Below, in pieces: positions 1-64,000 of a stretch of 64,000 bases of DNA. Source of the stretch: Ectothiorhodospira lacustris (GTDB lineage: Bacteria; Pseudomonadota; Gammaproteobacteria; Ectothiorhodospirales; Ectothiorhodospiraceae); contig NZ_JAJNQN010000006.1 of NCBI RefSeq assembly GCF_022227845.1, positions 1 through 64,000 on the forward strand, in the 5' to 3' direction. The notes under the pieces were generated by a model. It had not been told where the DNA came from. It did no database searches and was given only the letters and a program-made list of their open reading frames with translations. The translations under genes were made by a program, and so were the position numbers. Positions within the stretch are counted from its first letter, which is position 1; each line of letters starts with the position of its first letter.

Positions 1-9
1 AGAGGGCGG

Positions 10-150
10 GGGAGGTCGGCGAAAAGTGGGTGTCCTTTAGATTCTTCAGGCGAAAAGTGGGTGTCCTTTAGATTCTTGGGTGGGGGAGGTCGGCAGAAAG
101 TGGGTGTTCTTTAGATTTCTGGGGAGGTCGGCGAAAAGTGGGTGTCCTTT
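10..150. repeat. Four short direct repeats at left edge
   Basis: Four imperfect copies of a unit of about 29-37 bp begin near 10, 49, 83 and 121. The shared core reads GCGAAAAGTGGGTGTCCTTT, usually preceded by GGGGAGGTCG and followed by AGATTCTT. The second copy is shorter on its left side and the third carries two substitutions. All copies are in the same orientation. No coding frame is convincing here. Such repeats often flank mobile or RAYT-type genes, but nothing of the kind lies inside the window, so the origin is open. Confidence 0.7.
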
Positions 151-187
151 TGATACTCTTTAGATAGTGCGCTAGATCTGGAAAAGC

Positions 188-212
188 AAACCCCGGCGCT
201 TGGCCGGGGTTT
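188..212 (-). terminator. Rho-independent terminator of pilA
   Basis: A perfect 10-bp stem (AAACCCCGGC with GCCGGGGTTT) and a 5-nt loop lie 35 bp beyond the pilA stop. Read leftwards, the stem is followed by a T-rich stretch (TTTGCTTTT). Position and T-tract fit a terminator for the leftward pilin gene. Confidence 0.8.
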
Positions 213-247
213 GGAGGAGTAAGTCTACTTGGTTTTTTCTGTCCGTA

Positions 248-670
248 TTATTCAGCTCCACAACCGCGAGGGCGATATTTCTCTTCAGTATCGGTTGTGC
301 ATTCCCAGCGACCGTCTTCGTCACGAGTAAGAGTGATTACAGCATCCTTGATCTTAGGTCCTGCTGCGCCATCGAAAGTGAAGGTGATCGTGCCGGTGCC
401 ATTATCTGCAATGTTTACAGCAGTAGTTCCCAGGGGGCTTGCATCGGCGGCTGTTCCCAGGGCGGAAAGGTCAATTCCTGATCCAGATTCACCTCGTGCC
501 AACGCGTCTTCAACACCAGTTTTCAATGGATTGACAACGGCTAAACCAGATGATGCTTCTGCCCTTGCCGTATAATCCTGATACGCCGGAATCGCAATCG
601 CCGCCAAAATCCCAATGATCGCCACAACGATCATCAGTTCAATCAAAGTAAAACCCTTCTGATTCTGCAT
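248..670 (-). CDS. pilA: Type IV major pilin PilA
   Basis: A 140-residue prepilin. The leader is MQNQKG with cleavage expected after Gly6, giving Phe at +1 and the conserved Glu at +5 (Glu11), then a hydrophobic helix ending in the AIPAYQDY motif typical of type IVa pilins. Two cysteines close to the C-terminus (in WECTT and RGCGAE) could form the disulfide-bonded D-region. Length matches major pilins rather than minor ones. The start at 670 was chosen because it yields a short positively charged leader and has GGAGAG just upstream; an upstream in-frame ATG at 751 would add 27 residues of unlikely sequence. It is monocistronic, with a sigma-54-type promoter upstream and a strong hairpin after the stop. 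PilA is assembled by the PilMNOPQ machinery encoded at 13904-18870. Confidence 0.93.
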
Positions 671-707
671 CACAGCTCTCCACTCATTTGGATGACACAT
701 CCAGCAG

Positions 708-723
708 AGCAAGCATGATGCCA
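708..723 (-). promoter_or_regulatory. Sigma-54-type promoter of pilA
   Basis: On the minus strand the sequence TGGCATCATGCTTGCT carries the GG-N10-GC spacing of -24/-12 promoters (consensus TGGCAC-N5-TTGC). It lies about 40 bp upstream of the pilA start, leaving a leader near 27 nt. pilA is RpoN/PilR dependent in Pseudomonas, so the location makes sense; PilR sites were not identified. Confidence 0.7.
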
Positions 724-806
724 ACCCCGATCCGCAGATAAACGGTACCAATCCCCCCTTGCCCGGTACTCACGCCCGGCCCCTGAGCACACCCTGGCAC
801 CACTCC

Positions 807-835
807 ATAATGCCGACTAAAATAGTCGGCATTAT
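807..835. promoter_or_regulatory. Perfect 13-bp inverted repeat, IscR/Rrf2-like
   Basis: ATAATGCCGACTA, a 3-nt AAA centre, and TAGTCGGCATTAT form a perfect dyad between pilA and the HTH-Sel1 gene. Its core GACTAAAATAGTC fits the core of the IscR type 1 consensus (GACT-RWWWY-AGTC flanked by YY and RR). It is followed on the plus strand by ATTTTT, so it could alternatively act as a terminator hairpin, although no rightward gene precedes it in the window. Which role it plays is inference. Confidence 0.5.
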
Positions 836-904
836 TTTTCAATGCCACACCCTTCCAGCGGGATTACTCCACCCGCTAAACTCCATTCAATGGAGGACCC
901 GCGC

Positions 905-1384
905 ATGCCATCAATCACCCTGGAATCGGCCATCCAGCTGACCGGTCTAAGCAGAAGGACCCTCTGGCGGCGCATCGCCACCGGCACGGTAAGGCGCTTG
1001 GGCAGGACAGGAGGGCGAGGGCCGGGACATGCCAGGATCGAGCTGGAACTGATCCGCGGGGATATCCCCCTGCCGGATCTGGAAGACGAGGATCTTCACG
1101 TCATCCAGCAGGCGGACGCCGGTGACCCCGCGGCCCGCCACGACGTGGCCCTGATGTTGATGGAGGCCGGATGCCAAGAGCTGGCCATCCACTGGCTGAC
1201 AGCCGCCGCGAACCAGCAGTACCCGGACGCCATGCACTGGCTGGGCCGCTGTCACATCACGGGGGAGGGGGTGCCCAGGGACGAGGCCTTGGGGCTCTCC
1301 TGGATCCGGCGCGCCGCCGAGCGTGGCCACTCCATCAGCCGGTATCAGATTGAAGCCTTGGTGGGTTCGGGGGCGGCGCGCTGA
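905..1384 (+). CDS. HTH domain plus Sel1-repeat protein
   Basis: A 159-residue protein. Residues 3-33 resemble a short excisionase/MerR-like helix-turn-helix (SAIQLTGLSRRTLWRRI), followed by an Arg/Gly-rich link. Residues 72-150 contain Sel1-like (SLR/TPR-type) helical repeats, clearest around AMHWLGRCHITGEG and the following WIRRAAERGH. The start at 905 has GGAGG eight bases upstream; ATG at 890 is a possible alternative. It is transcribed away from pilA and is higher in GC than its neighbours. A DNA-binding head on a protein-interaction scaffold suggests a regulator, possibly of the nearby pilin genes, but this is inferred only from domains and position. No specific family name is recognised. 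Confidence 0.8.
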   Translation: MPSITLESAIQLTGLSRRTLWRRIATGTVRRLGRTGGRGPGHARIELELIRGDIPLPDLEDEDLHVIQQADAGDPAARHDVALMLMEAGCQELAIHWLTAAANQQYPDAMHWLGRCHITGEGVPRDEALGLSWIRRAAERGHSISRYQIEALVGSGAAR

Positions 1385-1484
1385 CGTCTTCCGTCCACTT
1401 TGAATGGCCTTTCGTCGCCTGAAATCCCACTAACAGCCTGATTTGCTGTCAAATTAGCTACCAGTTACTGCTGGAGGTAGCGAA

Positions 1485-1952
1485 ATGAAATCAGTGGCTT
1501 CGGTAATGACGATCCTTTTCGTCGCCGTGATCAGCCCGGTTCAAGGGCAGGTTTATCGCTGCACAGGGCCTGATGGTCAGGCAATCTTTTCCCAGGCTCC
1601 CTGCGCCCCCGATGCCGAAATCATTGATATCCGTGCGGGTAAATCGGATCCCGAAAGTGCTGCGCGCATGCGGGAGATGGCCAGAGCCAATGCCTCGGAA
1701 ACGGAGTATCGGCAGCGTCTTGCTCAAGCCGAACGTGAACTACGAAGGCTTGAACATGAGCGGCGCGTCAAGCTGGCAGAGGTCGATGAGCGCCATCGTC
1801 TCATGCTGATGGAGCAGAGCCGGCAAACCGACACCGGCTGGCTGCGTTCCCTGTCGAAACAATTACGAGAAGTCGAGTCTCTTTATGATCCGCAGATCAA
1901 GGCTCAGCACGAAGAAATTGCCCGACTGAGAAGTCAAGGGCCTGATTTGTAA
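1485..1952 (+). CDS. Exported DUF4124-family protein
   Basis: A 155-residue protein starting with a signal peptide (cleavage likely near the GQVYRC region). Residues 23-50 match the DUF4124 pattern, with VYRCTGPDGQ, a phenylalanine/serine turn and a second cysteine about 14 residues later; the two cysteines probably pair in the periplasm. The rest is charged and predicted to form a long coiled coil (about 60-120) rich in Arg, Glu and Leu. GGAGG precedes the ATG at a normal distance. DUF4124 proteins are common in gammaproteobacteria, with no settled biochemical role. It ends 3 bp from the convergent pilE stop. Confidence 0.8.
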   Translation: MKSVASVMTILFVAVISPVQGQVYRCTGPDGQAIFSQAPCAPDAEIIDIRAGKSDPESAARMREMARANASETEYRQRLAQAERELRRLEHERRVKLAEVDERHRLMLMEQSRQTDTGWLRSLSKQLREVESLYDPQIKAQHEEIARLRSQGPDL

Positions 1953-1955
1953 ATG

Positions 1956-2339
1956 TTACCAGCACTCATCCGGTGTTCTCACGCCTGCTTGGTTGATGGT
2001 CATGCTGCTGCAGTAAGAAAGAACGCGACCGGCTTGCCCGGTTGCCGTCACTGTGAAAGTGGTGGCAGATGGGGTTGCTGAAGTAATCTTATAGAATCCT
2101 TCGGGTGATTCACCGGGGATGGTGCAGCCTGCATATGAGAGCTGTGTTGTATAACAGCGCTCAAGCCTTTGCGCCGCATCCAGGAGTGCAACTTTTCCGT
2201 CAGTGGCCTGGGTCCTTTCCACATATCTTACATAGGAAGGATAGGAGATCGAGGCAAGGATGCCGATGATGACTACGACAATCATGACTTCAATCAGTGT
2301 AAACCCTGCGATGGCTTTTGCGGTGGATTTCAGTTTCAT
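1956..2339 (-). CDS. pilE: Type IV minor pilin PilE
   Basis: A 127-residue prepilin. Leader residues 1-12 end in Gly12; mature Phe13 and Glu17 (+5) are followed by the hydrophobic helix with IIGILASISYPSY, the signature of PilE-class pilins. Four cysteines occur in the globular part, the last two in YCSS and DECW at the C-terminus. Length (127) is typical of PilE minor pilins, which prime assembly and enter the fibre. It stands alone on the minus strand, separated from the main fimT-pilY2 cluster, and has its own sigma-70-like promoter. Confidence 0.88.
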   Translation of the reverse strand: MKLKSTAKAIAGFTLIEVMIVVVIIGILASISYPSYVRYVERTQATDGKVALLDAAQRLERCYTTQLSYAGCTIPGESPEGFYKITSATPSATTFTVTATGQAGRVLSYCSSMTINQAGVRTPDECW

Positions 2340-2385
2340 TGGTTGTTGTCTCTGTTGTGATGGTGTTCCCGTGGGTTTGCCGTTG

Positions 2386-2413
2386 ATTATGTATTGATGG
2401 CGCTGGTTGTCAA
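2386..2413 (-). promoter_or_regulatory. Sigma-70-like promoter of pilE
   Basis: On the minus strand a perfect -35 TTGACA (2408-2413) is followed after 16 bp by CATAAT (2386-2391). The transcript would begin about 40 nt before the pilE ATG. Confidence 0.6.
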
Positions 2414-2695
2414 GTCGTTAACTATCCTGTTTGGCCGGTCATTCACTTTAATGCCCCGTTTGTCGAGTTCGTCAATGAGGTGAGGTTGGTCCTGCTATAC
2501 TGATCTAAGATGATTTAAGCCTTGGCTGGTGTTTGTGATTTTAAATATTGATTCTGGTCTTTTGTAATTTATTTTTTGATTTGGATGTGCCGGTATTCAA
2601 TGATTTGTTGGATTCAGGGTCTTTGTTGTTGGGGTATATCACTGATTCATCTGTGGTCATGACAACCAGCGAAGTATGTAACCGAGCAAAACATT
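2414..2695 (+). other. AT-rich intergenic leader before pilV-like gene
   Basis: This stretch has no convincing gene. An extended -10 element, TGCTATACT at 2493-2501, would start a rightward transcript near 2508 and leave a leader of nearly 190 nt before the pilV-like ATG at 2696. A 70-codon frame from 2548 runs into pilV in another frame and has no pilin or other recognisable features. The run is T-rich (for example around 2560-2580). Confidence 0.4.
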
Positions 2696-3139
2696 ATGGC
2701 AAGAGCAATGATTTTTCCCCATCCACGCATGCGTTGCCAGAGAGGTCTTTCTCTCGTTGAAGTCATGGTTGCAGTTGTTGTTCTTTCCATGGGGTTGCTT
2801 GGTTTGGCCGCGCTTCAAATCAAAGCGCTTCAATCCGGGCAGTCTGCTTATATGAGGACGGTGGCCAGTGTGATGGCTATTGATGCAGGTGAAAGGCTCT
2901 GGGCCTTAAGTGCATACAAGGCGCCTGATGCCGCGGATATCACTGCCTTGGAAACGGCATGGCTCAGTGATTGGCAAGGTCAGGATGCGGGTATTTTTCG
3001 TTTGCCAGGAGGGATGGGTTCAAGCCTTGCGCTGGATGACGGCACTTACTTGGTTACCGTGGAATGGGATGAGGGGCGCTTTGCCGGTGATGGAGAGCAA
3101 CAATCTTCTTTTTCTTATCGAGTTAACTTGCTCAGGTGA
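2696..3139 (+). CDS. Type IV pilus minor pilin, PilV-like (set 1)
   Basis: A 147-residue prepilin with the PilV/GspI signature: a cleavable leader ending in a Gly before LSLVEVMVAVVVLSMG, then LLGLAALQIKALQ. The C-terminal half holds the usual variable beta domain. The start is 2696; ATG at 2708 is an equally plausible in-frame start with AAGAG close upstream. It begins a rightward minor-pilin set (pilV, pilW, pilX) with T-rich codon use clearly different from the higher-GC homologous set at 9052-11563. In PilV-class proteins the role is priming pilus assembly at the tip. Confidence 0.85.
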   Translation: MARAMIFPHPRMRCQRGLSLVEVMVAVVVLSMGLLGLAALQIKALQSGQSAYMRTVASVMAIDAGERLWALSAYKAPDAADITALETAWLSDWQGQDAGIFRLPGGMGSSLALDDGTYLVTVEWDEGRFAGDGEQQSSFSYRVNLLR

Positions 3140-3150
3140 TTCCTGATTAA

Positions 3151-3720
3151 ATGATGGCTGGTCTGGCGCTCATGAAGAAAAAATATTATTTCCGCAGGTT
3201 TTCATCCGGCTTCAGCCTTGTTGAATTGATGATTGCAATGGTGCTCGGGCTGATCGTGCTGGCCGGAGTCGGGCATGTGTTTTTAAGTGCCCGCATGTCC
3301 TATACGGACCTTCAGCGGATATCTGCAATGCAGGATAATGTGGGGTTTCTTTCCGATTATCTGGTAGTCAGTCTGAGGGGTGCCGAAAATGTTGTTTGGG
3401 ATTCTGCCGGCAACAGGCTTGGTTTTCAGAATGGCGATGAAAGCTATGAGTGTTTTTTAGTGCAGGGTCAATTTAGATGTGAAGATGACGATGGTGTTGT
3501 GGTGGAGTTGGGAGGGGGCGACGATTTTCTGTTTCAAAGCATGGGCGTTGGCTGCATGACATATGATGTCGACGCGGCAAGTTTTGCTCCTGTCGCTTCA
3601 TGTGATGTCTCGGATAATGCGGTTTTGGTTCGTTTTGAGTTTTTGGTGGTGTCGGGTGCGGTGGCGAGTGAGCTTGTTTTCAATGTGGCTTTGCGTAATA
3701 GAGTGATCAATATGATTTAG
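3151..3720 (+). CDS. Type IV pilus minor pilin, PilW-like (set 1)
   Basis: A 189-residue prepilin of the PilW/GspJ class: basic leader with several Lys/Arg, SGFSLVELMIAMVLG processing and helix region, then the PilW-like ARMSYTDLQRISAMQDN region. It is shorter than the 341-residue PilW in set 2. ATG at 3172 (MKKKYY) is an alternative start giving a leader of more usual length; neither has a strong ribosome binding site. It follows the PilV-like gene by 11 bp. The low-GC codon use (many GTT, TTG, TTT) matches the neighbouring set-1 genes. Confidence 0.82.
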   Translation: MMAGLALMKKKYYFRRFSSGFSLVELMIAMVLGLIVLAGVGHVFLSARMSYTDLQRISAMQDNVGFLSDYLVVSLRGAENVVWDSAGNRLGFQNGDESYECFLVQGQFRCEDDDGVVVELGGGDDFLFQSMGVGCMTYDVDAASFAPVASCDVSDNAVLVRFEFLVVSGAVASELVFNVALRNRVINMI

Positions 3721-3841
3721 ATTGCTCTGTGGTTTTCTGTTGTATGGTTTTGATGCTCAACTGAGGCTTGTTCGAGTCTGATTGTTGCCGGTTCTTTGGG
3801 TATGCTCAATCAGAATTTTCATTTTGTTCTGGAGTTCCATT

Positions 3842-5068
3842 ATGTACACACAACAACGGGGTGTGGCGCTGGTTGTAAGTCTTGTCATGTTGTTGCTTTT
3901 GACCATTATCAGCATTGCCAGCATGAATAGTTCTCAAATGAATGAGCGCATGGCTGGTAATCAGCGGCAGATGGCCGAGGCTTTTTTTGCTGCCGAGACA
4001 GGCTTGGTTGCAGCGAAGCTGGAGTGTGACGCGGGGAATTGCCCAACCACTGTTACTGATGATTTTAAGCGCAATAATGTAGATATTGAGTGGGTTGCCA
4101 ATATTATTCCCGCCGGTGATGGTGATCATTGTGAACCGCCGGCGCAGTTTCAAATTGAAAGCACGGGGCGCGTTGTCGCAACAAATGTAGAGAGGGTCTT
4201 GTTGATTTGTTATTCCCCCGCCGACCCGGTCCTGAGTAGGACCGCGGCGATCAACATCATAGGCACCATCGGTTCATTCGATACCGCGAATTCCAATGCC
4301 CTTAAAGTATATGGCAGAGGGGATGGTGAGGGTGGTTATATTGGTCCGGCCATAGCAACAACACGGATGGATGCTCAGCGCCAGACGGTGTCCGATGGGA
4401 CCGGTGGATGCAAGGAAGTGGTTCCCGAAAAATCAAACTATGACATTATTGTTGAGGATATCGAAGCTAAGGGTCGAATGGATAACTATCATGGAGGGAT
4501 AGCCGAGGTCGATTTTGATACGCCTTTTGGTAATCCGGAAGCTTTGATGGGTTTTATTTCTCAGATCAAGCAGACGGTGATTGACAATCCTTCTATTGCC
4601 GGTAGTGCGCCTGACAATATGGGCTCCGAGGGCGCTTTGAAGATTACTGTGGTTCAAGGCAATTTAGAGCTGAAGGGTAATAATTCCGGTGCGGGGATTC
4701 TCCTTGTCGAGGGGAATCTTAGCTTCAGTGGCACGCCTAATTTCGATGGTCTGATTATTGTGACCGGTCAAAGCTTCAATGTGTCCGGTGGCGGGAAGGG
4801 TGGCAATCTTGGCGGTTCGGTTGTTTTTGCAAATCCGGTGATAGGCTGTGATGAACAATGGCAGTTTGGTAATGCAGAGGCAAATTTTGAGTTTGATGTT
4901 GATGGTGGTGGCACTTCTACTTATCGCTATGACGAAGGTGCGCTTGTCGCGGCTCGTGAGTTGTTGAATGAACAGGCCAAGGCAATGTGGAATCCTGTGG
5001 AGTCAGTGGATAACGAGGTCGTGGAGGGGCAGGGTCGGTCTTCTCTGAGTAGCTGGTCGTATCATTAA
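3842..5068 (+). CDS. Large PilX-N domain pilus assembly protein (set 1)
   Basis: A 408-residue protein. Residues 5-60 match the PilX N-terminal domain (GVALVVSLVMLLLLT, then MNERMAGNQRQMAEAFFAAE), which inserts like a pilin helix. The remainder, about 350 residues, is far larger than in ordinary PilX (169 residues in set 2). It includes a Gly/Asn-rich repetitive stretch (about residues 265-330) with alternating hydrophobic and polar residues suggestive of a beta-solenoid, and ends in a helical tail. The start at 3842 has GGAG 8 bases upstream; an upstream ATG at 3782 would bury the prepilin-like N-terminus. A pilin-tethered adhesive or structural domain is a reasonable reading, but no enzymatic motif was seen. 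Confidence 0.8.
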   Translation: MYTQQRGVALVVSLVMLLLLTIISIASMNSSQMNERMAGNQRQMAEAFFAAETGLVAAKLECDAGNCPTTVTDDFKRNNVDIEWVANIIPAGDGDHCEPPAQFQIESTGRVVATNVERVLLICYSPADPVLSRTAAINIIGTIGSFDTANSNALKVYGRGDGEGGYIGPAIATTRMDAQRQTVSDGTGGCKEVVPEKSNYDIIVEDIEAKGRMDNYHGGIAEVDFDTPFGNPEALMGFISQIKQTVIDNPSIAGSAPDNMGSEGALKITVVQGNLELKGNNSGAGILLVEGNLSFSGTPNFDGLIIVTGQSFNVSGGGKGGNLGGSVVFANPVIGCDEQWQFGNAEANFEFDVDGGGTSTYRYDEGALVAARELLNEQAKAMWNPVESVDNEVVEGQGRSSLSSWSYH

Positions 5069-5200
5069 CCGTTTTGATTTGGCAGGAATGTTTCTCCTGC
5101 TTCTGGAGGAGCTTGGTCGAGAATCCTTTTCCATGTCCGCGATGATGGCAATGGTTCGGGATAAGACCAAGCCCCTCCACGGTTGATATTTACAACTTCC
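5069..5200. other. Intergenic region between convergent pilus clusters
   Basis: No gene is seen. A weak dyad (GCAGGA...TCCTGC, 5082-5100) sits just past the end of the large pilX gene and may help termination. The GC content changes here from the lower-GC left part to the higher-GC pilus operon. Confidence 0.35.
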
Positions 5201-5548
5201 TTATTCAGGCAAATAATCCAAAATCTGAATGTGGGTGACACTGATGGCATCACCCGACCCCGTGGTGAGATAGCTGATGTAGGTCCCCGGCCGGAGCTGC
5301 TCAAAGTGTGATCGACCGTCATCCAGGGCGGTGATCTTCAGATTGCTGCTCAGCCTGTAGACGGTTTCATCGATGATGATGCTGCCTCGGGCGATATCCA
5401 CGGCGTTTATGTTCCCCACGATGCTGACCGGGTCTGCCAGGGTGGTGACCGGCAAGGCACCAAGCGCCGCGAGCAGCATGACCCGCAGGCCCTTGCCGAT
5501 CCATGGCCCGCCGACGAGGCGGGCGTTGGTGGTGTTGTGCCAATCCAT
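5201..5548 (-). CDS. pilY2: PilY2-like small exported protein
   Basis: A 115-residue protein with a hydrophobic export segment (about residues 20-38, ending near TLADP) and a small beta-rich remainder (GNINAVDIARGSIIIDETVY and later segments). Size and location immediately after pilY1 match PilY2 of Pseudomonas, a small accessory protein of the minor-pilin operon whose function is poorly defined. Its ATG lies 5 bp beyond the pilY1 stop, and the pilY1 stop region GAGGTAA supplies the ribosome binding site, so the two genes look translationally coupled. The identification rests on size, export signal and context more than on motifs. Confidence 0.65.
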   Translation of the reverse strand: MDWHNTTNARLVGGPWIGKGLRVMLLAALGALPVTTLADPVSIVGNINAVDIARGSIIIDETVYRLSSNLKITALDDGRSHFEQLRPGTYISYLTTGSGDAISVTHIQILDYLPE

Positions 5549-5553
5549 ATCCG

Positions 5554-8500
5554 TTACCTCAGTTGTTGCCAGGACTGACGTCCGTGCATCCGGGGGTCTT
5601 CGACCGTGATCCGTCTGCCCTGACCGTCAAAGACATAGCCGGACACACTGATGGGGCGCTCTCCCGTGCCGAATTCAAGGCCGGTGGGGGGCGCGTTATT
5701 CCAGTGGTCGTCCGCGTCAAACTCGCCGTCTTCGTTCAAGTCAAAGATCACACGGTCCGGCCGTGATCCCGAAAACAGGTTCAGTTCCATCAGGAACCCC
5801 CTGCGGCCGGTGCCGCAGGGGTCTTCATCCGGGATCATGGTGGTGAAGCGCACCCGTTGCTCGTTGAAGCCGCGCGGCAGCGTCGGACCACTGATCACCC
5901 GTTCCCCCGTGATCCAACTCAGGTCGATGTACCAGCCCCGGTGGCTGGACTGGAGATCGTAGTCGGAGATCCGGCGAAGTGTGTAGTTCCTGCCCCCCGT
6001 GGTGTGGGAGCCTTGCGCGACGATTTCCTGCTTGAGGAGCTGGTTACGGCCGCTGATCAGGCTGTTGGTATCCACCAGGCCGTAGATCGTTTGTACCTGA
6101 TTGCCGGGGCTGCCGCCGTCCTCCACCCGGAAATAGCTGCCGGTGCCGAAGGCCACCATGATGTTGTCGCCGTCTTCGTCAAGGGCCAGTACGGGGGCCG
6201 AGGTGATGGGCTGAGGATTGCCGCCGGGGTCCTGGGCCGTGAACAGCTGGGTGGCGGACCACTGACCGGCGTTGTTGTGGCTGAGGTTGAATCGCCACAG
6301 GTTACCCTGCAAATCACCGGCATAGGCCCTGGTGGCCTTCAGGCTGCGGTCCGGCCAGTCGGTCCAGCGTGGCGCCCCCAGCCCGTTGGGCGAGCCGCCG
6401 CTACCCGTGCCGGTGCTGATCTTGCGGATCAGCTGGCCATCGCTGAGGCGAACGACAAAAAGCATCGCCTGGTGACTGTTGCTGTTGTAGCCGTTGCCGA
6501 AGATGGCGGCCCATTCACCGTTGCTACCGACGCGGGCGATGGTGGGCTGCCCCACGTTGTAACCCAGGTCATTGTCGGTGAATTCCCATAGCACCTTGGT
6601 GGGGCCGAAGCTTGACGGGTCGGTGACATCAAGCGCGAAGATGCTGCGCCCGCCAGCCCCCATGGTGCCCAGCAATATGGTCTTCCATTGGCCGCCGATC
6701 TGGGCCTCGTCGACATAGGCGGTTCCATCCACATAGAAGCGGTGACTGTATTCCGGGTCCATGAGGCGGGCCAAGGGTGAAAACGAGGTGTTCGGTTCGG
6801 GTTTCAGCAACTCGCCGGGGATAAAGGCAAACAACTCCTCCCCGGAGTCGGCATCGAAGGCGTGCAACATGCCGTCGTTGGCACCGGCATAGATCACCCG
6901 CGCCCGCTGTCTGAAGGCCGGTGCTCCCAGCAGACGGCTGAAGCCGTTGTAGTGTTGTCCTATGAACTGGGGATCCGAGTTGATGATGTCTCCCAGCAAT
7001 CGGGCCGGTCCGGACTCGGAGCGGCTACGGAAGCTCTGGTGGGCCGCTTCATCGCCGCGCAGCCAGGCTATCCGTTCGGCGGCGAGGTTGTCCTGAGTGC
7101 CGCTAGGGGTGTGGTTGAGGGCATTGATCTGGGCGGATGTCAGGGCGCCGGGCTGGAAAGAGATGCCCTGTCCGGTGCCATTGGTGGTGACGATGTTTCG
7201 AGCCGCATGCCCTTTGGCACGCAGCTTCTGTTCGGCGTCCCAGCAGGCCGGGCAGTTGCCGTCCAGGTTGCCGCCTTCGCCGATCTGTTTAGACGTCAGG
7301 CTGCCGGACCAGTCACCGGACCGAAAGCCGGTGGTGTAGAGCAGAGTATCTTCCTGCAGGACTGCCGAGCTGGCCGCGGCGGAGGTGGCGGAGCTTTCCA
7401 CCCGTCCGATAAATTCCTCCAGCACCGCGGCCAGTTCGTCCGCAAAGGTTTTGGGGTCCGAGGCACTGAAAAAACCGCCGCGGCCATTGATGGCCGCGTG
7501 GAGCATGTCATCGATCTTGGCGGAGTCGGCGTCACTGGGGTGGGGATTGGGCCAGGGCGTGGACAGGGCCGAGTAGGGCGGCGTGGCTGCCTGGAAGGCT
7601 TGGTCCTTGTCGATGCTGCCTGACACCCCCAGTCCCACGGTATAGGTGACCATGTGCTGCCAGAAGGCCGGGTTGCGTTCGCTGACGGGGACCCGGTTGG
7701 GAAGGTCGGGGCGAAGGTCGTTTTTCCAGAACTTCATGGCGACGTCGGCCAGGGTGTTGCTATGGGTGTCGGAAAAAGGTGCCGAGACGGTATAGCCGCC
7801 GGCGACACCACCGGGGCCGGTCAGATTGGTGTTGCCGTCACCGTCCTGATTGCCCACGCCCGGTTCCGGACCGTTCCAGTAACCGTCGGACATGAGGAAG
7901 GCGGAGCTGTGGCGGCAGCTCAGGTCCTGGCCGCCACTCTGGCCCGGGGTGCTGCTCCAGGGGCCGCGATCATCGGTGCGCTCATAGTATTCGCCCACGC
8001 CCCTGAGGGCCATGCGCAGGGGCGTGCCGGCACCCGGGACTGCTCGGGTGTAGAGTGCATTGAAAAAGGCTTCCCGGTCACTGCCGGAAAAGGGCCGTAC
8101 GCCGCTCACCACGGTGCGTGTGCTGATGCCATCGATGTTGCTGTAGCCCTTGTTGATCGCCCCGTAGCCTACCCGCAGGTTTTCCGGCTGGATGGCAAAG
8201 GCGGCGCCGATACCGCCGCGGGCGGCAAAGATGCGGCTTCGATGGTAACTGTACCAGTTGGCAAAATTCTGGATTTCTTCGGCATACGTGCAGGTGGCGC
8301 TGGCCGCACCGCTACAATCGGTGCGACTTTGCCGCCCATGACCGGTGTAACTTTCCGTGGTGGAGCGGATTTCCACCCGAGTGTAGCTGTCTACGTTCGT
8401 CACCGAACCGCTGTTGTAGTGGTAGTAGAGTGCCGGGTAAAAGGTCTGGCTCGTATTGGTGTGGCCACCGTTGTTGTTGAGCCAGTTTGTGGTCTGGGTA

Positions 8501-9018
8501 TTGTCCACCGTCAGGTTGCGCGTCCCGAATTCCGGAAACAGGGGGCGGTTAGGGGCCGCTGCCGGATCGGCGTTGGGCAGGGTGGTGCCATTCGCGTTGA
8601 ACCAGGGCTTATAGGTGATGGCCGGGTTGTAGTAGACGGTGTTGTTGTGGGATGAGCGGAAATAGGCAGTGTTGCTGTTATGGGTGAAGCGGACGGTCCT
8701 TTGGTTGCTGTACTGCGGGCTGCCGCCGTGCAGGTTCTGCACCCGGGGGAAGGTCCACATGACGTATTGGCTGTTCAGATCGTTACCAAACGTCTTGGTC
8801 AGTTCATCGGGCATGGTCTCCCATTGCATCGATCCCGAGTCGTCGATGATGAAGACCACGTTGGGGTCGACGCTGGCGGTCAGAAACAGGGGGGCGTTGG
8901 CGATGTTGACCTGGGCGGCGGCGGGGAGCGCCGTGAACAGTGCCATGCCAAATCCCAGGAGTCCGGCGGACAGTGGGCGGGCTTGGGGCCGCCGTTGGAG
9001 GGGACTGGATGTCATCAT
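5554..9018 (-). CDS. pilY1: Type IV pilus tip protein PilY1
   Basis: A 1154-residue exported protein. After a signal peptide (cleavage near AAAQV) an incomplete von Willebrand A-like domain contains a MIDAS-type DxSxS (in FIIDDSGSM, near residue 60). The C-terminal half (about 640 on) is the PilY1 beta-propeller domain, including VIYAGANDGMLHAFD. An acidic loop near residue 1090 (DLNEDGEFDADD) resembles EF-hand-like calcium sites that control pilus retraction in Pseudomonas PilY1. An RGD occurs near residue 655 within a stretch that is usually conserved. The ATG at 9018 was preferred over a TTG at 9024 because AGGAG stands six bases before it. It is the fifth gene of fimT-pilV-pilW-pilX-pilY1-pilY2 and acts in assembly, adhesion and mechanosensing. 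Confidence 0.94.
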   Translation of the reverse strand: MMTSSPLQRRPQARPLSAGLLGFGMALFTALPAAAQVNIANAPLFLTASVDPNVVFIIDDSGSMQWETMPDELTKTFGNDLNSQYVMWTFPRVQNLHGGSPQYSNQRTVRFTHNSNTAYFRSSHNNTVYYNPAITYKPWFNANGTTLPNADPAAAPNRPLFPEFGTRNLTVDNTQTTNWLNNNGGHTNTSQTFYPALYYHYNSGSVTNVDSYTRVEIRSTTESYTGHGRQSRTDCSGAASATCTYAEEIQNFANWYSYHRSRIFAARGGIGAAFAIQPENLRVGYGAINKGYSNIDGISTRTVVSGVRPFSGSDREAFFNALYTRAVPGAGTPLRMALRGVGEYYERTDDRGPWSSTPGQSGGQDLSCRHSSAFLMSDGYWNGPEPGVGNQDGDGNTNLTGPGGVAGGYTVSAPFSDTHSNTLADVAMKFWKNDLRPDLPNRVPVSERNPAFWQHMVTYTVGLGVSGSIDKDQAFQAATPPYSALSTPWPNPHPSDADSAKIDDMLHAAINGRGGFFSASDPKTFADELAAVLEEFIGRVESSATSAAASSAVLQEDTLLYTTGFRSGDWSGSLTSKQIGEGGNLDGNCPACWDAEQKLRAKGHAARNIVTTNGTGQGISFQPGALTSAQINALNHTPSGTQDNLAAERIAWLRGDEAAHQSFRSRSESGPARLLGDIINSDPQFIGQHYNGFSRLLGAPAFRQRARVIYAGANDGMLHAFDADSGEELFAFIPGELLKPEPNTSFSPLARLMDPEYSHRFYVDGTAYVDEAQIGGQWKTILLGTMGAGGRSIFALDVTDPSSFGPTKVLWEFTDNDLGYNVGQPTIARVGSNGEWAAIFGNGYNSNSHQAMLFVVRLSDGQLIRKISTGTGSGGSPNGLGAPRWTDWPDRSLKATRAYAGDLQGNLWRFNLSHNNAGQWSATQLFTAQDPGGNPQPITSAPVLALDEDGDNIMVAFGTGSYFRVEDGGSPGNQVQTIYGLVDTNSLISGRNQLLKQEIVAQGSHTTGGRNYTLRRISDYDLQSSHRGWYIDLSWITGERVISGPTLPRGFNEQRVRFTTMIPDEDPCGTGRRGFLMELNLFSGSRPDRVIFDLNEDGEFDADDHWNNAPPTGLEFGTGERPISVSGYVFDGQGRRITVEDPRMHGRQSWQQLR

Positions 9019-9051
9019 TGGCAACTCCTGATTTCGTGCGTCCGTGGGTCA

Positions 9052-9561
9052 CTAAGGTCTGCAGGGCCAGAGGCAGTAGCTCTGCACGATGGCGATGGCC
9101 GAATCCGTTCCGCCGACGCCACGGGACAAGACGGGATAATAGCTCAGGACACTGCCGGCCCCGGCGGCACCCTCGCCGGCGATATCGACTGAGCGTTCGC
9201 GCACCAGGCGCGGGGTGGACACCCGATATCTTGGATCGTCCGCAAGTTGGAGATCATTCATCGCGTAGATCCCGGAATATGCGGCACCATCCCAGCTCCT
9301 GGGGTCGGTCGGTGTCGCCGTGCCTTCGGCGATCAGCATGTTGGCACCCTCGTCCAGCCAGCGTTCACCGGCCCGCAAGGCGGCCTCGCTGGCCTGAAAG
9401 GCCAGGTTGCGGTCTCTCAAATTGCCGGCCATGCGTTCCTGGAGTGTCGTCTGCTGGAGCGCGGAGACGCCCACCATGGTCATGAGCAGCAGAAAGACCA
9501 GGGCGATGATGAGAGCCGAGCCTTGCTGGCATGGCGCGCTCTTCAGGGGATGGCCGGTCAT
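9052..9561 (-). CDS. pilX: Type IV pilus assembly protein PilX
   Basis: A 169-residue PilX. Residues 12-65 hold the PilX N-terminal domain: QQGSALIIALVFLLLMT, then LQERMAGNLRDRNLAFQASEAALRAGE. It lacks the classical Glu+5 context of pilins, as PilX usually does, and has a short C-terminal globular part with two cysteines near the end (YCLWPC). It lies 9 bp after pilW and 33 bp before pilY1. PilX, PilV, PilW and FimU/FimT form the minor-pilin complex that primes pilus assembly and carries PilY1. Confidence 0.9.
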   Translation of the reverse strand: MTGHPLKSAPCQQGSALIIALVFLLLMTMVGVSALQQTTLQERMAGNLRDRNLAFQASEAALRAGERWLDEGANMLIAEGTATPTDPRSWDGAAYSGIYAMNDLQLADDPRYRVSTPRLVRERSVDIAGEGAAGAGSVLSYYPVLSRGVGGTDSAIAIVQSYCLWPCRP

Positions 9562-9570
9562 GGGGCGACC

Positions 9571-10596
9571 TCAGCGCAGTCGGTTGCGAATGGCGATGGT
9601 GGTGGTGGCCACCTGTCTGACTCGTCGGTCCTCGGCGGTGAAGGCCGCACCATTAAAATAGACGGTTTGAGCCGCGTCGAGGGTATTGTCGGCCGAGGAT
9701 GCCAGCAGGAGGCTGATGCGTATGCTCAGGACGTTGGGCCAATCATCCGTGGCGGTGACCTGATCCGCGGTCCGGTAAACATTGATCAGGCCGTTTTCAT
9801 TGGTGTCCACGCCATATTGAATCTGCATGTTTTCGACCCCGGTGACCAGCTCTTCCACTTGACCGGGAAATGTCCGTCGCCAGAGTGCATTCAGGGCCGG
9901 GACGGCATCACTTTGGCTGATGAAAAACGTGGTCTGAAGGAAGGACATGACGTCGGCGCCTTCTTCGTAGACCTTGGACAGGAAGTTGGTGGTATTGCTT
10001 GACGAGGCGTGGGCGATAGTGATGGGCGAGGTGTTCTGGGAAACGTTGGTGGCCCTGAAAATATCCATGGACTCGCAGTCCGAGATGATCAGGATGTCTC
10101 CGGCCTTCCACTGCCCCACGTTGCTTTCAAGCTTGGCGTTGGCATTGGCCACCTTTTCCTCGATGAGGCGTCCGACGGGAATACGACCGCCGGTCATGAT
10201 CAGCAGGTCCGTCCCCTCGGTCACGACACGGCCGCCGAGGGTGGTGCCGGCGGGGACGTTGTCGAGCCCGTCCAGCACCTGATCGACGTCAAAGACCACG
10301 GAGCCGGCCGGGCTGGCGATGATGTTGACATTGAGGTTTTCGTTGGCTCTTACGCAGCCCACGAAGCCGGCCATGCGTACGGCGTGGCTGATCTCGTCGG
10401 TGGCAAAACGGGCGTTTTCCTGAATCACGGACAGCTGTTGCTGGAGGCGGTAGGTCTGCTGGGTGCCCAGGAATAGCTGGATGATTCCGGCGGTGATGAT
10501 GAGGGCGATGACCATGGCCACCATCAGTTCGACCAGGGAAAGCCCGGTTTCACGGCGTGCGCAAGGAGGCAGGCTGGCGATGTCGGGTCTGTCCAT
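9571..10596 (-). CDS. pilW: Type IV pilus minor pilin PilW
   Basis: A 341-residue PilW. The leader ends before LSLVELMVAMVIALIITAG, then GTQQTYRLQQQLSVIQENARFA, a stretch strongly characteristic of PilW; the following RMAGFVGC is also typical. The long C-terminal beta domain contains several cysteines. The ATG lies 2 bp after the pilV stop, indicating tight coupling. The set-1 homologue at 3151 shares only the N-terminal region and is about half as long. Confidence 0.92.
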   Translation of the reverse strand: MDRPDIASLPPCARRETGLSLVELMVAMVIALIITAGIIQLFLGTQQTYRLQQQLSVIQENARFATDEISHAVRMAGFVGCVRANENLNVNIIASPAGSVVFDVDQVLDGLDNVPAGTTLGGRVVTEGTDLLIMTGGRIPVGRLIEEKVANANAKLESNVGQWKAGDILIISDCESMDIFRATNVSQNTSPITIAHASSSNTTNFLSKVYEEGADVMSFLQTTFFISQSDAVPALNALWRRTFPGQVEELVTGVENMQIQYGVDTNENGLINVYRTADQVTATDDWPNVLSIRISLLLASSADNTLDAAQTVYFNGAAFTAEDRRVRQVATTTIAIRNRLR

Positions 10597-10598
10597 GG

Positions 10599-11060
10599 CT
10601 AAAACAGCCTCGTGCTGAACTCGAACTGCTGAAGGAAGTCGGCGTTCTGGTCTTCTCGCTCATTCCATTGGATGTGGACGGTGACCGTGTCTCCGGCCCG
10701 GATGATGGCGCCGTCCCCCCGAGGCAAGAGGCAGGCCAGCAGGTTTCGCCATTCTTCCAGATCGTCGGAGGCCGGCGCGGTACCGGAAGGGGTGAAGTCC
10801 GTATCGCAGTTCGGGTTGCCGGAAAAACCGGATTCGTAGGCGCCGGTCAGGTTGGCGCGCATGCGCTCGGTGATGTCGTAGGCCAGGAAGGTTGCCTGGG
10901 AGCGAAGCTGGGCATCGTGATTGAAGCGGATGGCGGTGGCTTGCAGACCGGCAAGTCCCAGCAAGCCGATGGCGAGGACCAGAACCGCGACCATGGCTTC
11001 GATCAGGGTGTAGCCTTGTTGCGGTGGGGGAGGGAAAGATGTGGTGCGACGGCATTCCAT
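10599..11060 (-). CDS. pilV: Type IV pilus minor pilin PilV
   Basis: A 153-residue PilV. The leader carries a polyproline run before QGYTLIEAMVAVLVLAIG, followed by LLGLAGLQATAIRFNHDAQ, a PilV hallmark, and the ITERMRAN segment. The ATG at 11060 is preceded by GGGGAG at a good distance; the frame continues open upstream but without pilin character. It sits 20 bp after fimT and directly before pilW in the same operon. Confidence 0.92.
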   Translation of the reverse strand: MECRRTTSFPPPPQQGYTLIEAMVAVLVLAIGLLGLAGLQATAIRFNHDAQLRSQATFLAYDITERMRANLTGAYESGFSGNPNCDTDFTPSGTAPASDDLEEWRNLLACLLPRGDGAIIRAGDTVTVHIQWNEREDQNADFLQQFEFSTRLF

Positions 11061-11080
11061 TTGCGACTCCCCTTCGGTGA

Positions 11081-11563
11081 TCAACAAGATCCAGAGGTAA
11101 CGCTGGAGCGTCCCGTATTGTGAATTTCCAGGGTCCGGCGCATGCCGGCCTTTCCGGATGGGCATCCCTGGGGTTTGATTTCCAGACTGATCACCCCGGC
11201 CGGTTCTGTCTTGGCGCCACGGCCATCGAAGCGGATGGCTGCCTGGCTGCCGGGGGTGACCGTCATGTTTTTCATTGCCGGGAACTGCCGCAATATGTCC
11301 GTATCGGTGCAGTTTGCTCCCAAATGCACGCACCAGCCGTTGGCAAAATTATTGCCGGTGGCGGTCACGGAAACCTGGCCCCCGCGCTTGATGGCTTCGC
11401 TGCGTGCCAGGGCGAAGGCGGATACCAGTTCATTGGTCTGTGTGGTGACCCGGTTGCTCTGGATCATCTGGGTGAAACCAGGCACTGCCACCGTTGCCAG
11501 GATGGCGGCCACGGCCAGGGTGACCATCAACTCGACAAGTGTGAATCCGTTGGCTCTGTTCAT
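11081..11563 (-). CDS. fimT: GspH/FimT-family minor pilin
   Basis: A 160-residue prepilin with a short leader (MNRANG) then FTLVELMVTLAVAAILATVAVPGF, and the GspH/FimT-type stretch FTQMIQSNRVTTQTNELVSAFALARSEA split over helix and linker. The C-terminal part contains four cysteines, two of them in WCVHLGANC. The start at 11563 gives a leader of standard length but has no clear Shine-Dalgarno. As the first gene of the leftward minor-pilin run, it would initiate the pilus tip complex together with PilV, PilW and PilX. Confidence 0.9.
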   Translation of the reverse strand: MNRANGFTLVELMVTLAVAAILATVAVPGFTQMIQSNRVTTQTNELVSAFALARSEAIKRGGQVSVTATGNNFANGWCVHLGANCTDTDILRQFPAMKNMTVTPGSQAAIRFDGRGAKTEPAGVISLEIKPQGCPSGKAGMRRTLEIHNTGRSSVTSGSC

Positions 11564-11719
11564 GGCATAGAGTCTAGACGGGTATCGGGCCGCAGTCGCT
11601 GCCGGGTCGATGAACGGAATCTTTGGGGGAATGATCGGGACTGTGGTTTTGGGCAACACTTTGATGTGTAAAGGAAAGCGACGATGGGGCCGGTAGGCTT
11701 TGGTTGAGCGGGCGCCCTG

Positions 11720-11742
11720 CGCGGGGGCATTGCGCCCCCGCG
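11720..11742 (-). terminator. GC-rich hairpin after Ig-like lipoprotein gene
   Basis: A perfect 9-bp stem (CGCGGGGGC with GCCCCCGCG) and a 5-nt loop lie 14 bp beyond the stop of the lipoprotein gene. It lacks a T-tract, so it may be a pause or RNA-stabilising hairpin rather than a full terminator. It separates the lipoprotein gene from fimT. Confidence 0.5.
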
Positions 11743-11755
11743 TCAACATCCAACA

Positions 11756-13786
11756 CTATTGAGATTCAAAATAAATGTTGTAAGGGGAGTGAGGCAGGTT
11801 GTCATCTTCTTCCTCGCGGGGCAGGAAGAAGATACGGGAGCTTTGCACTTCAGTGCCCTGTACCCGGGTGGTGGCCAGAACCTCCATCTCCACCACCTGA
11901 GCCCGGTCCTTGGGATAGGTGAGATTGAAGGTGGCCAGACCATTCTCATCGGTGGTGACCACGCCGGGCAGGCTGGCAACCGATGACTCCGGCAGTAGCT
12001 TGCACCCTGCCTGGTAGGCCTGGAGATTGTCGGTGACCGCAGGCGAGGGCTCGGGGCCGTCGGCGGGTTCACACCGCTGGCGAATGGGGGCCAGTCCCAG
12101 GGTGACACCGACGCGGGAGGTGGTGGACCAGTCATCGTTGAGGTCCCGGGCCACGTTCCGGTTCGTATCCTCGTTGGCCAGGGTGTCCACCGGAATCAGG
12201 TCGCCTTCCAGGTCACGGAACCCGGTGCGGTAGCGGGTGGGCCAGGCTCGCAGGGAGACGTTTACATTTTCCAGGGCGCCGCCGTTGATGTCGGTGGCGA
12301 TGACCGAGATGGGCAGCACGTAGGCGGTGTCGTTGTTGGTGGCACCAATGGTGTTGGAGAGGCCGATGGTGAGGGAGCCCGGCCGATTGGTCAGGGTGAC
12401 GGTGGTCGTGGCGCACTTGTTGATGGAGGTGATGCAGCCGCGTACCCGCACGCCCTCGCCTGATGAAGCGGTGCCGCCCGCCAGGAAGCGCACGGAGGCG
12501 ATGCCGTCTTCATCGGTATAGGCATAGGGACTGCTGAGGCTGGAACCCTGGCTGGGGCCATCGAACTCGAAGGTGATGAGTTCGCCCGGGGGCACGGGGA
12601 TGTCGTTGGATTGACCGGGTAGATCACGGGTGGCCGTCAGGGTGATGTCGGCCGTGCTGGTGGAGCCCACGGCCAGGGTGGCCGGGCTGGCCTGGATGGC
12701 CACGTTGGTCTGGTCCGGGATCAGCGGGCTGTCATCGAAGGCAAAAAAGGTGGTGGTGGCCCGTTCGCCGGAACCGTCCTGTTTTTCCGCCGATAGGGTG
12801 ATGCGGCCGCTGCTGAAGCCGGTAAGGGTGGCGGTGGCCGTGCCGCCGATGGCGGATACCACGGCCAGGTTGGTGCCGCCGTTGATGATGCCGGAGGTGG
12901 TGGCCAACTGCAGGTTGCCGGTATAGGCAGGGACCTGAACGACGATATCGACGGCTTCCGTCAATTCGAAGGCGTCTTCCTGTGACGGGGTGGAGAACTG
13001 TACGCCCGCCGCAACCACGGCAACGGGGATGTCCACGGTCAGTCCCAGGCCGGTGAGCCGCAGGGTGCCGGTGCCCAGGGTCTGGGCATCCAGTCTGAAG
13101 GTGGCCACGCCGTTGCTGTTGGTGACCACCGAGGCGGGACAGCCTGCGGGGCCGGCGGTGTTCACCCCGGCATCGGCAACCACTTGGGTGATGGACGGGG
13201 CGTCGATACAGAGGGTCTGATTACTGCCCGGGGCGCCGGCACCGGCGGTGGCGGTCACGGTGATGGTGTCCCGCTCTCCCTGCACCATCGACAGCTGGCT
13301 GGGACTGGCGGTGAGGCCGGGGCCGACGAACACAAAGCCGATGGAAGTGCTCAGGCTGGTGTTTTCCACCCTGGCGGTGACCACGGCGTTGCCGGCGAGG
13401 AGGTTTTGACTGCTGCGGAGACGGGCGGTCACCGTGCCGTCTTCCGCGGTGACGGCGCTGTCGACGACCAGGTTGTAACCCTGGCTGCCGGGCCGAGACC
13501 CGTCCGGGTCAACGGACATGACCACCGGCACGCCGCCCACGGGGAGGTTCCGGGCGTCCTTGACCAGGACGCTGATGTCGGCGAAGTCCGAGCCGTCGGC
13601 GTTGATCTGTACCTTGTTGTCGACGGCAAAGGCCTGGATGCTGTCGGCAATCGGAGTGCCGGGGCCCGGCTGATCATCGCCCGAGAATCCGCCGTTATCC
13701 CCCCCTCCGCAGGCGAACAGCAGTAACGCCGCCGCCAGAATGCCGCCGATTTTCACTCCTAGGATGTCTGAATGTCTGTTAATCAT
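11756..13786 (-). CDS. Ig-like (invasin/Big_1-type) outer-surface lipoprotein
   Basis: A 676-residue protein with a lipoprotein signal: hydrophobic segment then LLFAC with the lipid-carrying Cys near residue 26, followed by a Gly/Asp-rich flexible linker. The rest is a series of beta-sandwich modules resembling bacterial Ig-like (Big_1, invasin/intimin) domains, about 100 residues each, with recurring NADGSDFADI, DGTVTARL and NGVATF-type motifs. It has no enzymatic motif. It lies between pilQ and fimT, on the same strand as both. Ig-like lipoproteins are commonly adhesins or structural stalks; a role at the pilus portal or on the surface is inferred from location only. Confidence 0.82.
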   Translation of the reverse strand: MINRHSDILGVKIGGILAAALLLFACGGGDNGGFSGDDQPGPGTPIADSIQAFAVDNKVQINADGSDFADISVLVKDARNLPVGGVPVVMSVDPDGSRPGSQGYNLVVDSAVTAEDGTVTARLRSSQNLLAGNAVVTARVENTSLSTSIGFVFVGPGLTASPSQLSMVQGERDTITVTATAGAGAPGSNQTLCIDAPSITQVVADAGVNTAGPAGCPASVVTNSNGVATFRLDAQTLGTGTLRLTGLGLTVDIPVAVVAAGVQFSTPSQEDAFELTEAVDIVVQVPAYTGNLQLATTSGIINGGTNLAVVSAIGGTATATLTGFSSGRITLSAEKQDGSGERATTTFFAFDDSPLIPDQTNVAIQASPATLAVGSTSTADITLTATRDLPGQSNDIPVPPGELITFEFDGPSQGSSLSSPYAYTDEDGIASVRFLAGGTASSGEGVRVRGCITSINKCATTTVTLTNRPGSLTIGLSNTIGATNNDTAYVLPISVIATDINGGALENVNVSLRAWPTRYRTGFRDLEGDLIPVDTLANEDTNRNVARDLNDDWSTTSRVGVTLGLAPIRQRCEPADGPEPSPAVTDNLQAYQAGCKLLPESSVASLPGVVTTDENGLATFNLTYPKDRAQVVEMEVLATTRVQGTEVQSSRIFFLPREEEDDNLPHSPYNIYFESQ

Positions 13787-13903
13787 GTTCTGCCCTTGCC
13801 CAAGGAGGGGAACCCTCCTTGAAGCGACAATATTGAGACTGGTCGGCCATGCCCATGAACGGGGCTGCCCATCGCCTGGTTGTGCGCGCTATCCCGCCGT
13901 TCA

Positions 13904-16078
13904 TCAACGATTCAACGTCGATTCCTCCACCACCTTCGGCGTCACGAATACCAGCAGTTCCGCCTTGTTCTCGGTCCGGCTACGCTGCCTGAAGAGCTGG
14001 CCGATGATCGGCAGATCACCCAGGAAGGGGGTCTTGCGCAGCTGGTCCAGGCTGGTGATCTCGTAGATGCCGCCCAGCACCACGGTTTCGCCGTTGCGGA
14101 CGAAGACCTGGGTGTTCACTTCGCGGGTCTCGATGGAGGGGGTGCCGCGGACTTCGCGGGTGCCGGCATTGTCCTTGTTCACCCGGATGTTGAGAATGAT
14201 GTTGCCGTTGGGGGTGATCTGGGGGGTCACTTCGGTGGACAGCACTGCGTCGATGAACTGGATGGCGGTGGCGCCGGAGGTGGTGGCCTCTTCATAGGGG
14301 ATGCGCTCGCCCTGCTTGATCACGGCGGTCTGGCCGTTGGCGGTGATGACCCGGGGGGTGGAGACGATCTCGCCCCGGCCTTCCACCTGCAGGGCCGTCA
14401 GTTCCAGGTCCAGCAGTACGTCCGGGCGCAGGATGGACAGGCCGATGCTGCCGGCGGGGGAGGTGACGGGCATGTTCACGTTCAGCCGGTCGTTCAGGCT
14501 GGGGATGTCCACCGGGAAGGGGGAGCCGCTGGTGTTGAGGTTGTTGACGGCATCGCGGATGATGCCGTCCGCGGCGGCCAGGCCGCCGCCGGTGCCGTAG
14601 ATGGTGTCGCCGTGCTGACGCACGCCGGTGACGCCGAAGCGTACGCCCAGGTCGCGGGCAAAGTCATCGGTGGCCACTACGATGCGGGTCTCGATCAGTA
14701 CCTGCTGTACCGGGATGTCCAGGGTGTTGATCAGGCGGCGGATTTCCTGCAGCGTGTCGGCGGTGTCCTGAACCAGCAGGGTGTTGGTGCGGGAATCCAC
14801 GGTGATGCTGCCTCGTTCCGACAGGAACCGGTTCTGATCGCCGCTGATGATGCCGGCCACATCCGCAGCCCGGGCGTAGTTCACCTGGATGAATTCGGCC
14901 CGTACCGGGGCCAGTTCGGCTGCCTGACGCTGGGATTCCAGTTCCAGTCGTTCGCGGGCGGCGATCTCTTCCGAGGGGGCCACGAAGAGGACGTTGCCGT
15001 TCTGGCGCAGGGCCAGTCCCTTGGTTTTCAGAATGATGTCCAGGGCCTGGTCCCAGGGCACGTTGCGCAGGCGCAGGGTGATGTTGCCGGTCACGGTGTC
15101 GCTGACCACCACGTTGAGGTCGGTGAAGTCGGCGATGAGCTGCAGCACGGAGCGCACTTCGATGTCCTGGAAATTGAGGGACAGGCGTTCGCCGGTGTAG
15201 ACGAAGCGTTCACGCTCCAGGATTTCCCGCTGTTCCCGGGTGAGGGGTTTGACCTCCAGGGTGTAGCTGCCTTCGGCTTGATAGGAGAGGACGTCGTACT
15301 CGCCGGTGACGGCGACGCTGATACGGACCCGCTCGGATTCCAGCACGGCGTCGATGGTCTGTACCGGGGTGGCGAAGTCGGTCACGTCCAGACGCCGTTC
15401 CAGTCGTTCCGGCAGGTGGGTGCGATGGAAGGACAGTTCGATGCGGCCGTCCTGCTCGCGCACGTCCACCGGGGTGCGGGGATCGCTGAGGGCGATGATG
15501 ACCCGGCCTTCACCCTCGGGGCCGCGGCGAAAATCCACGTTGGAGATACCGCGGGCCTGTCGGGCCGGTGACGGGGCTTCCCGGGTGGGTGCGGGCAGGC
15601 CGGATACCGCAGGTGGGGCGGCGGCCGTGGCCGGGGCGCCGGCGGGGGCCAGGGTGAGTACCAGGTCGTTACCGTCCCGGCGGGTGTCGTAGCTCATCAT
15701 GCGCACCAGATTGAATACCACCCGGGTGCGGCCCGAGGCCTCCACGCTGTTGACGGACTGGGTCAGGCCCATGTTGATGGTCTGGCTGCGCTGGGGCAGG
15801 GCGTTGCGGGTCTCGGGAAAATCCAGGGCGATGCGGGCCGGATTGTCGATGGTGAAGCTCATGGGTTCCGGCGGCGGCGCGGTGAAACGCATGATGACCT
15901 GGAGTCGGTCGCCGGGCAGGGTGTTGTAGATGATCTGTTCCAGGGCGCGGGTCTGGGCGGCGGCGCTTTGCCAGCACAGGGCCAGCAGGCACAGGACCAG
16001 GAGGGCGAAGGGGCGCCCGGGGGACCGGGGGGCGGGTGCCGTCCGGGGCTGGGTGCGTCGCAAGGTTGCCGGTGTCAT
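13904..16078 (-). CDS. pilQ: Type IV pilus secretin PilQ
   Basis: A 724-residue outer-membrane secretin. After an N-terminal signal segment (LLVLCLLALCWQSAAAQ) come two AMIN domains (about 45-130 and 180-280) that bind peptidoglycan, then the STN/secretin N0 domain (about 315-370, LNFQDIEVRSVLQLIADF), an N1 (KH-like) domain with NLLVQDTADTLQEI and the secretin barrel with VPLLGDLP-like text (here TPFLGDLPIIGQLFR). It forms the pore through which the pilus leaves. GAGGAA precedes the ATG by eight bases. It is the last gene of pilM-N-O-P-Q. Confidence 0.96.
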   Translation of the reverse strand: MTPATLRRTQPRTAPAPRSPGRPFALLVLCLLALCWQSAAAQTRALEQIIYNTLPGDRLQVIMRFTAPPPEPMSFTIDNPARIALDFPETRNALPQRSQTINMGLTQSVNSVEASGRTRVVFNLVRMMSYDTRRDGNDLVLTLAPAGAPATAAAPPAVSGLPAPTREAPSPARQARGISNVDFRRGPEGEGRVIIALSDPRTPVDVREQDGRIELSFHRTHLPERLERRLDVTDFATPVQTIDAVLESERVRISVAVTGEYDVLSYQAEGSYTLEVKPLTREQREILERERFVYTGERLSLNFQDIEVRSVLQLIADFTDLNVVVSDTVTGNITLRLRNVPWDQALDIILKTKGLALRQNGNVLFVAPSEEIAARERLELESQRQAAELAPVRAEFIQVNYARAADVAGIISGDQNRFLSERGSITVDSRTNTLLVQDTADTLQEIRRLINTLDIPVQQVLIETRIVVATDDFARDLGVRFGVTGVRQHGDTIYGTGGGLAAADGIIRDAVNNLNTSGSPFPVDIPSLNDRLNVNMPVTSPAGSIGLSILRPDVLLDLELTALQVEGRGEIVSTPRVITANGQTAVIKQGERIPYEEATTSGATAIQFIDAVLSTEVTPQITPNGNIILNIRVNKDNAGTREVRGTPSIETREVNTQVFVRNGETVVLGGIYEITSLDQLRKTPFLGDLPIIGQLFRQRSRTENKAELLVFVTPKVVEESTLNR

Positions 16079-16096
16079 GCGTCTGTTCCTCGTTGC

Positions 16097-16648
16097 CTAT
16101 TCTGTGAGCGCAATGGAGCCGCTGCGCTCCATATAGCCGCCGAATCCGTCCGGCACGATTTCTGTGATGTCGATGCCGCCGGGGCCGATCTGGTCGATGC
16201 GGCCGTGGTTCTGGCCCAGGTAGTTGCCTTCCGTTACCCGCTGGATGGTGCGTTCCGGGGTGCGGACCAGTGCCCACTGCATGCCGCCCTGTTCCAGGGT
16301 GCCCACCATGCGCAGGGTATCCAGGGGGAAGCGCTCCAGGTATTCGGGGGTGCGATCCACGTCGATGGTGATGCTGCCGGGGGTGCGGGTTGCGGTTTCG
16401 GCCGCGCGGGTGATGATCACGGCGCTGTCGAAGGGGTCGCGTTCGTGGCCCGGGTAGATGAAGACCTCGTGGGGGACGATCTCGGGAATGGGCTCGATGC
16501 GGCCGCCGGCGCGCTGTTTGGTCTGCTCTACATAGCGCTGCAGGTCCGAGAGGTCGCTGCCGCAGCCGGTCAGGCCCAGGGTGGTGACGGCCAGGAGGCC
16601 GGCCACAAGCGTGCCGGCGCGGCCTTGGGTGTGTCTGGGATCAGCCAT
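16097..16648 (-). CDS. pilP: Type IV pilus inner-membrane lipoprotein PilP
   Basis: A 183-residue protein with a lipoprotein signal ending in LTGCG (lipobox). The region after residue 40 includes YVEQTKQRAGGRIEP and the PilP beta-domain (FPLDTLRMVGTL, then VRTPERTIQRVTEGNYLGQNHGRI), which docks on PilQ. The ATG at 16648 overlaps the pilO stop by 8 bp and has GGAAGG in front. PilP links the PilMNO platform to the secretin. Confidence 0.95.
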   Translation of the reverse strand: MADPRHTQGRAGTLVAGLLAVTTLGLTGCGSDLSDLQRYVEQTKQRAGGRIEPIPEIVPHEVFIYPGHERDPFDSAVIITRAAETATRTPGSITIDVDRTPEYLERFPLDTLRMVGTLEQGGMQWALVRTPERTIQRVTEGNYLGQNHGRIDQIGPGGIDITEIVPDGFGGYMERSGSIALTE

Positions 16649-17243
16649 CGGAACCTTCCAGGTAGCGATAAGTCTTGGCGGTGGCCTCAATGGTCAGCTG
16701 GTTGGTGCCCTGCTCGGGACGCAGGTTGATGTCGTGCAGGGTGACGATGCGAGGCAGGGAGGCGACGCCGCTGGTGAAGGTGGCCACCTGGTCATAGTTG
16801 CCTTTCATGCGCAGGCGGATGGGCTTTTCGGCGTAGAACCCGCGGCGGATCTCGTTTTCCGGGCGGAACAGGTCGATCTCCAGGCCGGATGAGAGGCCGG
16901 TCTGAGAGATATCCACCAACAGGTTGGGGATCTCGGTCTGGCTGGGCAGCTGGCGCAGCATGGTGCCGAAGCTGCGGCGCATTTCTTCCAACTGTGCCTT
17001 GTAGGCGTCCAGGTTGGCGGCGCGGCGCTGCTTGGTCTCGAACTGTTGGCGCAGCTGGATTTCCCGGGCCTCGGTTTGGCGGAGATTTTCGATCTGGCCT
17101 TTGGTGTCGAACCAGTAGCCGACGCCGAGCAGGGCGGCGGCCATGATCACCAGCACCAGAATCCGCGCCGGCATTGGTGCCGAGCCGATGGTCTTGAGGT
17201 CGATGTTGTTGAGGTCGTTGAGATCGAAGCTGCCCTTTTTCAT
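16641..17243 (-). CDS. pilO: Type IV pilus alignment protein PilO
   Basis: A 200-residue bitopic inner-membrane protein: a short cytoplasmic N-terminus, one membrane helix (about 26-44), a periplasmic coiled coil (about 50-95) and a ferredoxin-like periplasmic domain. It heterodimerises with PilN. The ATG overlaps the pilN stop by 4 bp (ATGA). Confidence 0.94.
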   Translation of the reverse strand: MKKGSFDLNDLNNIDLKTIGSAPMPARILVLVIMAAALLGVGYWFDTKGQIENLRQTEAREIQLRQQFETKQRRAANLDAYKAQLEEMRRSFGTMLRQLPSQTEIPNLLVDISQTGLSSGLEIDLFRPENEIRRGFYAEKPIRLRMKGNYDQVATFTSGVASLPRIVTLHDINLRPEQGTNQLTIEATAKTYRYLEGSDG

Positions 17244-17809
17244 CGGGATGCCTCCGTATTCTCGGTGCCGGGGGAGGCCTGGCGGACGGTGAGGCGGAAG
17301 TCACTCAGGCGCACGCCCCGTTCCTCACGGGTTTCGATCACCAGCAGGACCGGTTCGGCAAACCAGGGGGAGTCTTCCAGATTGCGCATGTAGGCGGAGA
17401 CCCGGGCGTTGGATTCGGCCCGGCCGGTGACTTCCAGGTTGTTGTCGCGCTGGGTGACGCCGGTGAGGTGGGTGCCGCCCGGGAGGGTGTTGACCAGTTC
17501 GTCGAACAGCCGGACCACCAGCGGCCGGCTGGTTTGCAGTTCCTGGATGATGGTCATGCGGTCCACCAGGGCGCGGCGGGTGGCTTCCAGTTCCTGGATT
17601 TCGGCAATCTGCAGGTCCAGGAGACGAATCTCGTTCTGCAGGAAGTTGTTGCGCTGTTGTTGCTGCTGGATGAGGTTGTTGACCTGGACATGGGCCAGGA
17701 AGATCGCCACCAGGCAGGCCAGGCCCACCAGTGCGGCGATGACGGTAAATTCCTTTTGTTGTTCCTTGCGCCGTTGTTCTCGCCACGGGAGCAGGTTGAT
17801 GCGGGACAT
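17240..17809 (-). CDS. pilN: Type IV pilus alignment protein PilN
   Basis: A 189-residue bitopic protein. The N-terminal INLLPWREQRR motif is the signature that binds PilM. A single membrane helix (about 22-43), a coiled coil and a small periplasmic domain follow, and the fold mirrors PilO. The ATG overlaps the pilM stop by one base. Confidence 0.95.
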   Translation of the reverse strand: MSRINLLPWREQRRKEQQKEFTVIAALVGLACLVAIFLAHVQVNNLIQQQQQRNNFLQNEIRLLDLQIAEIQELEATRRALVDRMTIIQELQTSRPLVVRLFDELVNTLPGGTHLTGVTQRDNNLEVTGRAESNARVSAYMRNLEDSPWFAEPVLLVIETREERGVRLSDFRLTVRQASPGTENTEASR

Positions 17810-18870
17810 CAGTCGAAACTCCTCATCGCAAGGCCGCAGGCGATCATGAGGGATGGGGCGTCCCTGCCCAGACGCTGCGGGTTGACGCGGGGGTGAAGGC
17901 TCATCCGGCTGAAGGGATTGCCCACCCGGGTGAGGGTGGCCAGCCGGGCTTCGATCTGTTCATCCACGCCGGGGATGGCGGCACAGCCGCCGGCCAGGAT
18001 GATCTGGTCCACATGGGTATGGCTGCTGGCGGCATAGAAGAACTGCAGGAAGCGGGCGACCTGCTGGGACATGGTGTCTTTGAAGGGCTCCAGCACCTCG
18101 GGGACGTAGGTGTCGGGAAGGCCGCCTTCCTTCTTGCTGCGCCCCGCTTCCTCGTAGGACATGCCGAAGCGGCGCATGATGTCTTCGGTAAGCTGTTTGC
18201 CGCCGAAGCTCTGTTCCCGGGTGTAGATGATCTTCTGTTTGTGCAGGATGGTGATGGCCGTCATGGTGGCGCCCACGTCGATCACGGCGGCCAGGCCGTT
18301 GATGTCCATTTCCGGGGCCTGGGCGGCCAGGAGGGGGTAGGCGTGCTCGATGGCGTAGGCCTCCACGTCCACCACCTTGGGGGTCAGGCCCGCCAGTTCG
18401 GCGGCGGCCACCCGCATTTCTACGTTTTCGCTGCGGGAGGCGGAGAGCAGGACTTCCACCAGATCGGGATTTTTGGGCGCGGGGCCGATGACCTCGAAGT
18501 CCAGGTTGACCTCTTCCAGGGCGAAGGGGATGTACTGGTCGGCCTCGACCTGGATCTGCCCTTCCATTTCGTCATCCTTGAGATTGGCCGGCATGGTGAT
18601 GACCTTGTTGATGACCGCCGAGGAAGGGACGGCCAGGGCGCAAAGCTTGTTGGTGCTGCCCAGGCGCCGGTAGGCGGATCTGACGGCCTGGCCCACGGCG
18701 TCCACGTCCTGGATGGTCTTTTCGACCACGGCGCTGCCCGCCAGGGGTTCGACGCTGTAGCCTTCCACCCGATAGCTGTTGCCTGAACGGGACAGTTCCA
18801 CCATCTTCACGGAGGTGGAGCTGATGTCGATCCCGATCAGTGTGGGGCGTTTGCGGGCGAGTCCTATCAC
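17809..18870 (-). CDS. pilM: Type IV pilus actin-like protein PilM
   Basis: A 353-residue cytoplasmic protein with the FtsA/PilM actin-like fold: LIGIDISSTSVKMVEL phosphate-1 loop near residue 12, then a second nucleotide-binding region (AVIDVGATMTAITI near 190) and an adenosine loop (ILAGGCAAIPG near 300). The start codon is GTG at 18870, with AAGGGG five bases upstream. First gene of the pil operon; PilM binds the PilN N-terminus at the inner membrane. Confidence 0.95.
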   Translation of the reverse strand: MIGLARKRPTLIGIDISSTSVKMVELSRSGNSYRVEGYSVEPLAGSAVVEKTIQDVDAVGQAVRSAYRRLGSTNKLCALAVPSSAVINKVITMPANLKDDEMEGQIQVEADQYIPFALEEVNLDFEVIGPAPKNPDLVEVLLSASRSENVEMRVAAAELAGLTPKVVDVEAYAIEHAYPLLAAQAPEMDINGLAAVIDVGATMTAITILHKQKIIYTREQSFGGKQLTEDIMRRFGMSYEEAGRSKKEGGLPDTYVPEVLEPFKDTMSQQVARFLQFFYAASSHTHVDQIILAGGCAAIPGVDEQIEARLATLTRVGNPFSRMSLHPRVNPQRLGRDAPSLMIACGLAMRSFD

Positions 18871-18888
18871 GGTGACCCCTTCAATTCA

Positions 18889-18940
18889 TTGCGACACTTG
18901 GGTGGAGTGGCTTATAGTTTTTTCCAGATACTAGACCCAA
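18889..18940. promoter_or_regulatory. Overlapping divergent promoters, pilM and mrcA
   Basis: Rightwards, TTGCGA (18889-18894) and TATAGT (18913-18918) are 18 bp apart and could start mrcA with a leader near 130 nt. Leftwards, TTGGGT (18935-18940, minus) and TATAAG (18911-18916, minus) are 18 bp apart and could start pilM. The two -10 boxes overlap, so the promoters may compete. Hexamer matches are moderate. Confidence 0.45.
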
Positions 18941-19056
18941 GTTTTCGGAATTACTACCTTATGTCCCGCCGTTCATCCCTGTGGCGTGCGGTATTTCCGA
19001 AGAGTGGTTGCCTTCTCCCGATATCGGGCCGTGTTGTCGAGCCTGCAGGCATTTTC

Positions 19057-21492
19057 ATGCGCTTCCTGATCAAATCCCTTGTCCTTGGCCTGATGGCCGT
19101 CTTCGGCGTGTTCACCCTGGGGGTGCTGTTCACGGCGGCTGCCTATGCCTATCTGGCACCGCAGATGCCGGATGTGGAGAGTCTGCGCGAGGTGCAGCTC
19201 CAGGTGCCGCTGCGAGTATACAGCCGTGATGGGTTGCTCATGGCGGAATACGGCGAGCAGCGCCGGGAGCCGATTGCCATCGACGATGTGCCCGAGCTGA
19301 TGCGCCTGGCCTTTCTGGCGGCGGAGGACGACCGTTTCGAGACTCATCCCGGGGTGGATCATGTGGGTCTGATCCGGGCGGCGGTCAACCTGCTGACCAC
19401 CGGTGAAAAGACTCAGGGGGGCAGTACCATCACCATGCAGGTGGCGCGTAACTTCTTCCTGGAGCGGGAAAAGACCTATACCCGCAAGCTGACGGAGATC
19501 TTCCTGGCCATCCGTATCGAGCGGGAGTTGAGCAAGGACGAGATCCTGGAGCTGTATCTGAACAAGATCTTCCTCGGGCAGCGGGCCTATGGGGTGCGGG
19601 CGGCGGCCCAGGTGTATTACGGGGTGGACGTGGATGCCCTGACCCTGGCCCAGATTGCGACGATTGCCGGCCTGCCGCAGGCCCCTTCGCGGGCCAACCC
19701 CGTCACCAATCCCGCCCGGGCCGTGGCGCGGCGCAATTATGTGCTGGGCAGGATGCATGAGCTGGGATACATCGATACCGCCGCGTTCGAGGCGGCCCGG
19801 CAGGCGCCGGAGACGGCCCGGCTGCATAACCCGGTGGTGCAGGTGGACGCGGCCCATGTGGCCGAGATGGTGCGAATGGACATGGTGGCCCGCTTCGGCG
19901 ATGCGGCCTATACGGATGGGTATCGGGTGTATACCTCGCTGGACCCGGCCATGCAGGGGGCGGCCACCCGGGCCTTGCGGAAGGGGTTGATGGAGTACGA
20001 CCTGCGCCATGGCTATCGCGGCCCCGAGGCGGAGATTGATTTGCGTCGGCATGAGACCGACGCGGCCCTGGATCGGGTGCTGGCGGATTATCCGCGGGTG
20101 GCCGGGCAGCTCTGGCCGGGCGTGGTGGTCGAGGCGAACGCCGAGCGGGCGACGGTCTACGTGGGGCGGGGGCAGCGGGTGACGCTGAACCGTGCTGCGG
20201 TGGAATGGGCGCGGCCCTACGTGAATGAGTCCACCCGGGGGCCGGCGCCCCGGGGGGTGTCGGACGTTGTGCGTCCCGGCCATGTGGTGCGTCTGCTGCG
20301 CGAGTCCGAGGACCGCTGGGTGTTGCGTCAGGTGCCGGCGGTGGAGGGGGCGCTGGTGGCCCTGGATGCCCGGGATGGGGCGTTGCTGGCCCTGGTGGGG
20401 GGCTATGATTTCTATCGCAGCAATTTCAATCGGGCCGTGCGGGCGGAGCGTCAGCCCGGTTCGGCCTTCAAGCCTTTCATTTATTCAGCGGCCCTGGGCC
20501 ATGGCTTCTCTCCGGCCAGCGTGATCAATGACGCGCCCATCGTCATCGATGACGTGTCGTTGCAGGGGGAGTGGCGGCCGCGTAATTACAGTGGTCGCTT
20601 CTACGGGCCGACCCGGTTGCGGGAGGCCCTGGCCCATTCCCGCAATCTGGTGTCCATCCGGTTGCTGGATGAGGTGGGGGTGAATCGGGTACACGGTTAT
20701 CTGGGCCGTTTCGGGTTGGATCCGGCGCGCCATCCCCGGTCGCTGTCCATGGCCCTGGGCAGTGGTTCGGTGACGCCGCTGGAGCTGACCCGTGCCTATG
20801 GGGTGTTCGCCAACGGCGGGTATCGGGTGGAGCCTTGGTTCATTGATCGGGTGGAGGACGCCGCGGGCGTGGTGGTGCTCCGCAGCGTGCCCCGCCGGGT
20901 CTGTGAGTCGCCCTGCAGGGCGCCGACGCTGCCGGATGATCAGGTGGCCAAGCTCGGGATGGACGGGCTGACATGGCCCTCCGGGGACGGCCCGGCCTTT
21001 CTGGCGGCGGAGCGGGCCATTCCGGCCTCCAATGCCTATCAGATGTACAGCATGATGCGCGACGTGGTGCAAAGCGGCACCGGCGGCCGTGCCCGTGCCC
21101 TGGGCCGGGAGGACGTGGCGGGCAAGACCGGGACCACCAATGAACTGCGGGATGGCTGGTTTGCGGGTTTCGGCGGCCATATCGTCAGTACCGCCTGGGT
21201 GGGCCTTGATCAGTACACGTCCCTGGGTCGGCGTGAGACCGGCGGTTCCACGGCCCTGCCCATCTGGGTGGATTTCATGGGGGAGGCCTTGAAGGGGCAG
21301 CCCCAGCGTCGTTGGTCCCAGCCTTCCGGCATGGTGAGTCTGCGGATTGATGCGGAAACCGGCGGCCGGGTGACCAGCCGGACCCAGCGCACGATCTTCG
21401 AGGCATTCACGCCGGAGCAGTTGCCGCCGGAGCTGCCCCGGGATGCGCCGGGTCCGATGGCGGATGAGCATACGCCGGAAAGTATCTTTTGA
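19057..21492 (+). CDS. mrcA: Penicillin-binding protein 1A
   Basis: An 811-residue class A PBP. A single N-terminal membrane helix is followed by the GT51 glycosyltransferase domain (about 55-230; catalytic Glu in AAEDDRFETHPG, and GGSTITMQVARNFF), an OB-like insertion and the transpeptidase domain with SxxK (SAFK), SxN (SRN) and KTG (GKTGTT) motifs in order. It polymerises and cross-links peptidoglycan. The ATG at 19057 is chosen because it starts immediately before the membrane helix; the frame extends upstream to 18889 without similarity. The divergent mrcA-pilM arrangement is widely conserved in gammaproteobacteria. Confidence 0.95.
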   Translation: MRFLIKSLVLGLMAVFGVFTLGVLFTAAAYAYLAPQMPDVESLREVQLQVPLRVYSRDGLLMAEYGEQRREPIAIDDVPELMRLAFLAAEDDRFETHPGVDHVGLIRAAVNLLTTGEKTQGGSTITMQVARNFFLEREKTYTRKLTEIFLAIRIERELSKDEILELYLNKIFLGQRAYGVRAAAQVYYGVDVDALTLAQIATIAGLPQAPSRANPVTNPARAVARRNYVLGRMHELGYIDTAAFEAARQAPETARLHNPVVQVDAAHVAEMVRMDMVARFGDAAYTDGYRVYTSLDPAMQGAATRALRKGLMEYDLRHGYRGPEAEIDLRRHETDAALDRVLADYPRVAGQLWPGVVVEANAERATVYVGRGQRVTLNRAAVEWARPYVNESTRGPAPRGVSDVVRPGHVVRLLRESEDRWVLRQVPAVEGALVALDARDGALLALVGGYDFYRSNFNRAVRAERQPGSAFKPFIYSAALGHGFSPASVINDAPIVIDDVSLQGEWRPRNYSGRFYGPTRLREALAHSRNLVSIRLLDEVGVNRVHGYLGRFGLDPARHPRSLSMALGSGSVTPLELTRAYGVFANGGYRVEPWFIDRVEDAAGVVVLRSVPRRVCESPCRAPTLPDDQVAKLGMDGLTWPSGDGPAFLAAERAIPASNAYQMYSMMRDVVQSGTGGRARALGREDVAGKTGTTNELRDGWFAGFGGHIVSTAWVGLDQYTSLGRRETGGSTALPIWVDFMGEALKGQPQRRWSQPSGMVSLRIDAETGGRVTSRTQRTIFEAFTPEQLPPELPRDAPGPMADEHTPESIF

Positions 21493-21511
21493 AGCTATCG
21501 GGAGGGCCGTC

Positions 21512-22105
21512 ATGTCCACCAATGATCTTCGCGTGCGTCAGATGATTGCCGAGGAGGCGGCCCGCATTATCCTGGATGAAGGGGTGGTGGATTACCGCCT
21601 GGCCAAGCGCAAGGCAGCGGACCGGCTGGGGGCGGGGCAGACACGGAATCTCCCCAGAAACACGGAGATCGAGGAGGCGGTGATGGAGCGTCAGCGTCTG
21701 TTCGAGGACGACGAGTCACGGCTGCAGCTTCGACATCTGCGTCAGGTGGCGTTGAAGGCCATGCGGATGCTGGCGTCCTTCAATCCCCGTCTGGTGGGGC
21801 CGGTGCTGACGGGGATTGTCAATGGCCGGGATGAGCTGACCCTGCATGTGTTTGCGGACAGTCCGGAGGAGGTCATTTTCTTTCTGCAGGATCGGGGCGT
21901 GAGCTGGCGGGCGGACGAACGCCGGGTGCGGAGCGGACAGGGCCATGTGCTTTACCCCTGCATTGAGTTTGGTGCGGAGGGGGTGGATGTGGATGTGGTG
22001 GTGTTCCCGGTGGACGGGATCCGTCAGCCGCCCCCGAGTCCGGTGGACGGACGGCCGATGAAGCGGGCGGGGGTGAAGGAGGTGGAGCAGATGTTGGAGG
22101 GGTGA
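21512..22105 (+). CDS. Conserved protein of unknown function
   Basis: A 197-residue soluble protein without signal peptide or membrane segment. The N-terminal third is helical (MIAEEAARIILDEGVVDYRL followed by AKRKAADRLG), the middle contains RNTEIEEAV and basic Arg-rich helices, and the C-terminal half is beta-rich, ending in a Pro-rich patch and a short helix. The AARII...DYRLAKRKAA...LPRNTEIEEA arrangement recurs in gammaproteobacterial hypothetical proteins, some resembling nucleotidyltransferase-like proteins, but no catalytic motif is clear. GGGAGGG precedes the ATG. It follows mrcA by 19 bp and is probably co-transcribed. Confidence 0.7.
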   Translation: MSTNDLRVRQMIAEEAARIILDEGVVDYRLAKRKAADRLGAGQTRNLPRNTEIEEAVMERQRLFEDDESRLQLRHLRQVALKAMRMLASFNPRLVGPVLTGIVNGRDELTLHVFADSPEEVIFFLQDRGVSWRADERRVRSGQGHVLYPCIEFGAEGVDVDVVVFPVDGIRQPPPSPVDGRPMKRAGVKEVEQMLEG

Positions 22106-22123
22106 GGGTAGGCCCCTCACCCC
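22099..22123. terminator. Bidirectional hairpin between convergent genes
   Basis: GGGGTGAGGG, a TAGG loop and CCCCTCACCCC form a strong hairpin that includes the stop codon of the upstream gene and lies 7 bp from the hemE stop. No T-tract is obvious. The position between convergent genes supports a terminator. Confidence 0.55.
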
Positions 22124-22129
22124 GTCCTA

Positions 22130-23197
22130 TCAGCCGGCGTGGTACTGCTTGCCTTCTTCGTGCACTGTTTCCACCAGGGCGGCGACATTTTCCGGATCGA
22201 TCTTCGGATGGATGCCGTGGCCCAGGTTGAAGACGTGGCCGTTGCCGTGACCGAAGCCGGCCAGGACCTTTCTGGCTTCTTCGCGCACCTTGTCGGGGGA
22301 GGCGTACAACACGGCCGGGTCCAGGTTGCCCTGCAGGGCCACGCGGTCACCCACGCGCTTGCGGGCATCGCTGATGTTGACGGTCCAGTCCAGACCCAGG
22401 GCATCGCAGCCGGTGTCGGCCATGATTTCCAGCCACTGACCGCCGCCCTTGGTGAACAGCACCACGGGTACCTTGCGGCCTTCGGCTTCGCGGGTCACGC
22501 CTTCGACGATGCGCTGCATGTACTGCAGGGAGAACAGGCGGTAGTTCTCCGGGCTCAGGGAGCCGCCCCAGGTGTCGAATACCATCACGGCCTGGGCGCC
22601 GGCGGCGATCTGGGCGTTCAGGTAGGCCACGACGGTGTCGGCCAGTACGCTCAGCAGGTGGTGCAGGGTGTCGGGGTCGTCATACATCATGCCCTTGATG
22701 CGGGCGAATTCCTTGGAGGAACCGCCTTCCACCATGTAGGTGGCCAGGGTCCAGGGGCTGCCGGAGAAGCCGATCAGGGGCACGCGGCCGTCCAGTTCCT
22801 TGCGGATCAGGCGCACGGCGTCCATCACGTAGCGCAGCTTGTCTTCCGGGTCGGGCACGCCCAGGGCGCGGATGGCGGCGGCGTCCTGTACCGGGCGCTC
22901 GAAGCGGGGGCCTTCACCCTCGGAGAAGTAAAGGCCCAGGCCCATGGCGTCCGGGATGGTGAGGATGTCGGAGAACAGGATGGCGGCATCCAGGGGGAAG
23001 CGGTCCAGGGGCTGCATGGTGACTTCGCAGGCCAGCTCCGGGTTCTCGCACAGGTTCATGAAGCTGCCGGCCTTGGCCCGGGTGGCGCGATACTCCGGCA
23101 GGTAGCGGCCGGCCTGTCGCATGATCCAGATGGGGGTCGTGTCCACAGGCTCGCGCAGCAGGGCCCGCAGGAGTCGGTCATTTTTCAGTTGGCTCAT
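22130..23197 (-). CDS. hemE: Uroporphyrinogen decarboxylase
   Basis: A 355-residue enzyme, converting uroporphyrinogen III to coproporphyrinogen III in haem biosynthesis. The N-terminal signature [16 protein letters not shown] and the catalytic Asp region ([16 protein letters not shown]) are present, followed by the TIM-barrel with the [17 protein letters not shown] region. The ATG at 23197 gives the usual N-terminus (MSQLKND); a GTG at 23212 is possible. No close partner genes; a palindromic repeat cluster lies upstream on its 5' side. Confidence 0.96.
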
Positions 23198-23390
23198 GAG
23201 TTCTCGATGCACATGGGGTTAAACCCCCGATTATACGAAGGGTTGTCCGTGTACGTATATGGATGGAGGGGTGTTTACCCGGGCCAGGTCATGAAAACGG
23301 CCGATGTGCCGGTCTGAGTTGTCGCCATGTGCCGGCGGGGAGGCTCCCCCGGGTGCGGGGGCGTCCTGGGGGGAATGGCCTTCTTTTGGC

Positions 23391-23700
23391 CGTCACTCCC
23401 GCGAAGGCGGGAGTCCAGGGGTTTCGGGATGCCGCATGGATTCCCGCTTTCGCGGGAATGACGGTGGGTAGATGGTCGGCGTGGCCGTGGGGGGCTGTGG
23501 ATTCCCGCCTTCGCGGGAATGACGTGTCTAGCGAGGGATGAGGTATTCAATGGCCCGGGAATGGTGTTCTTTTGGCCGTCACTCCCGCGGAAGCGGGAGT
23601 CCATGTTTTCAGGGGGCCGCCTGGATTCCCGCCTTCGCGGGAATGACGGTGGGTAAATAGCTGACGCAGCCGTAGATTCCCGCTTTCGCGGGAATGACGG
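23391..23700. repeat. REP-like repeat cluster A
   Basis: Six copies of short palindromes occur in this 585-bp gene-free region (23198-23782). Two paired units (23391-23462 and 23578-23648) have a left half of the ACTCCCGCGAAGGCGGGAGT type and a right half of the ATTCCCGC-TTTC-GCGGGAAT type in inverted arrangement; two further right-type halves stand alone (23499-23524 and 23675-23700). Longer matching text around the two pairs (TTCTTTTGGCCGTCACTCCC) suggests local duplication. No gene is seen in the rest of the gap. Confidence 0.85.
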
Positions 23701-23782
23701 GGGTAAATAGCCGACGTATCCGATGAGGAACGATGTACTCAGTGGCCCGGGAATGATTCAATGACCAAGGAGTGAGGCGGCG

Positions 23783-24235
23783 TCAGGACAGGCGGCTTTT
23801 GACCATCCCACTGACCGCGGCCATGTCGGCGCGGCCTTGCATGCGGGGCTTGAGCAGGTTCATGACCTTGCCCATGTCCCGGGCCGATTCGGCGCCGGAT
23901 TCGGTCAGGGCGGCATCGATCATCTGCCGGATTTCATCGTCCGTCAGGGCCTGGGGCAGGTAGGCCTGGATCACCTCCAGCTCTGCCTGCTCCACCTGAA
24001 CCAGATCGTCACGGCCGGCCTGCTGGTACTGGGTGATGGATTCGCGGCGTTGCTTCACCATCTTGTCCAGTATGGCCAGAACCTGGGTGTCGTCGAGTTC
24101 GGTGCGGCTGTCCACTTCCACCTGCTTGATGGCGGCCAGGATCAGACGCACCGTACCCAGACGGGACTTGTCGCCGCCGCGCATGGCGGCCTTCATGTCC
24201 TCGGTGATCCGAGGTTTGAGGGATGAGGTCGTCAT
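23783..24235 (-). CDS. yqeY: YqeY/GatB-like tRNA amidotransferase-domain protein
   Basis: A 150-residue helical protein of the YqeY family: an N-terminal part with MKAAMRGGDKSRLGTVRLIL and KQRRESITQYQQAGR, then a C-terminal QAYLPQALTDDEIRQMI and a final MGKVMNLLKPRMQGRADM tail that resembles the GatB C-terminal tRNA-binding domain. Its biochemical role is uncertain. It follows rpsU by 14 bp; in many gammaproteobacteria the pair is followed by dnaG-rpoD, but here by a repeat cluster and hemE. Confidence 0.92.
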   Translation of the reverse strand: MTTSSLKPRITEDMKAAMRGGDKSRLGTVRLILAAIKQVEVDSRTELDDTQVLAILDKMVKQRRESITQYQQAGRDDLVQVEQAELEVIQAYLPQALTDDEIRQMIDAALTESGAESARDMGKVMNLLKPRMQGRADMAAVSGMVKSRLS

Positions 24236-24249
24236 GGGGCGAGAGGGAC

Positions 24250-24465
24250 TCAGTACAGACGCTCGCGGCGGCTGATTTCCTTCGAAAGGCGCTTCATCTG
24301 ACGCTTCACGGCAGCAGCAGCCTTGCGCTTGCGCACTTCCGTGGGCTTTTCATAGAACTCGCGACGGCGCACTTCGGTCAGTACACCGGCCTTTTCGCAG
24401 GTGCGCTTGAAGCGGCGCAGGGCGACCTCGAAGGGTTCGTTCTCTTTTACTCGCACGTGGGGCAT
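24250..24465 (-). CDS. rpsU: 30S ribosomal protein S21
   Basis: A 71-residue basic protein. It begins [20 protein letters not shown] and ends in an Arg/Lys-rich tail, with the length of E. coli S21. The ATG at 24465 is chosen because S21 begins at MP; an upstream start would add seven residues. S21 helps mRNA binding at initiation. It is preceded by a consensus-like promoter (24541-24569). Confidence 0.97.
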
Positions 24466-24540
24466 AAAATCGTCACCGTCCGTCAATTCAGTTCACAGGT
24501 TCAGGGGCACAGCTACTCCACCTCCGGCGGAGAATCACGC

Positions 24541-24569
24541 ATTATAGGATGGTGCGGATCAAAAACCAA
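24541..24569 (-). promoter_or_regulatory. Sigma-70 promoter of rpsU
   Basis: On the minus strand TTGGTT (24564-24569) and a perfect TATAAT (24541-24546) are 17 bp apart, with the start of transcription near 24535. The promoter overlaps the start of the divergent tsaD gene. Confidence 0.75.
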
Positions 24570-25634
24570 AGCCCTGTGAGTGAAATGAGCCTGAAAAACC
24601 CTGTTGATGCCGAAAACGCCCTGTGTGTCCTGGGGATCGAGACCTCCTGCGATGAGACCGGGGTGGCGGTGTATGACACCCGTCGGGGGCTGCTGGCCCA
24701 TGCCCTGCACAGTCAGGTGGCCCTGCATGCGGAGTATGGCGGGGTGGTGCCGGAACTGGCCTCCCGGGACCATGTGCGCCGGGTGTTGCCGCTGGTGCGC
24801 CGGGTGATGGGGGAGGCCGGGGTGACCGGTGAGGACCTGGACGGGGTGGCGTTCACCGCCGGGCCGGGGCTTTTGGGCGCGCTGCTGGTGGGGGCGTCGG
24901 TGGCCCGGAGCATGGCCTGGGGCTGGGGGGTCCCGGCGGTGGCCGTGCACCACATGGAGGGGCATCTGCTGGCACCTCTGCTGGAGGAACCGGCACCGGC
25001 GTTTCCCTTCGTGGCCCTGCTGGTGTCCGGCGGACACACAATGCTGGTGGATGTGCAGGGGATGGGCCGATACCGGATTCTGGGGGAAAGTCTGGATGAT
25101 GCGGCGGGTGAGGCCTTTGACAAGACGGCCAAGTTGTTGGGTCTGGGGTATCCGGGTGGCCCGGCGCTGGCGCGGCTGGCGGAGCAGGGAGATCCGGGGC
25201 GGTTTCGTTTCCCCCGGCCGATGACGGACCGGCCGGGGTTGGCATTCAGTTTTTCCGGTCTGAAGACGCGAGCGTTGACCACGTTGCAGGATCCGTCCCG
25301 GGATGCCCGGCTGGAGGCGGACGTGGCGCGGGCTTTCGAGGATGCGGTGGTGGATACCCTGGTGATCAAGTGCCGGCGGGCGTTGCACGCGGTGGGTGCG
25401 CAGCGTCTGGTGGTGGCCGGTGGCGTGGGGGCCAATCGGCGTCTGCGGGCGGCGTTGGCGGAGATGGTGGCCGAGGAGGGTGGGCAGGCGTTCTATCCGC
25501 GCATCGAGTTCTGTACGGACAACGGGGCGATGATCGCCCTGGCCGGTGCGCTGCGTCTGGCCGCCGGGGCGCGTTGCGGGCTGGAGATCCCGGCCCGCGC
25601 CCGCTGGGGGATCGATGAGCTGGTGCCGGTGTAG
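24549..25634 (+). CDS. tsaD: tRNA threonylcarbamoyladenosine transferase TsaD
   Basis: A 361-residue ASKHA-fold protein (Kae1/TsaD family) that, with TsaB, TsaC and TsaE, makes t6A37 in tRNAs. The [12 protein letters not shown] motif near residue 27, the HHMEGH metal-ligand motif near 138-143, the SGGHT motif, and the [10 protein letters not shown] motif near residue 293 are intact. Candidate starts are 24549 and 24585; the second gives a shorter tail before the VLGIETSC motif. It lies divergent from rpsU. Confidence 0.95.
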
Positions 25635-25655
25635 CGCCTTCGGTCGCCCTGTGGG

Positions 25656-25672
25656 CGCGGCCTTTGGCCGCG
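25656..25672. terminator. Hairpin between tsaD and plsY
   Basis: CGCGGCC, TTT and GGCCGCG form a perfect 7-bp stem 22 bp after the tsaD stop, in the convergent gap. There is no T-tract. Confidence 0.4.
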
Positions 25673-25711
25673 AAGCATGGCATCCCCGGCCACCGCTGCC
25701 ATTCGTCGGGC

Positions 25712-26311
25712 CTAGGGCTGCTTTTTCTGCCCGATCTTGGGTTCCGTCTTGTTCATGATGCGGCGGATGTTGCCGGCGTGCCGTACATAGATGAAGGCCA
25801 TCATGAAGCAGGCCGCGATGGTGACCCAGGCATCGCCCATGATCAGGGCCACCCAAATGGGGGCCGAGGTGGCGGCGGCCAGGGCGCCGATGGATGAGGT
25901 GCGGGTGCCGGCGGTGGCCAGCAGCCAGATGACCAGGGTGCACAGGCCCACCGCCCAGTGCAGGCCCAGCAGTACGCCCAGCCCGGTGGCCACGCCCTTG
26001 CCGCCCTTGAACTGATGAAACACCGGGAACAGATGGCCGAGGAATGCGGCCAGGGCCACCAGCGCCAGGGCCAGCCCTGTCAGCCCCAGTGCCTGGGCGA
26101 CCAAGACCGGGATCAGCCCCTTGAGAAGATCGCCCGCCAGGGTGATGATGGCCGCTTTTTTGCCGCCGGAGCGCAGTACGTTGGTGGCGCCGGGGTTGCC
26201 GGACCCCTGGGTGCGGGGGTCGGGCAGGCCCAGGAGCTTGCAGGTGATGATGGCGGTGGAGATGGAGCCGATCAGGTAGGCGGCGATGGTCAGTATGATG
26301 GGCAGCAGCAT
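25712..26311 (-). CDS. plsY: Glycerol-3-phosphate acyltransferase PlsY
   Basis: A 199-residue integral membrane enzyme with about five helices that transfers acyl groups from acyl-phosphate to glycerol-3-phosphate, the first step of phospholipid synthesis. The SGNPGATNVLR motif (residues about 37-47) and the GGKGVATGLG motif (about 103-112) are the catalytic loops. tsaD-plsY adjacency is common in gammaproteobacteria, though here the two are convergent. Confidence 0.95.
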   Translation of the reverse strand: MLLPIILTIAAYLIGSISTAIITCKLLGLPDPRTQGSGNPGATNVLRSGGKKAAIITLAGDLLKGLIPVLVAQALGLTGLALALVALAAFLGHLFPVFHQFKGGKGVATGLGVLLGLHWAVGLCTLVIWLLATAGTRTSSIGALAAATSAPIWVALIMGDAWVTIAACFMMAFIYVRHAGNIRRIMNKTEPKIGQKKQP

Positions 26312-26394
26312 GGGGTGGAGTATCCTCGCCGGCCTGGTGGACCGTTCGGGCGGTTGGGTTTGCCGCGCATGATAACCGAGAAAGTGCCTTAAAG

Positions 26395-26425
26395 CCCCTC
26401 TCCCCTTGTGGGAGAGGGGTTGGGG
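26395..26425. repeat. GAGGGG-type inverted repeat
   Basis: CCCCTCTCCC ... GGGAGAGGGG, followed by TTGGGGTGAGGGG, forms a hairpin in the plsY/bioH divergent gap. Similar text (GGGGTTGGGGTGAGGGGG) appears at 36779-36796, so it looks like a dispersed repeat rather than a regulator. Confidence 0.5.
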
Positions 26426-26469
26426 TGAGGGGTGAACGGTTTTAATGTACTTGTTCCGGAGAGCTTTGA

Positions 26470-27243
26470 GTGACTGCCGCTTTGAAGACCTGTTCCCTGG
26501 GGGACGGCCCGGCGCTGACCCTGGTCCATGGCTGGGGCCTCAACGCCGGGGTCTGGGAGGATCTGGCTCGCGCCCTGGCCGATGATTTTCAGGTCCACCG
26601 CGTGGATCTGCCCGGCCATGGCGCCGCCGCCGATGAGACCCGACTGGGGGATCTGGATACCCTGGCGGATCGCCTGGCCGTCACCCTGCCGGACGCCGGG
26701 TCCACCCTGGTGGGTTGGTCCCTGGGCGCCCTGGTGGCCTTGCAGGCCGCGGCGCGCCATCCGCAACGGGTTCACCGGGTCATCCTGGTGGCCGGCACGC
26801 CGCGCTTCGTGCAGGCCCCGGACTGGCCCCATGCCATGCGCCTGCCGATCCTGGATGCCTTTGCCCAGGGGTTGGCGGCCCAGTATCAGGTGACGCTGAA
26901 CCGCTTTCTGGCCCTGCAGTTTCATGGCCTGCCCGATGCCCAGGCGACGCTGAAGACCCTGCGTGGCCGTCTGCTGGACAGCCCGCCCACGCCCAAGGCC
27001 CTGACCGAGGGGCTGGGACTGTTGCGGGACATGGACCTGCGCCCGACCCTGGCCGCCCTCCCATGTCCGGTGCATGCCGTGTTCGGCGAGTACGATACCC
27101 TGGTGCCCGCCGCCGCCGAGACGTCGTTCCGGGCGCTGCGGCCGACCATGCGCACCGCCGTGATCGAGGGCGCCGGCCATGCCCCGTTTCTGTCTCGACC
27201 GGCCGAATTCGAGGCCATTCTCCGGAGTTTTATGCATGACTGA
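26470..27243 (+). CDS. bioH: Pimeloyl-ACP methyl ester esterase BioH
   Basis: A 257-residue alpha/beta hydrolase that removes the methyl group from pimeloyl-ACP methyl ester to complete the pimelate precursor of biotin. LVHGWGLNAGVW near residue 18 and the nucleophile elbow GWSLG (Ser about residue 82) are intact; the Asp is in FGEYDTLV and the catalytic His in EGAGHAPFL. Start GTG at 26470 with GGAGAG seven bases upstream. It overlaps bioC by 8 bp. Confidence 0.92.
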   Translation: MTAALKTCSLGDGPALTLVHGWGLNAGVWEDLARALADDFQVHRVDLPGHGAAADETRLGDLDTLADRLAVTLPDAGSTLVGWSLGALVALQAAARHPQRVHRVILVAGTPRFVQAPDWPHAMRLPILDAFAQGLAAQYQVTLNRFLALQFHGLPDAQATLKTLRGRLLDSPPTPKALTEGLGLLRDMDLRPTLAALPCPVHAVFGEYDTLVPAAAETSFRALRPTMRTAVIEGAGHAPFLSRPAEFEAILRSFMHD

Positions 27244-28102
27244 TCTCACCCGTTACCGCGTGGACAAGCAGCGGGTGCGCGCCACCTTTGACCGGGCCGC
27301 GACATCCTATGACGAAGCGGCCGTGCTGCAGAAGGAGGTCTGTGCCCGGTTGCTGGAGCGGCTGGAGTGGATCCGGCTGCAGCCGACGCGGGTGCTGGAT
27401 GCGGGCACGGGAACGGGGCAGGGGCTGCACGGACTGCGTCGGCGTTATCGGGGTGCGCGGGTGGTGGGGCTGGATCTGTCGCCATCCATGCTGCAGCAGG
27501 TGAGAAAGGGCAGTGGTTGGTGGCGGCGGCCGGGCCTGGTGTGTGCCGATGTGGAGGCGTTGCCGTTTGCCGATGCCGGTTTTGATCTGATCTTTTCCAG
27601 TCTGACGATTCAGTGGTGCAATGATCTGGAGCGGACCTTTGCCGGGTTCCGGCGGGTGCTGGCCCCCGGCGGGCTGCTGATGTTCACGACCCTGGGGCCG
27701 GATACCCTCCATGAGCTGCGCTCGGCCTGGGAGGCGGTGGATGGCCATGCCCATGTGAACGCGTTTCTGGACATGCATGACGTGGGGGATGCTCTGGTGC
27801 GGGCCGGGTTTGCGGACCCGGTGATGGATGTGGAGCGGATCACGGTGACCTATCCGCAGATGCGGCGTTTGATGCGGGATCTGCAGGCGATCGGGGCCAC
27901 CAATGCCTTGCTGGGGCGGGGGCGGGGATTGACCACGCCATCGCGATTGCGGGCGGCGGAGGCGGCCTACGAGTCGTTCCGGACTGCGGAAGGGGTGTTG
28001 CCGGCCACCTATGAGGTGGTCTACGGGCATGCCTGGGTGACGGCCGCGCCGGCGCCCAGTCCGATGCCGGCGCGGGGGGTGATCCCGATTGCCCCGGGCT
28101 GA
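27236..28102 (+). CDS. bioC: Malonyl-ACP O-methyltransferase BioC
   Basis: A 288-residue SAM-dependent methyltransferase. VLDAGTGTGQGL (motif I, about residue 47), FDLIFSSLTIQWCNDL (a BioC hallmark) and LMFTTLGPDTLHELR are present. The ATG at 27236 overlaps the bioH stop and has GGAG about 9 bases upstream. BioC and BioH open and close the pimeloyl-ACP route; bioB, F, A and D are not in the window. Confidence 0.94.
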   Translation: MTDLTRYRVDKQRVRATFDRAATSYDEAAVLQKEVCARLLERLEWIRLQPTRVLDAGTGTGQGLHGLRRRYRGARVVGLDLSPSMLQQVRKGSGWWRRPGLVCADVEALPFADAGFDLIFSSLTIQWCNDLERTFAGFRRVLAPGGLLMFTTLGPDTLHELRSAWEAVDGHAHVNAFLDMHDVGDALVRAGFADPVMDVERITVTYPQMRRLMRDLQAIGATNALLGRGRGLTTPSRLRAAEAAYESFRTAEGVLPATYEVVYGHAWVTAAPAPSPMPARGVIPIAPG

Positions 28103-28123
28103 TCAATCTTCCTGTTGCCCCTA

Positions 28124-28136
28124 TCAATTCCATTGA
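28124..28136. promoter_or_regulatory. Short dyad TCAAT-TCC-ATTGA upstream of ccoN
   Basis: A perfect 13-bp dyad, 131 bp before the ccoN ATG, that does not fit the FNR/Anr consensus. A TATAGT hexamer follows at 28161-28166. Function is unclear. Confidence 0.3.
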
Positions 28137-28266
28137 GTCGAACCCTTTAATTCCTTGGGTTATAGTCGGATATGATGACCGCGGAGCCGACGATCGCCGG
28201 TTCGCAAAATTCCAGGGAAGGGTCTATACCCTTTATTAAAAAAAGGAAGACTCCAGAGACCTCGCC

Positions 28267-29763
28267 ATGGCACAGACCTCCTCCGCCGACGCCGACCGCA
28301 GTCGTACCCAGGTCGCGCCTTCCGAGCAGTACAACTACGAAATCGTCAAGAAATTCACCATCATGACCCTCGTCTGGGGCGTGCTTGGCATGGGGGTGGG
28401 GGTGTGGATCGCCTCTCAGCTCGCCTTTCCCTTCCTGAACTTCGATATCCCGCAGATCACCTACGGCCGTTTCCGGCCGGTGCACACCACCCTGGTGATC
28501 TTCGGCTTCGGCGGCAACGCCCTCTTTGCCACGTCCTACTACATCGTGCAGCGAACCTGCCAGACCCGCCTGTTCGGGCCGAAGCTGGCGGAATTCACCT
28601 TCTGGGGCTGGAACCTGGCGGTGGCGCTGGGGGCGATCACCTACATGCTGGGCTACACTCAGGGACGGGAGTACGCCGAGTTCACCTGGCAGATCGATCT
28701 GCTCATCACCGTGGTCTGGGTGGCCTATTTCCTGGTCTATCTGATGACCCTGCTGCGCCGGACCCAGCCCCACATCTACGTGGCCAACTGGTTCTTCATG
28801 GCCTTCATCCTGGCCACGGCCATCCTGCACATCTTCAATAACCTGGCGATCCCGGTGAGCCTGTTCAGCCTGGAGTCCTATTCCCTGTTCTCCGGGGTGC
28901 AGGATGCCATGACCCAGTGGTGGTACGGCCATAACGCGGTGGGCTTCTTCCTGACCGCCGCCTTCCTGGGGATGATGTACTACTTCGTGCCCAAGCAGGC
29001 GGGTCGGCCCATCTATTCCTACCGGCTGTCCATCGTCCACTTCTGGGCTTTGGTGTTCCTGTACATGTGGGTGGGTGCCCACCACCTGCACTGGACGGCC
29101 CTGCCGGACTGGGTCTCCACCCTGGCGGCCACCTTCTCCATCCTGTTGCTGCTGCCCTCCTGGGGCGGGATGATCAACGGGATCATGACCCTCTCCGGGG
29201 CCTGGCACAAACTGCGCACCGATCCCATCATGCTGTTCCTGATCACTTCCCTGTCCTTTTACGGCATGGCCACCTTCGAAGGACCGATGATGTCGCTCAA
29301 GAGCGTGAATGCCCTGTCCCATTACACCGACTGGACCGTGGGACATGTGCATTCCGGGACCCTGGGCTGGGTGGCCATGATCACCTTCGGTTCCATGTAT
29401 CACCTGATCCCGCGGCTGTGGGATACCCGGCTCTACAGCGTCCGCCTGGTGTACGTGCACTTCTTCCTGGCCACCATCGGCATCGTGCTCTACATCACCG
29501 CCATGTGGGTGGCGGGGATCGGGCAGGGCCTGATGCTGCGGGCCTTCGATGAGTTCGGCAATCTCTCCTATACCTTCATCGAGACGGTGGTGTTCCTGCA
29601 TCAGCCCTATGTGGTTCGTGCCCTGGGGGGCGGGTTCTTCCTGGCCGGGATGCTGCTGATGGCCTACAACATCTACAAGACCATCGAACCGGTGCGTCGG
29701 GGGGCGGCTCGGCAGGCCGCGTCCGGCCGGGCCGACACGACGGCATCTGCTTCGCGGGCCTGA
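28267..29763 (+). CDS. ccoN: cbb3 cytochrome c oxidase subunit I
   Basis: A 498-residue polytopic subunit (12 membrane helices expected) of the C-type haem-copper oxidase, carrying haem b and the haem b3-CuB centre where oxygen is reduced. The [10 protein letters not shown] stretch (CuB ligand His), VGAHHLHW (two CuB His) and [10 protein letters not shown] (haem ligands) are present. It opens an eight-gene cluster ccoNOQP-GHIS plus a small protein. A hairpin-prone segment (AAGGGT...ACCCTT) lies about 40 bp upstream of the ATG. No full FNR box was found. Confidence 0.97.
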
Positions 29764-29781
29764 CGGGGGAACTGCACCGCC

Positions 29782-30516
29782 ATGAAACACGAAACCATAG
29801 AAACCAATGCCGGCCTGCTGATCGCCCTGACCCTGGTGGTGATCAGCATCGGGGGGCTGGTGGAGATCGTGCCCCTGTTCTACATCGACGATACCGTGGA
29901 GGAGGTGGAAGGGGTGCGTCCCTATACCCCGCTGGAACTGCGGGGCCGGGATCTTTACGTGCGTGAAGGGTGTTACACCTGCCATTCCCAGATGATCCGA
30001 CCGTTCCGGGACGAGATGCTGCGTTACGGGCATTATTCCCTGGCGGCGGAATCCATGTATGACCATCCCTTCCAGTGGGGCTCCAAGCGCACCGGACCGG
30101 ATCTGGCCCGGGTGGGGGGCAAGTATTCCAACGACTGGCACGTCCGCCACCTGATCGAGCCTCGTGCCGTGGTGCCCGAGTCCATCATGCCCGGCTATCC
30201 CTGGCTGGCGCGGCGGGATCTGCGCTATGGCGACATTGAGCAGCGCATGCGCGCCCTGCGCATCGCCGGGGTACCCTATTCCCTGACCGAGGAGGAGTTT
30301 GCCGCCAATGTGGAACGCTTCGGCGAGGAGACGGCACGGCAACTGGACATTACCCGCGCCCGGGAGAACCTGGAGGCCCAGGCCCGGCGCGGAAACTACG
30401 ATGGGGACCCCTCCCGGATCACGGAGATGGATGCCATGGTGGCCTATCTGCAGATGTTGGGGACCCTGGTGGACTTCACCCGGTATGACGAAGGGTACTT
30501 CGTGGAATTCAGGTAG
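29782..30516 (+). CDS. ccoO: cbb3 oxidase monohaem cytochrome c subunit
   Basis: A 244-residue membrane-anchored cytochrome: one N-terminal helix (about 10-32), then CYTCH (haem c) near residue 63 with [14 protein letters not shown], and a distal Met within IMPGYPWL. It passes electrons to the CcoN haems. 18 bp after ccoN. Confidence 0.97.
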
Positions 30517-30536
30517 TTTTGATGTGGGAGGTTCTT

Positions 30537-30734
30537 ATGGATCTCTGGTCTTGGATCACGGATCTCAATAACAGCAAGATGGTGGCCCTGCTGCTGTTTT
30601 TCAGCACCTTCGTCGGCATCCTGATTTATCTGTTTTCCAGCCGCAAGCGGTCGGAGCGGCTGGAGTCCTACCGGTACATTCCCTTTGACGACGATGAGCC
30701 GGATCAAAAGCACCAAGACGAGAAACAGTCATGA
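30537..30734 (+). CDS. ccoQ: cbb3 oxidase small subunit CcoQ
   Basis: A 65-residue protein with one membrane helix (about residues 14-34) and an acidic C-terminus. The ATG at 30537 has GGGAGG six bases upstream; earlier starts (30522 ATG, 30519 TTG) give weaker spacing. Its stop overlaps the ccoP start (ATGA). CcoQ stabilises the complex. Confidence 0.9.
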   Translation: MDLWSWITDLNNSKMVALLLFFSTFVGILIYLFSSRKRSERLESYRYIPFDDDEPDQKHQDEKQS

Positions 30735-31675
30735 ACGAACCCGGACACGAGCAGCAGTCGGCCTCCGGCAAGCCGGGGGGTGTGAAAACCACCGGCCACG
30801 TCTGGGACGATGACCTGCGCGAGTACAACAACCCTTTGCCGCGCTGGTGGCTGTGGAGCTTCTACGCCACGGTGGTGTTTTCCCTGATCTACTGGCTGCT
30901 GTACCCCGCCTGGCCCATCGCCGGGACCTATACCAAGGGGATTTCCTGGATCAATTACGAGGTGGAGGGTGAGCCCCAGCGTAGCCACTGGAACAGCCGG
31001 GCGCTGCTGGTGCGGGAGATGCAGACCAGTGATGCGGCGGTGCGTCAGCGGGAGTTTCTGCAGGTGATCGCGGCGGCGGACCATGACACGGTGCTGTCCG
31101 ATACGGACATGCTGGCGTTCGTGAATTCCTATGCCCGGGGGATTTTCGGTGACTTCTGCGCCGCCTGTCATCAGACCGGGGGCGCGGGCATCATCGGTCT
31201 GTATCCGAACCTGGCGGACGACAACTGGCACTGGGGCGGTACCATCCAGGCCATCGAACAGACCATCACCCGGGGACGTATGGGTTACATGCCCCCTTAC
31301 CGCGAAACCTTCGATGACCAGCAGGCCGATGCGGTGGCCGCCTATGTGCTGAGCCTGGCCGGACACGAGGGCGGGGATCCGGAGCAGGTGAGCCTGGGCG
31401 GGTCCATCTACCAGGGTTACGAGGGCGGCTGTTATGCCTGTCATGGCCGCGAGGGGCTGGGGCTCAAGTCTCAGGGGGCGCCGAATCTGACCAACGACAT
31501 CTGGCAGAACATCGATGTGACGGGTGCGCAAAGCCATGCCGAGCGTCAGGCCCTGGTTCGGGACCTGATCCTGCGCGGGGTGCAGCGGGAGATGCCCGCC
31601 TTCGGTGATCGGCTTTCCCCGGCGGAGATCCGGGTGCTGGCCACCTATGTGCATCAACTGGGTGGGGGGCTTTAA
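30731..31675 (+). CDS. ccoP: cbb3 oxidase dihaem cytochrome c subunit
   Basis: A 314-residue protein with a membrane helix (about 38-59) and two c-haem domains: CAACH near residue 142 and CYACH near residue 236. It receives electrons from soluble cytochrome c and passes them to CcoO. The pattern of N-terminal helix, two haem sites and C-terminal helix-rich domain is standard. Confidence 0.97.
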   Translation: MNEPGHEQQSASGKPGGVKTTGHVWDDDLREYNNPLPRWWLWSFYATVVFSLIYWLLYPAWPIAGTYTKGISWINYEVEGEPQRSHWNSRALLVREMQTSDAAVRQREFLQVIAAADHDTVLSDTDMLAFVNSYARGIFGDFCAACHQTGGAGIIGLYPNLADDNWHWGGTIQAIEQTITRGRMGYMPPYRETFDDQQADAVAAYVLSLAGHEGGDPEQVSLGGSIYQGYEGGCYACHGREGLGLKSQGAPNLTNDIWQNIDVTGAQSHAERQALVRDLILRGVQREMPAFGDRLSPAEIRVLATYVHQLGGGL

Positions 31676-31693
31676 CCGCAGTATGGAGATTGA

Positions 31694-33088
31694 ATGTCCG
31701 AGCAATACCAGGCCCGTATTCCCATCTATCCCCGCAGCGTCAAGGGCCGTTTTCGCAACCTGAAATGGGCCGTTCTGGCTCTGGCCTACGGGGTGTTCTT
31801 CTTGTTGCCCTGGGTCCGCTGGGAACGGGCATTCGGGCCTGACCAGGCGGTGCTGTTCGATATCCCCGGCCGGCGTTTTTATCTCTTCGACCTGCTGGTC
31901 CATCCCCAGGATATCTTCTGGCTGGCGGCGGTGCTCATCATCCTGGCCCTGCTGCTGTTCATGGTCACCGGGCTGGCAGGGCGGGTTTTCTGCGGCTATT
32001 TCTGCTTTCAGACCCTGTGGACCGATGTGTTCATGGCCATCGAGCGGGGCATCCAGGGTGACCGCGGCGCTCGCATGCGCCTGGACCGGTCGGGCTGGAC
32101 TGTCCGGCGATTCCTGAAAAAGGGCGCGACCCATGCCGCCTGGCTGGGGGTGGCCTTTCTCACCGGGCTGACCTTCACCCTCTACTGGGCCGATGCGCCC
32201 GCCCTGACGGCGGCCTTCTTTGCCGGACAGGCGCCCTTTGCCGCTTACGTGACCACCGGGTTTCTCACCTTGACCACCTGGCTGCTGGCCGGGGTGCTGA
32301 GGGAGCAGGTCTGTACCTACATGTGCCCCTATGCCCGGTTCCAGAGTGTGATGTTCGACCGGGATACCCTCATCATTTCCTATGACCGCGACCGTGGGGA
32401 GGGGACCGCGGGGCGGGCCACCCTGCGGGCCGGGGGGCGTGACCTGACGACGCGCCGGGCCGCCGGGGTCGGTGACTGCATCGACTGCGATTACTGTGTA
32501 CAGGTGTGTCCGGTGGGTATCGATATCCGTGACGGTCTGCAGTACCAGTGCATCCACTGTGGCCTGTGCGTGGACGCCTGTGATGCGGTGATGGATCGCC
32601 TCAAGTGGCCTAGGGGGTTGGTGCGGTATACCTCCGAGCATGCCCTGGAGGGCCGCAAGACCCGGTGGCTCAAGCCCAAGACCCTGGGTTACGGGTTGCC
32701 GCTGTTGCTGATCACGGCGCTCCTGGTCTGGGGGGTGGCCCATCAGGCACCGCTGGATGCCTCGGTGAATCAGGTCCGTCAGCCGCTGTTTGTGCGTCTG
32801 TCGGATGGTTCGATCCAGAACAGTTACGAGATCAAGGTGAACAACAAGACCCAGCACCCCATGACTCTGGAGGTGCGGGTGTCGGGGCTGGACGGGGCGG
32901 TGCTGGACATGGGGCGGATCGAGCGAGTGACGCTGATGCCGGAGCATCGGACCACATTGCTGGCCCGGGTGCGTTATCAGGCCCCGACGGGGGCGGCGCG
33001 CCGGCAGGTACTGGTGTTTGAGCTGGTGCCGGTGATGCCGGAGGGGCTGGAGCCGGTGCTGGTGGGATCGCAGTTCATACTGAGATAG
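31694..33088 (+). CDS. ccoG: cbb3 oxidase accessory ferredoxin-like protein CcoG
   Basis: A 464-residue membrane protein (RdxA/FixG family) with about five helices and two 4Fe-4S motifs: CIDCDYCVQVCP near residue 261 and CIHCGLCVDAC about 30 residues later. A CGYFCFQ motif lies in an N-terminal membrane region. The C-terminal third is a periplasmic Ig-like domain. CcoG is thought to reduce copper for the oxidase. 18 bp after ccoP. Confidence 0.95.
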   Translation: MSEQYQARIPIYPRSVKGRFRNLKWAVLALAYGVFFLLPWVRWERAFGPDQAVLFDIPGRRFYLFDLLVHPQDIFWLAAVLIILALLLFMVTGLAGRVFCGYFCFQTLWTDVFMAIERGIQGDRGARMRLDRSGWTVRRFLKKGATHAAWLGVAFLTGLTFTLYWADAPALTAAFFAGQAPFAAYVTTGFLTLTTWLLAGVLREQVCTYMCPYARFQSVMFDRDTLIISYDRDRGEGTAGRATLRAGGRDLTTRRAAGVGDCIDCDYCVQVCPVGIDIRDGLQYQCIHCGLCVDACDAVMDRLKWPRGLVRYTSEHALEGRKTRWLKPKTLGYGLPLLLITALLVWGVAHQAPLDASVNQVRQPLFVRLSDGSIQNSYEIKVNNKTQHPMTLEVRVSGLDGAVLDMGRIERVTLMPEHRTTLLARVRYQAPTGAARRQVLVFELVPVMPEGLEPVLVGSQFILR

Positions 33089-33109
33089 GTTTTAACCGGA
33101 GACACGATC

Positions 33110-33937
33110 ATGGATTCACTCGTCCTCAGCCTGGGTCTTGGCGTCGGCGCCGCCATGGTGCTGTTCTTCGTCCTCTACCGCTTCACTCGTCTACGGGCCT
33201 ACCAGGTGTCCCTCACGGTGCTGGCGGCGGTGCTGCTGGTGTTCATCCCCGTCTCCATCGTGTTCTGGCCTGGCGCCGATGTCTTTGCCATCCATCTGGC
33301 CCTCTACATGATCACCCCCTATGGCCTGGGCATCATCATGTCCCAGTTGGAAAACCAGAAGACTCGCGACAGCCGGCAGGCCGGTCGGCTGCGCATCCAC
33401 TGGGCACCCGCCGCCATCGTGGGCTTCTTCATCGTCATCGCCACCGTGAACGGCATCCTCGTGACCCTGGCCCACCAGGGCATGCCCAGCGGCATGGTGG
33501 GGAGACTCCTGCCCGAACCCCGCAGCGGGGCCGAACAGGTGACGTCCTTCTTTCCCGGCACCGCCGCCCACATCTCCCACAAGAATCAGGCCCTGGCCCA
33601 GAAGTACATGGAACAGGCCCGGATCCAGGCCGAGCGGGGCTGGCAGGTGCGTCAGGGCTGGCTGGAGGCCCCCCGTCTGGACAGGGACAGCATCTTCCAG
33701 GTGAAGGTCACGGACCGTACCGGTGCGCCGGTCAGCCGGGCGCTGGTGGCGGGGGAGTTCATGCGCCCCTCCGATGAGCGCCTGGATCAGCCCTTCCACA
33801 TGACCGAAATCGGTCCCGGCCTGTATCAGGCCCGGTTGCGCTTTCCCGCTCCCGGCCGCTGGGATCTGCTGCTGCAGGTCCGCCGGGGGGAGGCCCTGCA
33901 CGAACAGCGGGGCATGACCTCGGTGCGTGAAGGGTGA
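33110..33937 (+). CDS. ccoH: FixH/CcoH-family protein, extended
   Basis: A 275-residue protein, longer than ordinary CcoH (about 150-180). It has three probable membrane helices in its N-terminal part (about 5-24, 34-54 and 96-118) and a C-terminal FixH-like beta domain (about 195-270, with FQVKVTDRTGAPVSRALV). CcoH-type proteins assist cbb3 assembly. It lies between ccoG and ccoI and overlaps ccoI by 4 bp, so the assignment from context is firm even though length is unusual. Confidence 0.85.
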   Translation: MDSLVLSLGLGVGAAMVLFFVLYRFTRLRAYQVSLTVLAAVLLVFIPVSIVFWPGADVFAIHLALYMITPYGLGIIMSQLENQKTRDSRQAGRLRIHWAPAAIVGFFIVIATVNGILVTLAHQGMPSGMVGRLLPEPRSGAEQVTSFFPGTAAHISHKNQALAQKYMEQARIQAERGWQVRQGWLEAPRLDRDSIFQVKVTDRTGAPVSRALVAGEFMRPSDERLDQPFHMTEIGPGLYQARLRFPAPGRWDLLLQVRRGEALHEQRGMTSVREG

Positions 33938-36423
33938 ACGTGATCCTGCAATCCGCCTTTGAGGCGGGCACGCCGGGCGCGGCTCGGTCCTGCTTTCACT
34001 GCGGCCTGCCGGTGCCCGCAGGCACGGATTTCAGCCTGACCGTGGAGGGGGAAGCACAGGCCTTCTGCTGCCCCGGTTGCCGGGCAGTGGCGGCGGCCAT
34101 CATCGATGCCGGTCTGGCCGATTATTACCGCCATCGCACGGAAAAGGCCGGCGCCCCGCCGGATCCCGCCGCGGCCCTGGATGCCCTGGCCCTCTACGAC
34201 AGCGAGCAGGTACAGCGCAGTTTTGTGCATGTGACGTCGGGGAATTTGCGGGAGGCCTCGCTGATGCTGGAGGGCATCGTCTGTGCCGCCTGCGTCTGGC
34301 TGAGTGAACGTCATGTGCAGGCTTTGCCGGGGGTGGTGTCTTTTGCCGTGAACTATTCCACCCATCGCGCCCGAGTGCGATGGGATCAGAGCCGGATCAG
34401 CCTCAGCGCCATCCTGAGGGCCATCACGGAGATCGGTTACCGGGCCCATCCGTTTGATCCCGGACGCCGGGAGGCGGTCTTTCGCAAGGAGCGGGACCGG
34501 GCCTTGCGGCGTCTGGCGGTGGCAGGCCTGGGGATGATGCAGGTGATGATGATCGCCGTGGCCCTGTGGCTGGGCCATGGGGTGCCCGGCCAGGACGACA
34601 TGATGCAGTTCCTGCGCTGGGTGGCCATGCTGGTGGCGGCACCGGTGGTGTTCTATGCCGGGGCCGGTTTCTTTGTGTCCGCCTGGCGGGACCTGCGTCG
34701 GCGACGCCTGGGGATGGACGTGCCGGTGGCCCTGGCCATCGGTTCCACCTTTGTCGCCAGCGCCTGGGCCACGGTGACCGGGCATCCGGAACATGTGTAT
34801 TTCGAGTCGGTAACCATGTTCGTGTTCTTCCTGCTCACCGGGCGGTATCTGGAGATGGCGGCCCGTCAGCGGGCAGGTCAGGCCACCGAATCCCTGGGGC
34901 GCCTGCTGCCGACGGTGGCCACCCGTATCGGGGAGACGGGCGATGAGGAGGTGCCGGTGACCGAATTGCTGCCCGGAGACCGGGTGCGGGTCAGGCCGGG
35001 GGCGCCGGTGCCGGCGGACGGGGTGGTGCTCTTGGGGACCTCCAGCGTGGACGAGTCTTTACTCACGGGCGAGAGCCTGCCCCGGCGCCGGTCGGCGGGG
35101 GATACCCTGGTGGGCGGCACGGTGAATGTGGAAAGCCCGCTGGTGATGCGGGTGGACCAGGTGGGGCAGGAGACGGTGCTCTCATCCATCCAGCGCCTGC
35201 TGGCGCGGGCGCAGACGGAAAAGCCCCCCATGGCCCGGCTGGCGGAACGGGGTACGGGCTGGTTCGTGGGGGCGGTCCTGTTGCTGACCCTGGTGACGGG
35301 GCTGGTGTGGTGGCTGTGGGTGGATCCTGCCCGCGCCTTCTGGGTGATGGTGACCATGCTGGTGGTGAGTTGTCCCTGTGCCCTGGCCCTGGCCACCCCG
35401 GCGGCGATCACGGCGGCCACCGGGGCACTGACCGGCCGCGGCCTGTTGACGGCCCGGGGGCAGGCCCTGGAACACCTGGCCGGGATCACGGATGTGGTGT
35501 TCGACAAGACCGGGACCTTGACCGAGGGACGCCTGAGCCTGCGGACGGTGGCGGTGCTGGGGGATGTGGATGAGGCCGGTTGCCTGAAATATGCCCGCAT
35601 CCTGGAGGCCGGTTCCGAGCATCCGGTGGGGCGGGTGTTTCAGCGGGTCGGGGCGGGTGGCGGATCGGGGCCGATAGAGGCCGCCGGAGAGATCCGCGCC
35701 CATCCCGGCCGGGGCATGGAAGGGGTGGTCCGGGGCCGTCGGCTGCGCATCGGCGCGCCGGGTTTTGTCCGTGAGCTCGGCCCCGATGCCGTCGATGACC
35801 CACGTCTGGCGCGTCTGGTCGGGCAATGGCCCCATGCGGGGCATGTGGTGTTGGGCGACGATCAGGGCCTGCTGGCGGCCTTCGTGCTGGAGGACCGTAC
35901 CCGCCCGGATGCCCTGGCAGCGGTGACGGGACTCAAGGCTCGGGGCATCACCGTGCATCTGTTTTCGGGGGATGCCCCGGTGGCGGTGTCCTTTCTGGCC
36001 TGGCAACTGGGGATCGAGGATGCCCGGGGCGGCCTGTCTCCGGCGGACAAGCTGGCGGCCCTGGAGGCGTTGCAGTCGGCAGGCCGGGTGGTGGCCATGG
36101 TGGGGGATGGCGTCAATGATGCCCCGGTGCTGTCCAAGGCCCATGTGTCGGTGGCCATGGCGGGCGGGACGCAGCTGGCCCAGTCGGGGGCGGACATGAT
36201 CCTGTATCGGGATCAGCCCGGGGTGCTGCCGGCCGGGGTGGACAAGGCCCGGGAGACGGTGGCCGTGATCCGGCAGAACATCCGCTGGGCCATCGGTTAC
36301 AACGCCCTGGCGCTGCCGGTGGCGGCGGCGGGACTGCTCACGCCCTGGCTGGCGGCCCTGGGGATGTCCTTGAGTTCGCTGGTGGTGGTGGTGAATGCAT
36401 TGCGGTTACGGGATTCACGCTGA
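33934..36423 (+). CDS. ccoI: Copper-exporting P1B-type ATPase CcoI
   Basis: An 829-residue P-type ATPase. An N-terminal cysteine cluster (Cys20, Cys23, Cys45, Cys46, Cys49) belongs to the metal-binding domain of FixI/CcoI proteins, followed by a CAAC site at Cys117-Cys120, eight membrane helices with the SCPCALAL motif, DKTGTLT near residue 525, a HP motif (EHPVG), and GDGVND. It delivers copper for the oxidase CuB centre. Start GTG at 33934 overlaps the ccoH stop; another GTG lies two codons on. Confidence 0.95.
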   Translation: MNVILQSAFEAGTPGAARSCFHCGLPVPAGTDFSLTVEGEAQAFCCPGCRAVAAAIIDAGLADYYRHRTEKAGAPPDPAAALDALALYDSEQVQRSFVHVTSGNLREASLMLEGIVCAACVWLSERHVQALPGVVSFAVNYSTHRARVRWDQSRISLSAILRAITEIGYRAHPFDPGRREAVFRKERDRALRRLAVAGLGMMQVMMIAVALWLGHGVPGQDDMMQFLRWVAMLVAAPVVFYAGAGFFVSAWRDLRRRRLGMDVPVALAIGSTFVASAWATVTGHPEHVYFESVTMFVFFLLTGRYLEMAARQRAGQATESLGRLLPTVATRIGETGDEEVPVTELLPGDRVRVRPGAPVPADGVVLLGTSSVDESLLTGESLPRRRSAGDTLVGGTVNVESPLVMRVDQVGQETVLSSIQRLLARAQTEKPPMARLAERGTGWFVGAVLLLTLVTGLVWWLWVDPARAFWVMVTMLVVSCPCALALATPAAITAATGALTGRGLLTARGQALEHLAGITDVVFDKTGTLTEGRLSLRTVAVLGDVDEAGCLKYARILEAGSEHPVGRVFQRVGAGGGSGPIEAAGEIRAHPGRGMEGVVRGRRLRIGAPGFVRELGPDAVDDPRLARLVGQWPHAGHVVLGDDQGLLAAFVLEDRTRPDALAAVTGLKARGITVHLFSGDAPVAVSFLAWQLGIEDARGGLSPADKLAALEALQSAGRVVAMVGDGVNDAPVLSKAHVSVAMAGGTQLAQSGADMILYRDQPGVLPAGVDKARETVAVIRQNIRWAIGYNALALPVAAAGLLTPWLAALGMSLSSLVVVVNALRLRDSR

Positions 36424-36620
36424 TGGAAATGCTCTACATTCTGATCCCCCTGGGGATGATTTTTCTCGGCCTGGCCCTGGCGGCGTTCCTGTGGACGGTG
36501 CGATCCGGTCAGTACGACGATATGGAGGGTCCGGCGCATCGGATCCTGATGGATGACGATGACCCGCGGATTCCGCGCCGTCGTCGGGATGACAAACCCG
36601 GTTCCGGGGAGGGTGAGTGA
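36423..36620 (+). CDS. ccoS: cbb3 oxidase assembly protein CcoS
   Basis: A 65-residue membrane protein: MLYILIPLGMIFLGLALAA helix at the N-terminus followed by FLWTVRSGQYDDMEGPAHRIL, a CcoS hallmark, and an acidic, then basic tail. It is required for cofactor insertion. ATG overlaps the ccoI stop by one base; its own stop overlaps the next gene (ATGA). Confidence 0.94.
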   Translation: MEMLYILIPLGMIFLGLALAAFLWTVRSGQYDDMEGPAHRILMDDDDPRIPRRRRDDKPGSGEGE

Positions 36621-36775
36621 TGAACAAGTTGATCGAGTGGGGGCGGGCGCTGCGGCGTCTGCCGGTGCTGAATCACCCCATGTTCAGTTTTGACAATGCG
36701 GCCATGACGTTCATTGTGGTGCTGGTTGTGGTGTCGTGGCTGAGTTTTCTGTCCGTGATTGTGTTCGGGCGTTGA
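36620..36775 (+). CDS. 51-residue single-helix membrane protein (cco operon)
   Basis: A short gene starting at ATG 36620, overlapping the ccoS stop by ATGA, and ending TGA at 36775. The protein begins MNKLIEWGRALRRLPVLNHP (basic, amphipathic) and has a hydrophobic helix in the last 20 residues (TFIVVLVVVSWLSFLSVIVF). GGGGAGGG precedes the start. Translational coupling to ccoS and a topology like that of small cbb3 subunits suggest a cbb3-associated protein. It may be related to CcoM-type subunits known in Pseudomonas, but that cannot be tested here and no family was recognised. Confidence 0.75.
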   Translation: MNKLIEWGRALRRLPVLNHPMFSFDNAAMTFIVVLVVVSWLSFLSVIVFGR

Positions 36776-36815
36776 GCCGGGGTTGGGGTGAGGGGGTGGG
36801 AACTCTTCATCACGG

Positions 36816-36842
36816 TTAGCACTCCAACCTCGCGAGTGCTAA
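36816..36842. promoter_or_regulatory. Perfect CIRCE operator (HrcA site) upstream of rpoH
   Basis: TTAGCACTC (36816-36824), a 9-nt spacer, and GAGTGCTAA (36834-36842) make a perfect copy of the CIRCE element, the binding site of the HrcA repressor. It stands 41 bp upstream of the rpoH ATG. HrcA usually controls groESL and dnaK; here it would control a sigma factor. Confidence 0.93.
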
Positions 36843-36883
36843 ACTCGCAGCATTCCGCTTGGAATTGGGGAGGATCGCAATCC

Positions 36884-37741
36884 ATGACAACCGCACTGAC
36901 TCCGGCAGCCAGCCACCTTGCTGTCCCGGTCGGGGATCTGGACAGCTACATCTCGGCCGTCATCCGGCTGCCGGTACTGGAGGCCGAGGAAGAGCAGGCC
37001 CTGGCCCGCCGCCTGCGGGACGAACAGGACCTGGAGGCCGCCCGCAAGCTGGTGATGCATAACCTGCGCTTTGTGGTCCATATCGCCCGCGGCTATTCCG
37101 GCTACGGCCTGAATCTGGGTGACCTGATTCAGGAAGGCAACATCGGCCTGATGAAGGCGGTCAAGCGCTTTGATCCGGACATGAATGTGCGCCTGATCTC
37201 CTTTGCCGTCCACTGGATCCGGGCCGAGATCCATGAATTCGTGCTGCGTAACTGGCGCATCGTCAAGGTGGCCACCACCAAGGCCCAGCGCAAGCTGTTC
37301 TTCAACCTGCGTGGCGCCAAGCAGCGTCTGGGTTGGTTCAGTCAGGATGAGGTGGAGACCGTGGCCAATGACCTGGGGGTATCCGCCCGGGAAGTGATGG
37401 AGATGGAGTCCCGCCTGGCCGGCCGTGACGTATGTTTTGATCCGGAACCGGATGATGAAGGTACGTATACCGCCGCCCCGGCGGATGTGCTGATGGATCA
37501 CGAGGGTGATCCGGCGACGTTGATGGAACGCACCGATTGGGACAGTTATCACCAGGCCCGCCTGCAGCAGGCTCTGGCCGCCCTGGACGAGCGCAGCCGG
37601 GCCATTCTGGCGCGCCGCTGGCTGGCGGAGGAGAAGGCGACCCTCCACGAACTGGCGGCGGAGTACGGGGTGTCGGCGGAGCGGATTCGGCAGCTTGAAA
37701 GCAATTCCATTCGCAAGTTGCGTCAGGCGATGGCGGCTTAA
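36884..37741 (+). CDS. rpoH: RNA polymerase heat-shock sigma factor RpoH
   Basis: A 285-residue sigma-32 (E. coli 284). Region 2 is marked by [37 protein letters not shown] and the -10 recognition helix [19 protein letters not shown], the RpoH box by [11 protein letters not shown], and region 4 by [22 protein letters not shown] precedes the ATG at 36884. It lies upstream of the convergent ftsX-ftsE-ftsY genes, a conserved neighbourhood. Confidence 0.97.
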
Positions 37742-37756
37742 CTCCGGCTCCAGATA

Positions 37757-38090
37757 CTCGTCACTCCCGCGAAGGCGGGAGTCCAGGGTTTGTGAATCTG
37801 TCACTGGATTCCCGCTTCCGCGGGAATGACGTGGGACTTTGCGGGGATGACGCGAGACTTCCATGGGGATGCCGTGGGATTTTCATGGGAATGACGTGGG
37901 ACTTTGCGGGAATGCGTCATTCACTCGTCACTCCCGCGAAGGCGGGAGTCCAGGGTTTGTGAGTCTGTCACTGGATTCCCGCTTCCGCGGGAATGACGTG
38001 GGACTTTGCGGGGATAGCGCGGGACTTCCATGGGGATGACGCGGGACTTCCATGGGAATGCCGTGGGATTTTTCGAGGATGCGTGAGGCT
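37757..38090. repeat. Repeat cluster B with 167-bp tandem duplication
   Basis: Two near-identical segments begin at 37757 and 37924 (period 167 bp). Each contains one REPIN-like pair (37759-37831 and 37926-37998) followed by short units of the type GACGTGGGACTTTGC and GGGACTTCCATGGGGAT. No gene is seen in 37742-38140. Confidence 0.85.
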
Positions 38091-38140
38091 TTACGGTAAC
38101 GCGTGAGGCTTTCGCGGGAATGGGTGTGTTTGGAATATGC

Positions 38141-39100
38141 CTAACGGGGTTCGATGTGGCGCAGGTGCTGGTTCACCGTGATCCATGACCCCGCCAGTCC
38201 CAGCAGCGCGCCCAGCCCGAGCAGGGCCAGGGTGCCCTGAAAACCCAGGCCGCCGAGGCGCCATTCCCCACCGTAGAGCTGCGACAGGGCCTGCACCGGC
38301 CCGGACAGCAGCAGGATGGTGATGGTCACGATCACCACCGCTAGCATGGCGCCTCCCAGTCCCAGCCACAGCCCACCATAAAGAAACGGACGCCGGATGA
38401 AGGCGTCCGTCGCCCCCACCAGCTTGGCTACCTCGATCTCTTCCCGTCGATTCTGCACGTCCAGCCGGATGGTGTTGCCCACCACCAGCAATACCCCCAA
38501 TCCCAGCAGCAGGGACAGCACGAGCGTGGCGCGCTGCAGCATCTCCATGATGGAAAACAGGCGCTGTACCCATTGCAGGTCCATGAGCGCCCGGGAAACC
38601 TCCGGCATGTTGTTCAGGGCGTTGACCAGCCCTTCCAGGGTTGTTGTGGAGCCGTGCTCCAGCGCCGGTGTCACCAGGATCAGGGGCGGCAGGGGATTTT
38701 CGCCCAGGGTGTCCAGGGCCTCGGCAAAGCCGGAATGGGCACGAAACTCCTCCAGGGCCTCGGCGCGGGTGACGGGCAGGGCCACGGCCACGTCGGGGCG
38801 TTGGGCCAGGCGGGTGGCCAGGGCCGGCAGCTGTTCATCCGCCACTGAATCCTGGAGGAATACCGAGATCTGCGCCGTTTGGGACCACTGGGGGCTGACT
38901 TGCTGAAGATTGTTCAACACCACATGAAAGAGGGTTGGCAGGGTCAGGGCGACGGCGATCACCAGCAGGGTCAGGGCGCTGGAGAAGGGGGCACGGTAGA
39001 GCTTGCCCAGGCTGAACACCAGGGCCCGCAGATGGTTGATGCCGTAGGCCTGAAACCGGGCATGGACCGGCGGTAGGGTCAGGGCGCGACGGCGTTTCAT
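38141..39100 (-). CDS. ftsX: Cell division protein FtsX
   Basis: A 319-residue membrane protein with four helices (about 38-60, 190-215, 240-265 and 285-305) and a large periplasmic loop between the first two. The RREEIEVAKLVGATDAFIRRPF segment is typical. With FtsE it forms an ABC-type complex that activates peptidoglycan hydrolases at the septum. Its ATG overlaps the ftsE stop by 4 bp. Confidence 0.95.
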   Translation of the reverse strand: MKRRRALTLPPVHARFQAYGINHLRALVFSLGKLYRAPFSSALTLLVIAVALTLPTLFHVVLNNLQQVSPQWSQTAQISVFLQDSVADEQLPALATRLAQRPDVAVALPVTRAEALEEFRAHSGFAEALDTLGENPLPPLILVTPALEHGSTTTLEGLVNALNNMPEVSRALMDLQWVQRLFSIMEMLQRATLVLSLLLGLGVLLVVGNTIRLDVQNRREEIEVAKLVGATDAFIRRPFLYGGLWLGLGGAMLAVVIVTITILLLSGPVQALSQLYGGEWRLGGLGFQGTLALLGLGALLGLAGSWITVNQHLRHIEPR

Positions 39101-39765
39101 GCCTCCGCCTCCCGGCGCTGGAGGCGGCCTTCATTGAGATGCACCATGGGCTTGCCCAGGGACGAGATCAGGTTCAGGTCGTGGCTGGCGACCAGGACCG
39201 TGGTACCCACCTGATTGAAGCGCAGGAACAGCTGCATGATCTCCCGGGACAGGTGAGGGTCCAGGTTGCCGGTGGGTTCGTCCGCCAGCAGGATGGCGGG
39301 CTTGTGGACCACGGCGCGGGCGATACCCACCCGCTGCTGTTCGCCGGTGGACAGGGTGACGGGTTCGGCGTTCTCCTTGTGCAGCAGCCCCACCTTGTCC
39401 AGGGCGGCGCGGACGCGACGGGCGATTTCCGGCTGCCGGTAGCCCTGGATCACCAGGGGCAGGGCCACGTTGTCGAAGACGCTGCGGTCGTGGAGCAGGT
39501 GGTGATCCTGGAAGATGATGCCGATCTGGCGCCGGAAGTAGGGCACCTGACGACCGGACAAAGATTCCAGGTTCTGACCGTTGACCACGATCTGGCCCCG
39601 GCTGGGGCGCTCGATCAGCGAGATGAGTTTGAGCAGGGTACTCTTGCCGGCCCCGGAGTGGCCGGTGAGGAAGGCCATGGCGCCCCGGTCCAGACTCAGG
39701 TTGATCCGGGACAGGGCCTCATGGCCGTTGGGGTAGCGCTTGGTGACGTTGCGCAGCAGGATCAT
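39097..39765 (-). CDS. ftsE: Cell division ATP-binding protein FtsE
   Basis: A 222-residue ABC ATPase: Walker [10 protein letters not shown] near residue 36-44, signature [13 protein letters not shown] near 138, Walker [13 protein letters not shown] near 159. It lies 12 bp from ftsY in the conserved ftsY-E-X order. Confidence 0.96.
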
Positions 39766-39777
39766 GAGGCCATGGAC

Positions 39778-41202
39778 CTATTCACGAGCCGACAGCAGGG
39801 CCCTGGCAAAGTCTTCGGCATTGAACTCCCGCAGGTCTTCGATCTTTTCCCCCACCCCGATGAAACGCACCGGCACACCCACCCGTTCGGCGATGGCGAA
39901 CAGGATGCCGCCCTTGGCGGTGCCGTCCAGCTTGGTGACGGCGATGCCGGTGAGATCCATGGCCTGATGGAATTCCCGGGCCTGGTTGAGGGCGTTCTGG
40001 CCGGTGCCCGCGTCCACCACCAGCAGGACCTCGTGGGGGGCGTCGGGAGCCTGGCGCTGGATCACCCGCTTCACCTTCTTGAGCTCGTCCATCAGGTTGG
40101 ACTGGGTATGCAGACGACCGGCGGTATCGGCGATGAGCACGTCCATGCCCCGGGCCTTGGCGGCCTGCCAGGCATCGAAGATCACTGACGCAGAATCCGC
40201 ACCCTGGCCCTGGGAGATCACCGTGGCCTGGTTGCGCTCGCCCCAGGTCTGCAGCTGCTCCACCGCGGCGGCCCGGAAGGTGTCACCGGCCGCCAGCATG
40301 ACCGACTTGCCCTGCCGGCGCAGATGGTGGGTGAGCTTGCCGATGGTGGTGGTCTTGCCGGCACCGTTGATGCCCAGCACCAGGATCACATAAGGCTTTT
40401 TCCCGGCGTCGATCACCAGAGGCTTCTGCACCGGCTTGAGCACGTCCACCATGGCCCCTTCCAGGGCCTTGACCAGGGCGTCCGCATCCTTGAGTTCCTT
40501 GCGGGCGACCCGCCGGGTGAGACCTTCCAGGATGGTTTCCGTCGCCTCGATGCCCACGTCGGCCATGAGCAGCCGGGTTTCCAGTTCTTCCAGCAGCTCG
40601 TCATCAATGGCCTTCTTGCCCAGGACCAGACCCGCCATGCCTTCGGTGAGGTTGGAGGAGGTCTTGGACAGCCCCTTGCGCAGGCGGGAGAACAGGCCCG
40701 ATTTCGAGGTTTCTTCGCCTGTATCGGCCTTCTCGACCTTTTCAGGCTCTGTTCGCTTCTCGGCCTCCGCCCCGGGTGGTGCCGCGTCCGGGATTTTCGG
40801 CAGACCGCTCGGGGCGACCGGCGGCCGGGCTTCGGCCTTGATCTCGGGTGCGGTTTTCAAAGCCGCCGGGGCCACTGCCGTGGCGGGTGCCATCGGCTTG
40901 GGTGTTTCCGGCCCGGGAGCGACCGGCTCAATCACCGGTGCCTTGGCGGGTTCCGGCTGCCTGGCGGTCGGTTCAATCACCGGTGCTGCCGGGGGCGTGA
41001 TCACCGGTGGGGGGGGCGGCCCGGCGGGTGTCGATGGTGCCGTTCCGGGTTGCGGCGCGGCCTTGCCCCGGTCCCGGGGGGACCTGATACCCTCGGGGGG
41101 CCTGATGATCTCAAGCCCCTCGATGATTTCCAGGGACTCCACGGGTTCGACAGCCTGCTTGGGCTGGTCTACGGGCTTTTTCTTCTTGCGGAAACCGAAC
41201 AT
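39778..41202 (-). CDS. ftsY: Signal recognition particle receptor FtsY
   Basis: A 474-residue SRP receptor. The N-terminal A domain is long, acidic/Pro-Ala rich and probably disordered (about 10-165). The GTPase NG domain has [14 protein letters not shown] near residue 275, [11 protein letters not shown] and [16 protein letters not shown], and GTAKGG. The ATG at 41202 gives a canonical MFGFRKKKK start; ATG at 41238 is in frame but unusual. FtsY brings ribosomes carrying membrane proteins to the translocon. Confidence 0.94.
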
Positions 41203-41264
41203 GCGCTGATGAGGTCTACGGTGTTCAAGAACGCACATCCTACCACTGAGGGACGTCTGCCGAA

Positions 41265-42641
41265 ATGAAACAGAAGATGACGAGGGTATGTCTGTTGCTG
41301 TTCCTGCTGCTGCCCGGATGGCTCACGGCCGATGACGGGAGCAACGTCCATGAGTTCATGCTGGATAACGGCATGAAGGTGCTGGTGCTGCCGGACCAGC
41401 GGGCGCCGGTGGTGTCTTCCATGGTCTGGTATCGGGTGGGGTCCGGTCATGAGCACGGGGGCATCACCGGGATCTCCCACGCCCTGGAGCACATGATGTT
41501 CAAGGGCACCGAAGCCCGTCCCGCCGGGGAGTTTTCCCGCACCATCGCCGCGCTGGGGGGACGGGAGAATGCCTTCACCAGCCGGGACTACACCGCCTAT
41601 TTCCAGCAGCTGGCCACCGAGCATCTGGGGACGGCCCTGGCGCTGGAGGCCGACCGGATGCGGAATCTGACCCTGCCGGAAGATGAGTTCATCCAGGAGA
41701 TGCGGGTGGTGCGGGAGGAACGGCGTCTGCGGACCGAGGACAATCCCAACGCCCTGACCTTCGAGCACTTCAATGCCGTCGCCTGGTTGAGCAGTCCCTA
41801 CGGGATTCCGGTGATCGGCTGGATGGCGGACATCGATGAGTACACGGTGGCCGATCTGCGGGACTGGTATGACCGCTGGTATGCCCCCAATAACGCCATC
41901 CTGGTGGTGGTGGGAGACGTGGCGCCGGAGGCCGTGCACGACCTGGCCAGGACCCATTTCGGCCCCATCCCGGCGCGGGATCTACCGGCGGTGAAATCCC
42001 GCACCGAGACCCCGCAGCTGGGTGAGCGGCGGATCACGGTACGGGCGCCGGCACGGGTCCCCTATCTGCTGGTGGGTTACAAGGTGCCGGTGATCATGAC
42101 CGCCGAGGAAGACTGGGTGCCCTATGCCCTGCAGGTGGCCGCCGGGGTGCTGGACGGCGGCGAGAGTGCCCGTTTCTCCCGGGAACTGGTGCGTGAAAGT
42201 GAGCTGGTGGCCTCCGCCGGGGCCGGTTACAGCCCCCTGTCCCGACTGGATACCCTGTTCATGCTCAGTGCCACCCCGTCCGCCGGGGTGGAGCGGGCGG
42301 AGGTGGAGGCCGCCCTGACCAAGGCCCTGGAACGTCTGAAGGATGAACCCGTGAGCACCGCCGAGCTGGAGCGGGTGAAGGCCCAGGTGGTGGCTCGGGA
42401 GGTCTATCGCCTGGATTCGATCCAGGGGCAGGCCATGCGCCTGGGGATGCTGGAGAGCGTGGGGCTGCCCTGGCAGCTGGGGGATGAATTTGCCGAGCGT
42501 ATCCGGGCGGTGACGCCGGAACAGGTGCAGGCAGTGGCCCGGCGCTATTTCGAGGCGGACCGGCGCACGGTGGCCTGGCTGGACCCGTTGCCCATCGATC
42601 CGGACGATCCGCCGGGGTATTTCGAAGGCCATCTGCGCTGA
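41265..42641 (+). CDS. M16-family zinc metallopeptidase, active subunit
   Basis: A 458-residue exported protein with a signal peptide. The inverted zinc motif HxxEH is at His72-Glu75-His76 (HALEH), and a third ligand glutamate lies about 75 residues later. Two M16 half-domains are visible. It probably pairs with the next gene, which lacks the motif. Substrate unknown. Confidence 0.9.
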   Translation: MKQKMTRVCLLLFLLLPGWLTADDGSNVHEFMLDNGMKVLVLPDQRAPVVSSMVWYRVGSGHEHGGITGISHALEHMMFKGTEARPAGEFSRTIAALGGRENAFTSRDYTAYFQQLATEHLGTALALEADRMRNLTLPEDEFIQEMRVVREERRLRTEDNPNALTFEHFNAVAWLSSPYGIPVIGWMADIDEYTVADLRDWYDRWYAPNNAILVVVGDVAPEAVHDLARTHFGPIPARDLPAVKSRTETPQLGERRITVRAPARVPYLLVGYKVPVIMTAEEDWVPYALQVAAGVLDGGESARFSRELVRESELVASAGAGYSPLSRLDTLFMLSATPSAGVERAEVEAALTKALERLKDEPVSTAELERVKAQVVAREVYRLDSIQGQAMRLGMLESVGLPWQLGDEFAERIRAVTPEQVQAVARRYFEADRRTVAWLDPLPIDPDDPPGYFEGHLR

Positions 42642-42697
42642 TTTCCTGATTCGCAAGTGCGTGCTACGCGCGATTTTTACGTTAAAGGAACCCTGAC

Positions 42698-44023
42698 ATG
42701 ACGACATTTTCCCGCCTGTCACGCCCCGGCTGGACGGGGCTGCTCCTGCTGGTGCTGCTCGTGCCCATGACGGCTCCGGCCGACTCCGCGGTCCAGCACT
42801 GGGAGACGGAAAACGGCCTCAAGGTTTACTTCGTGCCTTCTCCGGCCCTGCCCATGGTGGATGCACGGCTGGTGTTCAATGCCGGCAGTGCCCGGGACGG
42901 TGATCACCCCGGCCTGGCCCGCCTGACCAACACCCTGCTGCAGGATGGTGCCGGTGACTGGGATGCCGATACCATTGCGGAGCGGTTCGAAGGGGTGGGC
43001 GCCCAGTTCGGGGCCGCTTCCGAGCGGGACATGGCCATCCTCAACCTGCGCAGCCTGACCGAACCCGACTGGCTGGAGACGGCGGTGGAGACCTTCGTCA
43101 CCGTGGTTGGCCAACCCGTGTTTTCCCAGCGGGGCCTGGACCGGGCCCGACGTCAGGCGCTGGTCTCCCTGCAGGCCCAGCAGCAGAACCCGGGGGCCAT
43201 TGCCGGCCGCACCTTCTTCGAGACGGTCTATGCCGGACACCCCTACGCCCATTCTCCCCTGGGGACCGAGGACGGACTGGCCGACATCACCCCGGGGCAC
43301 CTGAAGACCTTCCATCAGACCTACTACGTGGCCCGTAACGGCATCCTGGCCCTGGTGGGCGGGCTGGACCGATCCGAGGCCGAGGCCTTGGCCGAGCGCA
43401 TCGCCGCGGTCCTGTCGGCAGGTGAGGCGGCCCCGGCGCTCCCCGCGGTGGCCATGCCGGAGGCGGGTCGGACCATCCGGGTGAACTTTCCTTCCGAACA
43501 GGTCCATGTCTTCATGGGCCACCCCGGGATGGCCCGGGGGGATGCGGACCATTTCTCCCTCTATGTGGGGAATCATCGTCTGGGTGGGGGCGGCTTCACC
43601 TCCCGGCTGATGGAAGAAGTCCGTACCCAGCGGGGGCTGGCCTACAGTGTCTACAGCTATTTCTCACCCATGGCGGCGGCGGGGCCGTTCCTGATGGGGG
43701 TGCAGACCCAGGCCACCCAGGCGGATGAGGCGGTGGCGGTGATGCGCCGGACCCTGGAGGACTTCGTGGCGTCCGGGCTGGATGAGGATGAACTCAAGGC
43801 TGCCCAGGCCAATATCGTCGGCGGTTTCCCCCTGCGCACCGCCAGCAACTCGGGAATCCTGGATCATGTGGCCATGATGGGTTTCTACGGCCTGCCGCTG
43901 GATTATCTGGAGACCTTCACCGCCCGGGTGGAGGCTCTGGAACCGGCTACGGTGAATGAGGCCTTCGGGCGCCGGGTGGATCCGGCGCGTCTGGTGACGG
44001 TCATCGTCGGCGGGGAGGGTTGA
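42698..44023 (+). CDS. M16-family peptidase-like partner lacking zinc motif
   Basis: A 441-residue exported protein homologous in layout to the previous gene but without HxxEH: the equivalent stretch reads LARLTNTLLQDG. Signal peptide present (LLLVLLVPMTAPADS). In such pairs one subunit is catalytic and the other helps shape the cavity. Ends one base into the start of rsmD. Confidence 0.9.
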   Translation: MTTFSRLSRPGWTGLLLLVLLVPMTAPADSAVQHWETENGLKVYFVPSPALPMVDARLVFNAGSARDGDHPGLARLTNTLLQDGAGDWDADTIAERFEGVGAQFGAASERDMAILNLRSLTEPDWLETAVETFVTVVGQPVFSQRGLDRARRQALVSLQAQQQNPGAIAGRTFFETVYAGHPYAHSPLGTEDGLADITPGHLKTFHQTYYVARNGILALVGGLDRSEAEALAERIAAVLSAGEAAPALPAVAMPEAGRTIRVNFPSEQVHVFMGHPGMARGDADHFSLYVGNHRLGGGGFTSRLMEEVRTQRGLAYSVYSYFSPMAAAGPFLMGVQTQATQADEAVAVMRRTLEDFVASGLDEDELKAAQANIVGGFPLRTASNSGILDHVAMMGFYGLPLDYLETFTARVEALEPATVNEAFGRRVDPARLVTVIVGGEG

Positions 44024-44607
44024 TGCAGACCCGGATATCGAAGCAGCCCCGGCGGGGTGCGCCGGGGCGTCTGCGCATCATCGGCGGTGAGTGGCGCAGC
44101 CGTCGGTTGCCGGTGCCCGACGGCCCCGGCCTGCGTCCCACCCCGGACCGGGTGCGGGAGACCTTGTTCAACTGGCTGCAGCCGGTGATCCAGGGTGCCC
44201 ACTGTCTGGACCTGTTTGCCGGCAGTGGGGCGCTGGGGTTTGAGGCGGCTTCCCGGGGGGGATCGCGGGTGGTGATGGTAGAGCGGGATGTTCGGATAGC
44301 CGCGCACCTCAAGACTCAGGTGGAGGCCCTGGGGACGGACCGGATCCAGGTCATGGCACGAGATGGACTGGCCTATCTGGCCGCCTGTGACGAGTCCTTC
44401 GACCTCGTGTTTCTGGACCCGCCCTACGGCAAGGGGCTGTTGCCCGATTGTCTGGCGCATCTGAGCCGTCCCGGCCTGCTGCGGCCCGGGGCGCGCCTGT
44501 ATCTGGAGCAGGCCCTGTCGGAGCCGGAGACGGAACTACCGGCGGGGTGGACGGTGTTGCGGGAGACCCGGGCCGGCGAAGTGTTCGGCAGGCTGGTGGC
44601 GGCATGA
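44023..44607 (+). CDS. rsmD: 16S rRNA (guanine966-N2)-methyltransferase RsmD
   Basis: A 194-residue methyltransferase: RIIGGEWRSRRLPVPD N-terminus, the LRPTPDRVRETLFNWL block, the SAM site LDLFAGSGALGFEAASRG and the catalytic DPPYGKG. It modifies G966 of 16S rRNA. Its ATG (44023) overlaps the previous stop. Confidence 0.95.
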   Translation: MQTRISKQPRRGAPGRLRIIGGEWRSRRLPVPDGPGLRPTPDRVRETLFNWLQPVIQGAHCLDLFAGSGALGFEAASRGGSRVVMVERDVRIAAHLKTQVEALGTDRIQVMARDGLAYLAACDESFDLVFLDPPYGKGLLPDCLAHLSRPGLLRPGARLYLEQALSEPETELPAGWTVLRETRAGEVFGRLVAA

Positions 44608-45488
44608 CCCTTTTGCCCGCTCTCTGCCGCGAGATCGCCCGGGCCTCCGGTAGCCCCTTCGTGCTCAAGGATCGGCGCGGTGCCGCTGGGGGCTGCATCA
44701 ATGAAACCGCCGTGCTGCAGGGGCAGGACGGCCGCAGTTTCTTCGTCAAGCTCAATCGTCCGGATCTGGTCCACATGTTCGCCGCCGAGGCGGAAGGCCT
44801 GCTGGCCCTGCGGGCGCCGGGGGCGATCCGGGTGCCCGAGCCCCTGTGCCACGGGGTGATCGAGGGGCGCAGTTACCTGGTGATGGAGCATGTCCCTCTG
44901 GGTGGCCCGTCACGCACGGCCCGGTTCGGGGAACAGTTGGCGGCCCTCCATCGGCATGCGGCCCCCCGGTTCGGCTGGCACCGGGACAACACCATCGGCA
45001 GTACGCCGCAGATCAACACCTGGTGCGATGACTGGGTAACGTTCTATCGGGAGCACCGACTGGGTTTCCAGATCCGGCGGGCGGCAGAGGCGGGAGGAGG
45101 ACGGGCGGGTCTGATCGATGCCGTGGCACGGCTGATGGAGGGATTGCCGGCCTTGTTCCAGGGTTACCGGCCGACGGCCTCGGTGCTGCACGGGGATCTG
45201 TGGAGTGGGAACCACGACACCGACCGGGAGGGACGGCCGGTGATCTTCGATCCGGCGGTATATTACGGTGACCGGGAGGCGGACGTGGCCATGACCGAGT
45301 TGTTCGGCGGCTGCGGACCCGAGTTCTATGCCGCTTACGGGGCTGCCTGGCCTCTGGACCCGGGCTATCGGGTGCGGCGGGATCTGTACAACCTCTATCA
45401 CCTGCTCAATCACTTCAATCTGTTCGGCGGGGGTTATGCCGGGCAGTCGGAGCGGGTGGCCCGGCGGTTGCTGGCCGAGGTGGGGTAA
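44604..45488 (+). CDS. Fructosamine kinase-family protein
   Basis: A 294-residue kinase-like protein. It has the GGCINE substrate/nucleotide loop near residue 30, FVKLN (Lys), HGDLWSGNH (catalytic loop near 197), FDPAVYYGDREADVAMTELFGG. These are the marks of the fructosamine kinase/YniA family, which phosphorylates glycated amines or sugars. Overlaps rsmD by 4 bp. Confidence 0.9.
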   Translation: MTLLPALCREIARASGSPFVLKDRRGAAGGCINETAVLQGQDGRSFFVKLNRPDLVHMFAAEAEGLLALRAPGAIRVPEPLCHGVIEGRSYLVMEHVPLGGPSRTARFGEQLAALHRHAAPRFGWHRDNTIGSTPQINTWCDDWVTFYREHRLGFQIRRAAEAGGGRAGLIDAVARLMEGLPALFQGYRPTASVLHGDLWSGNHDTDREGRPVIFDPAVYYGDREADVAMTELFGGCGPEFYAAYGAAWPLDPGYRVRRDLYNLYHLLNHFNLFGGGYAGQSERVARRLLAEVG

Positions 45489-45556
45489 GGGAGGCGCTGA
45501 GCCGCTGCCCTTGAGTTACTACTCCCTGACTCCATCCGTTGCTTTCTAATTTCGCC

Positions 45557-45628
45557 CGTCACTCCCGCGCAAGCGGGAGTCCAGAATTTTCAGTATGCCA
45601 CTGGATTCCCGCTTACGCGGGAATGACG
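45557..45628. repeat. REPIN-like pair (cluster C)
   Basis: A single, intact 72-bp element: CGTCACTCCCGCG...GGGAGTCCAG, 18-bp spacer, then CTGGATTCCCGC...GGGAATGACG in inverted orientation. It lies between the fructosamine-kinase gene and the convergent slt gene. Confidence 0.85.
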
Positions 45629-45674
45629 TGTTCAGAACCCGGTAAGCGGAGGCGGCAGACGATCCTGTTACGGT

Positions 45675-47732
45675 TTACAGGCAGGGCGTGTCGGTATACC
45701 CCGGCGCGTCGCAATAATCATTCACCGCCGTGCGGCCGCCGTTGGCGCCGCTCCAGCGGGCCTGGTGCTGCACCTGGGACTGACTCAGGCGGGCGGCGGG
45801 CGTCACCGGGGGCAGGATGCTGCTCAGGGTGGTGGGGCTCATGCCCAGGCGTACTTCATAGAGGATCTTGTAGGCCAGCACCCGCCTGACGTAATCCCGG
45901 GTCTCGGAGAAGGGGATCAGTTCGGCCCATACATCGGCGGGGACTTCCGCGTCCCGGGGCAACCAGGAACGGACGCGTCCGGCCCCGGCGTTGTAGGCCG
46001 CCGTGGAGAGCATGGGATGGCCGCCGAAGTTGTCCAGGTTACGACGCAGGTAATAGGTGCCGATGCTCACGTTCAGGTCCGGGTCCAGCAGTTGCATGGG
46101 ATTGCTGACCGTGGCGCCCACATGGGGGGCCATGGCGCGGCCGGTGTCCGGCATGATCTGCATCAGACCCATGGCCCCGGCATGGGAGCGGGCGTCCTGC
46201 ATGAAGGCGCTTTCCTGGCGGGCCACCGCCATGGCCCAGGCCGGGTTGATGCCCTGTACCGTGGCCTTTTCCATGATCAGGGGCGCATGGGCCAGGGGGA
46301 AGCGCAGGTCGATGTCGTCAAAGCGTTGGGCGCGGGCGGCGGCGAAGATGGCCCGGTCATGCCAGCCAACCTGTCCGGCGATCAGGGCCAGGGCTTCCAG
46401 GTCGCCCCGGTCCCGCTGCTGCAGGCGATTCTGCAGGTGCATCCATTCCCGCCGGGCGTCGATGATGCGGCCCAGGGCGAGCATTTCCAGGGAACGGGCC
46501 AGAGCCGGGTCCTGGGCGACTCTTGCCATGCGGTCGGGGGTGACGTCCAGCGGACGGTGGCCGATGCGGTAGGGTCTCTCCAGACGGTCGGCGGCGAGGA
46601 AACCATAGAAGTTGCGTTCCTCGCTGACGCCGTCGTAGAGGGTCCGGGCACCGCGCTGGTCTCCCAGCTGCTCCAGGGCGCGGGCATGCCAGTAGCGCCA
46701 GGCGGCTTCCTGCCGGGCCTCGCCGCTCATGTGGGTGACGGCCTTGGCCACGGTTTCCCAATCGCCCTTGGCCAGGGCTGCCCGCAGTTGCCATTGCCGC
46801 AGCAGGTCGTCGAATACGGCGTCGGGCAGGGTGGCCAGGTGGGGCAGGGCACCCTGTTTTTCCCGCAAGGTCAGGCGCAGGGCGATGAAGCGCCGGGTCT
46901 CATAGGCATCCTCCCGGGCCATGCCCCAGTCGCGCCGGTCGGACTCCCACAGGGTCAGGGCTTCGCGGGGATCGCGTCGGGCCAGCCGGTTGAAACTGTG
47001 GACGATGGCGTCCCGGGCGCCCGGGTGGGCATCGGCGCGCCACTGGATGCGGGTCAGGCCGGTGGGGTCTTCGTAGAGGCTGAGCCAGCGGTCGGCCCAG
47101 ATCCGGTCACCCTCGGGCATGTAGCGGCGCAGATATCGGGCCAGTCCGGGTTGGCCGGCCTCCATCGCCAGCCGGAAGCGTTCCCAGGCCAGTTGGGAGG
47201 TGAGACCACCGGCTTCCCGCCAGGCGTTGAACACCGGGTCACATTCACTGACCTGGGAACGACCCACCAGCCAGAGGGTTTCCACCCCGTCCAGGGCCTG
47301 GTCACGGCGGCCGGCCCTGAGCAGGGCGTTGTGATATTGGCAGGTGTGGGTAGCCCCGAGACCGCCCTGGTAATGGCGCAGGTAGTCTTCCCAGCGCCCC
47401 TGGCCGGCCAGGTGGGTGAGCCAGCGGGTGCGCAGGCGGTGGCCCAGGTGGCTGTCGCCCCAGCGTTCCAGGAACCGGTCCAGTTCGCCCGGTTCGATCC
47501 GCGGGAACCGGGCATTGAGGTCGGCGTGGATCAGGTAGGGCAGCAGGGCATAGTCCTGCAGTTCCCGTATCCCTTGCTGGAAGGCGGTGCGATTGCCCTG
47601 CTGGAGGGCACGTTCCGTCTGCAGGAAGCGCTCCCGCTGGGCGTCGGTGCCCGTGGCGGGGGCCGCGGCCAGGAGGCCGGGTAGGAGGATGAGTAGCGGG
47701 AGCAGATAGCCCGCCAGGCGGCGCGAAGACAT
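45675..47732 (-). CDS. slt: Soluble lytic murein transglycosylase
   Basis: A 685-residue periplasmic enzyme: signal peptide, long alpha-superhelical U- and L-domains (about 40-480), and a C-terminal GH23 domain (about 490-660). The catalytic Glu is in AVARQESAFM, followed by SHAGAMGLMQIMP and AYNAGAGRV. It cleaves glycan strands to 1,6-anhydro products, feeding the AmgK/MurU recycling path. GGAAGGGG precedes the ATG at 47732. Confidence 0.95.
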   Translation of the reverse strand: MSSRRLAGYLLPLLILLPGLLAAAPATGTDAQRERFLQTERALQQGNRTAFQQGIRELQDYALLPYLIHADLNARFPRIEPGELDRFLERWGDSHLGHRLRTRWLTHLAGQGRWEDYLRHYQGGLGATHTCQYHNALLRAGRRDQALDGVETLWLVGRSQVSECDPVFNAWREAGGLTSQLAWERFRLAMEAGQPGLARYLRRYMPEGDRIWADRWLSLYEDPTGLTRIQWRADAHPGARDAIVHSFNRLARRDPREALTLWESDRRDWGMAREDAYETRRFIALRLTLREKQGALPHLATLPDAVFDDLLRQWQLRAALAKGDWETVAKAVTHMSGEARQEAAWRYWHARALEQLGDQRGARTLYDGVSEERNFYGFLAADRLERPYRIGHRPLDVTPDRMARVAQDPALARSLEMLALGRIIDARREWMHLQNRLQQRDRGDLEALALIAGQVGWHDRAIFAAARAQRFDDIDLRFPLAHAPLIMEKATVQGINPAWAMAVARQESAFMQDARSHAGAMGLMQIMPDTGRAMAPHVGATVSNPMQLLDPDLNVSIGTYYLRRNLDNFGGHPMLSTAAYNAGAGRVRSWLPRDAEVPADVWAELIPFSETRDYVRRVLAYKILYEVRLGMSPTTLSSILPPVTPAARLSQSQVQHQARWSGANGGRTAVNDYCDAPGYTDTPCL

Positions 47733-47811
47733 GGAAAGAACCCCTTCCGGGTGGACCGGCGTATGCTTGGGGAAATGGCGACCTTGGAGGAACATCGAGC
47801 AAGCCCCTTTC

Positions 47812-47996
47812 CGTCATTCCCGCGAAAGCGGGGGTCCCCATAATTGTCAGTGTGTTACTGGATTCCCGCTTTCGCGGGAATGACGACGGTGTTCCGAGAT
47901 TCCCGCTTTCGCGGGAATGACGGCGGTGTTCTGAGATTCTCGCTTTCGCGGGAATGACGACGGTGTTCCGAGATTCCCGCTTTCGCGGGAATGACG
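47812..47996. repeat. Repeat cluster D, 37-bp tandem array
   Basis: One left-type half (47812-47839) is followed by four right-type units spaced exactly 37 bp (starts 47861, 47898, 47935, 47972). The first three are full length (GATTCCCGCTTTCGCGGGAA then TGACG-ACGGTGTTCCGA-like text), the fourth retains the palindrome and then diverges. No unique spacers separate the units. The rest of 47733-48095 has no gene. Confidence 0.9.
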
Positions 47997-48095
47997 TGCT
48001 TTTAATCTTCTCGGCGTATTCCGAACCCTTCTTAAGATGCGACTTTAAGTGGCAATCCCGGGTCGTGCAAGAGGTGGCCTGCCGTTGCCGGATCT

Positions 48096-48689
48096 TCAGG
48101 CCTCCCGCCACTGTCCCGGCGCCAGTCCGTCCAGGGTCCAGGCGCCGATCCGTTGGCGAATCAGGCGCAGGGTGGGGTGGCCCACCGCCGCGGTCATGCG
48201 CCGTACCTGCCGGTTGCGGCCTTCATGGATCGTCAGTTCCAGCCAGGTGACCGGGATGTGCCTGCGCTCGCGGATGGGCGGGTCCCGCGGCCAGAGTCCC
48301 GCCGGTTCACCCATGATCCGTGCCTCGGCCGGGCGGGTGAGGCCGTCCTTGAGCGTCACGCCTGTCTCCAGGGTGTGCAGGGCTTCGAGGTCGGGCACCC
48401 CTTCCACCTGCACCCAGTAGGTCTTGCTCATGTGATGGGCCGGATCGGTGATGCGGGCCTGCAGGCGGCCGTCATTGGTCAGGACCACCAGGCCCTCACT
48501 GTCCCGGTCCAGCCGGCCGGCGGCGTAGACACCGGGGATGGGAACAAAGTCGGCCAGGGTCCGGCGGCCCTGGCCGTCGGTGAACTGGGTGAGGACGTCG
48601 TAGGGCTTGTTCAGCAGGATGACGCGGGTGGGTCGATCCTGCGGTTTCCGGACGGGCCGCCGGGGGGCGGATCTGTGCCTAGAGACCAA
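48096..48689 (-). CDS. rluE: 23S rRNA pseudouridine synthase RluE-like
   Basis: A 197-residue RsuA-family synthase. [16 protein letters not shown] carries the catalytic Asp near residue 61, and the [14 protein letters not shown] and [19 protein letters not shown] blocks are present. There is no S4 domain, as in RluE. The only plausible in-frame start is TTG at 48689, which overlaps the previous gene; the start is therefore uncertain. Confidence 0.87.
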
Positions 48690-49764
48690 GGGGGTGACTT
48701 CCCGCGCTGCCCGGACTGCCGGTGAACAGCAGCAGGCCCAGGCCCAGGATCAGTAATCCCCCGGCGAGGGTGATGGTCTGGCCCACCCAGATCATGCCCC
48801 GGTGTTCGCCGCCGCCCGCCAGCCGGATCGCCAGATGGCGGGCCTTGACGGCCAGGATGGCCAAAATGGACACAGTGATGGCCGTGCCCAGGGACATGGC
48901 CAGGACGGCAACGATGCCGGCCGGCCAAAGGCCCAGCAGATGGGCGGCCGCCAGCACCAGGATGGCGCCGGTGCAGGGACGGATGCCCACGGCCACGATG
49001 GTGGCGATCATGGCGGGTAGACTGCCCGCTTCGGCCGCCTGCCGGGGCGTGACATGGTGGGCGTGACCACAACCGCAGCCGGGGCCGTGGGGGTGGGTCA
49101 CGTCCCGGGGCAGGGCGGAGCGCAGGCCATGACCGGCCGGGGGCGTGACGGTGAGCGGTTGCAGTCGGACCGGCGCCGGTGCCGGTGCGCGATACAGCCG
49201 CAGATAGCCGCGCACCGCCCGCAGGCTGAGCCAGGCCCCCAGCAGGGCCACCAGGGCGAAGCTGATCTGCTCCAGCAGGTAGGCCCGGCCCATGGCTTCA
49301 CGGGCGGCCATGCCGGCGATGAGCAGGACGCCGGATACCAGCGCGATGGCGGTGACCCCCTGCAATATGGCCGAGGCAAAGGACAGGCTCAGGGCGCGCC
49401 GCAGGTGCTGACGGTGGGTGAGCAGGTAGGTGGTGATGACGGCCTTGCCGTGGCCGGGGCCGGCGGCATGGAAGACGCCGTAGAGAAAGCTCACCAGGAT
49501 CAGCGCCCCGGCACTGGTGGGGCCGGGGTTCTCCCGTACCTGCTGCATGCCGTCGGCCAGTCGGCGGTGCAGTTGGCGCTGTTGGGTGATGACCCAGGCC
49601 ACCATGCGATCCCGCAGACCCGGTTCCGCTCGGGCTTCATCTTCGAACAACATCAACGGCTGGGCGGGTGCGGCCGCCGGCGCTCCCCCTCCGGTCAGTG
49701 GGGAGGCATGGACGTGGAGGGGCAGCAACAGGGCCGCCAGACAAAGGAGGATCAGTCGGAGCAT
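48679..49764 (-). CDS. NicO/RcnA-type nickel or cobalt transporter
   Basis: A 361-residue membrane protein with an N-terminal signal-like segment, then about six helices. The first helix has [15 protein letters not shown], a nickel/cobalt transporter signature, and a His-rich cytoplasmic loop ([14 protein letters not shown]) follows. A second half motif ([10 protein letters not shown]) is present. It overlaps the upstream DUF1007 gene by 13 bp; import or export direction cannot be told. Confidence 0.9.
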
Positions 49765-50417
49765 CGGATTTCGGCGCGTTCGGCAAAGTGCTTGCCCAGG
49801 TCCGGGTCACCGGTCTGGTCGTAGTCCAGGGCCATGGCCCTGGCCACCAGGACCGGATCGGGGCGGGGTTGGTGGATGCGGATCTCGCAGCGCTCCGTGC
49901 CGCCCTCCAGATGGGGCACGGTGTTTTCGGCGTGCAGGATTTCAATGAAATAGGTGGGGTCGAAGACGGCATAACGCAGCGACGCCCGGGCGGGGTCCAC
50001 GTGAGTCTGGAAATGCAGGGTGAAGCTCAGCGCCAGGCGCCCGTTGATCTCTTTGAGGGTGGGGGCCTCGGCACGCACGTCGCGGATGAGCTGTTCGCCG
50101 TGATGGATTTCGGTGAAGAAGTGGTACTCGGTGAGATTTTCGATCACCTGCCGGGCGATGTCCGCCAGCTTTTCTTCCCGGGTGTCGCCGGTGGCATTGT
50201 GAGCCATCTCGTCCAGCAGGAAGACGCTGTAGAAGGGGTCCATCAGCCAGGTCTGGCGCAGCCCGGTCACATGGCCGGTGTCGTCGAACACGGCGGTCAC
50301 CTCCAGGTCGATCCAGGCATGAGGGTGGGCTCCGGCCGGGCTGAAGGTCACCGCCGACAGGGTCAGCAGCAGGCAACAGAGGGTGCGCAGGGGGCGTTGG
50401 AGTCCTGGGTGAGGCAT
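49752..50417 (-). CDS. DUF1007-family periplasmic protein
   Basis: A 221-residue exported protein starting at ATG 50417 with a hydrophobic signal (LCCLLLTLSAVTF) and HPHAWIDLEV directly after the likely cleavage site. HPHAW is typical of the DUF1007 family, which is repeatedly found next to NicO transporters, and the His residues may bind metal. Function is unproven. Confidence 0.87.
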   Translation of the reverse strand: MPHPGLQRPLRTLCCLLLTLSAVTFSPAGAHPHAWIDLEVTAVFDDTGHVTGLRQTWLMDPFYSVFLLDEMAHNATGDTREEKLADIARQVIENLTEYHFFTEIHHGEQLIRDVRAEAPTLKEINGRLALSFTLHFQTHVDPARASLRYAVFDPTYFIEILHAENTVPHLEGGTERCEIRIHQPRPDPVLVARAMALDYDQTGDPDLGKHFAERAEIRCSD

Positions 50418-50445
50418 GGGTGGTGTCTGCCGATAAGCGATCGAT

Positions 50446-51324
50446 TTACAGGGACAGTGCCTGGGTGACCGGGGTTCCGTCCAGGCCAAGTTCCGCGTAC
50501 AGGGCGCGCCACCGGGTTTCGTCATCGGGGCCGGGCCGCAGGTCCAGTCCTTCGGGTAGCGGTACTTGGCAATGAATGCCCGTCAGCCGCCGGGCCAGGC
50601 GCACGGTGTCCTGGTGGGCTTCGATCAGCCCCATGAGTCGCCTGGCGCCTCGGATGGGCATGTGGGCCACGGCGGGGATGTCCGCCAGCAGGGCTTCCAG
50701 GGTGTCGGTGCGTCTGAGCAGGCGGGCGGCCGTGGTCATGCCCACGCCGGGGATGCCGGGGATGTTGTCCACCTTGTCGCCCGCCAGGGCCAGTTGGTCT
50801 GCTACTTGGTCCGGGCGGACGCCCAGCATCTTGCGGATGCCGCCGGGGTCCAGGCGCCGGTTTTGGCGCGGTTCCCACCACAGGTCGCCGTCGGTCACCA
50901 GCTGGGTCAGGTCCTTGTCGCCGGTGGCCAGGATCACCGGATGCCCGGCCCGGCGTTCGCGGGTGGCCAGGGTGCCGATGAGGTCGTCGGCCTCGTATTC
51001 CCGGCTGGACAGGGTGGTCAGGCCGTGGGCATCCAGCAGTTCACGGCAGAGCCGGAACTGGCGTTTCAGGGCCTCCGGGGCCGGGGGGCGATGGGCCTTG
51101 TACAGGGGGTAGATGGCCTGGCGATAGTGCCTGCCCAGGCTTTCGTCGAAGGCGAAGGCAATCCGTTCGGGGTGTTCTTCCCGCATCAGGTTGCGGACGA
51201 AATTCATGAAACCCACGACTGCGTTCACCGGTTGCCCCCGGGGGCAGGTGAGGGTGTCGGGCAGGGCGAACCAGGCCCGGAAGATGAAGATGCTGGTGTC
51301 GATGAGATAGGTGGGTGTGTTCAC
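50446..51324 (-). CDS. xni: 5'-3' exonuclease / flap endonuclease Xni-like
   Basis: A 292-residue PIN/FEN-type nuclease: YLIDTSIFIFRAWF, FAFDES, the EYEADDLIGTLA acidic cluster, TGDKDLTQLV and the H3TH helix-hairpin-helix (NIPGIPGVGMTTAARLL). It matches the stand-alone 5' nuclease domain related to Pol I. The start is GTG at 51324, without a ribosome binding site; an extended -10 element TGATACAAT lies at 51331-51339 on the same strand. Confidence 0.9.
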   Translation of the reverse strand: MNTPTYLIDTSIFIFRAWFALPDTLTCPRGQPVNAVVGFMNFVRNLMREEHPERIAFAFDESLGRHYRQAIYPLYKAHRPPAPEALKRQFRLCRELLDAHGLTTLSSREYEADDLIGTLATRERRAGHPVILATGDKDLTQLVTDGDLWWEPRQNRRLDPGGIRKMLGVRPDQVADQLALAGDKVDNIPGIPGVGMTTAARLLRRTDTLEALLADIPAVAHMPIRGARRLMGLIEAHQDTVRLARRLTGIHCQVPLPEGLDLRPGPDDETRWRALYAELGLDGTPVTQALSL

Positions 51325-51330
51325 GGCGGG

Positions 51331-51339
51331 ATTGTATCA
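51331..51339 (-). promoter_or_regulatory. Extended -10 element upstream of xni
   Basis: On the minus strand TGATACAAT fits a TGn-extended -10 promoter. Its start point would fall at or just before the GTG start of xni, so the mRNA may be leaderless. Confidence 0.45.
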
Positions 51340-51432
51340 GGCCGGGCCGTGCGGGATGGCTTCAAGTGCGGGCGATATCTGTTACCTTGCGGGTTTACCC
51401 CCAAACGCCGTCTGCGCGGCGAAGGAGTTGTC

Positions 51433-51684
51433 ATGAAGGTGACCGTGGAGCTGGATGCCACTCCGGAAGAATTGCGTGCCTTTCTCGGCTTGCCCGATGT
51501 GGCGCCGCTGCAGAAGGAAATGATGGATGATCTGGCCCGGCGTATCCGTGAGGGTCAGCAGGGTTATGAGTCCCTGACCCTCATGCAGCCCATGCTGCAA
51601 AGCGGCATCGCCAATATGGATGCCATGCAGAAGTTGTTCTGGCAGGCTTTTACCCAGAGCGGTAGTGATTCCGAAAAGAAATGA
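51433..51684 (+). CDS. DUF6489-like small protein
   Basis: An 83-residue protein: MKVTVELDATPEELRAFLGLPDV followed by a helical, amphipathic stretch with Met residues (AMQKLFWQAF). Matches the DUF6489-type pattern; no function known. A ribosome binding site AAGGAG precedes the ATG. It stands alone 78 bp upstream of mdh. Confidence 0.75.
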   Translation: MKVTVELDATPEELRAFLGLPDVAPLQKEMMDDLARRIREGQQGYESLTLMQPMLQSGIANMDAMQKLFWQAFTQSGSDSEKK

Positions 51685-51710
51685 CCGTCCCATTGCCTGA
51701 GCATGCTTTC

Positions 51711-51719
51711 TGCTAGAAT
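51711..51719 (+). promoter_or_regulatory. Extended -10 promoter of mdh
   Basis: TGCTAGAAT has the TGn-extended -10 form, about 43 bp upstream of the mdh ATG. A TTGCCT hexamer lies 15 bp before it. Confidence 0.5.
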
Positions 51720-51761
51720 TCCGGCCTTGTTCATCCTATCGAGTACTCTGGAGGTAGTTTC

Positions 51762-52742
51762 ATGAAGAACCCCGTGCGCGTTGCCGTCACCGGCGCGGCT
51801 GGCCAGATCTCCTATAGCCTCTTGTTCCGCATCGCCTCCGGCGACATGCTCGGCAAGGACCAGCCGGTCATCCTTCAGTTGCTGGAAATCACCCCCGCCA
51901 TGGATGCCCTGCGTGGCGTGGTGATGGAGCTGGAAGACTGTGCCTTCCCGCTGCTGGCCGGTACGGTGATCTCCGACAAGCCGGAAGAGGCCTTTGCCGA
52001 TGCGGATTACGCCCTGCTGGTGGGTGCGCGTCCCCGTGGTCCGGGCATGGAGCGCAAGGACCTGCTGGAGGCCAATGCGGCGATCTTCTCCGTGCAGGGC
52101 AAGGCCCTGAACGCGGTGGCCGGCCGTCAGGTGAAGGTGCTGGTGGTGGGCAATCCTGCCAATACCAATGCCCTGATCGCCCAGCGCAATGCACCGGATC
52201 TGGATCCGCGCAACTTCACCGCCATGACCCGTCTGGACCACAACCGGGCCCTGGCCCAGCTGGCCGGCAAGACCGGTGCCGCCACCACGGACATCCGTCA
52301 GATGATCATCTGGGGCAATCATTCCGCCACCCAGTATCCGGATATCAGTCAGGCCACCGTGAAGGGTGATGCCGCTTCCGGTCTGGTGGCGAGGGACTGG
52401 TATGAGGGTGACTTCATTCCCACCGTGCAGCAGCGCGGTGCCGCGATCATCAAGGCCCGTGGTGCCTCTTCCGCCGCTTCTGCGGCCGGCTCCGCCATCG
52501 ATCACATCCGTGACTGGGCTTTGGGCACGCCGGATGGTGACTGGGTGAGCATGGCCGTGCCTTCCGACGGCAGCTACGGCATTGAGGAAGGTTTGATCTA
52601 CTCCTTCCCCGTGACCTGCAAGAATGGCGACTACAGCATCGTGCAGGGCCTGGAGATTGATGAGTTCAGCCGCGGGCGCATGACCGTGACGGAGCAGGAG
52701 CTGCGGGAAGAGCGCGACGGCGTGGCGCATCTGCTGCCCTGA
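51762..52742 (+). CDS. mdh: Malate dehydrogenase
   Basis: A 326-residue enzyme of the cytosolic-like (MDH type 2) class. [21 protein letters not shown] is the NAD-binding loop, with [16 protein letters not shown] and the catalytic Asp-His pair in TRLDHNRA and [13 protein letters not shown]. It oxidises malate in the citric acid cycle. GGAGG lies in front of the ATG; a strong hairpin follows. Confidence 0.97.
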
Positions 52743-52750
52743 GGGTTTTC

Positions 52751-52783
52751 GCCCCCCTTGTCTCCTTGGGGGAGAAGGGGGGC
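52751..52783 (+). terminator. Terminator of mdh
   Basis: GCCCCCCTTGTCTCC, a short loop and GGGAGAAGGGGGGC form a long stem starting 9 bp after the mdh stop; a T-run (ATTTTTT) follows 7 bp later. Confidence 0.75.
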
Positions 52784-52809
52784 GTTCGGGATTTTTTCAA
52801 CATCCGTGA

Positions 52810-52983
52810 CTGGATTCCCGCGTTCGCGGGAATGACGGGTGTAAGGGAATGACGGATGTGCAAGGGAATAGCGGGGCTGCGTTTGTGTAAGCGGTCTGTT
52901 CCCACCCTCGTCGTCACTCCCGCGAAAGCGGGAGTCCAGGTTGGGCTGAGCACTGCTGGATTCCCGCGTTCGCGGGAATGACG
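52810..52983. repeat. REP-like repeat cluster E
   Basis: A lone right-type palindrome (52810-52837) and an intact 72-bp REPIN-like pair (52912-52983) in the gap between mdh and rimO. The intervening text has short degenerate GGGAATGACGG copies. No gene is seen. Confidence 0.85.
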
Positions 52984-53006
52984 GATGAGAAGGGAATGGC
53001 GGATCT

Positions 53007-54362
53007 TTAATTTGCCGGACCGGCGGTCCCCTCTGTTTGCCGGGCAAACAGGTCATGTTCCGAGGCGTCAATGATCTCCACGTCGGCCCAGTCTCCGGGT
53101 CGCAGTGCCTCCCCATCTTCCACGAAGACCAGGCCGTCGATCTCCGGTGCGTCTGCGCTGGAGCGGGCGATGGCGGTGCCGTCCTCGTCCAGATCGTCCA
53201 CCAGCACCCGCATCCGGCGCCCCACCTTTTCCGCCAGCCGGGCCTCGCTGATGCCGGCCTGTACCTCCATGAATCGGGCCATGCGCGCCTCCTTGACGGA
53301 CTCCGGCACCGCGCCGGGCAGCTCGTTGGCGGGGGCGCCGTCCACCGGTGAATAGGTGAAGCAGCCTACCCGGTCCAGTCGGGCCTCACGGATGAAGTCC
53401 AGCAGGGTTTCGAAGTCTTCGTCCGTCTCTCCCGGAAAACCGACGATGAAGGTGCTGCGCAGGGTGATGTCGGGGCAGACTTCGCGCCATTGCCGAACTC
53501 GCTCCAGCACCCGTTCCGCGGCGGCCGGGCGGCGCATGGCCTTGAGAATGCGGGGGCTGCCGTGCTGCAGGGGGATGTCCAGGTAGGGCAGGATGCGTCC
53601 CTCCGCCATCAGCGGGATCAGGTCATCCACATGGGGGTAGGGGTAGACATAGTGCATCCGCACCCAGACCCCCAGGCTGCCCAGGGCCTCGGCCAGGCTC
53701 TGGATGTGGGTGCGCAGGGGCTTGCCGCCCCAGAACCCGGTGCGGTATTTCACGTCCACCCCGTAGGCGCCGGAGTCCTGGGAGATGACCAGCAGCTCCT
53801 TGACGCCGGCGGCCACCAGGTTCTCCGCCTCCTGCATCACCTCGCCCACGGGGCGGCTGACCAGATCACCGCGAAAGCGGGGGATGATGCAGAAGCTGCA
53901 GTGGTGATTGCAGCCCTCGGAGATCTTCAGGTAGGCAAAATGCCGGGGGGTGAGGCGTACTCCCTGGGGTGGGACCAGGCTCTCGAACGGGGCGTGGGGG
54001 GCGGGCAGATGGGCGTGTACCGCCGTCATGACCTGTTCGTAGGCATGGGGGCCGGAGACGGACAGCACGTTCGGGAAGCGGTCGCGGATCTTGTCTGCGT
54101 CTGCGCCCAGGCAGCCGGTGACGATGACTCGGCCGTTTTCCGCCAGGGCCTCACCGATGGCCTCCAGGGACTCGGTGACGGCGGCATCGATGAAGCCGCA
54201 GGTGTTGACCACCACCAGGTCGGCATCGGCGTAGCTGGGAGAGACGCCGTAGCCTTCGGCGCGCAGCTGGGTGAGGATGCGTTCTGAGTCGGACAGGGCC
54301 TTGGGGCAGCCCAGGCTGATGAAACCGACGCGGGGAGGCAATGCGGAGGAAAGCTGGTTCAC
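53007..54362 (-). CDS. rimO: Ribosomal protein S12 methylthiotransferase RimO
   Basis: A 451-residue radical-SAM enzyme that methylthiolates Asp89 of S12. MTTase domain ([30 protein letters not shown]), the radical-SAM CNHHCSFC cluster, and a C-terminal TRAM domain are all present. The start GTG at 54362 gives a usual N-terminus and length; the frame runs upstream to 54854 without RimO-like sequence. Confidence 0.95.
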
Positions 54363-54494
54363 GGATGACTCGCAAAAGGGGCGGCGGGGGGGGCCAAAAT
54401 GGCTGCCCATCCACGCGCGCCTTGTATCTGATGGGATCATCCAGTATATTGCCGCTCTTTTCTTAGCGCTATACAGGCTTTCGAGGGTGCTTGC

Positions 54495-54698
54495 ATGAAG
54501 GCGGATATCCATCCCGATTACCACGATGTCACCGTGACCTGCAGTTGCGGCAACACGTTCACCACCCGTTCCACCCAGGCCGGTAACAGCCTGCAGGTGG
54601 AAGTATGCTCCGCCTGCCATCCGTTCTATACCGGCAAGCAGAAGATCGTCGATACGGCCGGCCAGGTGGACAAGTTCCGTCGTCGTTACGGAATGTAA
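54495..54698 (+). CDS. rpmE: 50S ribosomal protein L31
   Basis: A 67-residue L31 of the zinc-containing type: [20 protein letters not shown] and a later CSACHPF, giving four cysteines. GGKQK-like ending ([20 protein letters not shown]) is present. A TATACA -10-like element is seen at 54470-54475 in the divergent rimO/rpmE gap. Confidence 0.96.
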
Positions 54699-54714
54699 GA
54701 TCGGGCCGGATTTC

Positions 54715-55515
54715 GTGGCTCGATTGACCGGTTTGAAAACAGGGGCGCTGCTGGTCGGCGCCCTTGTTGCGTCCGTGGCGGGCATGGCCCAGGCCGTGAC
54801 GCTGCCCGATGCCTGCGGCGGCCCGGCGGGGCGGGTGGAGCAGGCCCGGGTCAATCATGTCTATGACGGGGATACCGTGCGCCTCTCCGACGGTACCCGG
54901 GTGCGCATGATCGGCCTGGATACCCCGGAGATATTCCGGCGGGAAAACAGTGCCGAACCTTTCGGCCACGAGGCCCGGGATGCCCTGATCGAGATCCTGG
55001 AGGCCCATGACCATCAGGTGCTGCTGGTGCTTGACCGTGAGCGTCGGGATCACTACCGACGGCGTCTCGCCCACCTGTTCACCCCGGACGGCAAGTCCAT
55101 CCACGCCGAGCTGCTGGCCCGTGGTCTGGCGGTGGCGTTGACCATCCCCCCCAACGACTGGAATCTGCAGTGCTACCGGGATGCGGAGGCCCAGGCCCGC
55201 GAGGCCGGGCTGAAGATCTGGGAGCAGGAACATCTGCGGGTGTTCAATTCGCAGGAGTTACCCCCGGATACCGAGGGTTTCCGGCAGGTGGAGGGCCGGG
55301 TGGTGCGTCTGGGAGAGAGTCAGCGTTCCCACTGGATCAATCTGGAGGGGAATGTGGCCTTCCGCATCGATCATGAGGATATGATTCATTTCCCGGGGCT
55401 GGACCCGGCGGTGCTTCAGGGGCGGCAGGTGATGGGGCGGGGATTGGTCTACAGTCACCGGGGCCAGGCGCGCATCCGCATCCGCCATCCGTCGGATCTG
55501 CAGATTCTGGATTGA
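54715..55515 (+). CDS. Secreted thermonuclease-family protein
   Basis: A 266-residue exported protein with a signal peptide ([16 protein letters not shown]) and an SNase-like OB-fold domain (about 43-165). The family motifs [15 protein letters not shown] and [12 protein letters not shown] are intact, including active-site Arg and Glu candidates. A C-terminal extension (about 180-266) forms another OB-like beta region. Starts GTG at 54715, 16 bp after rpmE. Confidence 0.88.
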
Positions 55516-55525
55516 CCTGCACACC

Positions 55526-55556
55526 GGCCCGCGCCGGGCATCCCCCGGCGCGGGCC
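55526..55556. terminator. Bidirectional terminator hairpin
   Basis: GGCCCGCGCCGGG, loop CATC(C), CCCGGCGCGGGCC is a nearly perfect 13-bp stem in the 48-bp gap between two convergent genes. There is no T-tract. Confidence 0.7.
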
Positions 55557-55563
55557 TCTCGTG

Positions 55564-56091
55564 TCAGTGGCCGGTGGGGTGCAGGCCTCCGGGCAGGTAA
55601 CGGCCCAGGCCCAGGTGGTTGAGCATCTTCACGGCCTTGGCGCCGGCACGCTGCCCCAGCACCGCGTGGATGTGGCTTTCCCAGTCCGGTTCGGCGGTGT
55701 CCAGCAGGTTTTTCAGGTACAGGCCCGCCTCGGTTTCCCCCTCCAGATCCAGTCGTCGGCTGAAGAACAGGGTGTCCGGGTCTTCACTGCGGGTGGCCAG
55801 GCGCCAGAAGTCTTCCAGACGACCCCGAATGCGCACGTCCCAGTCATTCGCTGCCTTGCAGTCCCAGTGGGTGACGCCCCCATCCTTGACCCGGAAACAG
55901 ATGCTGCCGGAATGATCGGTCACCGCCAGGCAGATGCGCTTGCCTTCCAGCGGACCCAGTTCATCAGCCGCAGGCTGACCCTTGAGCATGTGATTCATGA
56001 GGGCGGAGAAGACCCGGGTATGGACGGCGTCCGGAAGCAGGCGAAGGCCGGCGCCCAGGGGCAGCAGGATGGGGGGCTTGGGAAGATGCAT
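55564..56091 (-). CDS. ubiT: SCP2-domain protein, UbiT-like
   Basis: A 175-residue protein of the SCP2 sterol-carrier fold, similar in length and layout to E. coli UbiT (formerly YhbT), a factor for oxygen-independent ubiquinone synthesis. Leucine-rich N-terminus, then GPLEGKRICLAVTDHSGSICFRVK. The ATG at 56091 starts the conserved part. ubiU and ubiV are not beside it in this window, so the name is tentative. Confidence 0.7.
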   Translation of the reverse strand: MHLPKPPILLPLGAGLRLLPDAVHTRVFSALMNHMLKGQPAADELGPLEGKRICLAVTDHSGSICFRVKDGGVTHWDCKAANDWDVRIRGRLEDFWRLATRSEDPDTLFFSRRLDLEGETEAGLYLKNLLDTAEPDWESHIHAVLGQRAGAKAVKMLNHLGLGRYLPGGLHPTGH

Positions 56092-56176
56092 GGCAATACC
56101 TGTGACTGTCGCGGTATGACGGGTGTGTCCTTGGTAGCCTGAAATTCTAGCCCGTATCGAGGGGACGCGGCCAGTC

Positions 56177-56842
56177 TTACGCCGGGTTGCCGAGCATGTC
56201 ATCCAGTGCCCGCAGTCGTGCCACCGTCCCCACGTCCTGCCAGATTCCCCGATGATGCCGGCCGCCGACCCGCCCCTGGATCATCGCCGCGCGCAACAGG
56301 GGCGCCAGCGGGAAGCGCCCCGGTCGGCAGTCTGCAAACAGTTCATGCCGATACCAGCCGACGCCGGAGAAGGTGAGGCGGGGCTCGCCCGCCGCCATGA
56401 TCCGCCCGTTGTTCTCATGGAAATCCCCCCTCGGGTGATGGGGCGGATTGTCCACCAGGACCAGGTGGGCCAGATCCTGTGCAGGCATTGTCGGCGGCGT
56501 CAGCGGGTGATCCGTCCAGACATCGCCATTGATCACCAGAAACGGGTTCGAATCCAGCCACGGCAGGGCCTGAAAGATTCCGCCGCCGGTTTCCAGTGCC
56601 TCGTCCTCGGGGGAGTAGCGGATGCGCAGTCCCCAGTGACCCCCGTCTCCCAGGTGTGCCCGGATCTGTTCCCCCAGATGGGCCAGATTGATGATCACGT
56701 CCCGATAACCGGCGGTGGCCAGACGCAACAGGTGGTACTCGATCAGGGGGCGTCCGGCCACCGCCAGCAGGGGCTTTGGGGTATGGTCGGTGAGCGGTCG
56801 CATGCGTTCGCCCCGACCGGCGGCCAGGATCATGGCGTGCAT
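56177..56842 (-). CDS. murU: N-acetylmuramate-1-phosphate uridylyltransferase MurU
   Basis: A 221-residue nucleotidyltransferase: MILAAGRGERMRPLTDHTPKPLL (GxGxRxxP loop), LETGGGI, VINGDVWTD metal-binding Asp, and GIWQDVGTVARL. With AmgK it converts MurNAc to UDP-MurNAc. ATG overlaps the amgK stop by one base. Confidence 0.92.
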   Translation of the reverse strand: MHAMILAAGRGERMRPLTDHTPKPLLAVAGRPLIEYHLLRLATAGYRDVIINLAHLGEQIRAHLGDGGHWGLRIRYSPEDEALETGGGIFQALPWLDSNPFLVINGDVWTDHPLTPPTMPAQDLAHLVLVDNPPHHPRGDFHENNGRIMAAGEPRLTFSGVGWYRHELFADCRPGRFPLAPLLRAAMIQGRVGGRHHRGIWQDVGTVARLRALDDMLGNPA

Positions 56843-57954
56843 CAGTAGCGAGCCTCCGGCAGGCCCGGGGCCGGGTCCGGCAGGGTCGTCGCCAAGCCGT
56901 TCATGCGCGAGGGCTCCCAGGGCTGGTGCATGCCGTTGCGGGCCAGGGCCAGACGGTGGGTGTGGGGCAGGTGGGCGTCATACCAGGCCCGTACCGGGGC
57001 CAGGGCCGGGTGGGCCAGTTCCTGTTCCAGCAGCCGCCACAACCGCGGCAGGTGGCGCAGATAGGCGGGCTTGGCGTCCCGGCGCCACAGACGGGTGAAG
57101 ATGCCGATGATCTTGGTGGTACGCTGGGCGCCCAGAATCCAGAAGCTGTCGTCCAGGGCGGTGGCATCCAGACCGGGGAAGGCGTCCCGGTAGCGTGCCA
57201 TCATGGTCTCGGCCACCCCGGGGTCCACGTCCCGGCGGGCATCCCGGAGCAGGGATACCAGATCATAGGCGGGCGAGCCGATGAGGGCATCCTGGAAGTC
57301 CAGCAGGCCGCAGGCGGCGACCCCCTGGCGACCGGCCAGGACCATCAGGTTGTCCACATGGTAGTCCCTGAGCACCAGGGTATGGGGAAGGGCGCCGGTC
57401 TGAGGCAGGATGCCTTGCCAAGCAGTGACGAAGTCCCGGCGGATCTCATCGGGACAGCGGTCGCCCCTGGCTTCCGGCCAGTACCAGTCCAGCAGTAGCA
57501 GGGCCTCGTTGAGCAGTACGGATTCGCTGTAGGCCTCGATCCGATGGGCATGGTGATGGCTCCAGCTCCGGTGGAGGGCGATCAGGGCGTCGGTAGCCAG
57601 GCGGTAGAGTCCGTGTTCATCGGCGCCGTCCGCGAGGGCACGGCTGAAGGTGTGATCGCCGAAATCCTCCAGCAGCAGAAAGCCTTGCTCGGCATCAAAG
57701 CCATGGATGCGCGGGGCACTCAGGCCCAGTTCCCGGAGGATCTTTGCGATGTGCACGAAGTCGCCGGCGGACTCCCGGTCCGGCGGGGCGTCCATGATCA
57801 CCCAACTGCGGTTGTATTCCCAGATTCGGTAATAGCGCCGGAAACTGGCATCGGCGGACAGCAGTCGGGGCATGGGGGTGTCTTCCCCGATCATTCCCCG
57901 TAGCCAGGCATGCAGATCGGCGCGTCGGGTATTGGGGGTGGCACTGGTTTTCAT
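56842..57954 (-). CDS. amgK: N-acetylmuramate/N-acetylglucosamine kinase AmgK
   Basis: A 370-residue phosphotransferase (aminoglycoside-phosphotransferase fold). [10 protein letters not shown] near residue 35, [13 protein letters not shown] catalytic loop near 195 and [17 protein letters not shown]. AmgK and MurU recycle cell-wall sugars and bypass fosfomycin-sensitive synthesis in Pseudomonas. Confidence 0.93.
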
Positions 57955-58031
57955 CAGTTTGCAGGGCGGGTTTCGGTGGGGGGACCTTCATTATTACACG
58001 CCTGCAGGCTTCGCCAAGCGCGGGTTCGCGA

Positions 58032-58061
58032 TTGCGGAGGGTTTCCGCCGGACCCTATACT
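58032..58061 (+). promoter_or_regulatory. Sigma-70-like promoter of glgX
   Basis: TTGCGG (58032-58037) and TATACT (58056-58061), 18 bp apart, about 60 bp upstream of the glgX ATG. Confidence 0.55.
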
Positions 58062-58121
58062 GCAGGCCAATATCCGGTACGTTTCAAGCGCGCACCCCGT
58101 TCGGTGCGGAAGGTATGCTGC

Positions 58122-60281
58122 ATGCCCCATTCCAACTGGGCGATCTGGCCTGGGAGTCCCTATCCGCTCGGGGCCACCTGGGACGGTGAAGGGGTGAATT
58201 TCGCCCTGTTTTCGGAACACGCTGAAAAAGTGGAGCTCTGCCTGTTCGACCCCAACGGTCGGCGGGAGCTGGAGCGCATCGAGGTGCGCTGGCAGACGGA
58301 CCTGGTCTTTCATTGCTATCTCCCGGAGGCCCGTCCGGGTCTGCTGTACGGCTATCGGGTCCATGGCCCCTATGAGCCGGAGGCCGGTCACCGCTTCAAT
58401 CCCAACAAGCTGCTGCTGGACCCCTATGCCAAGGCCCTGCATGGCCAGGTGCGATGGAGCGATGCCCTGTTCGGTTATCGCATCGGTTCCAGCCGGGAAG
58501 ACCTGCTCATGGATCGCCGCGACTCGGCTACCGGCATGCCCAAGTGCCAGGTCATCGATACCGCCTTCACCTGGGGGGATGACAGGCCGCCCCGCACCCC
58601 CTGGCATGAGACGGTGATCTATGAACTGCATGTGAAGGGGTTTACTGCGCTGCACACCCATGTCCATACCGCCCTGCGGGGGACCTATGCGGGCCTGGCC
58701 ACGGCGCCGGTGATCTCCTATCTGCAGCGTCTGGGCGTGACGGCGGTGGAGATCATGCCGGTGCAGGCCTTTCTGGATGACCGGCACCTGGTGGAGAAGG
58801 GGCTGCGAAACTATTGGGGCTACAACTCCATGGGGTTTTTTGCGCCGGACATGCGCTACTGCGCTTCCGGTCATGTGAACGAATTCAAGACCATGGTGAA
58901 GACCCTCCACACGGCGGGGATCGAGGTGATCCTGGATGTGGTCTACAACCATACCGCCGAGGGCAGTCATCTGGGACCGACCCTCTCCTTCCGGGGTATC
59001 GACAACAGCGCCTACTACCGGCTGGTTCCCGAAGACCGGCGCTATTACATGGATTACACCGGTTGCGGCAATACCCTGAACATGCGCCATCCCCGGGTGC
59101 TGCAGCTCATCATGGATTCCCTGCGCTACTGGGTGCTGGAGATGCACGTGGACGGTTTCCGCTTCGATCTGGCCTCCGCCCTGGCCCGTGAGCTGCATGA
59201 GGTGGACCGGCTGGGGGCCTTCTTCGACATCATCCACCAGGACCCGGTGTTGTCCCAGGTGAAGCTGATCGCCGAGCCCTGGGATCTGGGGGAGGGGGGC
59301 TATCAGGTGGGCAACTTCCCTGTGGGCTGGACCGAGTGGAACGGTCGCTACCGGGATACCGTGCGGGCTTTCTGGAAGGGAGAGCACGGACTGATCGGTG
59401 ACATGGCCTATCGTCTCACCGGTTCTTCAGACCTGTACGAGTCCAATGGACGTCGTCCCTATGCCAGCATCAATTTTGTTACCTGCCATGACGGGTTCAC
59501 CCTGGAAGACCTGGTGGGCTACAACCACAAGCACAACGAAGCCAACGGCGAGGACAATCGGGATGGGGAAAACCACAACCTGTCCTGGAACTGCGGCGCG
59601 GAGGGACCCACGGACGACAAGGAGATCCTGGATCTGCGGGCGCGCCAGAAGCGCAACATGCTGGCCACCCTGTTCCTGTCCCAGGGCATCCCCATGCTGC
59701 TGGCGGGGGATGAGCGCGGGCGCACCCAGCGGGGCAACAACAATGCCTACTGCCAGGATGCGCCGCTGTCCTGGGTGGACTGGGAGCTGGATGAGCATGC
59801 CCGGGATCTGATCCCGTTCGTGCAGTATCTGATCAGGCTGCGCAAGGATCATCCCGCCCTGCGTCGGCGACATTTCTTCCAGGGACGCCCCATCATGGGG
59901 GCCGGGGTGAAGGATCTGGCCTGGCTGCGCCCTGACGGTGAGGAGATGAAGGAAGAAGACTGGCAGCAGGGCTTTGCCCGCAGCCTGGGCATGTTCATCG
60001 CCGGTGATCTCTTCGAGGAGTATGACGAGCGCGGCCGCCGGGTGCGGGATACGGACATGATCCTGCTGTTCAATGCCGGCCACGAGCCGATCTCGTTCCG
60101 GCTACCACCGGAGCCTGCCCGTACCCGCTGGGAAGTGCTGCTGGATACGGTCTATCCTCGCGGACCCCGCCCGGACCACCGGATGTTTCACAGCCATGAG
60201 GTGTATCCCCTGCAGGCGCGGGCGGTGGTGCTGATGCTCAATGCCAGCCGGCCGGTGCGGCGGCAGAACGGCGGCGACTGA
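58122..60281 (+). CDS. glgX: Glycogen debranching enzyme GlgX
   Basis: A 719-residue GH13_11 enzyme: N-terminal CBM48-like domain (residues about 5-110), then the barrel with the catalytic Asp in VDGFRFDLA, the Glu in [10 protein letters not shown] and Asp in [10 protein letters not shown]. It removes alpha-1,6 branches from glycogen/isoamylose. GGAAGG precedes the ATG at 58122. No other glycogen gene is in the window. Confidence 0.95.
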
Positions 60282-60292
60282 ACGTCACCGGG

Positions 60293-61150
60293 TCAGACCA
60301 TGCTGATCCGGTCTGCGGCGTTTTCCAGGGGCGCCGCCGTCGGGTGATGGGGCGCGCTGTCGGTATCGGTCTCGCTGAAGGCGTAAACCACCTCCGTATC
60401 GATGCGCCCGTCGGCGTGAAGCTGTAGCCGCCGGTAGGCCGGGGGCAGGAGGTCGAGCTGGAAATTGCGGGTGCGGGGGGCGAACTGCACGCAGGTGGAG
60501 GGGGTGCCCATGAGCCGGACCCCGTTGCGGACCTGATCCACCTGCTGGTGCACATGTCCGAACAACACGCCGCGAACCTGCGGATGCCGGTCCAGTACCT
60601 GGAAGAAGGCTTCGGTGTTGCGCAGGTTGATGGCATCCATCCAGGTGCTGCCTACGAATACCACCGGGTGATGCAGGGAAACCAGGGCGTTGCGGGCAGG
60701 GTGACGGGTGAGCACTTCATCCAGAAAAGCCAGCTCGCCCTCATCCAGGTGGCCGTGGGGTTCACCGTCCACGACGCTGCACAGACTGACGAACAGCCAC
60801 TCGCCCCGGGACACGGCCTTGCGGCAGCTGAGGTTGTCCTTGCAGAGCACGTCCTCCATGACCTGGGGGTCATCATGGTTGCCGGCCAGACACTGGATGG
60901 GCCAGGGCAGGGGGTTGAGCAGGGTGCGCAGCCGGCGATAGGCGCCAGCGACCGGGTCATGCACCAAGTCGCCGGTGGCCAGCATGAGGTCCGGCGCCTT
61001 TTCCCGGCGGCGGATCTGCTCCAGCACCAGCCGGAGGCTGTGATCCGTATTGATGCCGGAATTCATGATATCCCCGGGGCGTTCGCGCAGATGCAGGTCG
61101 GTGATCTGAATGATGCGCTGCGGTCTTGCGAAGGGTCCATTCAGGCTCAT
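60293..61150 (-). CDS. cpdA: Metallophosphoesterase, CpdA-like
   Basis: A 285-residue metallophosphoesterase: QITDLHL, TGDLVHD, AGNHDDPQ, SLHHPV and FGHVHQQ motifs in order, which match class III cyclic-AMP phosphodiesterase CpdA. ATG at 61150 has AAGGAGAAG in front. cAMP specificity is inferred. Confidence 0.87.
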   Translation of the reverse strand: MSLNGPFARPQRIIQITDLHLRERPGDIMNSGINTDHSLRLVLEQIRRREKAPDLMLATGDLVHDPVAGAYRRLRTLLNPLPWPIQCLAGNHDDPQVMEDVLCKDNLSCRKAVSRGEWLFVSLCSVVDGEPHGHLDEGELAFLDEVLTRHPARNALVSLHHPVVFVGSTWMDAINLRNTEAFFQVLDRHPQVRGVLFGHVHQQVDQVRNGVRLMGTPSTCVQFAPRTRNFQLDLLPPAYRRLQLHADGRIDTEVVYAFSETDTDSAPHHPTAAPLENAADRISMV

Positions 61151-61291
61151 AAGCGACTTCTCCTTGACCCAAACGGGTTCCATCGATACTCAGGCAGTTT
61201 GATGCATGTACGGCAGGTTGGTTTCCGAGTATAACGAAAGAGTTTGACGCTGCCTTGACAGGCTGCATGGAATCGGTCTTTTTGGAGACAA

Positions 61292-61960
61292 ATGAGCATG
61301 TCCAATCTCACCACGGAGCTGGATCAGCGTCTGCAGGCCTATCTTTGGTCGGTTTCCCTGCGCGAGCCCCCGTTGTACCAGCGTCTGCGGGAGGAAACGG
61401 CCCATCTGCCCGAACACAACTTTCAGGTGGCCCCTGAACAGGGGCAGTTCCTGGCCTTGTTGGTGGAGTTGACCGGTGCCCGCCGGGTGCTGGAGATCGG
61501 CAGCTTTACCGGTTACAGTGCCCTGTGGATGGCGGGTGCGATGCCGGAAGAGGGGCGCATGGTCTGTTGTGACGTCAACGAGACCTGGACCGGGATTGCC
61601 CGCCGTTACTGGGAGGAAGCGGGATTGGGTGATCGCATCGAGCTGCGGCTGGCCCCGGCCATGGATACCCTGGATGGCCTGCTGGCGGACGGTGCGGCCG
61701 GTACCTTCGACCTGGCATTCATCGATGCGGACAAGGCCAACTATGTCCACTATTACCGTCGCTGCCTGCGGCTGGTGCGTCAGGGTGGGCTGATCTGCCT
61801 GGACAATACCCTGTGGGCCGGCCGAGTGGCGGACCCGGATGACCATGCCCCGGAAACCGAGGCCATCCGGGCCTTCAACGCCTTGATTCATGAGGACCCC
61901 GCGGTGAGCCTGAGCCTGGTTCCCATCGGGGATGGGCTGACGGTGGCCCGGAAACGCTGA
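61292..61960 (+). CDS. SAM-dependent O-methyltransferase (COMT-like)
   Basis: A 222-residue methyltransferase of the caffeoyl-CoA/catechol O-methyltransferase fold: VLEIGSFTGYSALWMA, FDLAFIDADKANYVHYY (metal/substrate loop) and LICLDNTLWAGRV. Substrate unknown. Starts at 61292 or 61298. Confidence 0.9.
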   Translation: MSMSNLTTELDQRLQAYLWSVSLREPPLYQRLREETAHLPEHNFQVAPEQGQFLALLVELTGARRVLEIGSFTGYSALWMAGAMPEEGRMVCCDVNETWTGIARRYWEEAGLGDRIELRLAPAMDTLDGLLADGAAGTFDLAFIDADKANYVHYYRRCLRLVRQGGLICLDNTLWAGRVADPDDHAPETEAIRAFNALIHEDPAVSLSLVPIGDGLTVARKR

Positions 61961-62041
61961 GCCCTGCTCCCCCGGCGGTGAAGAGGAGGGTATACTTCGT
62001 CCTTTCACCCTCTCCGGTCTTTTCGGCAGTGAGGATCCGTG

Positions 62042-62449
62042 ATGAACGTCGATCTGCCCGAAGGGTATCGTCCCGATGCGGATGAGCCCTACATGTGCCC
62101 CAGACATCTGAGCTATTTTCGCCGTCAGCTGCTGCAATGGCGTGACGAACTGCTGGATGAGTCGGAGCAGACCATCCGCAATCTTCAGGAGGAGCAGTGG
62201 CGGGAGCCGGACCCCAACGACCGGGCCAGCCGTGAAAGCGATGCCAGCCTGGAGCTGCGCACCCGGGATCGCTACCGCAAGCTGCTGGGCAAGATCGACG
62301 CCGCCTTGCGGCGCATCGATGACGGCAGCTACGGTTATTGCGAGGAGACCGGCGAGCCCATCGGCCTACGCCGTCTGGAGGCCCGTCCCATCGCCACCCT
62401 GTGCATCGAGGCACAGGAGCGGCATGAGCGCGACGAGCGCTTCTCCTGA
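62042..62449 (+). CDS. dksA: RNA polymerase-binding factor DksA, cysteine-poor
   Basis: A 135-residue DksA/TraR-family protein. A long coiled coil carries the DxxDxA tip (Asp57, Asp60, Ala62). The C-terminal zinc-finger region keeps only Cys100 and Cys121; Thr103 and Ala124 replace the other two ligands, so zinc is probably not held in the standard way. DksA acts with ppGpp on RNA polymerase. ATG at 62042 is preferred to GTG at 62039; GAGGAT lies upstream. Confidence 0.93.
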   Translation: MNVDLPEGYRPDADEPYMCPRHLSYFRRQLLQWRDELLDESEQTIRNLQEEQWREPDPNDRASRESDASLELRTRDRYRKLLGKIDAALRRIDDGSYGYCEETGEPIGLRRLEARPIATLCIEAQERHERDERFS

Positions 62450-62460
62450 TCAGGCCGTGA

Positions 62461-63804
62461 TCAGCCCGGCTTGCGTCGGGCCTCCGGCAGGGGCTTGATG
62501 AAGATCTTGGAATTGCGCTGATAGTTGTACATCTGCTGCCGGGTGATGGGCAGGGCCTTGAGTTCGCCCGGCTCGAACCCCCGTTCCCGGAACCAGTGGG
62601 CGGTTCGCGTGGTGAGGACGAACAGCCGTGTGATGCCCATGGTCCGTGCCTGTGACTCCAGATATTCCGCCAGCATCTCGGCGCGACCGCCCCCCCGATA
62701 GTCGGCGTGGACCGCCACGCAGGCCAGTTCTCCCACCTGCTCCTCCGGGAACGGATACAGGGCCGCGCAGGCCAGGATCATGCCGTCCCGTTCGATCACG
62801 GAGAACCGTTCGATCTCCAGCTCAAGCTGCTCCCGGGAACGGCGCACCAGGATACCCTCCGCCTCCAGCGGCTGGATGAGTTCCAGAATGCCGCCCACAT
62901 CCTCGATCTGCGCCTGGCGCAGACGTTCGAAGCGTTCGCCGGTGATCAGGGTGCCGGCCCCTTCGCGGGTATACAGCTCCATCAGCAGGGCGCCGTCCTG
63001 GCACCGATCGACGATATGTACCCGCTCCACCGCCTGACGACAGGCGGTGATGGCGCTGCGCAGGTGGGCGGCCAGTTCATCGGGGATGCTGCGTGGTCCC
63101 TGGAGCAGTTCCTCGGCCTGGTCCGCCGTGAGATGGGTGATGGGGACCTGATCCCCGTCCCGCAGGTCCTGGGTGTCGCTGAAGAAGATCAGCTTGTCCG
63201 CCTTGAGCGCGACGGCGGCAGCGATGGCCACGTCCTCGGCGCTGAGGTTGAAGATCTCGCCGGTGGGGGAGTAGCCCATGGGCGGCAGCAGGACCATCTC
63301 GCCGGACTGGAGGTGTCGCCGCAGTCCTTCCGTATCCACCCGGCGAACCTCGCCCGTGTGCAGGTAATCCACCCCGTCGCGCACCCCCAGAGGGCGGGCG
63401 GTGACGAAATTGCCGGAAGAGACCCGCACCCGCACCCCGGACATGGGGGTATTGGCCAGTCCCATGGACAGCAGGGCCTCGATCTCCACCCGCAGGGAAC
63501 CGGCGGCATCCTTGACCGCCCGCAGGGCCTGCTCGTCGGTGACCCGCAGGCCGTTGACATAGCGGATTTCAGCCCCTTGGGCGCGTAGCCGCGCCTCGAT
63601 CTGTGGGCGTGCCCCGTGCACCAGCACCAGACGGACCCCCAGGGTCTGCAGGATGGCGATGTCGTGGAGCAGGGCGGCAAATCCCGGCTGCAGGGCCGCC
63701 TCGCCGCCGAAGGCGATCACAAAGGTGCGATCCCGGTGGGTGTTGATATAAGGGGCGGCGTCGCGGAACCAGGCGACGTGGGGGGCGATGGGGGCGTGTT
63801 TCAA
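62461..63804 (-). CDS. argA: N-acetylglutamate synthase ArgA
   Basis: A 447-residue bifunctional-layout enzyme that begins arginine synthesis: amino-acid kinase domain (about 15-290; FVIAFGGEAAL, LVLVHGARPQIE) and C-terminal GNAT domain (about 300-440; CVAVHADYRGGGRAEMLAEYLE). The only plausible start is TTG at 63804, with AGGA about ten bases upstream and an in-frame stop shortly before. Arginine feedback inhibition is expected for this type. Confidence 0.93.
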   Translation of the reverse strand: MKHAPIAPHVAWFRDAAPYINTHRDRTFVIAFGGEAALQPGFAALLHDIAILQTLGVRLVLVHGARPQIEARLRAQGAEIRYVNGLRVTDEQALRAVKDAAGSLRVEIEALLSMGLANTPMSGVRVRVSSGNFVTARPLGVRDGVDYLHTGEVRRVDTEGLRRHLQSGEMVLLPPMGYSPTGEIFNLSAEDVAIAAAVALKADKLIFFSDTQDLRDGDQVPITHLTADQAEELLQGPRSIPDELAAHLRSAITACRQAVERVHIVDRCQDGALLMELYTREGAGTLITGERFERLRQAQIEDVGGILELIQPLEAEGILVRRSREQLELEIERFSVIERDGMILACAALYPFPEEQVGELACVAVHADYRGGGRAEMLAEYLESQARTMGITRLFVLTTRTAHWFRERGFEPGELKALPITRQQMYNYQRNSKIFIKPLPEARRKPG

Positions 63805-63844
63805 TACCTTGATGTCCTGAAAGCTCGGTGGAAAGGGTCATATC

Positions 63845-64000
63845 CTAATAGAATCGGACCCCAGGCCGACATCCCCCGGCCGGCGGGTTTTCCATCATGG
63901 CGACATCCGTCAGGTCCATCAGCCGGACGAGTTTTTGGGTCTGGATCAGACCAAACCCGCCCAGGACCTGATCAAGGGGCTGATACAGCGGTTTTGCTAT
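63845..64000 (-). CDS. 3' end of an unidentified leftward gene (partial)
   Basis: An open frame enters from the right window edge and stops at TAG (63845-63847); the 51 visible residues include LGGFGLIQTQKLVRLMDLTD and a Pro/Gly-rich tail. It lies 40 bp upstream of argA on the same strand. Family not recognised; it may not be real. Confidence 0.35.
   Translation of the reverse strand: MAKPLYQPLDQVLGGFGLIQTQKLVRLMDLTDVAMMENPPAGGCRPGVRFY

Follow-up and report, generated by a model that had tools for sequence, protein, structure and literature searches.

Repression by HrcA is usually presented alongside activation by sigma-32, and sigma-32 of Escherichia coli is regulated mainly after transcription. 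A CIRCE, the operator of HrcA, was reported upstream of the sigma-32 gene rpoH of Geobacter sulfurreducens in 2004 (Genome Biol 2004, 5:R90, PMC545781); in its accessible text, that report cites Permina and Gelfand 2003 for beta-, gamma- and epsilonproteobacteria, and this earlier survey may already have listed rpoH. Another precedent is the P3 promoter of E. coli rpoH, which, according to the accessible text of PMC8103513, is read by sigma-E and in this respect resembles the locus described here.

The window, by which we mean the whole 64-kb stretch of DNA analysed, carries a CIRCE of the form TTAGCACTC-N9-GAGTGCTAA with no mismatches, ending 41 bp before the rpoH start codon (Table 1). The preliminary description had placed a perfect CIRCE at this distance from rpoH, and the sequence, the coordinates and the RpoH profiles all bear this out. 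No second CIRCE with three or fewer mismatches was found elsewhere in the window, and none of 100 dinucleotide-preserving shuffles contained such a match. Shuffles of the window, of the box position and of the upstream regions ruled out a chance origin of the CIRCE and of the placement of the -35 box discussed below.

Table 1. Coordinates of observed and putative features at the rpoH locus of the window.
Feature	Position	Strand	Basis
CIRCE (HrcA operator)	36816..36842	+	perfect inverted repeat; motif scan and shuffles
Putative sigma-E-type -35, GGAACTC	36799..36805	+	sequence; GAAC position conserved at rpoH CIRCEs
Putative sigma-E-type -10, TCCAA	36823..36827	+	starts with the last two bases of the CIRCE left arm (TC), 17 bp past the -35
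Possible sigma-70 extended -10, TGCTAAACT	36837..36845	+	CIRCE right arm plus flank; weak in the window
Ribosome-binding site, GGGGAGGA	36867..36874	+	sequence
rpoH, sigma-32, 285 aa	36884..37741	+	profile matches

The open reading frame downstream of the operator was identified as RpoH by TIGR02392 (404.6 bits, cut-off 323.1) and NF005143 (417.6 bits, cut-off 241), and sigma-70 regions 2 and 4 were matched within it (PF04542, PF04545). It is preceded by a cbb3-oxidase maturation cluster and followed, on the opposite strand, by ftsX, ftsE and ftsY. By eye, the gap between rpoH and ftsX (37755-38110) contains two near-identical palindromic repeats (CACTCCCGCGAAGGCGGGAGTCC...), resembling REP elements, together with many short variants.

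The genome (3.28 Mb, 99.93% complete) was searched for hrcA and for further CIRCE copies, as the preliminary description had proposed. It encodes one hrcA (PF01628, E 4.1e-67, over the cut-off), adjoining ORFs read by eye as grpE and dnaK, so the proposed wiring of HrcA to rpoH, which the lack of an hrcA gene would have contradicted, survives this search. The genome also has one RpoE-family gene (C23:127175, E 7.5e-92). Two CIRCEs with three or fewer mismatches are present in the genome, the rpoH site and a second one at C7:55098-55124, which lies 66 bp ahead of a groES (Cpn10) match at C7:55191. Since none was found before hrcA or dnaK at this threshold, the motif-based HrcA regulon comprises groES(L) and rpoH only, and HrcA would thus reach dnaK and grpE via sigma-32. 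By eye, the region upstream of the genome's rpoE (G000:C23:126400-129600) contains GAACTT-16-TCCAT, which falls outside the strict sigma-E pattern used below and is perhaps a self-regulated sigma-E promoter.

Within the family of the window, a CIRCE with two or fewer mismatches was present in 46 of 47 genomes, mostly two in each, and 23 of 32 loci contained rpoH with the CIRCE immediately upstream, although these loci were nearly all picked by their CIRCE and so speak to its placement rather than its frequency. At ten same-family rpoH loci (L004, L008, L012, L015-L017, L022, L023, L030 and L032), the right arm carries a recurrent one-base change, to GACTGCTAA or GACTGCTAG; this variant is perhaps a tuned, weaker operator.

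For a wider comparison, 140 genomes from 139 families were drawn evenly from the class, inferred from named matches to be Gammaproteobacteria as broadly defined. Of these genomes, 130 had rpoH, 105 had hrcA and 106 had an RpoE match (99 above the cut-off). The second genome of the window's own family (G006) was excluded from most counts, leaving 129 rpoH genomes, one per family, and a CIRCE was counted if it lay within about 420-450 bp ahead of rpoH. At three or fewer mismatches, a CIRCE preceded rpoH in 88 of 97 genomes with hrcA compared to 5 of 32 without it (Fisher 2.5e-15, a value that, like the one given below, exaggerates independence because the families are interrelated); at two or fewer mismatches, the counts were 83/97 and 4/32. 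Among shuffled rpoH upstream regions, 1 of 2600 contained a CIRCE. These counts support by comparison the preliminary proposal that HrcA and sigma-32 are wired in series, a proposal that had nonetheless overlooked the promoter described below, and they answer, for one sample of this class, its remark that the extent of CIRCE near rpoH is not well described.

No CIRCE was found at the examined rpoH copy in 9 of the 97 genomes with hrcA. One of these nine (G076) has two rpoH copies, and the count used the copy on C289, which lacks a CIRCE, while the copy on C325 carries one with a single mismatch (C325:154-180). Conversely, hrcA went undetected in five genomes whose rpoH is preceded by a CIRCE with three or fewer mismatches (L256, L181, L209, L248 and L178), which may reflect recent loss of the gene, a failure to detect it or some other factor recognising the site. 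Such retention is what would be seen if the CIRCE at rpoH were a relic without present function, but the operator is absent (more than three mismatches) from the other 27 of 32 hrcA-less genomes, is kept by nearly all of those with hrcA, and is free of mismatches in 47 of 98 of the latter (G006 included), which makes a relic extremely improbable.

In one further genome (G054, locus L210), which has four CIRCEs and no detected RpoE, two tandem CIRCE-like repeats about 5 bases apart precede rpoH. In other classes of the phylum, a CIRCE with three or fewer mismatches was found at rpoH in 2 of the 33 genomes examined from 53 listed, counting one rpoH copy per genome; hrcA status was checked for the two carriers, which belong to the same family and both have hrcA.

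The sigma-E promoter consensus is GGAACTT, a spacer of 15-17 bp and TCnnA. GGAACTC-17-TCCAA in the window fits this consensus with one -35 mismatch, and a GGAAC common to the same-family upstream regions at a fixed distance led us to read it as a promoter. The sigma-E pattern occurs at three places in the 64-kb window, counting both strands, one of them being the rpoH promoter; a single match is therefore weak, and the argument rests on comparison. From that comparison, we consider it probable that the rpoH element is an HrcA operator merged with a promoter, with HrcA gating both sigma-E- and sigma-70-driven transcription.

GAAC was found at positions -17 to -13 relative to the CIRCE in 63 of 93 rpoH loci, and at -15 in 50 of them, compared to a mean of 1.5 and a maximum of 7 in shuffles. 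In these 63 fused loci, the spacer between GGAACTT and the TC of the left arm was 16 bp in 50, 17 bp in 10 (including the window), 15 bp in two and 14 bp in one, and the -10 forms were TCTAA (18), TCTCA (11), TCTTA (6), TCCAA (5) and TCAAA (4), with the rest rarer. The third base of the CIRCE spacer, which would be the last base of TCnnA, was A in 57 of the 63 fused loci, 13 of the 30 other rpoH CIRCEs and 8 of 27 groES CIRCEs. The groES control comprised the best 30 loci of 138 genomes with a match, 27 of which had a CIRCE with three or fewer mismatches; none of these 27 had the fused -35 box, and their spacers mostly begin with A and C.

Of the 30 rpoH loci that are not fused, 9 have a sigma-E-type promoter in tandem, directly upstream of the CIRCE, so that a fused or tandem motif was present at 72 of 93 rpoH CIRCEs. 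All 72 came from the 82 genomes with an RpoE match above the cut-off and none from the 11 without (Fisher 5.8e-9), a genome with a sub-cut-off match (G157) being counted as RpoE-negative; the motif was missing in 10 of the 82 RpoE-positive genomes with a CIRCE. When the position of the CIRCE was ignored, the strict sigma-E pattern was recovered in 56 of 89 upstream regions with both hrcA and a CIRCE (shuffle mean 1.1), in 3 of 9 with hrcA and no CIRCE, and in 1 of 5 with a CIRCE and no hrcA. A scan of named genomes for a CIRCE and rpoH codons, which forms an uneven sample, returned at least 118 stretches, at least 113 with rpoH and 5 without; among the named rpoH loci listed, 80 were fused, 3 tandem and 30 neither. 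Aromatoleum, Dyella, Methyloversatilis and Rhodanobacter are among the listed loci with the GGAACT box, and Nitrosomonas (L079, L084) and Polynucleobacter (L076, L083) among those with a CIRCE and no box.

The sigma-70 extended -10 consensus is TGn-TATAAT. The third base past the right arm is T at 82 of 93 rpoH CIRCEs compared to 4 of 27 groES CIRCEs, and TA[AG]n[AC]T is present at 77/93 and 2/27, respectively. In most relatives, the right arm and its flank, TGCTAAAAT, would read as a sigma-70 extended -10, whereas the corresponding bases in the window match 4 of the 6 positions of the -10 consensus, fall below the threshold of the consensus scan and are a weak match. The third-flank T is equally frequent in genomes with rpoE (72/82) and without it (10/11), as expected of a sigma-70 promoter.

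This independence from rpoE would also suit the plain CIRCE operator of the preliminary description, with HrcA repressing a conventional sigma-70 promoter ahead of rpoH and the GGAACT box playing no part, as would the 30 of 93 rpoH CIRCEs without a fused -35 and the 21 of 93 that lack the tandem arrangement as well. An incidental box, however, is hard to reconcile with the fixed 16-17 bp spacing, with an incidence far above the shuffle maximum, with its absence from the groES CIRCEs or with its restriction to genomes with rpoE, and we regard this arrangement as quite improbable.

The analysis establishes the operator, what accompanies it in the genome, how far it is conserved and that it co-occurs with hrcA and rpoE; from these observations we infer which promoters are used, where transcription begins, that HrcA binds and depends on GroEL, and in which direction it regulates, as follows. 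At the merged operator and promoter, sigma-E RNA polymerase would read GGAACTC and TCCAA and start transcription ~6-8 bases past the -10, near the junction of the CIRCE spacer and right arm, while the right arm (TGCTAAnnT) may serve a weaker sigma-70 promoter. Once bound to the CIRCE, HrcA would mask the -10 elements of the sigma-E and sigma-70 promoters along with the start region, and this overlap would block both promoters; occlusion would be the simplest mode of repression for HrcA at rpoH.

The repeat could alternatively work in the mRNA, as a leader stem-loop or thermosensor, since it can pair with itself in the centroid structure of 36816-36930. The folding of three leaders, however, was no better than that of shuffles (z -0.24, 0.90 and 1.49), no Rfam match was obtained, transcripts begun at the sigma-E start would lack the left arm, and the CIRCE tracks hrcA across genomes. 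An RNA-level role was rejected on the folding and Rfam results, and we give it next to no credence.

In Bacillus subtilis, HrcA depends on GroEL. By analogy, GroEL occupied with unfolded protein would leave HrcA released from the rpoH element, and rpoH would then be transcribed weakly by sigma-70 and strongly once envelope stress frees sigma-E. The resulting sigma-32 would induce chaperones, GroEL would recover, and HrcA would close the loop. The same wiring could be driven by HrcA as the temperature sensor itself, with the operator answering heat directly rather than free GroEL. The HrcA proteins of Campylobacter jejuni and Helicobacter pylori are from another class. That of C. jejuni has been described as an intrinsic thermosensor and, in the accessible text of PMC10696704, that of H. 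pylori as temperature-dependent; our data fit either sensor equally, and we hold direct sensing by HrcA at this element to be unlikely.

Because the operator holds a sigma-E-type -10 and, in most relatives, a sigma-70-like -10 as well, the merged element would form a node joining envelope stress, HrcA and sigma-32. If it works as read, the sigma-32 gene is a transcriptional target of HrcA in most sampled families with hrcA, and sigma-E must pass the HrcA gate to drive rpoH. Two stress alarms thus appear to converge on one short DNA stretch common to many relatives, and, on this reading, several cultured species would offer a concrete promoter for testing; Aromatoleum tolulyticum (L073) and Methyloversatilis thermotolerans (L068) are cultured carriers of the fused arrangement.

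We further propose, tentatively and at somewhat less than even chances, that the merged 44-bp sigma-E/HrcA element was the ancestral rpoH control of the class, integrating envelope stress (sigma-E), free GroEL (HrcA) and basal sigma-70 transcription, with strong induction following AND-gate logic, and that, once hrcA had been lost, it left its remnants in the P3 region of E. coli and in the rpoH promoters of Pseudomonas-like genomes without hrcA. No hrcA was found in ten further genomes of the class that were tested. In three of these, from one family (L312, L313 and L315), rpoH is preceded by GGAACTT-16/17-TCAGA and then CAGTGCTAnACT, which lies where the CIRCE right arm would be, but one base nearer; a TGCTAnACT box is thus found at near-CIRCE geometry beside a sigma-E promoter, and from its sequence the arrangement looks like a decayed element. 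The idea that genomes losing hrcA generally keep a sigma-E promoter was rejected, the strict pattern being present in only 2 of 27 upstream regions lacking both hrcA and a CIRCE (shuffle mean 0.4, largest 2), and the proposal of remnants therefore rests on few genomes. If true, it would offer one account of how the rpoH promoters of relatives without hrcA may have arisen.

A CIRCE at rpoH was thus already known, while its merger with a sigma-E promoter and its breadth across the class appear unreported in the open literature surveyed; our search, which had the 2003 survey outside its reach, returned no description of either. As in the window, G. sulfurreducens has a perfect CIRCE shortly ahead of rpoH (its -51) and another at groESL, but it differs in having a further CIRCE at hrcA-grpE-dnaK-dnaJ, where this genome has none, and the accessible text of the report leaves a sigma-E promoter at rpoH unmentioned (PMC545781). 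Two loci near this Geobacter-type arrangement, L093 (Thermodesulfobacteriota) and L134, are also without the GGAACT box.

In E. coli K-12, the strict pattern recovers P3 as GAACTT-16-TCTGA at -120 of rpoH. Unlike the window, however, E. coli rpoH has no CIRCE (best match, 7 mismatches), and the hrcA profile search of control genomes gave no E. coli match; in the window, the sigma-E -10 sits within the HrcA operator. The classical HrcA target, the CIRCE of groESL, uses the same operator and accounts for the second CIRCE of this genome. There, the CIRCE comes after a sigma-70 promoter, TTGACA-16-TATTAT, and groES CIRCEs mostly have ACC as spacer bases and CAA in the flank, unlike those at rpoH, where promoter elements lie inside the operator itself.
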